Positions 1-43,487 of a DNA stretch of 43,487 bases are shown here, in pieces (the stretch's first letter is position 1; each line of letters opens with the position of its first letter). This stretch comes from Acidobacteriota bacterium (GTDB lineage Bacteria; Acidobacteriota; Holophagae; Holophagales; Holophagaceae): contig JACPUT010000019.1 of NCBI GenBank assembly GCA_016192145.1, forward strand, positions 1-43,487, given 5' to 3'. A program made the translations under genes and the position numbers. Below the pieces are notes generated by a model. The model ran no database searches. It was not told the origin of the DNA and saw only the letters and a list, made by a program, of their open reading frames with translations.

Positions 1-2
1 AA

Positions 3-59
3 ACTACTCCGAAAATCGACGCCGCCGTTCAAATCGACACCAACTTCTATGTCTCTTGA
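3..59 (+). CDS. Possible 3' end of a gene cut by the left edge
   Basis: One frame is open from base 3 and ends in TGA at 57-59, giving TTPKIDAAVQIDTNFYVS. The residues look like ordinary protein, and the alternating polar/hydrophobic end with an aromatic near the C-terminus would suit an outer-membrane beta-strand, but 18 residues cannot identify a family. It may be chance. A CACCACT/AGTGGTG inverted pair (68-74 and 113-119) follows it and could be part of a terminator. Confidence 0.25.
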   Translation, partial: TTPKIDAAVQIDTNFYVS

Positions 60-116
60 ATGTGTACCACCACTGGGTTTCCCGTGATTGCTAGGGATAT
101 AAGCCGGACACTAGTG

Positions 117-182
117 GTGATGAACAGTGATGAACGGTGATGGATTTGCGGTCAGTTATCACCGTTCATCACTGTTCATCAC
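117..182. repeat. Word-repeat hairpin element 1 (GTGATGAAC word)
   Basis: The arms 117-141 and 158-182 are perfect 25-bp reverse complements. Each arm consists of the word GTGATGAAC twice plus a partial third copy (GTGAT), separated by one base (A or G). The loop is 16 nt. A run of six T follows shortly after the right arm (near 190-196), so on the plus strand it resembles an intrinsic terminator. The arm sequence recurs exactly in the element at 12589-12660, with a different loop. It lies just beyond the stop codon of the metallohydrolase gene, which ends at 208. Confidence 0.9.
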
Positions 183-207
183 TGGCTTGCTTTTTTGCTT
201 CCCTGGC

Positions 208-2703
208 TCAGGGAGCATTCGCCCCATCCCGGCAGGCTTCGTAGACGGCCCGCGCCTTGCGGATATCGGCCAGTACGGCCTCCCGCTCCCCGGCCGTGCG
301 GTAATCGGGATGGGCCTCGGTGGCCTTTTGGATTCGGTCCAGCCAGGCGAGAAAATACGTGGCGGCCGCCTTCGACCTCACCGGCTTCCCGGCCACCACG
401 GCGTAGATGGGGCTCGTGGTGGCGAAGGGGTAGATGTCGAGCACGTTCGCGTGGGGTGCATCGTTCCAGGCCCGCAGCAGCAGCCAGCCGGGGCCCTTCA
501 CCTTCACCCGGCCCGTCACGTCGGCGGTGCCCGACTTCGGCGCGTGATGGCCCACCACCTCGCCGTTCCAGATGAGTTCCAGGTGATCCACCGGGTGGTT
601 GGAACGCAGCGTGGCGGCGTACTCCAGCTCCTGCGCTCCGGCACCCAGCTCCAGCGTGTCGCCGGGTGCGGCCTTCCCCACGCGCAGGTCCAGCAGGGCG
701 CCATTGGTGGCGAAGGTGCGGCCCGCCTTGAGCCCCGCGAGGAAGGGCTCCCGCTGGAGCGGGCCTTCGGCCTTCACGTAGACACGGTTGAGGCCCACGG
801 GGCCGCGGAGGCTGGCGTAGTTCGCCATCACATCGGTGCCGGCCCCGGCCGGTAGGCGCAGGCCGCAGTTGAGGAGGCGGTACCAGATCGCGTTGGTGGC
901 CATGTGATCCGAAAACCCCACCGCCTCGTAGTAGTCCACCTTGCCCAGGGCCGCATCGATGGGCAGGGCGTTCGTGAGCTTCGCGTCGGTGGCCGGCTTC
1001 ACGTCCTCGTCGAAGGGATGCACGTAGCCCACGAGGCCGCCCTGCGCGTGGGCCCGGTCCGCCACGGCGCCGTTGTGGGGGTAGGGGCTCGCGGCCCCGG
1101 TGAAGGGATAGGCCGTGTAGCCCGGCATGATCAGGTGCTCCCGCAGATTCAAAAGACCCAGGTGGCCCCAGTAGCTGGAGTGGAATTCCTGGCCGTGGAG
1201 CAGCAGCACGTCCCCCGTCGAGGCGGGATCGAGGTCCGTACGGAAAGAGGCGAGATCGGGATAGCGCTGCTCCTTGTTCACGATGAGGTTGTACACGAGC
1301 CCCAGCCCCTCGGCGCGGGCCTGCTGCACCATCCGCGCGGGGCTGTTGCGGTAGGTGCCGCCGTAGTTGAGGTGAACGTGGAGGTCGCCGCTCCACCAGG
1401 CGCCTGGAAAGGGGAGGCGCTTGAGGGGGACGATGATGGGAACTGCGGAACCCCGGGCGTCGACGTCGACCTGCGCCACCGCGAACTCGGGCCCCCGGGC
1501 CAGGGTGAGGCGCAAGCGGTCCTTGGGCACGGATACGGTGAAGGCGGGCGCCACGTGGAAAGTGCGGCCCTCCGCCCGCTGCGTGGGCACGAGGAGGTCA
1601 TCGGCCTGGATCCAGGCGCCTTCAGGCGCGAAGGTGCGGCCGCGGCCGTCCCTCAGCGAGACGCGCGCGGGCATGGGGTGACCCGCTTCGTCCTGGATTC
1701 GGATCTCCAGATTGACCCGCGGCGCGAGCGTCCTACGCTCCCGGATCTCCACGGCGGTCTCCTGGCCGGAGGTCGTGTCCAGGAGCTTCAGGGCGGTGTT
1801 CCCCTCCCGGTTCGAGATGAACGCGATCTGCTTCCCATCCGGTGACCAGCGCGGATTCGTGGCATCCCAATCCCCGAAGGTGAGCTGGAAGGGATGGCCC
1901 CCCTGCGTCGGGAGCAGCCAGAGCTGGTGCCATTGCGCCCCCTGATAGGAGCTGTAGACGAGGCGCTTCCCATCGGGGGCAACGTCGGGCCGGGCGTGCC
2001 AGCTCGTCTCCTCGCGCTGCACGAGGGTCTGGGGTCCGCCCTCCACGGACATGCGCACGAGGTCGCCGCTACCGTGACCCACCTCCCGGTTGCTGAGGAA
2101 AAGCAGCTCCCGGCCGTCGCGGGTCCAGGTGGGATTCAGGGCGTGGTCGAAGGGGCTGTAGTAGTAGCGGGGGATGGCGCTGCGGCGGTCGGGTGTGAGG
2201 GTGCGGACCTCGGCGAGCTTCCCCGCATTGATCGCCGCCACCTTCAGGAGGAAGTGGCCTGTGCCTTCCGTAGAGACGAATGCCAGCTTCGAACCGTCCG
2301 GGGACCAGCGCGGCTCCACGTTCACCGCCCCGTTGGCGGTGAGGGCCGTCTCCTTCCCCTTGGCCAGGTCGAGGCGCATGAGTTCCATGGCCCGGCCCGT
2401 GTAGCGGACGAAGGCGATGGAGGCGCCATCCGGCGACCAGTCCGGCTGATGATCCGTGCCGTCCGAATCCGTGAGCTGCTCCGCCAGCGTCGCGCCCACC
2501 CTCTGCTTCCAAAGGAAGCCACCCATGGAGTAGACGAGCCACCGGCCATCCGGCGACCACGCCACGGAAGCCGGGCCGCTGGTTAGCTGCGGGAGGTACA
2601 GCTCCCGGGTGTAGTAGCTGTGCGGCAGGGCGATCTGTTTGAGGACGGGTTCGCGGCTCGTCTGGGATGAAAGGGTCTGCGCACTCAGGAAGAGCAACCA
2701 CAT
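208..2703 (-). CDS. Secreted TolB-like repeat / CehA-McbA (PHP) metallohydrolase
   Basis: This is a two-part exported protein of about 831 residues. The N-terminal half holds six PD40/TolB-like beta-propeller repeats, recognisable by WSPDG-type motifs (AWSPDGRW, DWSPDGAS, RWSPDGSK, TWTRDGRE, VAPDGKR, RWSPDGKQ). The C-terminal half is a PHP-type hydrolase of the CehA/McbA group: GDLHVHLN supplies an HxH metal pair, followed by GQEFHSSYWGH, GYVHPFDED and FSDHMATN. The family hydrolyses phosphoesters or carbamates with bound metals; the substrate here is unknown. The start at 2703 gives MWLLFLSAQTLSSQ, a short signal-like stretch. The frame stays open to 2826, but the extra 41 residues would be translated from a repeat hairpin, so I reject them. 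It lies downstream of the catabolic operon on the same strand and may be its last gene or separate. Confidence 0.8.
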   Translation of the reverse strand: MWLLFLSAQTLSSQTSREPVLKQIALPHSYYTRELYLPQLTSGPASVAWSPDGRWLVYSMGGFLWKQRVGATLAEQLTDSDGTDHQPDWSPDGASIAFVRYTGRAMELMRLDLAKGKETALTANGAVNVEPRWSPDGSKLAFVSTEGTGHFLLKVAAINAGKLAEVRTLTPDRRSAIPRYYYSPFDHALNPTWTRDGRELLFLSNREVGHGSGDLVRMSVEGGPQTLVQREETSWHARPDVAPDGKRLVYSSYQGAQWHQLWLLPTQGGHPFQLTFGDWDATNPRWSPDGKQIAFISNREGNTALKLLDTTSGQETAVEIRERRTLAPRVNLEIRIQDEAGHPMPARVSLRDGRGRTFAPEGAWIQADDLLVPTQRAEGRTFHVAPAFTVSVPKDRLRLTLARGPEFAVAQVDVDARGSAVPIIVPLKRLPFPGAWWSGDLHVHLNYGGTYRNSPARMVQQARAEGLGLVYNLIVNKEQRYPDLASFRTDLDPASTGDVLLLHGQEFHSSYWGHLGLLNLREHLIMPGYTAYPFTGAASPYPHNGAVADRAHAQGGLVGYVHPFDEDVKPATDAKLTNALPIDAALGKVDYYEAVGFSDHMATNAIWYRLLNCGLRLPAGAGTDVMANYASLRGPVGLNRVYVKAEGPLQREPFLAGLKAGRTFATNGALLDLRVGKAAPGDTLELGAGAQELEYAATLRSNHPVDHLELIWNGEVVGHHAPKSGTADVTGRVKVKGPGWLLLRAWNDAPHANVLDIYPFATTSPIYAVVAGKPVRSKAAATYFLAWLDRIQKATEAHPDYRTAGEREAVLADIRKARAVYEACRDGANAP

Positions 2704-2704
2704 A

Positions 2705-2808
2705 ACGCAGAGGCGCAGAGGCGCGGAGGCGCAGAGAAAAGCCCGCGAGGGAGAGGTCGCCATCTTGGCATCCCCCCTCTGCGCCTCTGCGTCTCCGCGC
2801 CTCTGCGT
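2705..2808. repeat. Word-repeat hairpin element 2 (CGCAGAGG word)
   Basis: The arms 2705-2736 and 2777-2808 (32 nt each) pair at 29 of 32 positions. Each arm is four tandem copies of an 8-nt word, CGCAGAGG or a one-base variant. The order of variants differs between arms: the CGCGGAG variant is third in one arm and second in the other when read in the same sense, so the mismatches look like shuffled words rather than random decay. The loop is about 40 nt. The element fills the gap between the aminotransferase stop and the metallohydrolase start, and the metallohydrolase reading frame runs through it without a stop. Confidence 0.85.
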
Positions 2809-2849
2809 CATACTTTTCATGGGCATGCAGCCACCTCGTCCAGACCGAC

Positions 2850-4178
2850 CTACGAAGCCAGCCCAGATCGCGCTTCGTTGAGGCTGGCTTCGAGGATCAC
2901 CATCGCCTCATCCACGTTTGCCTGGCTGATCATCAGGGGGGGCATGAAGCGCACGGTGCTGGCGCCGCAGGAGAGGAGGATGAGGCCGTTGTGATAGGCC
3001 TTCGTGATCACGTCGTCGCAGAGCTGCTTGGCGGGCTCCTTGGTCCCCCGGTCCTTCACCAGCTCCATGCCGATGAAGAGGCCCTTGCCCCGCACTTCGC
3101 CGATCTCGGAATGGCGGCCCTGCAGCTCGCGGAGGCGATCCATGAAGTAGGCCCCCACCGTCGCGGCGTTGGCCATGAACTCCCTTTCCACGAGGTCGAG
3201 GGTGGCGAGCGCGGCGGCGCAACAGAGGGGGTTGCCGCCGTAGGTATTGCCGTGGGCACCCCGGGCCCACTTCTCCATGAGCTTCTTCTTGGCCACGATG
3301 AGGCCGATGGGCAGGCCGCTGCCCAGGCCCTTGGCGAGGGTCATGATGTCGGGCTTCACGCCGCTGTGCTGGGAGGCGAACATCCTGCCCGTGCGGCCGA
3401 TGCCGGATTGCACCTCGTCGAAGATGAGCAGGATGCCGTGGCGGTCGCAGAGGTCGCGCAGGCCCTGGAGGAAGCCGTCGGGGGGGATGAGATAGCCTCC
3501 TTCGCCCTGGAAGGGCTCGATGAGGATGGCGGCCACTTCGCTGGCGGGCACGTTGGCCTGGAAGAGGGATTCCAGGTAGTCGAGCACGGCCTTGCCCTGA
3601 TCGGCGCCCGTGAAGAGGGGTCGATAGTTGTTGGGATAGGGCACGTGGGTGACGCCCGGCATGGTGGGAAAAAAGCCCTTCTGCTGGGTGGTCTTGCTGG
3701 AGGTGAAGGCGAGGCTGCCCATGGTGCGGCCGTGGAACCCGTTGAGGAAGCCGATGAAGCGGCTGCGGCCCGTCACGTAGCGGGCCAGCTTCAGGGCGCC
3801 CTCCACGGTCTCCGTGCCGCTCTGGGCGAAGAAGCTCATGACGGGCTCGCCCATGGGGTTCAGCTCGTTCACGCGCTCGGCCAGGCGCGTCTGGCCCTCG
3901 TGCCAGTAGTCGGAGGAGATGTGGAGGAACTTGTCCGCGGCCTCCTTGATCGCGGCCACCACCTGCGGGTGGCTGTGGCCCGTGCTGCACACGGCGATGC
4001 CCGCGGCGAAATCCAGAAAGCGGTTGCCGTCCACGTCCCACACCTCGGCGCCCCGGCCATGGCTCATGACGAAGGGGTAGTCCCGGGGGTAGGAGGGCGA
4101 GGTGACGCGCACGTCGCGCTCCAGGAGGGCCTGGGCCTTGGGGCCGGGCAGGGCCGTGCGGATGTGGGGAGTCTGCAT
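2850..4178 (-). CDS. Class III PLP aminotransferase (GabT/acetylornithine type)
   Basis: This 442-residue cytoplasmic aminotransferase is a full-length member of the fold-type I, class III (omega-amino acid) family. SGTETVEGALKLAR near 120 binds the cofactor phosphate, FDEVQSG places the pyridine-binding Asp at 254, and TLAKGLGSG places the Schiff-base Lys at 283. Such enzymes move an amino group from an omega- or beta-amino acid or diamine to 2-oxoglutarate or pyruvate. It is the last enzyme of the minus-strand operon, 11 bp behind the CoA-transferase B subunit, with GAGG upstream of the ATG. Homology alone would call it 4-aminobutyrate aminotransferase. In this context I infer that one of the two operon aminotransferases acts on the beta-amino group of 3-aminoadipate or a similar compound; which one does so cannot be told. 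Confidence 0.88.
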   Translation of the reverse strand: MQTPHIRTALPGPKAQALLERDVRVTSPSYPRDYPFVMSHGRGAEVWDVDGNRFLDFAAGIAVCSTGHSHPQVVAAIKEAADKFLHISSDYWHEGQTRLAERVNELNPMGEPVMSFFAQSGTETVEGALKLARYVTGRSRFIGFLNGFHGRTMGSLAFTSSKTTQQKGFFPTMPGVTHVPYPNNYRPLFTGADQGKAVLDYLESLFQANVPASEVAAILIEPFQGEGGYLIPPDGFLQGLRDLCDRHGILLIFDEVQSGIGRTGRMFASQHSGVKPDIMTLAKGLGSGLPIGLIVAKKKLMEKWARGAHGNTYGGNPLCCAAALATLDLVEREFMANAATVGAYFMDRLRELQGRHSEIGEVRGKGLFIGMELVKDRGTKEPAKQLCDDVITKAYHNGLILLSCGASTVRFMPPLMISQANVDEAMVILEASLNEARSGLAS

Positions 4179-4189
4179 GGGGGCCTCGA

Positions 4190-4984
4190 TCAGAAGGGGA
4201 GAAGAACCGGACGGCTGTGGGCTTCGCGGGTGCGGGCGTGGAGGGCGCGGAGCACTTCCAGCTCTCCCGGGCTGGGCGCGGGCAGCACCTCCACCCGCTC
4301 CGCCACCTGCAGGGGCCAGCCCGTGGCGGCCACGGCCCCTTCGACGGAGGTGTGTTCGTAGCGCGCCACCAGCTCCAGCTCCTCGGTACCGGCCTGGGGC
4401 TTCATGACGCCCAGATCCGTGATGACCACCTGGGGGCCGCGCCCCGGGGAGCCCGAGCGGGCGCGACTGCCGTTTCCCTCGAAGAAGCCGCCGCTGCTGC
4501 GGAAATCCAGCTGGGGCACGAAGGAGCGGGCCGACTGCTTCAGCACCACGAAGGTCTGCTTGGCGTGGGTGGCGATCTCCGGCGCGCCGCCCGCGCCGGG
4601 CAGGCGCGTCCTGGGCTGGTCATAGGGGCCGATCACCGTGCTGTTGAGGTTGCCGAAGCGGTCCACCTGGGCGGCGCCGAGGAAGCCCACGTCGATGCGC
4701 CCCCCCTGCAGCCAGTAGGTGAAGATCTCCGGCAGGGGCACGACCACCGTGGCGGTGTCCGCCAGCTCCCCATCGCCGATGGAGAGGGGCAGCACCTCGG
4801 GCTTGGTGCCGATGGTGCCGCTCTCGTAGATGAGCACCGTGTTCGGCGCATGGGTGAGGCGGGCGAGGTTGGCGGCGGCCGAGGGCAGGCCGATCCCCAC
4901 GAAGCAGACGGCGCCATTCCACAGATGGCGGGAGGCGGCCACCGTCATCATCTCCTCCGAGGTCCAGGGCAGGGGGGCGCTCAT
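4190..4984 (-). CDS. catJ: CoA-transferase subunit B, 3-oxoadipate CoA-transferase (CatJ)-like
   Basis: At 264 residues it matches the length of CatJ/glutaconate CoA-transferase B rather than the shorter PcaJ/ScoB type. The catalytic motif LIYESGTIG puts the nucleophilic Glu at 54, the residue that forms the enzyme-CoA thioester in this family. GFLGAAQVDRFGNLN is another family signature. With the A subunit upstream it should transfer CoA from a donor such as succinyl-CoA to a carboxylate, likely 3-oxoadipate given the PcaF-like thiolase and PcaR-like regulator nearby. The ATG at 4984 has AGGTG six bases upstream. A repeat hairpin sits between this gene and its partner subunit, which is unusual for two subunits of one enzyme. 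Confidence 0.82.
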   Translation of the reverse strand: MSAPLPWTSEEMMTVAASRHLWNGAVCFVGIGLPSAAANLARLTHAPNTVLIYESGTIGTKPEVLPLSIGDGELADTATVVVPLPEIFTYWLQGGRIDVGFLGAAQVDRFGNLNSTVIGPYDQPRTRLPGAGGAPEIATHAKQTFVVLKQSARSFVPQLDFRSSGGFFEGNGSRARSGSPGRGPQVVITDLGVMKPQAGTEELELVARYEHTSVEGAVAATGWPLQVAERVEVLPAPSPGELEVLRALHARTREAHSRPVLLPF

Positions 4985-5022
4985 CGCAACACCTGGGCTG
5001 CACGGATTGGAAAAGATTTTTT

Positions 5023-5131
5023 ATCCACAGATTTCACAGATTTACACAGATTTACACAGATTAAAAAGCAAGCTCGGGTGCGGTAGAGGTGCTCTGCTTT
5101 TTAATCTGTGGAATCTGTGAAATCTGTGGAT
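5023..5131. repeat. Word-repeat hairpin element 3 (CACAGATTT word), inside an operon
   Basis: The left arm 5023-5070 and right arm 5095-5131 are reverse complements, except that the left arm has one extra copy of the roughly 10-nt word: four CACAGAT words against three. Both arms end inward in a shared AAAAAGCA/TGCTTTTT block. Outside the arms lie AAAAGATTTTTT on the left and ATCTTTTT on the right, so either strand would give a hairpin with a T run. It separates the two CoA-transferase subunit genes and is far more AT-rich than its surroundings. Confidence 0.9.
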
Positions 5132-5147
5132 TCCCATCTTTTTCACC

Positions 5148-6002
5148 TCAGACCTCCACGGAGCGGATGGAGCGGAGGAACCCCGCATGATCCCCGGTGC
5201 CGCGCACGTGCCGATCGATCCAGGCCGTGAAGCCTTCGCGATCCCGGGCGATATCGTCCCAGGCCTGGTAGAAGGCGTTGTCCCTTGCGTAATACCCCTG
5301 GGCGTAGGAGGGGTAGGCGCCGCCGGGCACGCAGGCCACGGCGCTGACGATCCAGTGGGGCAGCACCAGGGTGTTCATGGGGGCTTCGAGATCGTCCACG
5401 ATCTCCTCCACCGTCACGATGAGCTTGGTGGCGGCCATGCCCGCCTCCTTCATGGCGCCCACGATGCCGCGGATGTGCACGTTGCCCTGGCGATCGGCCC
5501 GCTGGGCGTGGAGGATCGTGACGTCCGGCCGCAGGGCGGGCACGGTGGCGATCACCTCGCCCGTGTAGGGGCAGGTGATGGATCGGATACCGGGGTTGTG
5601 GGCCGGGAGGTCCGTGCCCAGGTAGCCCTTGAGCATCCCGAAGGGCAGGTTCGAAGCGCCCGCCACGTAGGCGGCGGCCATGGCCGCGTGGCTGTGCTCC
5701 GTGAGCCTCAGGGGCCGGGGCCAGTGGTTTTCCACGGCATCCCGCAACCGGTGCAGGGACCCCACGCCGGGATTGCCGCCCCAGGAGAAGGTGAGGGCCG
5801 AGGCGCAGCCGGCGCCGATGAGCTGGTCGTAGACGAGATCCGGCGTCATGCGGATGAGGTGCAGGTCCTTCCGCCCCTGTCGGATGAGCTCGTGGCCCGC
5901 GGCGAAGGGGATGAGGTGCGTGAAGCCTTCGAGGGCCAGGGTCTGGCCATCCGCCACGTGGGTGGCGATGGCCTCCCGGAGGCTCAGGATGGGTGTGCTC
6001 AT
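5148..6002 (-). CDS. catI: CoA-transferase subunit A, 3-oxoadipate CoA-transferase (CatI)-like
   Basis: This 284-residue family I CoA-transferase A subunit is close in length to CatI and glutaconate CoA-transferase A. Visible features are the N-terminal DGQTLALEGFTHLIPFAAGH segment, the GNPGVGS glycine-rich turn, and the PDVTILHAQRADRQGNVH block typical of the family. It forms the CoA-binding half of the heteromeric enzyme; the catalytic Glu is in the B subunit. Its ATG overlaps the stop of the aldehyde dehydrogenase by 4 bp, so translation is probably coupled. The likely reaction is succinyl-CoA + 3-oxoadipate to 3-oxoadipyl-CoA + succinate, inferred from neighbours. Glutaconate or another dicarboxylate remains possible. 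Confidence 0.82.
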   Translation of the reverse strand: MSTPILSLREAIATHVADGQTLALEGFTHLIPFAAGHELIRQGRKDLHLIRMTPDLVYDQLIGAGCASALTFSWGGNPGVGSLHRLRDAVENHWPRPLRLTEHSHAAMAAAYVAGASNLPFGMLKGYLGTDLPAHNPGIRSITCPYTGEVIATVPALRPDVTILHAQRADRQGNVHIRGIVGAMKEAGMAATKLIVTVEEIVDDLEAPMNTLVLPHWIVSAVACVPGGAYPSYAQGYYARDNAFYQAWDDIARDREGFTAWIDRHVRGTGDHAGFLRSIRSVEV

Positions 6003-7567
6003 TCGACCACCGTCTGGGACTGCTCCCGCAGGTACTGCGGCAGGTAGTAGAAGGAGCCGATGGCCTTCCCCGTGGAACCCGAACCCTTCCAGCCGCCGAA
6101 GGCCTGGTAACCCGGCCAGGCACCCGTGGTGGCGCCCTGGGGGCGGTTCACGTAGGTGACGCCCGCCTCGATGCGATCCAGGAAGGTGGCCACTTCGGCC
6201 TCATCGCCGTAGATGCCCGCCGTGAGGCCCAGGTTGCTGGCGTTGGCCAGGGTGAGGGCCTCGTCGAGGCCCTTCACGCGGCACACCATGAGAAGGGGAA
6301 GGAAGAGCTCCTCGGTGAAGAGGGGATGGTCCGAGGGGGCCTCGGCGAGGGTGGGGGCCGCGAAGTGCCCGTGGGCGAGGTCCCCCTCCGTCAGGCGGTG
6401 GCCCCCCGCCAGGATGCGCCCGCCCTGCATCTGCACCCGCTCGCAGTGGCGTTCGAAGGCGAGCAGGGCCTTGCCGGAGATGACGGGACCCATCCAGTGT
6501 TCGCGCTTCGTAGGATCTCCGACTCCGAGGGCGGCGATCTTCTCCACCAACCGGGCAGTGAGCTCGTCGGCCACGGCCTCGTGCACGTAGAGGCGGGAGA
6601 GGGCGGAGCACTTCTGCCCGCTGAGGCCGTAGGCGGAACGCACGATGCCCAGGGCCGCGCGGTCGAGATCGCCGTTCGCCGTGACGATGCAGGCGTTCTT
6701 GCCACCCATCTCCGCGATGCAGGGGCGGGGGTAACGGCCTCCGGCCAGGAGGCCATGGAGGCGCAGGCCCACGTCGGCGGAGCCCGTGAAGGTGAGGCCC
6801 GCGAGGTCCGGATGGTTCACGAGGGCTTCGCCCACCACGCCACCGGAACCGCTCACGAAGTTGAAGACGCCCGGCGGGAGGCCCGCGTCGCGCAGGCAAT
6901 CCGCCAGGAGCCGCCCGGCCCAGGGCGTATCCGTGGCGCCCTTGAGCACCACCGTGTTGCCCGTGACGAGGGCGGCGGCCACGGGTCCCCCCGCCAGGGC
7001 CAGGGGAAAGTTAAAGGGCGCGATCACGCCCCAGACGCCGTGGGGTTTCAGCACGCTGCGGTTGTGGGAGCGGAAGCCCGCGACGGGATCATCGGGCAGC
7101 GCGCGGTCGTAGCCGTCGTTGCGCTCGAAATCCTCGGCGTAGCCCCAGAAGAAGTCCGCCGTCTCCTGGGTCTCACCCAAGGCCTCCATGCGGTTCTTCC
7201 CAACTTCCAGCGCCAGGGCCGCGCCGATCTCATAGACCCGGGCCTCCAGCAGCTCCGCGACCTTGCGCATGAGCCGGATGCGCTCCGCCCGGGGCGTGGC
7301 GCGCCAGGCGGGGAAGGCGGCCTTGGCGGCGGCCATGGCGCGGTCCACGTCGGCGGCGTCCCCTTGGGGAAACCGCCCCAGCAGAATCCGCTCATCGATC
7401 GGACTGCGCTTTTCATGGCACTTCATCGCGGGCGCATCCGCGCCGGCGATGAAGTGGGAATGCGTGGCCCCCAGTCCGGAGCGCACCTTCACCAGCGCCA
7501 CCTCGAAGCGGTCGTGCATCTCCGCCGGAGGATCGAACATGGTCGCGTAGGTCAGTTTGAAGCTCAT
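5999..7567 (-). CDS. P5C-dehydrogenase-like semialdehyde dehydrogenase
   Basis: This 522-residue NAD(P)-dependent aldehyde dehydrogenase resembles the L-glutamate gamma-semialdehyde (1-pyrroline-5-carboxylate) dehydrogenase branch (RocA/PruA). APFNFPLA near 183-190 belongs to the cofactor and active-site core (Asn 185), AEMGGKNA gives the general-base Glu 286, and GQKCSALSR gives the catalytic Cys 320. It overlaps both neighbours by 4 bp: the upstream aminotransferase stop and the downstream CoA-transferase start. No proline dehydrogenase is nearby, so ordinary proline catabolism is not supported. A beta-lysine-derived semialdehyde would cyclise to 1-pyrroline-5-acetate, a one-carbon homologue of P5C, which would fit the family. 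That substrate is inference. Confidence 0.85.
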   Translation of the reverse strand: MSFKLTYATMFDPPAEMHDRFEVALVKVRSGLGATHSHFIAGADAPAMKCHEKRSPIDERILLGRFPQGDAADVDRAMAAAKAAFPAWRATPRAERIRLMRKVAELLEARVYEIGAALALEVGKNRMEALGETQETADFFWGYAEDFERNDGYDRALPDDPVAGFRSHNRSVLKPHGVWGVIAPFNFPLALAGGPVAAALVTGNTVVLKGATDTPWAGRLLADCLRDAGLPPGVFNFVSGSGGVVGEALVNHPDLAGLTFTGSADVGLRLHGLLAGGRYPRPCIAEMGGKNACIVTANGDLDRAALGIVRSAYGLSGQKCSALSRLYVHEAVADELTARLVEKIAALGVGDPTKREHWMGPVISGKALLAFERHCERVQMQGGRILAGGHRLTEGDLAHGHFAAPTLAEAPSDHPLFTEELFLPLLMVCRVKGLDEALTLANASNLGLTAGIYGDEAEVATFLDRIEAGVTYVNRPQGATTGAWPGYQAFGGWKGSGSTGKAIGSFYYLPQYLREQSQTVVE

Positions 7568-8871
7568 GCCCAGGTTCCATTCGCGAGAAGCCGGTCCAGC
7601 AGGGCCAGGGCCCGGCCCAGTTCAGCCTCGGTGATGACGAGGGGAGGTGCCAGGAGGATGAGGTTGCCGCGCACGGCGAAGGAGACGCCTCCTTCCCGGG
7701 CCTCTTCCACCAGGCGCTGGAGGGCCGGGTGCAGCGAAGGCCAGGCGCTCAGGGCTTCCCGCGTCGCGCGGTCCCTCACCAGTTCGATCACGGCGAAGAG
7801 GCCGTGGCCGCCCCGCACGTCGCCGATGACGGGGTGGCGCTCCTTCAGGGCCTGCAGCTCTTGGAACATCGCCGCGCCCAGGGAACGGGAGCGTTCGATG
7901 AGCCCTTCGTCCTCATAGGCCTGAATCGCGGCCACGCCGGCCGCGCAGGCGAGGGGGTGGCCGCAATAGGTGAGGCCCGTGTAGAGCATCTGGTGCTCGA
8001 CTTTCTTCGCCACCTCCGCCGAGAGCACCACGGCGCCGAGGGGGATGTGGGCTCCCGTGAGCCCCTTGGCCAACGTCATCAAGTCCGGGCGCCCCGCCTC
8101 CCCGTGGCGCTGCCAGGCGAACCACTCGCCGCAGCGGCCGAAGCCGCTCATGACCTCGTCGGCGATGAGGTAGACGCCCCGGCGCCTGGCCTCGGCGCGC
8201 AGCCCGGGCCAGAAGGCCTCCGGAGCCACGATGCCGTTGGTTCCGGCGTCGGGCTCCATGAGCACCGCCGCCGCATCGGGGTGGGCGTCGAGGGCGGCAC
8301 CGACGCTGTGCACGGCGGCCTGGGCGCAGGCTTCCTCCGTGGGGGTGCCGAAGGGGCAGCGGTAGGCGTAGGGCGGGGGCACGTGCACCACCCCATGCCG
8401 CGTGGGATCCACCTGGGCCAGGGTGCGGCTGTCCCCGCTGAGGGCCATGGCCGCGTAGGTGGCCCCGTGGTAGCTGCGGTGGCGGGTGACGATGGTGCCG
8501 CGGGGGTGGCCCAGGGCGAGGCGGGCGAACTTCACGGCGTGCTCGTTGGCGTCGGCGCCGCCGAGCGTGAAGAAGACCCGCCCCCCCTCGAAGCCGGACT
8601 TCTCCAGCAATCGGGCGGCGAGCTCGGCCCGGGGCCCGGCGCCCCATGCGGCCGTGGTGAAGCAGAGCTTCCCCGCCTGTTCTTGGATCGCCTGGATGAG
8701 GGCCGGGTGCTGATGCCCGAGGTTCATGCACTCGGCGAGACTGCTCATATCCAGGTACTCGCGGCCCCGGTCGTCCCGGAAGCGGGCCCCTTCGCCGCCG
8801 ACGATGGTGGGCGCGTCCCAATCCGCCTGGACGCACCAGCTGTGCAGCACCTGCTCCCGCTCGGAGGTCAT
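7564..8871 (-). CDS. Class III PLP aminotransferase, first gene of the catabolic operon
   Basis: This 435-residue class III aminotransferase is full length. The pyridine-binding Asp is in YLIADEVMSG (238) and the PLP Lys in TLAKGLTG (269). The frame stays open upstream to 9168, but that would run through the divergent regulator. The ATG at 8871 has GGAG ten bases upstream and gives a normal family N-terminus, so I choose it. It overlaps the aldehyde dehydrogenase start by 4 bp (ATGA), pairing an aminotransferase with a semialdehyde dehydrogenase, the usual module for removing a terminal amino group. A terminal diamine or omega-amino acid donor is therefore likely. Expression is probably set by the IclR-type regulator encoded divergently. 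Confidence 0.87.
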   Translation of the reverse strand: MTSEREQVLHSWCVQADWDAPTIVGGEGARFRDDRGREYLDMSSLAECMNLGHQHPALIQAIQEQAGKLCFTTAAWGAGPRAELAARLLEKSGFEGGRVFFTLGGADANEHAVKFARLALGHPRGTIVTRHRSYHGATYAAMALSGDSRTLAQVDPTRHGVVHVPPPYAYRCPFGTPTEEACAQAAVHSVGAALDAHPDAAAVLMEPDAGTNGIVAPEAFWPGLRAEARRRGVYLIADEVMSGFGRCGEWFAWQRHGEAGRPDLMTLAKGLTGAHIPLGAVVLSAEVAKKVEHQMLYTGLTYCGHPLACAAGVAAIQAYEDEGLIERSRSLGAAMFQELQALKERHPVIGDVRGGHGLFAVIELVRDRATREALSAWPSLHPALQRLVEEAREGGVSFAVRGNLILLAPPLVITEAELGRALALLDRLLANGTWA

Positions 8872-8892
8872 GATGAAAGGGCTCCGAAAATT

Positions 8893-8937
8893 GTGCGAAT
8901 ATCGAACATTGATTCGTTGTGCGAACAGTATTACGAT
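8893..8937. promoter_or_regulatory. Divergent control region with PcaR-like box and iclR promoter
   Basis: On the minus strand, 8907 to 8893 reads GTTCGATATTCGCAC. From memory, the Pseudomonas putida PcaR operator is GTTCGATAATCGCAC, one base different. A second half-site, GTGCGAAC, lies at 8919-8926. On the plus strand TTGATT (8909-8914) and TACGAT (8932-8937) are 17 bp apart and form a reasonable sigma-70 promoter for the regulator gene. The second half-site falls inside that spacer, which suggests autorepression, while the full box would face the aminotransferase operon. Confidence 0.6.
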
Positions 8938-8980
8938 CTCCTCAGCCACCCCCTTTGTCAACGTCCCTGGAATGCCCGCC

Positions 8981-9802
8981 ATGAATCCGAAGCCCAGCGC
9001 CTCCGTCCCCGCCGCCCCCTTCGAGGACAGCCCCGACTTCGTCCAGTCCCTCTCCCGGGGGCTGGACGTGTTGCGCGCCTTCGATCGGGAGAATCCCTCC
9101 ATGTCGCTCTCGGAGGTCTCCGAGCGCACGGGCCTCGCCCGGGCCGCCGCCCGCCGCAGCCTGCTCACCCTCCAGCACCTGGGCTACGTGGGTCAGAAGG
9201 GCCGCCAGTTCTTCCTCACGGCGCGGGTGCTGGAGCTGGGCTTCGGCTACCTCAGCTCCCTCAACCTGCCCGAGCTGGCCATGCCGTGGATGGAGCAGCT
9301 GGCCCACCGGGTGAACGAGTCCACCTCCCTCACGGTGTTGGATGGGGCCGACATCGTATATGTGGCGCGCGTTCCCGTGCGTCGCGTCATGACCATCGCC
9401 CTCGGGGTGGGCGCGCGCCTGCCCGCCTTCGCGGCGTCCATGGGGCGCATGCTGCTCAGCGGCCTGGATGACGACGCCCTGGGGCTCTGGCTCTCCAAGG
9501 CCTCCTTGTATCCGCTCACCTCCCACACCCTCACGGATCCCGATCGCCTGCGGGAGGAGATCCTCCGGGCCCGGGAGCAGGGCTTCTGCCTCGTGGTGCA
9601 GGAGCTGGAGCTCGGCCTCTGCTCCCTCTCCGTGCCCATCCGGGATCGCCAGGGCAAGGTGGTGGCCGCCCTCAACGTGGGCATGCAGTTCCACGAGGGC
9701 ATCAAGGAACACGCCCTCACGCAGGTGCTGCCCGTGCTGAAGGAAACCCAGGCGGCCATCGAAGGCGCCACTTCCCACCACTGGGCCTCCCTGGGGGCTT
9801 AG
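8981..9802 (+). CDS. IclR-family regulator, PcaR/PcaU/PobR group
   Basis: This cytoplasmic DNA-binding regulator has about 273 residues. An N-terminal winged helix-turn-helix (SLSEVSERTGLARAAARRSL, then GYVGQKGRQFFLT as the wing) is followed by an IclR effector domain containing LTVLDGADIVYVARV, ARLPAFAASMGRMLLS and LSVPIRDRQGKVVAALNVG. The FVQSLSRGLDVLRAFD opening is typical of the beta-ketoadipate regulators PcaR/PcaU/PobR. An in-frame ATG at 8972 is also possible; I prefer 8981 because GGA lies nine bases before it. The gene is divergent from the catabolic operon and directly followed by the thiolase, so it most likely senses a pathway intermediate such as 3-oxoadipate. Confidence 0.87.
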   Translation: MNPKPSASVPAAPFEDSPDFVQSLSRGLDVLRAFDRENPSMSLSEVSERTGLARAAARRSLLTLQHLGYVGQKGRQFFLTARVLELGFGYLSSLNLPELAMPWMEQLAHRVNESTSLTVLDGADIVYVARVPVRRVMTIALGVGARLPAFAASMGRMLLSGLDDDALGLWLSKASLYPLTSHTLTDPDRLREEILRAREQGFCLVVQELELGLCSLSVPIRDRQGKVVAALNVGMQFHEGIKEHALTQVLPVLKETQAAIEGATSHHWASLGA

Positions 9803-9857
9803 GAGCGTATCCAAGAATTCGGAGGGAACCGCGTTGAATCCAAAGGGGCTTCAGACA

Positions 9858-11060
9858 ATGCGCCACGTCCACCTCTGCGCCGCCCTCCGCACCCCCTTCG
9901 GCCGCTACGGCGGCGCGTTGGCCTCCCTGCGGGCCGATGACCTGGCCGCGCTACCCATCTCCGCCCTGCTGAGGTCCCTGCCCCATCTGGATCCCGCGGC
10001 CCTCGACGAGGTGATCCTCGGTTGCGCCAACCAGGCGGGTGAGGACAACCGCAATGTGGCCCGCATGGCCCTGCTGCTGGCCGGGTTGCCGCCCTCGGTG
10101 CCCGGTGTCACCGTGAACCGCCTCTGCGCCTCGGGGCTGGAGGCCGTGGGCCAGGCCGCGCGCATGATCCGCTGTGGCGAAGCCGACCTCGTCCTCGCCG
10201 GCGGCGTCGAGAGCATGACCCGCGCCCCCTTCGTCGTGGGCAAATCCTCCGCCGCCTGGGGCCGCGAGCAGAACCTCGAGGACACGACCATGGGCTGGCG
10301 CTTCACCAATCCCAGCCTGGAAGCGCTGCACGGCGTGGAGACCATGCCCCAGACGGCGGAGAACCTCGCCCGGGAGCTCGGCATCTCCCGCGCCGATCAG
10401 GATGCCTTCGCGCTGCGCAGCCAGCTGCGCACGGCCGAGGCCCAGGCCCAAGGCCGCTTCCGGGAGGAGATCCTGCCGGTGGAGATCAAGGTCGGGCGCG
10501 ACACCCGGGTGATCGACGTGGACGAACATCCCCGCGCCGACACCACCCTGGCCCAGCTGGCCAAATTGAAGCCCCTCCTCGGCCCCGGCACCACCATCAC
10601 CGCGGGCAACGCTTCCGGGATCAACGATGGCGCCGCCGCGCTGCTGCTCGCCTCCGAGGCGGCCATGAACCGGCACGGCCTCACGCCCATCGCCCGCATC
10701 ACTGGCATGGCCAGCGGGGGCGTGCCTCCGCGCACCATGGGCCTGGGCCCCGTGCCCGCCATCCGCAAGCTGCTCGCGCGGCAGTCGCTCTCATTGGGGG
10801 ACTTCGACTTCATCGAAATCAACGAGGCCTTCTCCGCCCAGGTGCTCGCCTGCACCCGGGAGCTGGACTTGCCGGATGACGCGGCGAACGTGAATCCCAA
10901 CGGCGGCGCCATCGCCCTCGGGCATCCCCTGGGCGCCAGCGGCGCGCGCCTCGTCATGACCGCCGCCTATGAGCTGAGGCGAAGGGGCGCCAACCGCGCG
11001 CTGGTGAGCCTGTGCGTGGGCGTGGGCCAGGGGCTGGCCTTGAGCCTCGAGTCCGCGTGA
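9858..11060 (+). CDS. pcaF: 3-oxoadipyl-CoA / acetyl-CoA C-acyltransferase (thiolase, PcaF-like)
   Basis: From the ATG at 9858 it is 400 residues, the usual PcaF length. NRLCASG carries the nucleophilic Cys 90, GGAIALGHPLGASGAR the active-site His, and SLCVGVGQG the second Cys. A TTG at 9834 with a strong GGAGGG seven bases upstream could add eight residues and cannot be excluded. Thiolases of this type cleave 3-oxoacyl-CoA with CoA. Next to a PcaR-type regulator and CatIJ-like subunits the expected reaction is 3-oxoadipyl-CoA to succinyl-CoA plus acetyl-CoA. It starts 55 bp after the regulator on the same strand and is probably cotranscribed with it. General acetyl-CoA acetyltransferase activity is the alternative. 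Confidence 0.87.
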   Translation: MRHVHLCAALRTPFGRYGGALASLRADDLAALPISALLRSLPHLDPAALDEVILGCANQAGEDNRNVARMALLLAGLPPSVPGVTVNRLCASGLEAVGQAARMIRCGEADLVLAGGVESMTRAPFVVGKSSAAWGREQNLEDTTMGWRFTNPSLEALHGVETMPQTAENLARELGISRADQDAFALRSQLRTAEAQAQGRFREEILPVEIKVGRDTRVIDVDEHPRADTTLAQLAKLKPLLGPGTTITAGNASGINDGAAALLLASEAAMNRHGLTPIARITGMASGGVPPRTMGLGPVPAIRKLLARQSLSLGDFDFIEINEAFSAQVLACTRELDLPDDAANVNPNGGAIALGHPLGASGARLVMTAAYELRRRGANRALVSLCVGVGQGLALSLESA

Positions 11061-11079
11061 TCGAGCGATGGAAAAGCGA

Positions 11080-11186
11080 TTAACCACAGAGTTCACAGAG
11101 GGCACAGAGGAAGGCAGATGGGGAATCTCTCCATTCCCTCCCAAGCTGCCTCCTTTCTCCGTGACCTCTGTGACCTCTGTGGTTAA
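11080..11186. repeat. Word-repeat hairpin element 4 (CACAGAGG word)
   Basis: The left arm (11080-11117) and right arm (11146-11186) are imperfect reverse complements, both beginning at their outer ends with TTAACCACAGAG. The arm is three copies of a CACAGAGKT-like 9-10 nt word, followed by a GGAAGGCAG or GGAGGCAG block. The loop itself contains a small hairpin, GGGAAT/ATTCCC around CTCTCC (11121-11138). An AAAAG lies just left of the element. It separates the thiolase and permease genes, both on the plus strand. Confidence 0.88.
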
Positions 11187-11218
11187 CCCTCCTTCCCCCA
11201 TGCCTCCGCGGTGACCCG

Positions 11219-12538
11219 ATGACCCCAACGAAATCCAAGCTCGGCTTCTGGATGTGCACCGCCCTCGTGGTGGGCAACATGATCGGCTCGGGCACCTACC
11301 TCATGCCGGCGGCCCTGGCCCCCTATGGCGGCGTGAGCCTCCTCGGCTGGGTCATCACGGGCACGGGCTCCATCCTCCTGGCGCTCGTGTTCGCGAGGCT
11401 GGGCCAGTGGATGGCCCGCAGCGGCGGCCCCCACGCCTTCACCCGCGCGGCCTTCGGCGACTTCGCGGGCTTCCTCGTGGCCTGGTCCTACTGGGTGGCC
11501 TGCTGGACGGGCAACGCGGCCATCGCCGTGGGCTTCGTGGGCTCGCTGGCCAAGTTCTTCCCCACCATCGCCCAGTCTCCGCGACTGGGCGCGGGCCTCG
11601 CCGTGGCCTCCATCTGGGCGTGCACCCTCATCAACATCCGGGGCCTGCGGACGGCGGGCATGGTGCAGCTCGTGACCTCCGTGTTGAAGTACGTGCCCCT
11701 CGTGCTCGTAGGCGTGTTCGGCATCGCCTACCTGAAGCCCGCGGCCTTCACCCCCTTCAACCCCACCGGCCAACCCCTCCTGGGCGCCATGTCCACGACG
11801 ATGACGCTCACCCTCTGGGCCTTCCTGGGCCTGGAGTGCGCCACGGTGCCCGCCGGCGACGTGGAGGATCCGCACCGCACGGTGCCCCGCGCCACGATCT
11901 GGGGCACCGTCTTCACCGCCGTCGCCATGGTCATCGCCTGCTCCACGGTGATGGCCATCGTTCCCCGGGCCCAGCTCGCGGAATCCACGGCCCCCTTCGC
12001 CGATGCCGCCACCCTCCTCTGGGGCCGCACGGCCGGCTACTTGATGGCCGGCGCCGCCACCATCGCATGCTTCGGCGCCCTCAACGGCTGGACCCTCGTG
12101 CAGGGCCAGGTGGCCCAAACCGCCGCGGACGACGGCCTCTTCCCCACGCAACTCGCGGCCCTCAACCGCCGGGGCTCCCCCGCCGTGGCCCTCGCCAGCA
12201 CCTCCATCCTCGTGTCCGTCCTCGTGCTCACCAACTACACGGGCAGCCTCGTCAGCGTCTTCACCTTCGTCATCCTCCTCAGCACCGCCGCCAACCTCGT
12301 GCCCTACCTCTTCTGCGCCGTGGCCGCCCTGCAGATGATGGCCAGGCGGATGCTCCCCGAAGGCGCCGAGATGCCCGGCCCCGGCTTCGTCGCCATCGCC
12401 CTCCTCGCCTTCGCCTACGCCCTCTGGGCCTTCGGCGGCAGCGGCAAGGAGTCCGTGTACTGGGGCAGCATCCTCATGCTGGGCGGTTTGCCGTTGCACG
12501 TGTACATGGGGTGGAAGCAGCGGAAGGCCGAGGCCTGA
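11219..12538 (+). CDS. APC-superfamily cationic amino acid permease/antiporter (AdiC-like)
   Basis: This 439-residue inner-membrane transporter is predominantly hydrophobic, with about twelve membrane segments. The first segment carries NMIGSGTYLMP, matching the GSG substrate-binding loop of AdiC-type basic amino acid/polyamine antiporters. The later GALNGWTLVQGQVAQTAADDGLFP block corresponds to the AdiC region containing its gating Trp. Likely substrates are arginine, lysine, ornithine or a polyamine, with exchange or symport undetermined. It lies downstream of the thiolase, beyond a repeat hairpin, and would supply a cationic substrate to the neighbouring aminotransferase pathway. It is convergent with a second permease. 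Confidence 0.85.
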   Translation: MTPTKSKLGFWMCTALVVGNMIGSGTYLMPAALAPYGGVSLLGWVITGTGSILLALVFARLGQWMARSGGPHAFTRAAFGDFAGFLVAWSYWVACWTGNAAIAVGFVGSLAKFFPTIAQSPRLGAGLAVASIWACTLINIRGLRTAGMVQLVTSVLKYVPLVLVGVFGIAYLKPAAFTPFNPTGQPLLGAMSTTMTLTLWAFLGLECATVPAGDVEDPHRTVPRATIWGTVFTAVAMVIACSTVMAIVPRAQLAESTAPFADAATLLWGRTAGYLMAGAATIACFGALNGWTLVQGQVAQTAADDGLFPTQLAALNRRGSPAVALASTSILVSVLVLTNYTGSLVSVFTFVILLSTAANLVPYLFCAVAALQMMARRMLPEGAEMPGPGFVAIALLAFAYALWAFGGSGKESVYWGSILMLGGLPLHVYMGWKQRKAEA

Positions 12539-12588
12539 GGCCGGCCAGAGAACCAGGTCCGCTGACCCGACCAAGAATGAAAAGCCAA

Positions 12589-12660
12589 CCGGTGATGAAC
12601 AGTGATGAACGGTGATGGGGGATCGATATGCGATCACCGTTCATCACTGTTCATCACCGG
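12589..12660. repeat. Word-repeat hairpin element 5 (GTGATGAAC word, twin of element 1)
   Basis: The arms 12589-12616 and 12633-12660 are perfect 28-bp reverse complements. The inner 25 bp are identical to the arms at 117-182, but the 16-nt loop is different. Six T follow close to the right arm (12667-12672) and AAAAG precedes the left arm. It lies between the convergent permease genes, where a terminator would be useful. Confidence 0.92.
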
Positions 12661-12715
12661 CCAATGTTTTTTCTTCATGGCCTGCCCCAACAACCCCCGG
12701 GTGGGGCAGTCCCAA

Positions 12716-12750
12716 ACCTAAACAAAACGGGCCCTCGCGGGCCCGTTCAC
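12716..12750 (-). terminator. Intrinsic terminator of the CAT-like permease gene
   Basis: AACGGGCCC (12726-12734) and GGGCCCGTT (12739-12747) form a perfect 9-bp stem with the loop TCGC. Read on the minus strand the stem is followed by TTTTGTTTAGG. This is a conventional rho-independent terminator placed about 20 bp beyond the stop codon at 12769, and it contrasts with the word-repeat hairpins that sit in most other gaps. Confidence 0.85.
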
Positions 12751-12768
12751 ATCTGGTACTCAAGCCAG

Positions 12769-14376
12769 CTATCCCTGGCCCTTCGCTTCCAGGTTGATCT
12801 TGCTGTGCTTCGCGCTGTACACGAAGTAGGCCAGGAGGCCGATGGCCAGCCAGATCCAGAAGCGGATCCAGGTGTGAGTGGGGAGGCCATAGGCGAGGTA
12901 GACGCAGAAGAGGATGCCCAAGGGGGCCGTGATCCACACGAGGGGGGCCTTGAACTTGCGCGGGGCTTCGGGGCGGCGCACGCGGAGGATGAGGATCCCG
13001 GCGCAGACGAGGACGAAGGCGAAGAGGGTGCCGATGTTCGTGAGCTCGATGATCTCGTCGATGTTCATGAAGCCCGCGGGCAGGATCACGATGAGGCCCG
13101 TGAGCAGGGTGGCGTTGAGGGGCGTGCGGAAGCGGGGGCTCACCTTGCCGAACCAGGGGGGCAGGAGGCCATCGCGGCTCATCACCATGAAGATGCGGGG
13201 CTGGGCCATCTGGTAGACGAGGAGGGCGCTCCCGAGGGCGATCACGGCGCCGACGCTCACGAGGGCGGAGACCTTGTTCATGCCGATGGCCGTGAAGGCG
13301 TGGGCGATGGGATCGGCGATACCCTTGTAGGCGTGGTAGGGCAGGATGCCGGAGACCACGGCGCAGACGCCCACGTAGATCACCGTGCAGATGACGAGGC
13401 TGCCGATGATGCCCCGGGGCATGTCGCGGCCCGGATCCTTGCATTCCTCGGCCGTGGTGCTCACGGCGTCGAAGCCGATGAAGGCGAAGAAGATGATGGC
13501 GGCGCCCGCCTGCACCCCGTGCCAGCCGTTGGGCATGAAGGGCGTGTAGTTGGCGGGCTTCACGTAGAAGGCGCCGATGGCGATGACGAGGAGGAGCAGG
13601 AGCACCTTGAGGGAGACCATGATGTTGTTGACCTTCACGCTCTCCTTCACGCCCCACACGCACAGCGCCGTGATGACGAAGGTGATGACCATGGCCAGCA
13701 GGTTCACGCCCACGGGGAACTTGCCGATCATGGGGGCCGTGTTGAGGATGTCCCAGTTGATGAAAGTGGCCGCGCCATCGAGGAGGCCCGCCTTGGCCTG
13801 GGCCAGGTATTCGAGCTTGTCGGAGAAGTGCAGGGCGCCCTGGTGGGCCGCCGCGAACTCCGGCGTGGGGAACATCATCGTGCGGGGATCCATGCTCAGC
13901 CAGCGGGGGATGTGGATGCCGATGCCCTGGAGCAGGTTGTTCATGTAGCTGGCCCAGCTGATGGCCACGGCCACGTTGGAGACGGCGTATTCCAGGAGCA
14001 GGTCCCACCCGATGATCCAGGCCATGAGCTCGCCCAGGGTGGCGTAGGTGTAGGTGTAGGCGCTGCCGGAGGCCGGGATCATGGAAGCGAACTCGGCGTA
14101 GCACAGGGCCGTGAAGCCGCAGGCGAGGGCCACCAGCAGGAAGCTGAGGATGAGGGCGGGGCCCGCGGCGGGCCGCGTGACGCCGAAGGTGGAATCGAAG
14201 CCGCCCGCGAGGCCCGTACCCAGGGCGGAGAGGATGCCCGCGCCGATGATGGCGCCCACGCCCAGCAGGGCCAGGTCCTTGGCCGAGAGGGTGCGTTTGA
14301 GGCCCCCATGCTCGGGCTCCTCCGCGTTGGCGCGGATCTGCTCGATGGATTTCGTGCGGAACAACTGATTGAACAT
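12769..14376 (-). CDS. APC-superfamily amino acid permease, CAT-like (cationic amino acid transporter)
   Basis: This 535-residue inner-membrane transporter resembles the bacterial CAT/YfnA group. The N-terminus has the cytoplasmic LKRTLSAKDLALLGVGAIIGAGI signature ahead of the first membrane segment; a further signature is ASMIPASGSAYTYTYATLGE. PRIFMVMSRDGLLPPWFGKV lies in a cytoplasmic loop near 385. The protein is longer than the usual 450-480 residues because of an extra stretch (about 160-210) between membrane segments. The substrate is an amino acid, probably cationic by family. It ends in a clear terminator and is divergent from the DUF58 gene. Confidence 0.85.
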   Translation of the reverse strand: MFNQLFRTKSIEQIRANAEEPEHGGLKRTLSAKDLALLGVGAIIGAGILSALGTGLAGGFDSTFGVTRPAAGPALILSFLLVALACGFTALCYAEFASMIPASGSAYTYTYATLGELMAWIIGWDLLLEYAVSNVAVAISWASYMNNLLQGIGIHIPRWLSMDPRTMMFPTPEFAAAHQGALHFSDKLEYLAQAKAGLLDGAATFINWDILNTAPMIGKFPVGVNLLAMVITFVITALCVWGVKESVKVNNIMVSLKVLLLLLVIAIGAFYVKPANYTPFMPNGWHGVQAGAAIIFFAFIGFDAVSTTAEECKDPGRDMPRGIIGSLVICTVIYVGVCAVVSGILPYHAYKGIADPIAHAFTAIGMNKVSALVSVGAVIALGSALLVYQMAQPRIFMVMSRDGLLPPWFGKVSPRFRTPLNATLLTGLIVILPAGFMNIDEIIELTNIGTLFAFVLVCAGILILRVRRPEAPRKFKAPLVWITAPLGILFCVYLAYGLPTHTWIRFWIWLAIGLLAYFVYSAKHSKINLEAKGQG

Positions 14377-14432
14377 TCGGAATTCCAGGCTGGGAGTGGG
14401 AGGACCAGTGTATCGCGGTCAGGCCTTGGGTC

Positions 14433-14534
14433 AGGCTGGAGACTGGAGACCGGAGGCTGGAGACGACCCGCCCCATCCCTACGGAAAGGCTGGGTCGGAG
14501 AATCCTCCAGCCTCCAGTCTCCGGTCTCCGGCCT
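14433..14534. repeat. Word-repeat hairpin element 6 (CTGGAGA word)
   Basis: The left arm 14433-14469 and right arm 14492-14534 pair through AGGC, four GGAG-centred words and an inner GACCC/GGGTC block. The words alternate CTGGAGA and CCGGAGA/G, and the T/C differences between arms mostly give G-T wobble pairs, so a transcript would still fold. CTTTT follows the right arm a few bases out. The element occupies the divergent promoter region between the CAT-like permease and the DUF58 gene. Confidence 0.85.
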
Positions 14535-14545
14535 ATTCTTTTCCC

Positions 14546-15478
14546 ATGCTGCTCTGGAAGGACCGCCGCCTCCGCCTGGCCCTCACGTCACTGGGTATCC
14601 AGTACCTGGTGGCCCTGCTGGCCGTGGGTGCCTTCGCCGCAAACACGGGCAACAACCTGCTCTACCTGATCTTCGCCCTCATGCTGGGCCTCTTCCTCGT
14701 CTCCGGCGTCGTGAGCCGGCGGGCCCTCCAGGGCCTGAGCCTGCAGTCCCTGGAAGAGGGCAACCTCTTCGCCCGGGTCCGCGGCGGATTGCGCGTACGG
14801 CTGACGGACGCGAGGCCGGAGCTGCCCCGGGGCGTGGAGCTGCACCTGGAGCTGGAAGGCGGGGTGGTGGAGCCCAGCTTCCTAGCGGGCGCCATGGACG
14901 AGCCGGCCCCCGTGGTGGTGCTCCACGCCCGGGCCGAACAGCGGGGGTGGACCCGGCTCAAGTCATTGGAGGTTCGTACCCGCCACCCCTTCGGCTTTCT
15001 GGAGAAGGCTTGGCGCCTGGAACTGGACCGGCCGATCCTCGTGCTCCCCCACCCCCGCACGCCGGGCGAACTGCTCACCACGGAGCCCCAGGAGGGCCCC
15101 GGGAGCCTGCCCCAGGCCGGGGTGAGCAGCCCCGAAGGGGTGAGGCCCCTCCGCCAGGGGGATCCTCCCGCCCGGGTGCACTGGAAACGCACGGCCCAGC
15201 GCAGCCTGCCCGGGGCCCTGCATCCCTGGGTCCGCACCTTCGAGGAGGAACGGCCCAAGGGCCTCCACCTGGAGCTGGACCTCGGCCACTGGGCCCCCGG
15301 CCGCCCCTTCGAGCGGGAGTTGGAGCGGCTCTCGGGGGCCGTGTTGCAGGCCCGGCTCCAGCGGCGGGAGGTGAGCCTGGAAGTGCGAGGCCCCGAGGGG
15401 ACCCAGCGCCACCGGGAACCCACCGCCTGCTGGCGCGCCCTGGCGGTGGCCCAGGCCAATGGGCCTGTAACGGAATGA
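14546..15478 (+). CDS. DUF58-domain protein, membrane-anchored
   Basis: This protein has about 310 residues. Two hydrophobic helices at the N-terminus (after MLLWKDRRLRLALTSLG, and NLLYLIFALMLGLFLVSGVV) are followed by a soluble domain with the DUF58 signature RPLRQGDPPARVHWKRTAQR. DUF58 proteins often accompany MoxR ATPases and von Willebrand factor proteins, but none is encoded here, and the role is unknown. The start at 14546 avoids translating the upstream repeat hairpin. The last five codons and the TGA lie inside the left terminal repeat of the element at 15461-15730, so the natural C-terminus may have been altered by that element. Confidence 0.78.
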   Translation: MLLWKDRRLRLALTSLGIQYLVALLAVGAFAANTGNNLLYLIFALMLGLFLVSGVVSRRALQGLSLQSLEEGNLFARVRGGLRVRLTDARPELPRGVELHLELEGGVVEPSFLAGAMDEPAPVVVLHARAEQRGWTRLKSLEVRTRHPFGFLEKAWRLELDRPILVLPHPRTPGELLTTEPQEGPGSLPQAGVSSPEGVRPLRQGDPPARVHWKRTAQRSLPGALHPWVRTFEEERPKGLHLELDLGHWAPGRPFERELERLSGAVLQARLQRREVSLEVRGPEGTQRHREPTACWRALAVAQANGPVTE

Positions 15479-15730
15479 TCCTGCCTTTTGTTGGCCCCTA
15501 TTCGCGCCATCCAGCAATGAGAGGCGCGCAGCGCGATGGGTGTCCATCGGGCAAGCGGCTCGACGCAGCTGGGGGCGCGAAGATGGGCCAACCCTCCGGG
15601 CGAGGGGCGGCGGCTGTCGCATCCCTGCGTTGGCCTCCCTACGTGTATTCCCGATACATCTCCGGTCGGCCGCCTTGGCCTGCTCGGCCGACGCCCTTCG
15701 CAAAAGACAGGATCATTCCGTTACAGGCCC
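15461..15730. repeat. 270-bp structured element with 30-bp terminal inverted repeats
   Basis: The ends 15461-15490 and 15701-15730 are reverse complements at 29 of 30 positions, beginning GGGCCTGTAACGG. Inside, TTGGCCC-cta-TTCGCGCC (15491-15508) pairs with GGCGCGAA-gat-GGGCCAA (15574-15591) and continues into CCAGC/GCTGG. It encloses a CGATGG/CCATCG hairpin (15534-15549). Further right are TGTAT/ATACA (15644-15658) and GTCGGCCG/CGGCCGAC (15665-15692). No convincing protein is encoded and no target duplication is obvious. It fills the gap between the DUF58 gene and cdd and supplies the DUF58 stop codon. It could be a MITE-like element or a structured RNA. Confidence 0.8.
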
Positions 15731-15791
15731 AAAGGGCCGGGATGTCCCCCTCTAAGCTCCGTCCCCCGCCCAGCCGATCCAAGGAATGACC

Positions 15792-16247
15792 ATGACCGCC
15801 TTTGATACCCCCCAATCCCCCGCCTGGGCGCCCCTCCTGGAGGCCGCCTGGGCCGCCCGGGCCAGGGCCCATGCCCCCTACTCCAAATTCCAGGTGGGGG
15901 CCGCCCTGGCCTTCCCGTCCGGCGAGGTGGTGGGCGGTTGCAACGTGGAGAACGCCGCCTATCCCCTCTGCACCTGCGCCGAGCGGGTCGCCATGTGCAC
16001 GGCGGTGGCGCGGGGGCTCACCGCGCCCGTGGCCCTGGTGGTGGTCACCGAGGCGGAACGGCTCACCCCACCCTGCGGGGCCTGCCGCCAGGTGCTCATC
16101 GAGTTCGCGGCGAGGCTGCCGATCCTGCTGGCCAACGGGAGGGCGCGGGCCCTCCACCGGTTGGAGGACCTGCTCCCGGAGGCGTTCACGCCACGGGACT
16201 TAGGGATAACCATGACTGTTCAATCCAAGGGACCCTCCGTAGACTGA
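15792..16247 (+). CDS. cdd: Cytidine deaminase
   Basis: This cytoplasmic zinc enzyme of the pyrimidine salvage pathway deaminates cytidine and deoxycytidine to uridine and deoxyuridine. TCAERVAM contains the zinc Cys 62 and the proton-shuttling Glu 64; PCGACRQ gives zinc Cys 95 and Cys 98. APYSKFQVGAAL and GGCNVENAAYPL are the substrate-binding signatures. The length of about 151 residues suits the small homotetrameric class, with an extra tail of about 15 residues. Two in-frame ATGs exist; I choose 15792 because AAGGA ends six bases upstream, while it abuts 15786 directly. Confidence 0.93.
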   Translation: MTAFDTPQSPAWAPLLEAAWAARARAHAPYSKFQVGAALAFPSGEVVGGCNVENAAYPLCTCAERVAMCTAVARGLTAPVALVVVTEAERLTPPCGACRQVLIEFAARLPILLANGRARALHRLEDLLPEAFTPRDLGITMTVQSKGPSVD

Positions 16248-16286
16248 AGGGAAGTCCCCCCACCCTAGCCGTGCAAAGGCGGTTTG

Positions 16287-19202
16287 ATGGCCATCGACCG
16301 AGCCAAGATTTCCAAGAACGCCAACGCCTACCTCTCCTCCGGGAAGGTGGAGAAGGCCATCGAGGAGTTCCGCAAGCTCGTCGAGGACAACCCGAAGGAC
16401 TACAACACCCTCAACCAGATCGGGGACCTCTACATCCAGATCGGACGCACCGGGGATGGCGTGGAGATCCACAAGCGGCTGGGCCTGGCCTACGAGCGGG
16501 ATGGCTTCCACGCGCGGGCCGCCGCCATCATGCAGAAGGTCTGCCGCAACGCGCCCGATGACATCGACGCCGCCCAGCGCCTGGCCGAGCTCTACCGCCA
16601 GATGAACAAGACCGGCGACGCGGTGAAGGTGCACCTGCAGGTGGCCGAGCACTTCACCAAGAAGGGGCTCATCAAACGGGCCCTCGAGGAGTTCACCAAG
16701 GTCGTGGACCTGGACCCCAAGAACCTCAAGATGAAGGTCAAGCTGGCGGACCTCTACAACAAAGAGGGCATGAAGGATCGCGCCGCCGGCATCTACCTTG
16801 AGGTCGCCGAGGCGCTGGCCCTGGAGCAGAAGCACCAGGAGGCCAACCAGATCCTGGAACGCGCCAAGACGATGATCACCACGCCCCAGGTGTACCTCAC
16901 CCAGAGCCGGCTGTGCGTGATCCAGCAGGACTACGCGGGCGCCGCCAACCACCTGCGCGAAGGCCTCACCACCAACCCCCGCAGCATGGAGCTGCTGGAG
17001 GCCTTGGCCGAGATCGAGATCCGCGCCGGCAACGCCGACCGCGCCTTGGAGGCCCTCACCCAGGTGCCCCAGCTCCCCGAGAAGAGCCTGCACCTCTGCG
17101 AGAAGGCCCTGCGCCAGCTGGCCGGCAACGGCCGCGCCGACGAGGGTCTGCGCCTCTTCCAGCCCATCGCCCAGGAACTGGCCCGCCGCGGCGCCGGTGA
17201 CGCCGTGGCCCGCACCCTGAAGACGGGCCTCAACAACCAGTTCACGGTGGAATCCCTCATCCTGCTCGCCGAGATCTCCCACCAGAGCGGCAAGCGCGAG
17301 GAGCGCATCACCTACCTCCAGCACGCCCACGCCCAAGCCGAGCAGGCCAAGGACGCCAATCTGGTGGCCCACGTGAAGGGCCTCCTGGGCGCGGCCGGTG
17401 GTGCCCCCGGGGCCGGCGCCCCCCTGCCCGCTCCCGTGCCCCAGCCCTCCATGGCCGGCCTGCCCTCCGGCATGTCCATGGATCAGACCCACGGCGGCCT
17501 CACGGAAGTGGATCCCCTCAAGCGCATCAAGGTGGACCAGCTCTCCAAGGAGGCCGAAGGGCTGTTGCGGACCGGGAGCGGCGACCGCGCCGTGGAGACC
17601 TACAAGAAGGCCCTGGAGCTTGATCCCGCCAACGTGCAGCTCATCGAGGCCATCGCCGACATCCACCGGAAGACCGGGTTCCTGGGCAAGGCCCAGATGC
17701 AGTACATGCAGAGCGGCGAGCAGCTCCTGAAGCTGGGCCGCAAGCGGGAAGCCCTCATGGTCCTGGACAAGGCCGAGGGGCTCTTCCCCAACAGCACCCG
17801 GCTGATCCGCCGCATGAATGGCCTGCCCGACTACGCGCCGGGCCAGCCCTCCCTTCCGCCTCCTCCCTCCCAGGCCGCCATCGCCCTGGGGCCGCCGCCC
17901 GAGGCCGTGCCCTTGGCCCCCGTGCTCCCGGTGGAGGAACCCGAACCCCTCTCCGATTTCGATGCGCTCATCGCGCTGGATGACGCCGGCAGCGGCCTGC
18001 CCGTGCTGGACCTCCCGCCCGCGCCCGCGCGGCCTGAAGCCGTTTCACTGCCCCCCGACCTCAGCGGCGGCCTCACGGTGCCGGGCTTCCACACCACCCA
18101 GTTCCCGGATTTCGGCGCTCCCACGATGCCCCTTCCACCCATGGAGGAGCTGGAGCCCCTTCCCGAACTCCCGACCCTGCCTCCGAGCGGGGCACCTGTC
18201 GTCCCCCCCGAGCTGGATTGGATGGATGCCACGGCCATCGTGGAGCCCAGCGCGCCGACCGACCTCCCCCCGAACCTCATCCCCATCTCCCAGCGGGCCG
18301 ATTTCATGCTCCCCCCGCCGGTCGAAGCCGAGCCCCTGGAGCTGGGGGATCTCCACTTCCCCGAGCCCGAGGAAATGGAGGCCTTGCCCACGGCCCCGCC
18401 GGAACCCATGTCCGCGCCGACGGTGGAGCTTCCGCCCCCCGCGCCCCTGCCCCTCCCCCCCCTCATGGCCGCGGCGGGCCCGGAGATCTCCGAGGAGCTG
18501 GACAGCCTCCTCTCGGACATCGATTTCCAGTTGGATTACGGCAGCCCCGAGGAGGCCTCGCTCGAAATCAAACAGGCCCTCCACGACTTCCCGGATCACC
18601 CGGAGCTGCTGACCCGCCTGGAGAAGGCCGAGAGCGCCCTCCGCAAGCTGGGCCACATCGAGAAGGCCGAGAAGAAGGACGACGACTTCGAGAACTCCTT
18701 CTTCGACCTCACGGACGTGCTCGGCACCTCGCTCATGGATCAGGGCGAAGGCGAGGAGATGCACGACACCACCAACGTGGTGGAAAAGGTGCAGAGCGTC
18801 GAGGAGCTCTTCGATGCCTTCCGCAGCGGCGTGGAGCAACAGGTCAACGCCGAGGACTACGACACCCACTACAACCTGGGCATCGCCTACAAGGAGATGA
18901 TGCTCATCGACGCAGCCATCGAGGAGTTCAAGAAGGCCATGGGCGATCCCGAGCGCACCCTCGAGTGCTGCTCCATGCTCGCCATCTGCGAGCAGGCCCG
19001 CGGCGACTTCGACGCCTCCATGACCTGGCTCAACGAGGGCATCGGCGCCCCCGGCTTCCCCCCCGAGGACAGCGTCGGCCTCCGCTACGACCTCGCCGAG
19101 CTCTACCTCCAGCAGGGCCACACGGCCATGGCCCAGGAGGAGTTCCGCCGGGTGTACGAGATGGATCCCGAGTACCGGGACGTGGCGGCGCGCATCGGGT
19201 AG
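16287..19202 (+). CDS. Large tetratricopeptide-repeat protein with Pro/Glu-rich linker
   Basis: This soluble protein has about 971 residues and no signal peptide. The N-terminal half is a run of TPR units (AKISKNANAYLSSGKVEKAI, YNTLNQIGDLYIQIGR, IDAAQRLAELYRQM, LKMKVKLADLYNKEG and more), and another TPR pair lies near 415-505. Residues about 515-740 are a low-complexity linker rich in Pro, Leu and Glu. The C-terminal part has more TPR-like helices (YDTHYNLGIAYKEMMLIDAAIEEF; YDLAELYLQQGHTAMAQEEF). TPRs are protein-docking surfaces, so a scaffold role is likely; partners are unknown. The ATG at 16287 follows an AAAGGCGG. It is flanked by unrelated housekeeping genes. Confidence 0.82.
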   Translation: MAIDRAKISKNANAYLSSGKVEKAIEEFRKLVEDNPKDYNTLNQIGDLYIQIGRTGDGVEIHKRLGLAYERDGFHARAAAIMQKVCRNAPDDIDAAQRLAELYRQMNKTGDAVKVHLQVAEHFTKKGLIKRALEEFTKVVDLDPKNLKMKVKLADLYNKEGMKDRAAGIYLEVAEALALEQKHQEANQILERAKTMITTPQVYLTQSRLCVIQQDYAGAANHLREGLTTNPRSMELLEALAEIEIRAGNADRALEALTQVPQLPEKSLHLCEKALRQLAGNGRADEGLRLFQPIAQELARRGAGDAVARTLKTGLNNQFTVESLILLAEISHQSGKREERITYLQHAHAQAEQAKDANLVAHVKGLLGAAGGAPGAGAPLPAPVPQPSMAGLPSGMSMDQTHGGLTEVDPLKRIKVDQLSKEAEGLLRTGSGDRAVETYKKALELDPANVQLIEAIADIHRKTGFLGKAQMQYMQSGEQLLKLGRKREALMVLDKAEGLFPNSTRLIRRMNGLPDYAPGQPSLPPPPSQAAIALGPPPEAVPLAPVLPVEEPEPLSDFDALIALDDAGSGLPVLDLPPAPARPEAVSLPPDLSGGLTVPGFHTTQFPDFGAPTMPLPPMEELEPLPELPTLPPSGAPVVPPELDWMDATAIVEPSAPTDLPPNLIPISQRADFMLPPPVEAEPLELGDLHFPEPEEMEALPTAPPEPMSAPTVELPPPAPLPLPPLMAAAGPEISEELDSLLSDIDFQLDYGSPEEASLEIKQALHDFPDHPELLTRLEKAESALRKLGHIEKAEKKDDDFENSFFDLTDVLGTSLMDQGEGEEMHDTTNVVEKVQSVEELFDAFRSGVEQQVNAEDYDTHYNLGIAYKEMMLIDAAIEEFKKAMGDPERTLECCSMLAICEQARGDFDASMTWLNEGIGAPGFPPEDSVGLRYDLAELYLQQGHTAMAQEEFRRVYEMDPEYRDVAARIG

Positions 19203-19223
19203 GGCTGAAGGCGAAGGGATTTT

Positions 19224-19319
19224 TTGAACCGCGAATGACGCGAATGGACGCGAATTAAAAATGCGCGGCGCCCGAGGGTCCGGCTTTATTCGCGAACATT
19301 CGCGTCATTCGCGGTTCAA
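19224..19319. repeat. Word-repeat hairpin element 7 (CGCGAATGA word)
   Basis: The left arm 19224-19259 and right arm 19285-19319 pair almost throughout, starting TTGAACCGCGAATGACGCG at the outer end. Each arm is three copies of a CGCGAAT-containing 9-10 nt word. Six T precede the left arm. The element lies between the converging ends of the TPR gene and fmt; the right arm stops ten bases short of the fmt stop codon. Confidence 0.9.
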
Positions 19320-19328
19320 GATTCGGAT

Positions 19329-20258
19329 TTAGGAACACACCTTCGAGCCGTGCGCACCCCAAGGCTGCAAGGCCTGCAATGCGGGTTGCACGGGTTTGCC
19401 CGCACGCTGCAGGGCGGTGAGTTCCAAGGCCTGGCCATCGCCGCACGCGAGGTAGGCCCCGGACTTGTCCCAGCGGAGGGTCCCGGGCGCATCCGCCGTC
19501 GCTTGGAGGGGGCCCACATTGAGCACTTTGAGCACCTGCCCCTCGAGGGAGATCTCCGCCGCGGGCCAGGGCTGGAGGGCGCGCACCTGGCGGTGGAGGA
19601 CCACGGCGGGCCGGCTCGGGTCCATGCGGGCCATGCCCTTGTCCAGCTTGGGCGCGTAGGTGGTGGGCCCCGTTTGCGCGACGGGCGCCACGGTGCCCGC
19701 GAGCAGGCCCGGCAGGTGCTCCGCCAGCAGGGCCGCGGCATCGTGGGCCAGCCGCACCAGCAGCCCCTCGGTATCGTCGGTGTCGAGGATGGGCCGGCGG
19801 GATTGGGCCACCACGGGGCCCTCGTCGAGGCCGGGGCTCACCCGCATGAGGCTCACGCCCGTCTCCGCATCCCCTTCCAGGAGGGCGAAATTCACGGGGG
19901 AGGCCCCCCGCCAGCGGGGCAGGAGGCTGAAGTGGAGGTTCCAGGCCCCCAGGGGCAGGGAGACCAGCATCCAGGTGGGCAGAATGTGGCCGTAGGCCAC
20001 GACGATGGCCAGATCGAGGTGGAGCGAATCCCACCGCTCCCGGGTGGCGGGCTCCTTCCACTTCAGGGGCTGGTGGACGGGCAGGCCCAGGGCCTCGGCG
20101 GCCACCTTCACGGGAGGGGCCGTCAGCACCCGGCCCCGGCCCGCGGGGCGATCGGGATTGCAGAAGACGGCCTCGACCTGGACCGCCCGGGCCAGGGCCT
20201 CCAGCGCGGGTACGGCCACGGCGGGGGTGCCGAGGAACGCGACGCGTGGCTGCGTCAT
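19329..20258 (-). CDS. fmt: Methionyl-tRNA formyltransferase
   Basis: About 309 residues. It transfers a formyl group from 10-formyl-tetrahydrofolate to initiator Met-tRNA. The N-terminal catalytic domain starts RVAFLGTPAVAVPALEAL, then PDRPAGRGR, and has SLLPRWRGASPVNFALLEGDAETGVSLM, the folate-binding and catalytic core. The C-terminal OB-fold tRNA-binding domain follows KGMARMDPSRPAVVLHRQVRALQPWPAAEI. The ATG at 20258 overlaps the def stop (TGATG), the classic def-fmt pairing in which one enzyme adds the formyl group and the other removes it. Confidence 0.93.
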   Translation of the reverse strand: MTQPRVAFLGTPAVAVPALEALARAVQVEAVFCNPDRPAGRGRVLTAPPVKVAAEALGLPVHQPLKWKEPATRERWDSLHLDLAIVVAYGHILPTWMLVSLPLGAWNLHFSLLPRWRGASPVNFALLEGDAETGVSLMRVSPGLDEGPVVAQSRRPILDTDDTEGLLVRLAHDAAALLAEHLPGLLAGTVAPVAQTGPTTYAPKLDKGMARMDPSRPAVVLHRQVRALQPWPAAEISLEGQVLKVLNVGPLQATADAPGTLRWDKSGAYLACGDGQALELTALQRAGKPVQPALQALQPWGAHGSKVCS

Positions 20259-20764
20259 CAACCGGCTTTCTGGTTCTTGGTGTACTTCCGCTGCAGCACC
20301 TGCTTCTTCACGGGGCCGAAGTACTCCACGAAGAGGCGGCCGCGGAGGTGGTCGATCTCATGGCAGAAGGCCCGGGCCAGCAGATCCTCGCCCACGAGCT
20401 CATAGGTGGAGCCGTCGGGACGGTGGTTGCGGATGGTGACCTTCTGGGGGCGTTCCAGCACCTCGGTGATGCCGGGAATGGAGAGGCAGCCCTCGGGGCC
20501 CTTCTGGGAACCCTCCTCCGCGATGATCTCGGGATTCAGGAGGAGGATCCGCTGGGCGGGATCCTCGCCGCAGGAGCAATCGATCACGGCCAGATTCAAG
20601 TTGATCCCGACCTGGGGCGCCGCCAGGCCCACGCCTTCCTCAGCCAGGGCCGTTTCATACATATCCGCCACCAATTGCTCGAGTTCCGGGGTCCAGGGAC
20701 CCACGTCCTCGCTGTTCTTCTTCAGCCGGGGATCGCCCCAGGTGATCACTTCGCGGACGGCCAT
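20258..20764 (-). CDS. def: Peptide deformylase
   Basis: About 168 residues; this metalloenzyme removes the N-formyl group from new proteins. All three family motifs are present: GVGLAAPQ (44-51), EGCLS with metal Cys 93, and HEIDH with metal His 135 and His 139 and catalytic Glu 136. The frame is open to 20857, but GGAGG lies seven bases before the ATG at 20764, giving MAVREVITWGDPRL, a normal N-terminus. It is the first gene of the def-fmt pair. Confidence 0.93.
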   Translation of the reverse strand: MAVREVITWGDPRLKKNSEDVGPWTPELEQLVADMYETALAEEGVGLAAPQVGINLNLAVIDCSCGEDPAQRILLLNPEIIAEEGSQKGPEGCLSIPGITEVLERPQKVTIRNHRPDGSTYELVGEDLLARAFCHEIDHLRGRLFVEYFGPVKKQVLQRKYTKNQKAG

Positions 20765-20843
20765 GCCCATCCCTCCGATCCACCAGTTTAAGCCATGAGG
20801 GTCACAACGACACGGGTTAAGAGCCCCGGGGGGCCCCTTCCCC

Positions 20844-20858
20844 CGTGACGTCATCACG
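20844..20858. promoter_or_regulatory. CGTGA-N5-TCACG palindrome between def and the foldase gene
   Basis: CGTGACGTCATCACG is a 15-bp inverted repeat with a TGACGTCA core, in the 152-bp gap between the divergent def and foldase genes. The spacing is close to, but one base shorter than, CRP/FNR-type GTGA-N6-TCAC sites. It is a plausible operator with no known regulator; the same gap has a GC-rich GGGGCCCC tract. Confidence 0.3.
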
Positions 20859-20916
20859 CCCCCGGAGGGAATCCCTTGGTAACCTAGGGGATTCGACTGT
20901 GCCCCAGAGGATTCTG

Positions 20917-22866
20917 ATGCTTCGTAATTTCCGCTCTGTCTTCAAATCCAACCGCACCCCCATGGCCGCCGTCATGGGCGTGGTGCTCCTGGGCATGGTG
21001 GCCTACCTGGCCCCTTCCCAGGGCGGCACCACCCCCGATTCCGTGGTCGCCCGAGTCTACGGCCGCGAGGTGCTCTTCCGGGAGCTCTCCGAGCTCACGG
21101 GCCGCTACGCCGAGATGATGCGCAAGCAGTTCGGCGGCCAGATGCCCGCCGAGTCCCTCCATCAGTTCGCGCAGAGCCAGGCCCTCCAGGAACTGGTGCG
21201 CGCCCGCCTCATGGACGAGCTCGTGGAGCGCTATGGCGTGACCTACACCGATGCGGAGATCCGCAGCGCCCTGGAGCGCCGGCTCCGCGCCCAGGGGCCC
21301 GAGCTGGCGGGGCTCTTCGACGCCAACGGCCACATCAAGCCCTTCACCGAGCTGGAGAAGGCCTACCGCATCGAACCCCTCAAGGCCTACCTCCGCCAAG
21401 AGGAGGCCAACGCCAAGAAGATGCTCCAGGGTGAGAAGCTGTTGCGCCGCGCTGCCCTGCAGGTGCCCATCGACGAGGCCTGGGTGAACCAGGAGCACCG
21501 CATCCGCGAGGAGCGCGTGACCTTCGAGTCCATCAGCCTGAAGGCCGACCCCAGCCTCGTGCAGGATCCCGGCGACGCCAGCCTCGCCGCCTTCCTCAAG
21601 CAGTCGGGCAGCCGTTTCGAAGAGGGCCCCCGCCGCGTCCTCCAGGTGGCCTCCGTGGATCGCGCCGCCATGGGCGATCTGAAGGTGGATGACGCCGCCC
21701 TCAAGCAGGCCTACGAACAGAAGAAGTCGAGCCTCAGCCAACCCGCCCAAGTGAAAGCCCGCCACATCCTCTTCCAGGCGACGGATGAAGCCACCCTTGC
21801 CGAGGCCCTGAAGAAGGCCACGGCCCTGCGCGCCAAACTCGTCAAGGGCGGCGACTTCGCCAAGATCGCCGAAGAGGAGAGCCAGGATCCCAGCGCCAAG
21901 GGCAACGGCGGCGATCTGGGCTGGTTCTCGAAGGACCGCATGGTGCCTGAATTCAGCGCCGCCGCCTTCGCCATGAAGGAAGGCGAGATCAGCCAGCCCG
22001 TGAAGACCCAGTTCGGCATCCACCTCATCAAGCTCGAGGGGAAGAAGGCCGAGCAGATCACCCCCTTCGAGCAGGTGAAGGAGCAGCTTCGCGGGGAGCT
22101 GGAGCAGTCCCGCTTCGAGACCAAGGCCAAGGATCGCCTGGAGGCCCTGCGCAAGCGGGCCGGCAACGGCGACCTCGCCAGCGGCGCCAAGGCCCTGGGC
22201 ATCAAGCTCGAGGTGCTCGCCCCCTTCAGCCAGGGCGAAACCACCGTGCCCGGCCTCCCCGCCGGCAGCCCCCTGCTGGGCCAGGCCTTCAGCTTGAAGG
22301 TCGGCGAAGTGGGCAAGCCCGTGAACACCGGCACGGCCTGGGCCGTGGCCCGCGTCCAGCAGGAGCTCCCCGTCGCCGTGCCCCCCCTCGCGGACATCCG
22401 CGCCAAGGTGCTCGCCGCCTGGAAGCTGGAAGAGGCCAAGAAGGCGCTCGTGGCCAAGGTGCAGGCGCAGCTCAAGGGCGGCGACCTCAAGGCCCTCGGC
22501 GAACTCAAGGCCGAGGAGAACATCGTCCCCAAGGGCTATGCCCCCGCCGCCTCCCCCGCCATCCGCCAGGCCCTGCTCGCCACGGCCGAAGGCCAGCTCA
22601 CGCCCGCCCTCTGGACCGCCGAAAGCCAGCTCTGGATCGCCCGGATCACCAAGCGCACCGCCGCGCCGGCCCTGGATTTCGAGGCCCGCCGAAAGCTCGT
22701 CGCCGAGATCCAGGATGAGGAGGCCAACCGCCGCCTCGAGGCCGAATTGCGCCACCTCGACGCCGAAGGCCGCCTCCATGCCGGCTTCAGCTCCTTCTGG
22801 GGCCGATTCAAGGGCATCTACCTCAACGAGGACCTGAAGAAGCCCCTCCTCGGCGCCGAGGAATAG
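20917..22866 (+). CDS. PpiD/SurA-like periplasmic peptidyl-prolyl isomerase, membrane-anchored
   Basis: About 649 residues. One N-terminal membrane anchor (MAAVMGVVLLGMVAYLAP, about 15-32) is followed by a SurA_N-like helical chaperone region and then a parvulin domain (about 280-375) with the signature KARHILFQ, GGDFAKIAEEESQDPSAKGNGGDLGWF and FGIHLIKL. The C-terminal part (about 400-640) is helical with a further divergent PPIase-like stretch (VPGLPAGSPLLGQAFSLKVGEVGKPV). The architecture matches PpiD, which helps outer-membrane and secreted proteins fold in the periplasm. The ATG at 20917 has AGAGG six bases upstream. It is divergent from def. Confidence 0.87.
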   Translation: MLRNFRSVFKSNRTPMAAVMGVVLLGMVAYLAPSQGGTTPDSVVARVYGREVLFRELSELTGRYAEMMRKQFGGQMPAESLHQFAQSQALQELVRARLMDELVERYGVTYTDAEIRSALERRLRAQGPELAGLFDANGHIKPFTELEKAYRIEPLKAYLRQEEANAKKMLQGEKLLRRAALQVPIDEAWVNQEHRIREERVTFESISLKADPSLVQDPGDASLAAFLKQSGSRFEEGPRRVLQVASVDRAAMGDLKVDDAALKQAYEQKKSSLSQPAQVKARHILFQATDEATLAEALKKATALRAKLVKGGDFAKIAEEESQDPSAKGNGGDLGWFSKDRMVPEFSAAAFAMKEGEISQPVKTQFGIHLIKLEGKKAEQITPFEQVKEQLRGELEQSRFETKAKDRLEALRKRAGNGDLASGAKALGIKLEVLAPFSQGETTVPGLPAGSPLLGQAFSLKVGEVGKPVNTGTAWAVARVQQELPVAVPPLADIRAKVLAAWKLEEAKKALVAKVQAQLKGGDLKALGELKAEENIVPKGYAPAASPAIRQALLATAEGQLTPALWTAESQLWIARITKRTAAPALDFEARRKLVAEIQDEEANRRLEAELRHLDAEGRLHAGFSSFWGRFKGIYLNEDLKKPLLGAEE

Positions 22867-22911
22867 CGTCCCCGCATAGGCAAAAACACCTACGCTCGAA
22901 AGCCAATAGGC

Positions 22912-22966
22912 ATTGTTGACAATAGATTGAAGTTACCGATTCAGTCATGTTGTCCACATGGTCAAC
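22912..22966 (+). promoter_or_regulatory. Promoter and paired inverted repeats of the XRE-receiver gene
   Basis: ATTGT-TG-ACAAT (22912-22923) overlaps a TTGACA -35 hexamer (22916-22921). A weak -10-like ATTCAG follows 17 bp later. A second inverted repeat, GTTGTCC-ACAT-GGTCAAC (22949-22966), spans the start codon. No ribosome-binding site is visible, so the message may be leaderless. Both repeats are candidate autoregulatory operators for the gene's own helix-turn-helix. Confidence 0.4.
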
Positions 22967-24340
22967 CATCGGCTCCGGATCCTCAGGCATCGGAAGGGAC
23001 TCACCCTGGATGCCCTGGCGGACCTTTCCGGCGTGAACCGCGGAACCATCCATCGCATCGAGCTGAATCAGGTCTCCCCGCGCATCGACACCCTCCAGCT
23101 CCTGTGCCGGGCCATGGGGTTCACCCTGGAGACCTTTTTCGCCGTGGAGGAGGGTGTCGAGGCGGCTCCTTCGGCGGCCCCCGAGGAAAGCGACCTCCCG
23201 GGCCCCCTGGGCTTCCAGCAGGGGACCCTGGTCTGGCTCGAACACCTGCAGGCCTTGCTGCAGTGCAGCGCGGAGGCCTTCACGGTGCTGGATGGCGCGG
23301 GATTCAGCCTCTTTGAATCCGACCCGGCCCTCCTCATGCTTGGGGGTTCCCTCTTCGAGCGGCGGGAGGCCCCATGGTGGGAGGCTTCCCATGCGGAGGA
23401 TCGCCCCGGCCTGCGGAACGCCTTCGCGGAAGTTTTGGAGGATCCGGGCCAACCCCGAGTCATCCAACACCGGATCCCCCTCGACGGCGGCGGCGTCCGC
23501 TGGATCCGCTCCACCTTCTCCAACCACCTGCGCCACCCCGCCATCCAAGGGGTCCTGGTCAATTCCTTCGACATCAGCGAGGCCCGGAAGGCCGAAGAGG
23601 ATCTCCTGCTCCTCCACCGTCGCGAGACGCAGCTGGCCCTGTTGGGGGCCATGACGGCCCGGTTCAGCAACCTGCTGGCGGTGCTCCAGGGCGGCCTCGA
23701 CCTGATGGGCCCCGAAGCCCCCCCGGAACCGGCCCTGCTCGCCAACCTCCAGGTGGCCTTGGACAGTGGCGCCAGCCTCATCCGCCAGATGAGGGACACC
23801 TGCGGTCCCTCATCCCTGACGGTGTCCCCCCTGGACTTCGAGGACTTCCTTCGGGATCTGGCCGCCCCGCACCCGGGCGCCCCTGGGGTGGAGGCCCGAT
23901 TTCCCCCCCATTCGGCCCAGGAACCCCCGCACCGCCTGGATCGGGAACCGCCCTCCGGGACACCCCGGGCCCTGCGAGGGGTGATCCTGCTCGTGGAGGA
24001 TGAGGAGGTGGTCCGCTTCACCACCTCCCTCCTCCTGGAGCGCCTGGGCCTGGAGGTCCTGCAGGCCAGCGATGGGTTGGAGGCCCTGGAGACCTACCGC
24101 CAGCGGGGTCCCGCCATCGACCTCATCCTCCTGGACCTGCACATGCCCATCATGGATGGCCGCGAGACCTACGCCGCCCTTCAGAAGCTGGACCCCCGCA
24201 TCCGGGTGGCCCTGTGCACCGGCTCCTCCATCCCGGATCTCGCCGCCATCCTCGATCCCTCCAACCTCGTGGGCGTCCTCCAGAAGCCCTACCGCGCCGC
24301 GGAATTGGAAAGCTTCCTGGCGCACACCCTGGGGGCCTGA
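22958..24340 (+). CDS. XRE helix-turn-helix / PAS / pseudo-histidine kinase / receiver fusion
   Basis: This 460-residue cytoplasmic protein has a rare domain order. Residues 3-60 are a Cro/C1-type HTH (LTLDALADLSGVNRGTIHRIE). Residues about 100-210 are PAS-like, with a C-terminal VRWIRSTF and VLVNSFDISEARKAEEDL block. Residues about 220-285 resemble a HisKA dimerisation helix pair, but where AHDFNNLL is expected the sequence is TARFSNLL, with Ala 234 in place of the phosphoacceptor His. The ATPase domain is absent, replaced by a Pro-rich linker of about 45 residues. Residues 341-460 are a receiver domain with ILLVEDEE, phosphoacceptor Asp 393, Thr 421 and Lys 443. It looks like a hybrid kinase that lost catalysis in frame and became a phospho- or ligand-controlled DNA-binding protein. 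Target genes are unknown. Confidence 0.8.
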   Translation: MVNHRLRILRHRKGLTLDALADLSGVNRGTIHRIELNQVSPRIDTLQLLCRAMGFTLETFFAVEEGVEAAPSAAPEESDLPGPLGFQQGTLVWLEHLQALLQCSAEAFTVLDGAGFSLFESDPALLMLGGSLFERREAPWWEASHAEDRPGLRNAFAEVLEDPGQPRVIQHRIPLDGGGVRWIRSTFSNHLRHPAIQGVLVNSFDISEARKAEEDLLLLHRRETQLALLGAMTARFSNLLAVLQGGLDLMGPEAPPEPALLANLQVALDSGASLIRQMRDTCGPSSLTVSPLDFEDFLRDLAAPHPGAPGVEARFPPHSAQEPPHRLDREPPSGTPRALRGVILLVEDEEVVRFTTSLLLERLGLEVLQASDGLEALETYRQRGPAIDLILLDLHMPIMDGRETYAALQKLDPRIRVALCTGSSIPDLAAILDPSNLVGVLQKPYRAAELESFLAHTLGA

Positions 24341-24351
24341 GGCGCCAGGGT
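24326..24351. terminator. Possible shared hairpin at convergent gene ends
   Basis: ACCCTGG (24326-24332) pairs with CCAGGGT (24345-24351) around a GCC-TGA-GGC inner stem. It bridges the 10-bp gap between the converging XRE-receiver and serS genes. There is no T run on either side, so termination is only suggested. Confidence 0.35.
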
Positions 24352-25622
24352 CAGCGGATCACCTCTAACCCGCCCAGGTAGGGCCGCAGGACTTTGGGTA
24401 CGACCACGCTGCCATCGGCCTGCTGGTAGTTCTCCAGGATGGCCACCCAGGTGCGGCCCACGGCGAGGCCGCTGCCGTTGAGGGTGTGGAGGAACTGGGG
24501 CTTGCCCTTGGCCTCGGCGCGGAATTTGAGATTGGCGCGGCGGGCCTGGAAATCGCCGAACCAGCTGCAGGAACTGATCTCTCGATAGGTGGCCTGGGAG
24601 GGCAGCCACACTTCGAGGTCGTAGGTCTTCTGGCTGCTGAAGCCCATGTCGCCCGTGCAGAGCAGCACGCGGCGGTAGGGCAGTTCCAACGCTTCGAGGA
24701 TGGCCTCGGCGTCGCCCGTGAGGCGCTCCAGCTCCGCTTCCGCCGCCTCGGGCGTGGTGAAGGTGACGAGCTCCACTTTGTGGAACTGGTGCTGGCGGAT
24801 GATGCCGCGGGTGTCGCGGCCGTAGCTGCCCGCCTCGCTGCGGAAGCAGGGGGTGAAGGCGCAGTGGCGCAGGGGCAGCGCGGCGCCCTCCAGGATCTCG
24901 TCGCGGTAGAGGTTGGTGACGGGCACCTCCGCCGTGGGGATCAAATAGAGCTTCGAATCGCCGTGGGGCACGTGGAAGAGGTCCTGCTCGAACTTGGGCA
25001 GCTGGCCCGTGCCGTACATGCTCTCCGCGTTCACGAGGTAGGGCGTGATCACTTCCGCGTAGCCCGCCGCCGACTGGCGCTCGAGCATGAAGTTGATGAG
25101 GGCCCGCTCCAGCTTGGCGCCGGCGCCCTTGAGCACGGAGAAGCGCGCGCCGCTCAGCTTGGAGGCGCGGTCCAGATCGAGAATGCCGAGGCTGGTGCCC
25201 AGATCCACGTGGTCCTTGGGCTGCTCGATGGCGGGGATCGTGCCCCATCGCTTGATCTCCACGTTGGCGTGTTCATCGCGCCCGTTGGGCACGGAGGCAT
25301 GGGGCGCGTTGGGCACGGCGGCGAGGAAGGATTGGAAGGCAGCCTCCGCTTCCTTCTCAGCGGCTTCCAGGGCCTTCATCTGCTCCCCCACCTTGCGCTG
25401 GGCCTCGATGAGGTGGCTGGCATCTTGCTTCGCCCGCTTGAGCTGGGCCACTTCATCGGATACGCGGTTGCGCTCGGCCTTGAGGGCCTCCGATTCCTGG
25501 ATCACCTGGCGGCGGGCCGATTCCAGGCGCTGGTAGCCCTCCCGGTCGAAGGCATAGCCCCGCTCCGCGAGGCGGGCCACCACGGCGTCGAGATCGTTGC
25601 GAAGGCGTTGAAGGTCGAGCAT
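24351..25622 (-). CDS. serS: Seryl-tRNA synthetase
   Basis: The 423 residues are the usual bacterial length. The N-terminal coiled-coil arm that grips tRNA-Ser covers about 1-110 ([20 protein letters not shown] through heptads such as [18 protein letters not shown]). The class II catalytic domain shows motif 2 ([23 protein letters not shown]) and the family block [15 protein letters not shown], followed by the [20 protein letters not shown] motif 3 region. It charges tRNA-Ser with serine in the cytoplasm. The ATG at 25622 has GGTGGA directly upstream; longer in-frame starts lack a site and family similarity. Confidence 0.95.
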
Positions 25623-25726
25623 TCCACCAGGATAGGGCGTCTGTCGGGGAGAACGCATGCGCACAATAAATTTTGCTTTTTCACAATTCATGAAATAAAA
25701 ATAGTCATTCGCCCCCGGAGGGGACC
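25623..25726. promoter_or_regulatory. AT-rich divergent promoter region between serS and the CapA gene
   Basis: About 45 bases (25668-25708) are strikingly AT-rich (AATAAATTTTGCTTTTTCAC, ATGAAATAAAAATAG) in an otherwise GC-rich window. This is where promoters for serS (minus) and the CapA-like gene (plus) must lie. No hexamer pair is convincing enough to name. GGAG (25717-25720) is the ribosome-binding site of the CapA-like gene. Confidence 0.45.
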
Positions 25727-27049
25727 ATGACCCGAACCCATTTGGCCCCGCGGGCCGCGGCCCTCCTCGCCCTGCTCACCCTTCCCTCCTTCGGCCAGGG
25801 CGCCCAGGCCCTCCCCCCGGACGACTCCCGGGCCGTCCACCTGCGCCGCCTACGCCCGCCGGAGCCGGCCGAGCGCATCGATTGGGCGGCGCGCATCACC
25901 GACCTCCTGAAGGAGGAACCGGGGGACCTGGTCGTCACGGCCGTGGGGGACATGATCTTCAACCAGCCCATCACCCACCTCAAGGATCCCGAACGGGCGG
26001 GCCTCTTCCGGATCATGCAGGAGGCCGACGTCGCCTACGGGAACCTGGAGTTCTCCCTCAACGACCGCCCGGACCTCCAACGGCCCTTCTACAACTTCCG
26101 CGCGCCCCGGGAATTCCGATGGGAGGTGGCCCGCACGGGCATCAACCTCGTGAGCCTGGCCAACAACCACGCCCTGGATTTCGGCCCCGAGGGATTGCTG
26201 GAATGCCTGAAGGCGCTGGATCACGCCAACATCACCTACGCGGGGGCCGGCCCCACCCTGGCCGCCGCCCATGCCCCCGGCCGCACCGAACTCGCGGGCC
26301 ACAAGTCCTCGGCCGCCCTGCTCTCCTACCTGCGCTACTGGACCTCGAAGTACCGCAGCAAGGATTCCGGCGCCCCCTCCCTCGCCACCATCGATCCCGC
26401 CGCGATCCTCGTGGCCCGGGACGGCAAGGCCGAGAAGGTCGAAGGTCCTCTGGCGTCCGATGTCGGCGTCATGGAGGACGACATCCTCCTGGCCCGGCGG
26501 AAGTCGGACCTCCTGCTGGTTGCCCTCCACAACCACGACGTGACCCACCACCGGGCCTACGGCATCCAGGACCGCACGCCCCCCAACGAGGAGCTCATGT
26601 ACCGGCGCGCCCTCGAGGCCGGGGCGGACATGGTGATCGGCACCGGCCCCCACGTGCTGCGCGGCATCGAACTCCACCAGGGGAAGCCCATCTTCTACAG
26701 CCTGGGCGATTTCATCTACCAGTACCGCACCCCAGAGCGCATCCCCGCGGACGTGATCCATCAACGGGACATCGAGATGGCGAAGGTGCCCAACACTTCC
26801 GTATGGGACCGCCGGGACTCCCAGGAGGTGATGGAGACCGTGATGGTGCGCATGGTCCACCACCAGGGAAAGCTGAAGCGGATCCAGCTCCTGCCCATCA
26901 CCATTGATGACGAGGGCCCGCTCTACGGCGTCCCCCGTCTCGCCTCCACCCGCCGGGGCGCCGAGATCCTGGAGCGCCTCCGGAAGCTCTCGGAGCCCTA
27001 CGGCACGCGCATCGTCACCAAGGGCTGGTACGGGGAAGTGCAGCTCTAG
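25727..27049 (+). CDS. CapA-family secreted metallophosphatase-fold protein (PGA_cap)
   Basis: This 440-residue protein has an export signal (hydrophobic [23 protein letters not shown]). The body is the CapA/PgsA fold: VTAVGDMIF with the first metal-binding Asp, [39 protein letters not shown] in place of the usual HWGxEY motif, [16 protein letters not shown] and [11 protein letters not shown]. CapA proteins take part in poly-gamma-glutamate capsule synthesis or release, but many relatives have no capsule and unknown substrates. It ends 10 bp from the end of the YfcC-like carrier gene, which is convergent, so it is next to but not in the cyanophycin operon. Acting on an extracellular polyamide would fit the area, but this is speculation. 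Confidence 0.82.
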
Positions 27050-27061
27050 GAGCCTGCCTTC
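27035..27061. terminator. Possible bidirectional hairpin between convergent genes
   Basis: GAAG-TGCAG-CTC-TAG-GAG-CCTGC-CTTC is an imperfect inverted repeat (one bulge per arm) covering the stop codon of the CapA-like gene and the last codons of the convergent carrier gene. It lacks a T run. It may serve both genes, since only 10 bp separate them. Confidence 0.3.
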
Positions 27062-28505
27062 AGATGGGTCCCCAGTGGAAGAACAGCGTGGGCGGCACCA
27101 GCAGCAGGAAGGCCAGCCCCATGAGGATCAGCATCAGAGGCAGGAACCACCGGGCCCACCGTTCCCAAGGGATCCTCGCCGCCCCCAGCACCCCCATGGT
27201 CACCGCGCTGGTGGGCAGGATGGGGTTGATGAGTTCCGAGAGCGCGAAGCTGTACACGCAGGTCTGACGGGTGACGCCCACGAGGTCCGACAGGGGTGCC
27301 AGCACGGGCATGGTGAGGGCCGCCTGTGAGGTGCCCGAGTGGATGAAGAAGTTGATGCAGCACTGCAGGAGGAACATCACCTGCGCCGTGACGGCCTTCG
27401 GCAGCACGCGAATGGCGCCCGCCCCGTGGAGCAGGAGCGTGTCCATGATGCGGGCATCATTGGCGATCACCAGCAGCGCCCGCGCGCAGGCCACGATGAG
27501 CACCACGCCCACCATGTCCTTCGCGCCATTGACGAAGTGGCGGGCCAAGGTGCTCGGCCCCATCCGCGACACCACCCCCACCACGAGGCCCATCCCCAGG
27601 AAGAGGGCGCCGATGGGCTCCAGGTACCACTGGTGCCGCAGCACGCCGTACACCAGGAGCACCAGGGCTCCCAGGAAGGCCAGGAGGGACAGGACGTGGG
27701 AGGCGCGCCAGGCATCCTCCCCCGGAGCGGGGGACTGCACCTCGCGCGCCAGGTCGAGGTCGCGCACGAGGCTCAGCTCCGGGTTCCGCTTCACCTTGGC
27801 TGCATAGATCATCACGTAGGCGATCACCACGCTGGTGGCCACCACCCAGGCCAGGGCCCTGTAACCGAGCCCCGAATAGATGGGCACTCCCGCGATGCCC
27901 TGGGCCACGCCCACGGTGAAGGGATTGAAGAAGGCGCAGGCGAAGCCCGCCGCGGCGCCGAGGAAGGGGATGGCCACCCCCACGAGGGAGTCGTAGCCCA
28001 GGGCCCGGGCCAGGGCCACGAAGATCATCACGAGGGGGATGAGCTCCTCCGCCATGCCGAACACGGCCCCCGCCAGCGAGAACACGGTCATCAGCACGGG
28101 GATGAAGAGCAGCTCCAGAAGGCGGTGGCGCCGCACGTGCACGGTGAGCCGGCGGATGCCCTGCTCCACGGCGCCCGTTTCCTGGAAGATGCCAAAGGCC
28201 CCGCCGATGATGAAGAGGAAGACGATGAGCCCCGCCCCTTCCAGGAAGCCCTTGATGGGCGCGAGCAGGAGGGTCTGCAGCCCCAGGTAGATCTTGGGAA
28301 GGTGCTGATAGGTTCCATCCACCGGCACTTTGACGTGGCCGCCATCGGGCAGCACCTTGTCGATGCGCTGGAATTCCCCCGAGGGGACGAGCCACGACAG
28401 CACCAGCACCAAAGCGATGAGCGCGCCCACCAACACGAGGGTGTGGGGCATCTTCATTCCCCGGGCCGGAACCTCGGGAGCGGGGGCGGTGGGGGTTGGG
28501 CTCAT
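27060..28505 (-). CDS. YfcC/DcuC-family carrier, last gene of the putative cyanophycin operon
   Basis: This 481-residue inner-membrane protein has about 12 hydrophobic segments. Family signatures are FLFIIGGAFGIFQETGAVEQGI, GMAEELIPLV, and near the C-terminus FFIHSGTSQAALTMPVLAPLSDLVGV, then SELINPILPTSAVTMGVLG. YfcC/DcuC proteins (ion transporter superfamily) carry C4-dicarboxylates, basic amino acids or small peptides; the substrate cannot be read from sequence. The ATG overlaps the stop of the isoaspartyl dipeptidase by 4 bp, so the two are translationally coupled and the cargo is most likely an aspartyl compound (beta-Asp-Arg, aspartate or arginine). Confidence 0.82.
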   Translation of the reverse strand: MSPTPTAPAPEVPARGMKMPHTLVLVGALIALVLVLSWLVPSGEFQRIDKVLPDGGHVKVPVDGTYQHLPKIYLGLQTLLLAPIKGFLEGAGLIVFLFIIGGAFGIFQETGAVEQGIRRLTVHVRRHRLLELLFIPVLMTVFSLAGAVFGMAEELIPLVMIFVALARALGYDSLVGVAIPFLGAAAGFACAFFNPFTVGVAQGIAGVPIYSGLGYRALAWVVATSVVIAYVMIYAAKVKRNPELSLVRDLDLAREVQSPAPGEDAWRASHVLSLLAFLGALVLLVYGVLRHQWYLEPIGALFLGMGLVVGVVSRMGPSTLARHFVNGAKDMVGVVLIVACARALLVIANDARIMDTLLLHGAGAIRVLPKAVTAQVMFLLQCCINFFIHSGTSQAALTMPVLAPLSDLVGVTRQTCVYSFALSELINPILPTSAVTMGVLGAARIPWERWARWFLPLMLILMGLAFLLLVPPTLFFHWGPI

Positions 28506-29668
28506 GCGTAGATTCCCTTGGCCAGCAGTTTGCCCGCCTTCATCAGGGGGCGCCCCTTGGCGATCACCGACCGCACCTCCAGGCTCTGGGGATCCAGCAG
28601 CACCACGTCCGCATCGAGGCCCGGGGCCAGGCGCCCCTTCCCGCGCAGCTTCAGGATGTGCGCCGGGTTGGAGGTGATCACCCGCAGGGCCGTGGCCAGG
28701 GGGATGCCCTCTTCCTGGATGGCCTGGCGAACCGCCGCGAAGAGGGAGGTCACCCGGCCGATGGAGATGCCCTTCAGGCGTCCCGCCTCATCCCAATCCG
28801 GCAGGCTGCCCTGGCCATCGGAGGTGAAGGTGATGCGGCCCGGATCCACTCCGGCTTCCAGGATCCGGCGCAGGGCCTTGGCGCAGGGTACCTCCCCCGC
28901 CTGTTGGTAGGACGGAAGGGTGGAGGTGGTGAAATCCACGTAGCCCCCGGCCTGGGCGTAGGCGATGCCCTCCTCGAAGAGGTCCGCATTCCGGTTGATG
29001 TGGGTGGGGAGCATCTGGGTGGGGGGGACCTCCGTCTCCATGAGCATGCGCCGGAGGTAGTCGAGGCCCCGGGCCCCATCGCCCAGGTGGATGTGCACCA
29101 AGCCCGCCTTGCCCGAGAGCATGCCGCCCCGGCGGGCCTCACCCACCAGCCGGGCGAAGGCCTCGAAGGTGGGCTGACTGGAGCGGTGATCCGAGAGGGC
29201 GATCTCCCCGGCTCCGATCACCTTGTCCAAGTAGAGGAGGTCCTCTTCCAGGGAAGGCAGCATGGTGCGCAAGGGCATGCCGTAGGAACCGGAGTAGACG
29301 TAGGTGCTCAGCCCCTCCTCCTCCAGCCCCTTGGCCTTGGCCAGGAGCCCGGGCATGTTCCGTGTGAGCCCGTCCGTACCCAGGCAACCCACCACCGTGG
29401 TGACGCCACCCGCGATGGCATCCGTGAGCGGCAGCTCCGGGGTGCGGGTGGCGAAGCCCCCTTCCCCGCCGCCGCCCATGATGTGGACGTGCCCATCGAT
29501 GAAGCCAGGCACCGCCAGGAGGTTCCGTCCCTCGATCACCTCGCAGTAGCGCCTCGGAACGCGGATGTCCGGCTCCATGCGGAGGATCCGTCCACCGCCC
29601 AGCAAGAGGTCGCAGCGCCCCCCCGGCTCCGGGCTGTAGACGTCGACGTTTTTGATGAGGAGCAACAT
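28502..29668 (-). CDS. iadA: Isoaspartyl dipeptidase (beta-aspartyl peptidase)
   Basis: This 388-residue cytoplasmic amidohydrolase cuts beta-aspartyl (isoaspartyl) dipeptides. DGHVHIMGGGGEGGF holds metal His 60 and His 62 and the substrate-contacting Glu 69; IALSDHRSSQPT, VHIHLGDG and THINRN supply later metal and substrate residues, and FTSDGQGSLPDWDE the catalytic Asp. Length and motifs agree with IadA. There is no signal peptide. GGAG precedes the ATG at 29668 by five bases. In an operon with a cyanophycinase its obvious job is to hydrolyse beta-Asp-Arg, the cyanophycinase product, to aspartate and arginine; repair of isoaspartyl peptides is the alternative. Confidence 0.9.
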   Translation of the reverse strand: MLLLIKNVDVYSPEPGGRCDLLLGGGRILRMEPDIRVPRRYCEVIEGRNLLAVPGFIDGHVHIMGGGGEGGFATRTPELPLTDAIAGGVTTVVGCLGTDGLTRNMPGLLAKAKGLEEEGLSTYVYSGSYGMPLRTMLPSLEEDLLYLDKVIGAGEIALSDHRSSQPTFEAFARLVGEARRGGMLSGKAGLVHIHLGDGARGLDYLRRMLMETEVPPTQMLPTHINRNADLFEEGIAYAQAGGYVDFTTSTLPSYQQAGEVPCAKALRRILEAGVDPGRITFTSDGQGSLPDWDEAGRLKGISIGRVTSLFAAVRQAIQEEGIPLATALRVITSNPAHILKLRGKGRLAPGLDADVVLLDPQSLEVRSVIAKGRPLMKAGKLLAKGIYA

Positions 29669-29694
29669 GGAAACTCCAGGCGAGACGGGCGGAT

Positions 29695-31170
29695 TCAGAG
29701 GACGCGGGACACGGGCAGGCCCGCGCCCGGGGCGGCCCACGCCCGGAATCCGGGGTAGGCGTAGAGGCCGTAGAGGAGGCAGGGTTCCAGCACCTGGATG
29801 GCCCGGCGGGCGAGGTCCTGGTCCAGGTTCACCAGGAGGGTGCCCACGGGCAGCAGGGCCTCCACCGCCGGTTGGCGCTCCACGATCTGGCGATCCTTGT
29901 AGCGCTGGTAGAGCGGATCGTAGGGCTCTTCAAGCCGCAGGAGTCGCACCGCCTCCACCTGGGCCCGCTCCGGGGACGCCAGGGTGCGGTAGACGATCCC
30001 CTGGGCCGTCAGCACCGGGAGGAACCGCGCAGCCGCTTCGGGAGCGATGGCGTAGGCCCGGGGCGTGGGCACGCTGCCCTTCACCACCAGATCCCGCATG
30101 ACGTTGGGCGTGGGCACTTCCAAGGTGCGCCCCGTGGCCACCTCCCGCACCTTCACCCGGTGCACCCGGCCGCCCACGTTGCCCCAGAAGGTGTTGGTGG
30201 CGATGAAGGCAGGCAGAGGCTCCCGCCGGGCTCGCTCGGTCAACGCGCGGATGCGCGCGCGCCAGGCCGGGGTCCCGATCAGGTGGCGGTAGAGGATCCG
30301 GTAGCCCTCCACGCGCTCCCCCAGGTCCGCCTGGGGATTCGAGGCGCGGTGCCGCACGCCGGATTCGATGATGAAGGAGAGGGCGCCGAGGGTGCCCATG
30401 CCATTGCGGCCGTCGTCCACCTCCGAGGTGGAGGGGCGGATCTCTTCTTCGGGAGGGGGACCTCCCACGGAGTAGCGTTGGTAGGCGTGCCCTGCTTTCG
30501 CCTGCAGGGGCGCCGCCGCGGCCACCGCTGCGAGGCCCGCGGCCTTCAAGTACCCGGGGATGAGCGGATGGTTGGCCGCGTCCATGGTGATGAGGGGCCA
30601 GGCTTCCCAGCCGCGCTGGGCGTAGGCCTCCCCATCCCGCCCGAACTCGTGGCTGTCCACGGCCAGGTGGGGGCGCACCCGGCGGGCCACGCGGTGGAGG
30701 GCCTGGGTCTCCGGCTGCGCCAGCAGCAGATGATCGCGGTTCAGGTCGGCGCCCGTGGCGGTGACGCGCCGGTGGGCTTCGGCGCCATCGGGGTTGAGCA
30801 TGGGCATCAGGTAGAGATCCACATCCTCGGGCAGGCGCTCGGGGTGTTCCGCCACCTCCCGGATCAACGTGAGCTGGGCGTCCTTCCCGGCCACCTCATC
30901 GCCGTGTTGCTGGGCGTAGAACAGCACGCGGAACCGGGCCTTGGCGCCCCCGCGGTTCAACCGCACGAGGAATATCTTCCGGCCCTCGGCGGTGCGCGCC
31001 TCCTCGGCGACGGTGATGAAGCCCGGCTTCGCCACCCGGTCGAGGAAGGCGGCCATCTCCCCATAGGACACGGTGGCGCGAAAGGCGCGGGGTTCGCGGG
31101 GGAAGGGCGCGGAGATCTCCCCCGCCGAGCCGAGGGCGGTGAAGAGGATCAGCGCCGCGAGCGCCTTCAC
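29695..31170 (-). CDS. Secreted M14 zinc carboxypeptidase
   Basis: 491 residues with a signal peptide (MKALAALILFTALGSAG). The N-terminal part is an M14 metallocarboxypeptidase: QQHGDEVAGK gives zinc His 89 and Glu 92, NPDGAEAHRR and TGADLNRDH supply substrate-binding residues, DSHEFG the third zinc His, and FIIESGV the catalytic Glu. About 190 further C-terminal residues have no motif I recognise. M14 enzymes trim C-terminal residues from peptides in the periplasm or outside. It overlaps the cyanophycinase stop by 4 bp, so the two are probably made together and exported. It may trim cyanophycin-derived or other peptides; its exact substrate is unknown. Confidence 0.85.
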   Translation of the reverse strand: MKALAALILFTALGSAGEISAPFPREPRAFRATVSYGEMAAFLDRVAKPGFITVAEEARTAEGRKIFLVRLNRGGAKARFRVLFYAQQHGDEVAGKDAQLTLIREVAEHPERLPEDVDLYLMPMLNPDGAEAHRRVTATGADLNRDHLLLAQPETQALHRVARRVRPHLAVDSHEFGRDGEAYAQRGWEAWPLITMDAANHPLIPGYLKAAGLAAVAAAAPLQAKAGHAYQRYSVGGPPPEEEIRPSTSEVDDGRNGMGTLGALSFIIESGVRHRASNPQADLGERVEGYRILYRHLIGTPAWRARIRALTERARREPLPAFIATNTFWGNVGGRVHRVKVREVATGRTLEVPTPNVMRDLVVKGSVPTPRAYAIAPEAAARFLPVLTAQGIVYRTLASPERAQVEAVRLLRLEEPYDPLYQRYKDRQIVERQPAVEALLPVGTLLVNLDQDLARRAIQVLEPCLLYGLYAYPGFRAWAAPGAGLPVSRVL

Positions 31171-31997
31171 GGGCGGACCGCCCGGGTGCCCAGATCCAGC
31201 GACTGGCCGGCCCGCAGCACGTGGATGCGCAGGTCGCGGAAGGTCCCGTCCGCGCCCTTCATCACCCCGGGGTCGAAGACCATCACCGCGCGCTCGCCCA
31301 CCACCGTCGCCGTCCCATCCTTCACCACCAGGGCGGTGGCCTCGTCGATGCCAAGACCCAGGTGATCCGGATGCTCCATCACCAGGCTGAAGAGGCGATT
31401 CTGGCGGGAGCGGCGGAGGAAGTGCTGGTCCACGATCACGGCGGGCGGCAGGAAGCCCATGCCATCTCGGGTGCGGTAGGCGCCGGGACCGAACTCCGAC
31501 AGCGCCTCCTGCCCGAGCCGATCTTCGCCGGTGAACATGATCCTGGACATGATCGCGGCGCCCGCGCTGGTGCCGCCGATGGCCGCGCCGGCCTCATAGC
31601 GCTCCCTCACGAGGGCCTGTAGGGGCGTGCCCACGATCTTGTCGCCCACCAGGTTCTGATCCCCGCCCGTGAACCAGAATCCCGTGCAGCGGCGAGCCTG
31701 GGCCAGCAGGTCGGGTTTAGACGCATCGCTCCGTTCCCGCACATCGAGGGCGACGCAGCTCAGGCCCGCGGCATCCAGATCCGCCTTCCATTCGCGCAGG
31801 GCCCCCTCGGGATCACTGGTGGAGGTGGGGATGATGCCCACGATCCCGCTGCGGCCCCCGGAGGCCCTGAGGAAGGCGTCCAGGATCTCCTTGGGCATGC
31901 CGCCCCCCCCGACGATGACCAGCGTTCCCTTCGGCGCGAGGGGCGCCGCCTGCGATCCGACACAGGCCAACAGCAGGGCGAGGAGGAGGGTCTTCAT
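31167..31997 (-). CDS. cphB: Secreted cyanophycinase (peptidase family S51)
   Basis: 276 residues. A signal peptide (KTLLLALLLACVGSQA) precedes the S51 fold. Diagnostic motifs are GTLVIVGGGGMP, FWFTGGDQN (109-115), GGTSAGAAIM with nucleophile Ser 144, and FLPPAVIVDQHFLRRSRQNRL, all characteristic of cyanophycinase. The enzyme splits multi-L-arginyl-poly-L-aspartate into beta-Asp-Arg dipeptides. Intracellular CphB lacks a signal, whereas exported forms (CphE-like) serve organisms that eat cyanophycin made by others; the signal here points to the second role. AGGGAATCCC precedes the ATG. It follows the TonB receptor gene by about 70 bp. Confidence 0.88.
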   Translation of the reverse strand: MKTLLLALLLACVGSQAAPLAPKGTLVIVGGGGMPKEILDAFLRASGGRSGIVGIIPTSTSDPEGALREWKADLDAAGLSCVALDVRERSDASKPDLLAQARRCTGFWFTGGDQNLVGDKIVGTPLQALVRERYEAGAAIGGTSAGAAIMSRIMFTGEDRLGQEALSEFGPGAYRTRDGMGFLPPAVIVDQHFLRRSRQNRLFSLVMEHPDHLGLGIDEATALVVKDGTATVVGERAVMVFDPGVMKGADGTFRDLRIHVLRAGQSLDLGTRAVRP

Positions 31998-32065
31998 GGG
32001 ATTCCCTGGAAGCGGAAGCGGGGCGTCCAGGGGCGCCCCGCCACGGGTGGGTCGGGTTGGCAGGA

Positions 32066-34852
32066 TCAGAACAGGAACTTGGCGCCGAGGCGGAAGGTCC
32101 GGGGGGATTCCTGATCGAGAACCATGAACTGCTCGGGGTCGCCGGGGTAGTACCGCTGGACCCGGGAGGTCACCGCGGCATCATTCAGCGCGTTGAACAC
32201 GTCCCCGAACACCTCGAAGGCCTTCTGGCGCCCCATGGTGAACCGGTGGGAGATGCGGAGGTCCAGCAGGCGGCGGGCGTCATAGCTGCTGGCGCCCAGG
32301 GGCTCGATGTTCACGAAGAAGTACTCGCGATTGCCCAGCCGGGGGGTGCGGATGTAGCGGGTGTAGTGAAGGCCGCTCAGGTAGGTGAAGCTGGCGTTCA
32401 GCCGGGTCCCCCAGGGGGTCTTGTAGGAGGTCCGGAGCTTGACCTCGTCATCGTTGAAACCCGGCAGCTTGCCCTCGCCGTTGTACATGGATCCGTACCA
32501 TTCGCGCCCGGAATCATACCCGTTGGACTTGATCAGATTGCCCTTGTTATCAGCCTTCGTGTAGCTGAAGGAGAGATCCCAGTTCTCGGTGAATCGCCCA
32601 TCCAGGGAGAAGGTGGTGGCGGTGTAGGTGCGCTTGGCATCGGGATCGTTGGTGATGAAATAGTCGTGGGGAATCTCATCGATGCCCGTGTTGACCCCCG
32701 GGCGGAAGAAGGTGAGGGTCTCGCCCGTGAAGGGGTTGTCCACGGAGGTCGTGGAAGCCGACAGGGGAAGCCGGTCATAGCGGGCCAGCAGATCCTTGCC
32801 GTTGCGCCGCACGTAACTGACCGCGGCGACCCAGTTCTTGGAGATGCGCTTCTCCACCGCGAACTGGAGTTCGTCGAAGTAGGGATGGCGAACGTTCGGA
32901 TCGAGAGAGCTCTGCTGGGACACGTTGTTCCGGTGGGTCGACGCATCGAAGACGGGCAGCGGGTATTCCGCCAGCGGATTCGCCAGATTGCTCAGGATGA
33001 CCACCTGGGCATCGTCGTAATTGGGCCACCAGAACCGCCGCTCCAGCGGATAGGCGTTGGGGATCGCGCGATCGAAGGAGGCTCCCGAAAGTCCATCGTA
33101 GTAGCGGCCGAAGTGACCCTTCACGGACCAGCTTTTCGCGGCGTCGGGAGTCCAGGTGAAACCGAGTCGCGGGGCCACGGTGTTGGTCTTCCAGAGGTCG
33201 CCGCCCCGGAACTGCTCGAAGCGCACGCCGGGCCGGAGCACCAGCTGGTCATTGACGGTCCAGGTGTCCTGCACGAACACCGTGTTGCGCTTGAGCTTCG
33301 TATCGAAGTCCCATCCACCGCCGACCTGCACGAAATCCGTGTAGACGGTATCGCCATCGGTGAGCGCGTTCAGGGAGATCCCACCGGGATACCAGGTGCG
33401 CTCCTTGTCCCGGGCCCGATCCAGGTCCAGGCCGAACTTCAGCGCGTGGGAGCCAGCGCCGGTGGTCACGAACCAATCCAGGGAGGCCAGCAGCCCCAAG
33501 CGGCTCCGGGTGTTCTCGAAGGCCTCGTAGGCGTTGTTGATCTGCTCGTAGCCGCGGTTCCGTGCGTATTGCGGATAGGCGGGGTTGTCCGGCACGTACC
33601 CATCGATGTACAGGCTGTACGCCTCGCCGTTGTAGGCCTTGTGGTCATCGATGCCGTTGTACCCGCTGGCCCGAAGGGTGAGCACGAGGTTGCTGCTCAG
33701 GGTCTGCAACCACTCCAGGCCGAAGGTGAAGTTGGGGCCGTCCTGCTTCCGGGTGGCTTCCGGCGCCAGCACCCGGGAGGCGCCGCGGTGATCGGTCCGC
33801 ACGGTGTCGTAGTCCAGGAACATCGATAGCGTGGCATCGGGCAGGGCCTGATAGGTGAGGTTCACCATGGCGCGGGGGGTGGATCGCTTCTCCGGGACCG
33901 GGCTTCCCACCGGGGTTCGCTCGATGGAGATGGCCTCGAGGGACAGGAAGTACCAGAGCTTGTCCTTGATGAGGGGACCGCCCAGGTTCAGGGCCAGATC
34001 CGAAGCGGTATCGCCGACCTTCTGCACCATGTCCCCGGTGCCCGAGGGGTCGGAGACCGCGCGCTTCGCCGCCCAGCTGTCCTTTTGGTAGTAGCCGGAG
34101 AGGCTGCCAGAGAATTCGTTGCCGCCCTTCTTGATCACGCCGTTGAAGTAGGCGCCGGAGAACCCGCCGAATTCGGCCCCGGCGCCGATGCCGCCGATCT
34201 GGACCTCCTCGAACCAGTCCGGATTCACCTGCACCCAGGCCTGCCCCGCGGAGGAATCCCCCACGTTGATGCCGTTGATCAGGTAGGCGTTGGCGTTGTC
34301 CCGATCCCCGCCGAAGCCGGAGGCGGACACTCGGGCGCCGGAGGAGACGGTCAGATTGATGCCGGGCGTCAGGGCCGCGATCCCCGCGATGTCACGCTTG
34401 ATGGGCAGGTGTTCGATATCCTCCGCCCGGTAATTGCGGGTGGTGGTTCCCGAGGCCATGTCCTCCGCGCCCACCCGGCCCCTCACTTCCACGGTGGCCG
34501 CGGCTTCGGCCGCCAGGCGGATATCCACCGTCGTGGTTTTGCCCAGCTCCGCGCTCTCGCTCAGCTTGCGGACCGGGAACCCCTTCGCCTCCACCGTGAT
34601 CGTGTACTTGCCCGGTGGCAGCATGGGGATGCGGTAGCGGCCATTCTCCCCGGTGACCACACTGCGCATGCCCCCGATGAGGGAGGGCGAGGCCACGCGG
34701 ATCGTGGCGCCCGCGATGGCCTTGCCCGAGGGGTCGGTGACCGTGCCCGTGAGGGCGGAGGTGGTGGTCCCCTGAGCCAGGAGGGCCGCGGGGGCCGCCA
34801 CGAGGGCCAAAAGGACGGAACTGTACCTGGGACTGCCAGAGCAACGGGCCAT
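32066..34852 (-). CDS. Oar-like TonB-dependent outer-membrane receptor
   Basis: About 928 residues. A signal peptide (SSVLLALVAAPAALLAQG) is followed by a carboxypeptidase-regulatory-like beta-sandwich (ALTGTVTDPSGKAIAGATIRV ending in TTTVDIRL), then a plug domain (EHLPIKRDIAGIAALTPGIN, NAYLINGINVGD), then a long barrel of aromatic-rich strands ending in RTFRLGAKFLF with the C-terminal Phe. This is the Oar/SusC-like type common in Acidobacteriota. The ATG at 34852 has GGAGG four bases upstream; longer starts run into the promoter. It should import a polymer fragment or peptide with TonB energy. Position immediately before a secreted cyanophycinase suggests cyanophycin or its dipeptides, by inference. 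Confidence 0.88.
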   Translation of the reverse strand: MARCSGSPRYSSVLLALVAAPAALLAQGTTTSALTGTVTDPSGKAIAGATIRVASPSLIGGMRSVVTGENGRYRIPMLPPGKYTITVEAKGFPVRKLSESAELGKTTTVDIRLAAEAAATVEVRGRVGAEDMASGTTTRNYRAEDIEHLPIKRDIAGIAALTPGINLTVSSGARVSASGFGGDRDNANAYLINGINVGDSSAGQAWVQVNPDWFEEVQIGGIGAGAEFGGFSGAYFNGVIKKGGNEFSGSLSGYYQKDSWAAKRAVSDPSGTGDMVQKVGDTASDLALNLGGPLIKDKLWYFLSLEAISIERTPVGSPVPEKRSTPRAMVNLTYQALPDATLSMFLDYDTVRTDHRGASRVLAPEATRKQDGPNFTFGLEWLQTLSSNLVLTLRASGYNGIDDHKAYNGEAYSLYIDGYVPDNPAYPQYARNRGYEQINNAYEAFENTRSRLGLLASLDWFVTTGAGSHALKFGLDLDRARDKERTWYPGGISLNALTDGDTVYTDFVQVGGGWDFDTKLKRNTVFVQDTWTVNDQLVLRPGVRFEQFRGGDLWKTNTVAPRLGFTWTPDAAKSWSVKGHFGRYYDGLSGASFDRAIPNAYPLERRFWWPNYDDAQVVILSNLANPLAEYPLPVFDASTHRNNVSQQSSLDPNVRHPYFDELQFAVEKRISKNWVAAVSYVRRNGKDLLARYDRLPLSASTTSVDNPFTGETLTFFRPGVNTGIDEIPHDYFITNDPDAKRTYTATTFSLDGRFTENWDLSFSYTKADNKGNLIKSNGYDSGREWYGSMYNGEGKLPGFNDDEVKLRTSYKTPWGTRLNASFTYLSGLHYTRYIRTPRLGNREYFFVNIEPLGASSYDARRLLDLRISHRFTMGRQKAFEVFGDVFNALNDAAVTSRVQRYYPGDPEQFMVLDQESPRTFRLGAKFLF

Positions 34853-34881
34853 CACGCCTCCGAAGGTGGGGAAAGGGGGAT

Positions 34882-34935
34882 TGAGCAAAAATTTATGCTC
34901 ACCGAACAATAGGGTCAAGTTTTTTTTCATTTTGG
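34882..34935 (-). promoter_or_regulatory. Promoter of the TonB receptor operon with overlapping palindrome
   Basis: Read on the minus strand, TTGACC (34918-34913) and TAAATT (34895-34890) are separated by exactly 17 bp and form a sigma-70-type promoter, with an A-rich tract (34920-34935) upstream that resembles an UP element. TGAGCAAAAATTTATGCTCA (34882-34901) is a 20-bp near-palindrome that covers the -10 box. It is the obvious operator for the RpiR-family regulator encoded just upstream; that link is inference. Confidence 0.65.
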
Positions 34936-35005
34936 CCGTGGGCAGCACCCTCCAGCCCCGCCCTTAGGCCTGGACTCGGCTCCATTCCCCCCAGGGGGAC
35001 CCCGC

Positions 35006-35848
35006 TCAGCTCCGGGCGAACTTCTGCTGGGCCACCCGCTCCTCATCGCGGAGCTTGCTCAGGAATTTCTCCGGCGATTGGCTGGCGATGGTGGTGGCGA
35101 TGGCGTGAGCGATGACGCCGAAGGCGGCGAGGCTGTGCGAGAAGAGGAGGTTCTCACCAGGGATGGGCAGCGCCAGGGTGGCCGTCTTGGCCAGGGTGGA
35201 ACCGAGGTTGTCCGTGAAAGCCAGCACGGGCACCCCCCGCTTGCGGGCGTAGGCCGCCGCATCCAGGGTCTCCTGGGTGTAGGGGGTGATGCTGATGGCC
35301 ACGAGGAGGTCGCGGCTTTCCAGGAGGCCCACCTGGGTCGCGAAGTCCACGGGATTGCCCTCCATCACGGGCAGCCCCAGGCAGACGAGGAGGTAGGCCA
35401 ACTGCTTGGCCATGAGCGCCGAAACCCCATCGCCGAGGACCACGCGCAACCGGGCCTCCCGCACGAGCTTCACCGCCCGCTGCAAGTGGGGTTCTTGGAT
35501 GGACTGTACGAGGGTTTCGATGTTCCGCACATCCCGGCGGGCCACTTCCAGTAGAGTGGTGGAAGCCTGTGTGGGGGCCTGGAACAACTGCTCGCCGCGG
35601 CCGTAGTTCTTCTTCGCCGCGTTCACCAGTGCCTTGCGCATCTCCAGGTATCCGGAGTACTCCAACTTCTTGGCGAAGCGCACCACCGTGGCCACGCAGG
35701 TGTGGGATTTCCGCGCCAACTCCTCCACACCCCAGAGGGCCGCCTCGTTCATGTTCGCGATGAGGCAGTCGGCGATCTGCCGCTGGCTCCGGGACAGGTC
35801 CTGGGCGGCATGGAGGCGATTCAACAGGGGGGTCTTGGGGGCGGACAT
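35006..35848 (-). CDS. RpiR/MurR-family transcriptional regulator
   Basis: This cytoplasmic regulator has about 280 residues. An N-terminal HTH_6 domain (about 1-75: RSQRQIADCLIANM, LWGVEELARKSHTCVATVVRFAKKLEYSGYLEMRKAL) is followed by a SIS (sugar isomerase-like) ligand domain (about 125-260) with VVLGDGVSALMAKQLAYLL, DLLVAISITPYTQETLDAA and VPVLAFTDNLGSTLA. Most relatives sense phosphosugars, but the SIS pocket can bind other ligands. The start at 35848 gives MSAPKTPLLNRLHAAQD; the frame runs further upstream only through the antisense-like part of the asparaginase. It lies between the asparaginase and TonB receptor genes and probably controls the receptor promoter. Its ligand may be a breakdown product such as aspartate or beta-Asp-Arg. 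Confidence 0.85.
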   Translation of the reverse strand: MSAPKTPLLNRLHAAQDLSRSQRQIADCLIANMNEAALWGVEELARKSHTCVATVVRFAKKLEYSGYLEMRKALVNAAKKNYGRGEQLFQAPTQASTTLLEVARRDVRNIETLVQSIQEPHLQRAVKLVREARLRVVLGDGVSALMAKQLAYLLVCLGLPVMEGNPVDFATQVGLLESRDLLVAISITPYTQETLDAAAYARKRGVPVLAFTDNLGSTLAKTATLALPIPGENLLFSHSLAAFGVIAHAIATTIASQSPEKFLSKLRDEERVAQQKFARS

Positions 35849-35886
35849 CGGATTCAGTTTAGGGGATCCACCTTCCCCGTGGGGCC

Positions 35887-36900
35887 TCAGCTGTGCGGCC
35901 AGATTCCGGCGGGCGTGGGCTCTCCGGCCCATGCGGTGCCGAAGGCCGCTCGCACCTCCGTCGTGCCCTTCCCGGCACCCAGGAGCAGACCCAGCTTCGC
36001 CAGGACGGCCCAGCGGGTATGGAGCCCCGCGCTGATGGCGCCGAAGCCCTCCAGTTGGCGGCCCAGTTCGTAGGCGGCGAGATCCACGCGGCCTTCGCGG
36101 CACTGGGTGGTGATGACCACGGGCAGGGCGCGGGTCGCGGCATCCGCCAGGAAGGCGCGCAGGTCCGGCCGTTCCATGGGCAGGTTGCCCGCGCCGTAGG
36201 CGTGGATCAGGACGGCCTTCACGCCCTCGGGGGCCGGGCGCCAGGCCATGCCGGGGTGGGGCGTGACGACGTGGATGTCCAGTTCCAGGGCGGCGCCCAG
36301 GCCCGGCGGCACCTGGCGGGCAAAGCGCCCCGCCTCCGGGTGCAGTTCGATGTCGGCGCCGATCTCCGCCAGGGGCGCGAGGTTGGGGCTGTCGAAGGCC
36401 TGGTATTGGTGCACGCTCAGCTTCTCGCTGGCCACCCCGCGCAGCCACACGGTACCGAAGCAGATGCCCACCTCCGCCACGCCCCGGGTGGCGAGATCCA
36501 CGGCATTCACGAGGTTGCCCCGGGCATCGCTGCGCACGAAGGCCAGGGGCCGTTGGCTGCCCGTGAGCACCACGGGCTTGCCCAGGTCCGCGAGCAGGAA
36601 GCCCAGCACGGAGGCCGTGAAGGCCAGCGTGTCCGTGCCGTGGACGATGACCACGCCTTCGCACCCGGCGCTGCGCTGCCGCACCAGGCGCGCCAGCTCC
36701 AGGATGTCCGCAGGCTCCGCCGTGGCGCTGTCCTGGTTGTAGGGCACCTCCAGATCGAAATCAGCCAGATCCCGCAGCTCCGGCACGCGTTCCAGCAACC
36801 CCTCGAGGAAGGGCCCGGGGGCGAGCCCCGCGGGCGAGCCCTGAGGCGTCATGCCCAGCGTGCCGCCGGTGTGGACGAGGAGGATGGAGGGCTTGCCCAT
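35887..36900 (-). CDS. ansA: Type I L-asparaginase
   Basis: 337 residues without a signal peptide, so cytoplasmic. VHTGGTLGM holds the first catalytic Thr, and VIVHGTDTLAFTASVL the second Thr-Asp pair; GSQRPLAFVRSDARGNLVNAV is a conserved family block. It hydrolyses asparagine to aspartate and ammonia. It lies 38 bp upstream of the RpiR gene on the same strand, at the head of the block that ends in isoaspartyl dipeptidase and the carrier. That placement fits aspartyl-compound catabolism, although it may be an independent asparagine enzyme. Confidence 0.88.
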   Translation of the reverse strand: MGKPSILLVHTGGTLGMTPQGSPAGLAPGPFLEGLLERVPELRDLADFDLEVPYNQDSATAEPADILELARLVRQRSAGCEGVVIVHGTDTLAFTASVLGFLLADLGKPVVLTGSQRPLAFVRSDARGNLVNAVDLATRGVAEVGICFGTVWLRGVASEKLSVHQYQAFDSPNLAPLAEIGADIELHPEAGRFARQVPPGLGAALELDIHVVTPHPGMAWRPAPEGVKAVLIHAYGAGNLPMERPDLRAFLADAATRALPVVITTQCREGRVDLAAYELGRQLEGFGAISAGLHTRWAVLAKLGLLLGAGKGTTEVRAAFGTAWAGEPTPAGIWPHS

Positions 36901-36950
36901 GCCTTCACTATCTCATTCCGCGCGAGGGCCGCCTTCGGCATTTGACGTGG

Positions 36951-37055
36951 GGCTCTGGGCTCTGGGCTCTTGGCTCTTGCTGCCGCCGACCCACCTTCCC
37001 ACAGGCCCCCCATGGGTCGCGCCCAGCCAGAGCCCAAAGCCGAGAGCCGAGAGCC
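36951..37055. repeat. Word-repeat hairpin element 8 (GGCTCTG word, inverted polarity)
   Basis: The left arm 36951-36981 and right arm 37025-37055 (31 nt each) pair at about 26 positions. Each arm is four copies of a 7-8 nt GGCTCT word. Unlike the other eight, the 5' arm is pyrimidine-rich and the 3' arm purine-rich. The loop has its own GACCCA/TGGGTC pair. It lies between the asparaginase start and the stop of the upstream small gene, ending eight bases before that stop codon. Confidence 0.85.
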
Positions 37056-37062
37056 GTCCTCT

Positions 37063-37701
37063 TCAGGAGTGCAGCACGGCCTTCACTTCATCGAAGCCCT
37101 GATCCGAAAGGCAGCTCACCACCACGGCGCACTGGCCGGGCTGGCTGGAGGGCAGCACGATCTCGCCGACGTAGCAGCCATCGGCGTCCGTCTTCCCGTT
37201 CACGAGGCCCACGGCCTTTTTGAGGCTGGAGACGAGTTTCACGGTGACTTCCGCGCCGGGGACGGCCTTCTGGCTTCCGCAGAGGCGAGCCCGCACCTGG
37301 AATCGGAACACCTGGCCGAAGATGGGGCGCAGGGGCTGATCGAGGACCAGCTCCAGGGTGTCCACCTCGCCCTCCTGCTGGAGGTATTCGAGGATGGCCT
37401 GGTCCAGGGGGCGGCCGCCGAAGGCCTGCTGCTCCAGGAGATCCGGCGGGGTGGGATCGTACTTGCCGTTCTTGATGTCCCGGATGATGGCCTTGTGCTG
37501 CTCATCCATGCGGGTCTGAAGGAGTTCCTCGTTCATCCCGCTGGCGATCATATCCTCGTAGGAACTGCGGAAGCTATCCAGGATCTCGCCGCCCACGTAG
37601 ATGAGCGTCTCCACCTTGGGATTGCCGATGCCCTTGTCCTCCGTCTGAACGTGGAAGACGCGGTTGCCGTGACGGACATCGGTGTTATAGCCGGTGATCA
37701 T
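37063..37701 (-). CDS. Conserved hypothetical protein with C-terminal beta-sandwich-like domain
   Basis: 212 residues, no signal peptide or membrane segment. The N-terminus (MITGYNTDVRHGNRVFHVQTEDKG, then PKVETLIYVGGEIL) looks like a conserved family I associate with Acidobacteriota and relatives, but no function is known to me. A middle helical part ends in TPPDLLEQQAFGG. The C-terminal 80 residues (VPGAEVTVKLVSSL, GLVNGKTDADGCYVGEIVLP) resemble a carboxypeptidase-regulatory or transthyretin-like sandwich. AGGAACC precedes the ATG. It follows the receiver protein gene by 35 bp on the same strand, so the two are probably one operon and may work together. Confidence 0.72.
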   Translation of the reverse strand: MITGYNTDVRHGNRVFHVQTEDKGIGNPKVETLIYVGGEILDSFRSSYEDMIASGMNEELLQTRMDEQHKAIIRDIKNGKYDPTPPDLLEQQAFGGRPLDQAILEYLQQEGEVDTLELVLDQPLRPIFGQVFRFQVRARLCGSQKAVPGAEVTVKLVSSLKKAVGLVNGKTDADGCYVGEIVLPSSQPGQCAVVVSCLSDQGFDEVKAVLHS

Positions 37702-37736
37702 GGTTCCTGCAGGCGGATGGGGGTGGAAGACAGCAT

Positions 37737-39020
37737 TTAAGAATGCAGTTTCCTTGCCAGGTCGGGGATCACTTCCCAGGCCACTTCCTTCAGGGCCTTT
37801 TCACTGAGGCTGCCCGCGATGGCCTTCGAGAGGGCCTCGACGAGCGCGGGATTGGCCAGGATGGCGCGGACGAGCGCCTCGGGGTCCGCCGTCGGCGGGG
37901 CCACGGGAGCTCCCGTGGCCGCTGCGGGCTCGGGAGCTGGAGCGGGAACGGCCACGGGAACAAGGGCTTCCACGGGGGCTGCGACGGGCGCTTCGAAGGC
38001 CTCGAGGGCGGGCGCGAGCGGTGCCTCTTCAGGCTCCCTCTCCGCTTCAGAATCGCCCAGATGAATGGGCACGGGCTCCGGCTCGAAGGCCATGGAGTGG
38101 AACGGATCCACGCGCGCCTCGGGCAATGCGGGCAGATCTTCGTCGAGGAAACCCGCGAGCTCTTCGGCGCCGAGGGTATCCAGATCCGGCAGGGCCGGGG
38201 ATTCGAGGGTGGCGAGCCCCTCGGGCACGACGGGAGCGAGGGGCTCCGGGGTCAGCTCCAGATCCAGGTCCAGCTCATGGTCCAGGTCCGGGGCCAGCTC
38301 GGGGGCCAGGGCAGCGGGAACCTCGGGCATGGGAGCGGGCAGGGCGATCGGGGCAGAGGCGACGGCCGCGGGGGCCAGATCCTGAAGGCCTTCCAGGTCC
38401 AGCTCCTCCAGCTCCAGCTCGGGCACCGCGGGTTCAGCCTCGAAGACAGGGGCGATGGCCGCCGCCACCGGGGCTTCTTCCATCCAGAGATCCTCGGGGC
38501 CGAGCACCAGCAGGTCCTCGTCGGGCAGCTGGATGGTGGGCCGGAACTCCGGGAACTCTTCCACGGCCAGGGCGAGATCGTCCTTCGTCATCGGGCGGGT
38601 GGCCGTGGGGCCCAGATCCAGCGGGGTCACGGGTCCGGCCGCGGGGGCCACGGGCGTGGCCAGCAGGGCGTTCACGCGGTCGCCCAGCTCGCGCAGTTCG
38701 ATGGGCTTCTTCAGGAAACCCTGGATCGGCGCGTTCTGGATCTTCACCGGATCCACGGGATCGAGCACGCCCGCCATCAGGGCGATGGGCATGCGGGCCG
38801 TGGCCTCCATGGCGCGGAGGCGTTCGAGCAGGGTCCAACCGTCCATGCCTGGCATGGCCGTGTCGATCATGGCGACATCGAAGCGCTCGCCATTCTGGAG
38901 CCGCTCCAAGGCCTCGGCGGCGGAATCCACGCACACGAGCTCGATGGCCGTGGGCGCGAGCAGGGACTCGGCAATCCGATGGATGCTTGGATTGTCGTCC
39001 ACCAGGAGCAGTCGCGGCAT
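37737..39020 (-). CDS. Receiver-domain protein with long acidic Ala/Pro linker
   Basis: 427 residues, cytoplasmic. Residues 1-118 are a receiver domain: LLLVDDN, phosphoacceptor Asp 53 in AMIDTAMPGMDGW, and Lys 104/105 in FLKKP. The usual Thr/Ser switch is missing: the strand reads IALMAG. Residues about 120-365 are low-complexity, rich in Ala, Pro, Glu and Leu. The C-terminal 50 residues (LVRAILANPALVEALSKAIAGS, LSEKALKEVAWEVIPDLARKL) form a predicted helical module seen at the end of other single-domain receivers in delta-proteobacteria and acidobacteria, likely a docking helix. There is no DNA-binding output domain, so it probably signals by protein contact. The missing switch residue makes normal phosphorylation-driven change uncertain. 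Confidence 0.8.
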   Translation of the reverse strand: MPRLLLVDDNPSIHRIAESLLAPTAIELVCVDSAAEALERLQNGERFDVAMIDTAMPGMDGWTLLERLRAMEATARMPIALMAGVLDPVDPVKIQNAPIQGFLKKPIELRELGDRVNALLATPVAPAAGPVTPLDLGPTATRPMTKDDLALAVEEFPEFRPTIQLPDEDLLVLGPEDLWMEEAPVAAAIAPVFEAEPAVPELELEELDLEGLQDLAPAAVASAPIALPAPMPEVPAALAPELAPDLDHELDLDLELTPEPLAPVVPEGLATLESPALPDLDTLGAEELAGFLDEDLPALPEARVDPFHSMAFEPEPVPIHLGDSEAEREPEEAPLAPALEAFEAPVAAPVEALVPVAVPAPAPEPAAATGAPVAPPTADPEALVRAILANPALVEALSKAIAGSLSEKALKEVAWEVIPDLARKLHS

Positions 39021-39115
39021 TGGGACCTCTAGGATCGAGGAAGTGTTGGGGGTAAAGCTAACAGATTCCCATCGGCGCGCCTAACGCGGGGGTTTGGAAC
39101 GGGAATATTCACGGT

Positions 39116-40447
39116 TCAGGGTTTGAGCCATTTCCGGAGGGCGCGCAACCGCGTGGATTCGGGCAGCCGCGTGAGGATCACCCGATCCCCGACCCACACC
39201 CAGGCCACGCCCTGCAACTCCCGGAGGGCGATCTCCGGGCCCGCGGGCAGCCAGCCCCGCACGCTGGCCCGCAGGCGCGAAGCCGCGATCCAATCGGCCT
39301 TGAAGGCCTTGGCGAGGGCGGCCCGGTTGAGCTCGGCGCCCAACGCCTCGGGCAGCTTGCCCCAGCGGAGATCCCAGGCCGTGAGGGCGCCTTCCGGGGC
39401 CCAGGCCCAGGCGGGATCCGGCGCGGGCCAGGGCGCGTCGTCCCGGGAACCAAGCTCGAAGGCCACGCGGTCGGGAGGGCTCCAGAGGCGGGCCGCCTCC
39501 TCGCCCTCGAGCCTCACGAGGCCGAGGCCCCGGGGCGGCTGGGGGAACAGGCTTCCCTGCCCTTCTGCGGCACGCCGCCAGACGCCCTCCGTCAGTTGCC
39601 AGGCCGTCCACCGTCCCTCCCCACCCACCCAGAGGCGATCCCGGCGGGGAAAGGCCAGGCGGGATCCGGGCGTCCAGGGCACGACCAGGCGGGGGCCCGG
39701 GAGGTCCCGGCCATCGTCGCTGAGGGCTTCAGGCGTCTTCGGCCACACCGGGGGGGGAGTCGGCAGATCGGCCTCATCCCAGGGGGCGAGGCTGCCCATC
39801 GGGGAATCACCCTCGAGGGGGAGCACCGTCAGGAGGAGGCGGAGGGGCCCCCGATCCTTGTCCTTGTGGGGCTCGAAGGCGCCCAGCAGCACGGCGGCGC
39901 CATCCCAGGCGAATCGGGACCAGGCGCCGCTGGCCGTGGACCAGAGCACTCGGCCCTCCGGGATCTCGATGAGGCGGGTCTCGAAGCGCCGGGGCCCCAT
40001 CCGGAGGGTCACGAGGAGCCGATTGCCCCGGAGGCGCGCGGAGGCCAGGGGCGCATCGAAGGCGTAGCGCCGCCACTCCTGGCCCCGCCAGAGTCGCACT
40101 TCGCTGGTGGATTGGGGCCCATTGAGGGCGAGGCCCTGATCCTCCAGGTAGGGGGAGGCCGGCTCCCAGGGCAGGCCGAAGCCGCCTTCGAAGGGCCAGG
40201 GCTCCCACTGATCGGGATCCTGGGCCCCGGAGAAGCGGGGGGACCACCCATCCAGAAGCCGCAGTTCCGTCTCGGGTTCGAAGGCCGCGAGGCCCACCAC
40301 CTCCCCCGCCACGGGCCCTGAAACGGGATTCGCCCCGGGCTTCGGCACCCGCACGATCATCACCAGCGCCAGCATGGCGGCGATGAACAGGGTCGCGATG
40401 AGGTAGCGTTGGGGGATCAAGAAGGGTTCCTGAGACTGATGAGACAC
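39116..40447 (-). CDS. Membrane-anchored hypothetical protein
   Basis: About 443 residues. One N-terminal membrane helix (YLIATLFIAAMLALVMIVRV) is followed by a Trp- and Pro-rich domain outside the membrane with repeated WxP and aromatic stretches (DQWEPWPFEGGFGLPWEP, RLWRGQEWRRYAF, SRFAWDGAAVLLGAF), which may form a beta-propeller-like fold. I recognise no family. The GTG at 40447 gives MSHQSQEPFLIPQRYL and leaves only five bases to the divergent CYTH gene; the frame stays open further but would overlap that gene. The start is uncertain. Confidence 0.6.
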   Translation of the reverse strand: MSHQSQEPFLIPQRYLIATLFIAAMLALVMIVRVPKPGANPVSGPVAGEVVGLAAFEPETELRLLDGWSPRFSGAQDPDQWEPWPFEGGFGLPWEPASPYLEDQGLALNGPQSTSEVRLWRGQEWRRYAFDAPLASARLRGNRLLVTLRMGPRRFETRLIEIPEGRVLWSTASGAWSRFAWDGAAVLLGAFEPHKDKDRGPLRLLLTVLPLEGDSPMGSLAPWDEADLPTPPPVWPKTPEALSDDGRDLPGPRLVVPWTPGSRLAFPRRDRLWVGGEGRWTAWQLTEGVWRRAAEGQGSLFPQPPRGLGLVRLEGEEAARLWSPPDRVAFELGSRDDAPWPAPDPAWAWAPEGALTAWDLRWGKLPEALGAELNRAALAKAFKADWIAASRLRASVRGWLPAGPEIALRELQGVAWVWVGDRVILTRLPESTRLRALRKWLKP

Positions 40448-40452
40448 CGCCG

Positions 40453-40992
40453 ATGAAGCATCGTCAAAGCCTGGAAACGGAATTGAAGCTGCGGGTGCCC
40501 TCCGTGGAGGCGGTGGAGCCGCTGCTGGCATCGCTGGGGTTCAGCCTTGCGCAAGGGGATGCGGAGGAAGTGAGCCTCCTGTGGGACCGGGCCGATGAGC
40601 TGCGCGCGCGGAATTCCGCGCTCCGTCTCCGCTGGTATGCCGGTAAGGCCACGCTCACCTTCAAGGGCCCCCGGGTGCCGGACCCCCAGTTCAAGATCCG
40701 CCCCGAGCATGAAACGGAAGTGGCCGATCCCGAAGCCATGGAGGCCCTCCTGCGGGGCCTGGGGTACCTGCCCGTGATGCGCATGGTCAAGCACCGCGCC
40801 CTCTGGACCCGGGAAGAGCTGGTGGCCTGCCTGGATCGCACCCCCTTTGGCGATTTCCTGGAACTGGAGGGGGATCCCCAGGCCATCAAGCTGGCCCTCC
40901 AAGGCCTCTGCCTGGATGCCTCCCGCATCGAGCCCCGGAGCTATCCGACCCTGTTCCGGGAAGCTGGGCTCGGCGCCGTTACAGAGCCGTAG
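40453..40992 (+). CDS. CYTH-domain protein (class IV adenylate cyclase / triphosphatase family)
   Basis: 179 residues forming one CYTH tunnel-fold domain. ETELKLRV gives the defining ExExK motif (Glu 8, Glu 10, Lys 12); ALRLRW, TFKGPR, ETEV, and FGDFLELEG supply the later charged strands that bind metal and triphosphate. Members act as adenylate cyclases, thiamine triphosphatases or inorganic triphosphatases, and sequence alone does not separate these. No ribosome-binding site of note is visible. It is divergent from the membrane-anchored hypothetical gene with almost no gap. Confidence 0.82.
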   Translation: MKHRQSLETELKLRVPSVEAVEPLLASLGFSLAQGDAEEVSLLWDRADELRARNSALRLRWYAGKATLTFKGPRVPDPQFKIRPEHETEVADPEAMEALLRGLGYLPVMRMVKHRALWTREELVACLDRTPFGDFLELEGDPQAIKLALQGLCLDASRIEPRSYPTLFREAGLGAVTEP

Positions 40993-41067
40993 CGAAAAAG
41001 CTCCATCGCCTTCAGAGGGCGTTCATACCCGCGCGAAAGGATGGGAACACACCGAGGAGGTGCTCCC

Positions 41068-41619
41068 ATGACCATCGAAACGGTCCCCCAGAACGCCGAA
41101 GGCTCCCGCTACCAGATCCGCGCCCTCAGCAGCGCGGACTACGCCCACCTGCGCCGACTCGAGGCGGAGATCTGGGGCCAGGACGCCACCGGCCAGCTCT
41201 GCCCCTACTACCTCCGCCTCTGCACGGAGATGTACCCCGAGTGGTGCTACCTCGCCATGGATACGCAGGCCGAGGGCGGTGAGCGCCCCGTGGGCTACGT
41301 GCTGAACTTCGCCAATGGCAAGGTGGCCTACTGCGCCACCCTCGCCGTGCACCCGGACTATCAAAAGACCCGCGTGAACTACCTGCTCATCCGCGCCATG
41401 GTGAAGAAGCTCATCGACGCCGATATGGAGCAGTGCCGCTTCCTCGTGGAGCCCGGCAACGACGACGCCCGCAGCGTCCACGCCGCCCTGGGCGCCCGCG
41501 TGGTGGCCGAGGTGCAGGACTTCTACCAGGCCGGCGACACGCGCCTCTGGTCGGTCATCGATAAGGCGGACCTCGACAAGGTGCGGGCCCGCTACACCCG
41601 CCTCAAGCTGGTCGGTTGA
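41068..41619 (+). CDS. GNAT-family N-acetyltransferase with altered acetyl-CoA motif
   Basis: About 183 residues. The GNAT fold is suggested by YQIRALSSADYAHLRRLEAEIWG at the start, VGYVLNFANGKVAYCATLAVHPDYQKTRVNYLLIRAMV in the middle, and CRFLVEPGNDDARSVHAALGARVV for motif B. The acetyl-CoA loop, normally Q/R-x-x-G-x-G/A, here reads QKTRVNYL with no glycine, so cofactor binding may be changed or lost. GAGGAGG lies seven bases before the ATG. The stop overlaps the start of the PlsC-like gene (TGATG), so the three genes to the right are probably one operon. The substrate is unknown. Confidence 0.75.
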   Translation: MTIETVPQNAEGSRYQIRALSSADYAHLRRLEAEIWGQDATGQLCPYYLRLCTEMYPEWCYLAMDTQAEGGERPVGYVLNFANGKVAYCATLAVHPDYQKTRVNYLLIRAMVKKLIDADMEQCRFLVEPGNDDARSVHAALGARVVAEVQDFYQAGDTRLWSVIDKADLDKVRARYTRLKLVG

Positions 41620-42296
41620 TGCCAGCCCAGGCACTCGGGTGGGCCGGCATCGTCGGTCACACGTCGCTCCTGCTCCCGCCTCTGGTCTTCGGCCGGGACC
41701 CCGCCCTTTCCATGCACCGCTGGGCCCGACAGATCCAGCCCGTGCTCGGACTCGAGGTGACGATCGAGGGCGCCCTCGACCTCCACGCGCCCCTTTGGGC
41801 CGCCAACCACCTCTCCTGGGTGGATCCCGTGATCCTCATGGGCCTGCGCCCCATGGGCACCGTGGCCAAGGGGGATCTCGCCCGCTATCCCCTCATCGGC
41901 CGCTGGGCCCGCAAGGCCGGGCTCCGCTTCGTCGAGCGCCACGACCCCGCCAGCCGCGCCGCCGCCCTGGCGGCCTTCGCCCAGGATCTGCGATGCGGAC
42001 GCCCCATGCTCCTCTTTCCCGAAGGCACCACCACCCGCGGCGAGGGCCTCGCCCCGCTGAACCCCGGCGGCCTGAGGGCGGCCTGGGAGCTGGGTCTGCG
42101 GGTGCAGCCCCTGCGCCTCTCCAGCCCCGCCACCCACTATCCGTGGACCGGGGACGAGACGCTGCTGCCCCATCTGCGCACGCTGTTCGCCACCCGCACC
42201 CCCGTGTCCGTCGAGGCGCGGCCCTCCCTGGCCCCGGCCGACTTCTCCACGCCTGAAGCCTGGCTTCACGCCTTCTCGGAAGCCCTTGCCCCATGA
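41619..42296 (+). CDS. PlsC-like 1-acyl-glycerol-3-phosphate acyltransferase family protein
   Basis: 225 residues. NHLSWVD gives the catalytic HX4D motif (His 64, Asp 69), FPEGTTT (133-139) the phosphate-binding motif, and PLIGRWARKAGLRFVERHD the central block. A short hydrophobic stretch near the N-terminus should hold it to the inner membrane. PlsC enzymes add the second acyl chain to form phosphatidic acid; this short form could also acylate another lipid, such as an ornithine lipid (OlsA-like). It is coupled to the GNAT gene upstream and overlaps the arginase-like gene downstream by 4 bp, an uncommon arrangement. Confidence 0.82.
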   Translation: MPAQALGWAGIVGHTSLLLPPLVFGRDPALSMHRWARQIQPVLGLEVTIEGALDLHAPLWAANHLSWVDPVILMGLRPMGTVAKGDLARYPLIGRWARKAGLRFVERHDPASRAAALAAFAQDLRCGRPMLLFPEGTTTRGEGLAPLNPGGLRAAWELGLRVQPLRLSSPATHYPWTGDETLLPHLRTLFATRTPVSVEARPSLAPADFSTPEAWLHAFSEALAP

Positions 42297-43237
42297 ACGC
42301 CGATCACCTGCTGGAAGGCCTGCGCACGGGCCTCGTCTCCTTCCTCGGTTTGCCCCTCGCGCTGGAGCCGCGCCCGGTCCCCGGCGTCGTCCTGGGCGCC
42401 CCCTACGATGGGGGCGTGCTCAACCGCGCCGGCGCGCGCCTCGGCCCCTGGGCCCTGCGCCAGGCGACCATGGGCCTGGGCCGCATGCCCATGCCCCAGC
42501 GCCTCCAGGGCGGCGAAGAGCATCAGGAACCGCTCGGCGTCGCCGCCGTGGATTGGGTCGATGGCGGCAACATCCCCACCCGCCCCTTCCACATGACGGA
42601 GGCCCTCGACGCCGTGGAGGGATTGACCTCCGCCTGGATCGCCACCGGGGCCCGCACCCTCATGCTGGGCGGCGATCACCTGCTCACCCTGGGTGCGCTG
42701 CGCGCCCACGCCCGCACCCATGGCCCCTTGGGCCTGCTGCATCTGGACGCCCATCCCGACGCGGGGCGCGGCGAGCTGTGGGGCACGGACCACCACCATG
42801 GAACCTGGCTGCGCGACGCCCTGGAAGAGGGCCTCGTGGATCCCAAGCGCACCGTGCAGGTGGGCCTGCGCGCGCCCCGCTTCGAATCGGATGAACTCGC
42901 CTTCCTCGCGGATCGCGGCGTGCGCATGTGGACTCCCGGCGACCTCCTCGATCCCCGCCTGGCCTCGCAGCTCCTCGGCGACCTCGCCCGCGTGGGCCAG
43001 GGGCCTGCCTACGTGAGCGTGGACCTCGACGTCCTCGATCCCGTCCACGCCCCCGCCGTGGCCGAGCCCGTGCCCGGCGGCCTCAGCGTGCGCGAGGCCA
43101 TCGCCATCCTGCGCCCCATCCACCGCTGGGAGCGGCCTTGGGTGGGCGCCGACGTGATGGAGCTGGCCCCCACGCTGCCGGGTGCGGACGAGAGCGCGCG
43201 CGCTGGGGCACATCTGGCCTTGCACCTGCTCGGTTAG
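42293..43237 (+). CDS. Arginase/agmatinase (ureohydrolase) family protein
   Basis: 314 residues, cytoplasmic. All manganese-binding signatures are present: LGGDH (His 129), HLDAHPD (Asp 152, His 154, Asp 156) and SVDLDVLDPVHAP (Asp 244, Asp 246). The family hydrolyses a guanidino or formimino group: arginine, agmatine, guanidinobutyrate or formiminoglutamate. The GGLSVREAI segment favours the agmatinase branch, without certainty. Its ATG overlaps the PlsC-like stop by 4 bp. With cationic amino acid permeases and an arginine-releasing cyanophycin system elsewhere in the window, arginine or agmatine breakdown would be sensible, but it lies in a different transcription unit. Confidence 0.87.
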   Translation: MNADHLLEGLRTGLVSFLGLPLALEPRPVPGVVLGAPYDGGVLNRAGARLGPWALRQATMGLGRMPMPQRLQGGEEHQEPLGVAAVDWVDGGNIPTRPFHMTEALDAVEGLTSAWIATGARTLMLGGDHLLTLGALRAHARTHGPLGLLHLDAHPDAGRGELWGTDHHHGTWLRDALEEGLVDPKRTVQVGLRAPRFESDELAFLADRGVRMWTPGDLLDPRLASQLLGDLARVGQGPAYVSVDLDVLDPVHAPAVAEPVPGGLSVREAIAILRPIHRWERPWVGADVMELAPTLPGADESARAGAHLALHLLG

Positions 43238-43260
43238 CACGCCCCAACGACAAAAAGGAA

Positions 43261-43410
43261 GGAACACACAAGACACAAAAGGCGCTGCGCGCCACACAAA
43301 AAGCACAGAAGGGGGGTGCGACCCATCCAGGCCATCCCGTTCCCAGGCGATGCCGAAGTCCTTCTGCGTCTTTTGTGCGGCGCGCAGCGCCTTTTGTGTC
43401 TTCTGTGTCC
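43261..43410. repeat. Word-repeat hairpin element 9 (ACACAAAAG word, 51-nt arms)
   Basis: The left arm 43261-43312 and right arm 43360-43410 are reverse complements over about 51 nt, with a few mismatches and one extra base. The word is CACAAAAG/CACAGAAG, and each arm has the GC palindrome GGCGCTGCGCGCC inserted in the middle, so each arm can also fold on itself. AAAAAGG lies just left and CTTTTTC just right of the arms. It follows the arginase-like gene. The remaining 77 bases to the window edge show nothing recognisable. Confidence 0.9.
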
Positions 43411-43487
43411 CGCTTTTTCCTCTCCAAATTGCGATCACCCCATCCCGTACCCGCACCTTTCCCAAACCTTCACGCGGCCTTCACTCC

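Follow-up and report, generated by a model that had tools for sequence, protein, structure and literature searches.

We propose that a Holophagaceae genome (Acidobacteriota bacterium, assembly GCA_016192145.1) carries a movable cyanophycin-utilisation cassette for importing and digesting foreign cyanophycin, a reading to which we assign a probability of roughly 70%. The cassette lies on contig JACPUT010000019.1, positions 1 to 43,487 of which were analysed (hereafter the window). Cyanophycin, the nitrogen-storage polymer of cyanobacteria, is nitrogen-rich and is released upon the death of cyanobacteria and other producers; the host of the cassette is a soil or sediment acidobacterium. We favor scavenging because the locus encodes an exported, intact cyanophycinase together with its own TonB receptor and regulator, because no cyanophycin synthetase (CphA) was detected in the genome, and because the gene order is conserved among relatives. 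These features uphold the scavenging of foreign cyanophycin suggested by the initial annotation, with cyanophycin itself as the substrate that we infer from them.

The unit consists of genes for an RpiR regulator, a TonB receptor, an exported cyanophycinase, an exported M14 peptidase, the dipeptidase IadA, and a YfcC carrier, plus a convergent gene for a PGA_cap/CapA-like protein. Profile searches recovered, on the minus strand, all seven genes grouped by the initial annotation, with the same positions and families, but the boundaries had to be redrawn at both ends. The type I asparaginase (asnA; 35887-36900, minus strand), previously counted in as a source of aspartate, is a flanking housekeeping gene. 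We excluded it because it is found family-wide (70 of 77 genomes), usually lies directly upstream of serS (same-genus genome G054 included), and also occurs in a 76% complete genome of the same genus in which no cyanophycinase match appeared. The member that had been missed is the gene for an exported PGA_cap/CapA-like protein (25727..27049, plus strand; PF09587, 159 bits), which ends 10 bp from yfcC. In the window, serS (24351-25691) lies on the flank opposite the asparaginase; asnA and serS adjoin in a same-genus relative, and the window's whole block, PGA_cap gene included, lies between them. The base composition gives no sign of recent foreign origin (67.7% GC in the block versus 68-70% in the flanks), and inspection by eye of the junction sequences at the asnA-serS site revealed no obvious repeat. 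A movable cassette is the best explanation for this gene set.

The set is not simply one operon, because a conserved sigma-70-like promoter, TTGACC-N17-TAAATT (34890..34918, minus strand), sits between rpiR and the receptor gene. The search returned 1 such site against 0.1 expected, and the element AAACTTGACT...GCATTACTTTTT occupies the same interval in the compared genomes regardless of receptor type. A comparison of 20 loci places the likely start of the receptor at 34852, where GGAGG precedes the ATG of a protein beginning MARCSGS. The putative regulator, a member of the RpiR/MurR family (35006..35860, minus strand; HTH_6 and SIS domains by Pfam and NCBIfam), is encoded upstream of the receptor in those Holophagaceae loci for which the contig is long enough, except in genera g4 and g9, and lies near a cyanophycinase and a TonB receptor in five further loci (L099, L100, L123, L211, and L215). 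It would control expression of the locus; upstream of both rpiR and the receptor gene, a search by eye for a regulator palindrome found no clear inverted repeat, only the promoter.

The enzyme at the center of the locus, a peptidase of family S51 (31167..31997, minus strand), scores 164.2 bits against TIGR02069, above the curated equivalog cut-off of 126.6, and matches the cyanophycinase structure 3en0 in phmmer with an E value of 2.5e-32. All nine signature positions checked in the alignment are identical to those of 3en0 (Q101, S132, D172, Q173, H174, R178, R180, R183, and E201 in Synechocystis numbering). We chose them from structural papers and take them to represent the nucleophilic Ser of CphB and the Gln/Asp/Gln/His and three Arg of its substrate site. 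The R.R..R motif is missing from the S51 relative 6nqc in the printed alignment. Signal sequences are evident by eye at the N-termini of both this protein, where the signal is of Sec type, and the M14 peptidase. The best reading of the sequence is thus a cyanophycinase with intact signature, predicted to hydrolyze cyanophycin to beta-Asp-Arg.

An exported enzyme of this kind is difficult to reconcile with turnover of the host's own cyanophycin. Some members of the family do encode CphA1 along with a cyanophycinase and IadA, but in these relatives the cyanophycinase belongs to a separate cytoplasmic operon and is signal-less, scoring about 240 bits, whereas the window's enzyme carries a signal sequence and is accompanied by a TonB receptor. 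The initial annotation noted no synthetase, and the genome-wide search agrees: no CphA exceeds the cut-off in the genome, which is 97.97% complete, the best TIGR02068 match reaching 47.7 bits versus 850. Because of this absence, we reject turnover of endogenous polymer, which is largely refuted and very improbable. The arginine released could be used by the products of three ureohydrolase-family genes and of an arginine-deiminase-like gene, the latter scoring under its cut-off.

Downstream of the cyanophycinase lies the gene for an exported M14 metallocarboxypeptidase (29695..31170, minus strand), which scores 52.8 bits against PF00246, over the cut-off, and 22.3 bits, under the cut-off of 25, against PF24827 of the succinylglutamate desuccinylase/aspartoacylase branch. 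Its catalytic set is complete (H89, E92, R135, N144, R145, H174, and E269), and the AlphaFold model (mean pLDDT 87) contains a carboxypeptidase fold at residues 19-309 (Z 22-25), followed by a C-terminal region of about 180 amino acids with no clear structural match. Modelled alone (pLDDT 74.5), this region yielded no Foldseek match under an E value of 0.001, which is not proof of a new fold. The full-length M14 protein is accompanied by a cyanophycinase in 27 of 28 genomes, compared with 82 of 368 genomes without it; outside Holophagaceae, the corresponding figures are 9 of 10 and 89 of 357 (p = 2e-5). Most likely, the enzyme frees Arg or Lys from isopeptide side chains or oligopeptide ends in the periplasm.

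The two remaining minus-strand genes encode IadA, a cytoplasmic beta-aspartyl (isoaspartyl) dipeptidase (28502..29668), which at 505.8 bits passes the TIGR01975 cut-off of 331.25, and a YfcC/DcuC-family inner-membrane carrier (27060..28505; PF03606, 311 bits), which adjoins cyanophycinase genes in several phyla. The nearest named model to the carrier, PRK11588, describes what we take to be a putative basic amino acid antiporter; the match (363.4 bits) is under the equivalog cut-off of 500 and assigns the protein only to the DcuC superfamily. This match nevertheless lends some weight to a variant compatible with the cassette, namely that the M14 peptidase is the main beta-Asp-Arg hydrolase, splitting the dipeptide in the periplasm so that YfcC would import free arginine and IadA would clear the leftovers. 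Carboxypeptidase B structures among the top VIA-align matches and conserved acidic residues preceding the catalytic Glu (E250, D252, and D253 in A2) point the same way. On the other hand, the Z differences between carboxypeptidase types A and B are ties, the aspartoacylase family is matched only under its cut-off, PF00246 being the model that is passed, and IadA, conserved downstream of the M14 gene, is encoded by all Holophagaceae loci of this type, including one without M14 (L064). We therefore regard this division of labor as conceivable, with the odds somewhat against it.

The order receptor-cyanophycinase-M14-IadA is shared by about 31 genomes from 5 genera of Holophagaceae, a synteny conserved far beyond chance. 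The PGA_cap gene, which matches NF038314 with 122 bits, far under the cut-off of 700, keeps its downstream position in 17 further loci of Holophagaceae and directly follows receptor and cyanophycinase genes in other families (L192, L194, and L216). The receptor itself (32066..34852, minus strand) is of the Oar type, with matches to the Pfam families CarboxypepD_reg, Plug, TonB_dep_Rec, and OMP_b-brl_4, and has no adjacent SusD-like lipoprotein partner in the window. Its position is conserved among loci, yet several receptor types occupy that place, and receptors have been exchanged between genera while the enzymes stayed put (clade test p ~1e-45). The combination of outer-membrane receptor, exported cyanophycinase, and YfcC extends to other phyla, and in Bacteroidales a SusC-SusD pair accompanies the cyanophycinase (L111, L120, and L124). 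We tentatively entertain, at less than even odds, the broader idea of a portable polypeptide-utilisation system, in which a fixed enzyme cassette has its receptor repeatedly replaced at the same position, a new exported M14 family contributes to cyanophycin breakdown together with a PGA_cap/CapA-like partner, and Bacteroidales possess a SusCD counterpart. If so, receptor exchange may reflect escape from receptor-using phages or bacteriocins, or different forms of the polymer.

The same chain of exported and cytoplasmic peptidases (the S51 enzyme, M14, M28/PGA_cap, and IadA) could instead scavenge isoaspartyl or Asp-rich peptides in general, from damaged protein and necromass, with cyanophycin at most one of the substrates. 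IadA and similar enzymes are promiscuous even within cyanophycin clusters (PMC10206079), the Bacteroidales clusters resemble broad peptide catabolism, and some relatives' loci join M14 with genes for M28, M20 PepT-like, and MenC-like racemase proteins, partners that fit general peptide use and of which the M28 peptidase is missing from the window. We nonetheless consider this alternative unlikely, given that the S51 enzyme retains the cyanophycinase signature in full and scores above the curated cut-off, that M14 strongly tracks cyanophycinase, and that in genus g7 a different exported, CphE-like S51 enzyme replaces the cyanophycinase beside the same partners, RpiR, receptor, IadA, and YfcC. 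Further observations that sit less easily with the cassette are that no aspartase passes its cut-off in the profile search, that genus g9 is devoid of YfcC, that L064 lacks M14, and that M14 is also found without an adjacent cyanophycinase in L190, L197, and L198.

Under the favored cassette reading, the TonB receptor would bind foreign cyanophycin, as polymer or fragments, and move it across the outer membrane, after which the exported cyanophycinase would cleave the poly-Asp backbone into beta-Asp-Arg dipeptides, either in the periplasm or already outside the cell. YfcC would bring the dipeptide or else free Arg through the inner membrane into the cytoplasm, where IadA would split beta-Asp-Arg into Asp and Arg. 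The PGA_cap protein and, in relatives, the M28 peptidase may act on the same material at some step. To our knowledge, no outer-membrane receptor for cyanophycin has been proven, and uptake by consumers is barely characterised. The compact, conserved locus provides a testable parts list (receptor, two exported hydrolases, and carrier). It also puts forward M14 and PGA_cap as unstudied candidate enzymes and, with receptors that vary beside constant enzymes, constitutes a natural experiment.

The view that this is not a described type of utilisation locus proved largely mistaken. A "cyanophycin utilization locus" with cyanophycinases, iadA, and a transporter but no cphA has been published (Ben Hania 2017, as described in PMC10206079), as has a wider set of such clusters without cphA1 (PMC10206079); likewise, the window clusters cyanophycinase and isoaspartyl dipeptidase genes with a transporter in a genome without detectable synthetase. 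Compared with the locus of Ben Hania 2017, which belongs to Bacteroidetes strain L21-Spi-D4, as described in PMC10206079, the window comes from an acidobacterium, and its locus features a TonB receptor of the Oar type along with RpiR, YfcC, the exported M14 peptidase, and the PGA_cap gene. In Citromicrobium sp. JLT1363, as in the window, a TonB-dependent receptor adjoins a cyanophycinase, with cyanophycin as the predicted substrate; the relevant text reports the adjacency only and does not mention M14, RpiR, IadA, or YfcC (PMC3400609). Candidatus Sulfomarinibacter, of the same phylum but another class (Thermoanaerobaculia), shares the Sec-exported cyanophycinases and the lack of CphA, with an isoaspartyl dipeptidase in one MAG, and no receptor-linked locus is described in the part of the report concerned (PMC8528874). 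The window's M14 resembles the cyanophycin dipeptide hydrolase family, annotated as M14/aspartoacylase (ref 49 of PMC10206079), in being an M14-type zinc hydrolase linked to cyanophycin genes; judging from the description of that family, it would be set apart by its PF00246 assignment, export, and C-terminal region. That family did not stand out in the M14 fold lists, which is evidence neither way. What appears to be new is the gene composition of the window, a full-length M14 family whose occurrence follows that of cyanophycinase, the SusCD version in Bacteroidales, and the exchange of receptors between genera with the enzymes fixed. The analogy drawn initially with the polysaccharide loci of Bacteroidota has gained substance, since in the Bacteroidales relatives a genuine SusC-SusD pair is found together with YfcC, M14, and a cyanophycinase of lipoprotein type. 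Like SusCD loci, the window brings together an outer-membrane receptor, an exported depolymerase, an inner-membrane carrier, a cytoplasmic finishing enzyme, and a regulator; unlike them, it would act on a polypeptide, and no SusD accompanies the acidobacterial versions.

The genome that contains the window amounts to 3.8 Mb and is 97.97% complete, the window being one entire contig. Profile searches confirmed the coordinates and families of the seven genes that the initial annotation had assigned to a cyanophycin scavenging locus. Six of these lie consecutively on the minus strand, encoding an RpiR regulator (35006-35860), a TonB receptor (32066-34852), a cyanophycinase (31167-31997; 164 bits, above the curated cut-off of 126.6), an M14 carboxypeptidase (29695-31170), the isoaspartyl dipeptidase IadA (28502-29668; 506 bits against 331) and a YfcC carrier (27060-28505). 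The receptor probably starts at 34852, given a ribosome-binding GGAGG and an N-terminus, MAR.SG, that is kept in relatives; the probable start of IadA is 29668. The locus is real and well conserved, and we put the probability that it is a cassette for scavenging cyanophycin at about 70%.

The seventh gene, asparaginase (asnA, 35887-36900), did not hold up as a member. Its orthologue is present in 70 of 77 family genomes, some of them devoid of any cyanophycinase, and in closed genomes it lies far from the locus (0.36 versus 2.93 Mb in G018, for instance, and 0.24 versus 2.60 Mb in G011). In most genomes inspected, including G054 of the same genus, asnA is followed directly by serS on the same strand. 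In the window, the whole block lies between asnA and serS (24351-25691) and thus occupies the asnA-serS site. A conserved protein without a Pfam match (37063-37701, minus strand) also adjoins asnA-serS in G054 and sits near asnA in several further genomes of the family. Besides the six locus genes, the asnA-serS interval encloses an exported PGA_cap/CapA-like gene (25727-27049, plus strand), which we include in the locus because it is conserved downstream of it in 17 other Holophagaceae loci and directly after receptor and cyanophycinase in more distant Acidobacteriota (loci L192, L194 and L216). The block from RpiR to PGA_cap appears to move as a unit. Most relatives checked carry an M28 peptidase between yfcC and PGA_cap; it is missing from the window locus, and none was seen in genus g9 of the family.

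All nine checked active-site positions of the solved Synechocystis cyanophycinase are kept, by alignment, in the window enzyme and in nearly all of its relatives, down to other phyla; no R.R..R motif is seen in the alignment, as printed, with 6nqc, an S51 relative. The catalytic set of the M14 enzyme is invariant. In its AlphaFold model (mean pLDDT 87), residues 19-309 adopt the classical carboxypeptidase fold (Z 22-25, A and B types tied), and a structure search returned no clear match for the C-terminal region of about 180 residues. Of 396 phylum genomes, 28 carry a full-length M14 orthologue, a sharply delimited class (>580 bits, next match 139 bits). A cyanophycinase scoring above the cut-off accompanies 27 of these 28, versus 82 of 368 others, and outside the family 9 of 10 versus 89 of 357 (hypergeometric p = 2e-5), figures that take no account of relatedness among genomes.

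N-terminal Sec-type signal sequences, judged by eye, are present in the cyanophycinase, M14 and PGA_cap proteins. Based on the gene families and the known two-step pathway (PMC10206079), the TonB receptor would take up polymer fragments, the cyanophycinase would act on them in the periplasm, and YfcC would import the product for cleavage by IadA; we infer that M14 and PGA_cap also participate. Arginine might be used by ureohydrolase-family enzymes, of which the genome encodes three, or by an arginine-deiminase-like protein, which scores below its cut-off. One ureohydrolase gene, of the agmatinase subfamily, lies in the window about 5.4 kb from asnA (42293-43237, plus strand) and scores 186 bits, which is under its cut-off.

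The proposed check of synteny in other Acidobacteriota bore out conservation: the core recurs across five Holophagaceae genera, with related arrangements beyond the family. Cyanophycinases over the cut-off occur in 38 of the 77 family genomes and fall into two score groups. Those of about 240 bits have no signal sequence and, in the five loci examined (L059-L063, from genera g6 and g3), adjoin CphA1, a short CphA-like protein and often IadA, the latter in g6 members; the one CphA1 scanned scored 1095 bits, over its cut-off. These represent ordinary turnover of stored polymer. The exported version scores 145-187 bits. It was mapped in 32 loci from five genera, and the receptor lies upstream in 31 of them, the remaining locus ending at a contig edge; M14 is present in 31 and IadA in all 32, YfcC where the contig allows except in one genus, and RpiR in most g3 loci. 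Between rpiR and the receptor gene lies a conserved promoter-like element. Storage and scavenging versions thus coexist in one family and, in G047 and G029, within single genomes. Both locus copies of G045 carry an exported C45-like autoproteolytic acyltransferase/hydrolase gene between iadA and yfcC (oriented positions 13259-14479 in L065 and 13215-14414 in L076). In genus g4 (L039, L044), genes for the alpha and beta subunits of lysine 5,6-aminomutase (804 and 361 bits in L039, over cut-off) stand directly upstream of the locus, a possible hint that its substrate is cyanophycin containing lysine. A Holophagaceae-type copy matching L046 of the family also occurs in a MAG titled Bacillota (L092), a public label that is probably wrong.

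Receptors appear to have been exchanged among these loci. The g3 enzymes are mostly 75-90% identical among themselves; their receptors comprise several types, with identities down to 36-43% between types, and in three pairs of loci (L043/L076, L047/L050, L073/L074) enzymes 88-90% identical accompany receptors only 48-50% identical. Conversely, g9 and g3 receptors reach about 78% identity with enzymes at only 63% (L054/L067). In the receptor tree, rows of g3 separate the five g9 rows from one another, and monophyly of g9, a group defined by taxonomy and not from the tree, is rejected (p-AU 3.6e-45); the tree of concatenated enzymes unites the five in one clade with full support. Differences between types spread over the whole mature receptor. 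Plausible causes are pressure from phages or bacteriocins, or differences in the form of the polymer.

The suggestion that this type of locus was undescribed falls, because its main elements are already in print. The "cyanophycin utilization locus" was named by Ben Hania et al. in 2017 (as cited in PMC10206079), a TonB receptor adjoining cyanophycinase was noted in 2012 (PMC3400609), and secreted cyanophycinases were reported in Acidobacteriota in 2021 (PMC8528874). Sharon and Schmeing (PMC10206079) found cyanophycinase and isoaspartyl dipeptidase clustered in 45 of the 52 genomes having both without CphA1, often with transporters, and a 2024 paper describes streamlined Holophagaceae that, unlike the rest of the family, have no cyanophycinase. 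The literature searched, which included few subscription journals, yielded no account of this exact gene composition, of the M14 family or of the receptor exchange.

Variants of the arrangement extend to other genera and phyla. Genus g7 (L056, L057) keeps the partners but has another type of cyanophycinase: RpiR and an exported CphE-like S51 enzyme are divergent from receptor, IadA and YfcC, with no M14. Other Acidobacteriota show the order receptor-cyanophycinase-PGA_cap, with PepT-like M20, YfcC, M14, MenC-like and M28 genes nearby, and RpiR and TonB receptors again accompany cyanophycinase in MAGs of Bacteroidota and Ignavibacteriales (L099, L100, L123). Tandem cyanophycinase-like S51 genes occur in six loci, mostly from Planctomycetota MAGs (L125, L126, L131, L133, L140, L144). 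In Bacteroidales (L111, L120, L124), a SusC-SusD pair precedes genes for a PepT-like M20 peptidase, a lipoprotein-type cyanophycinase, YfcC, M14 (31-32% identity) and a MenC-like racemase, an arrangement that resembles the polysaccharide loci but would serve a polypeptide.
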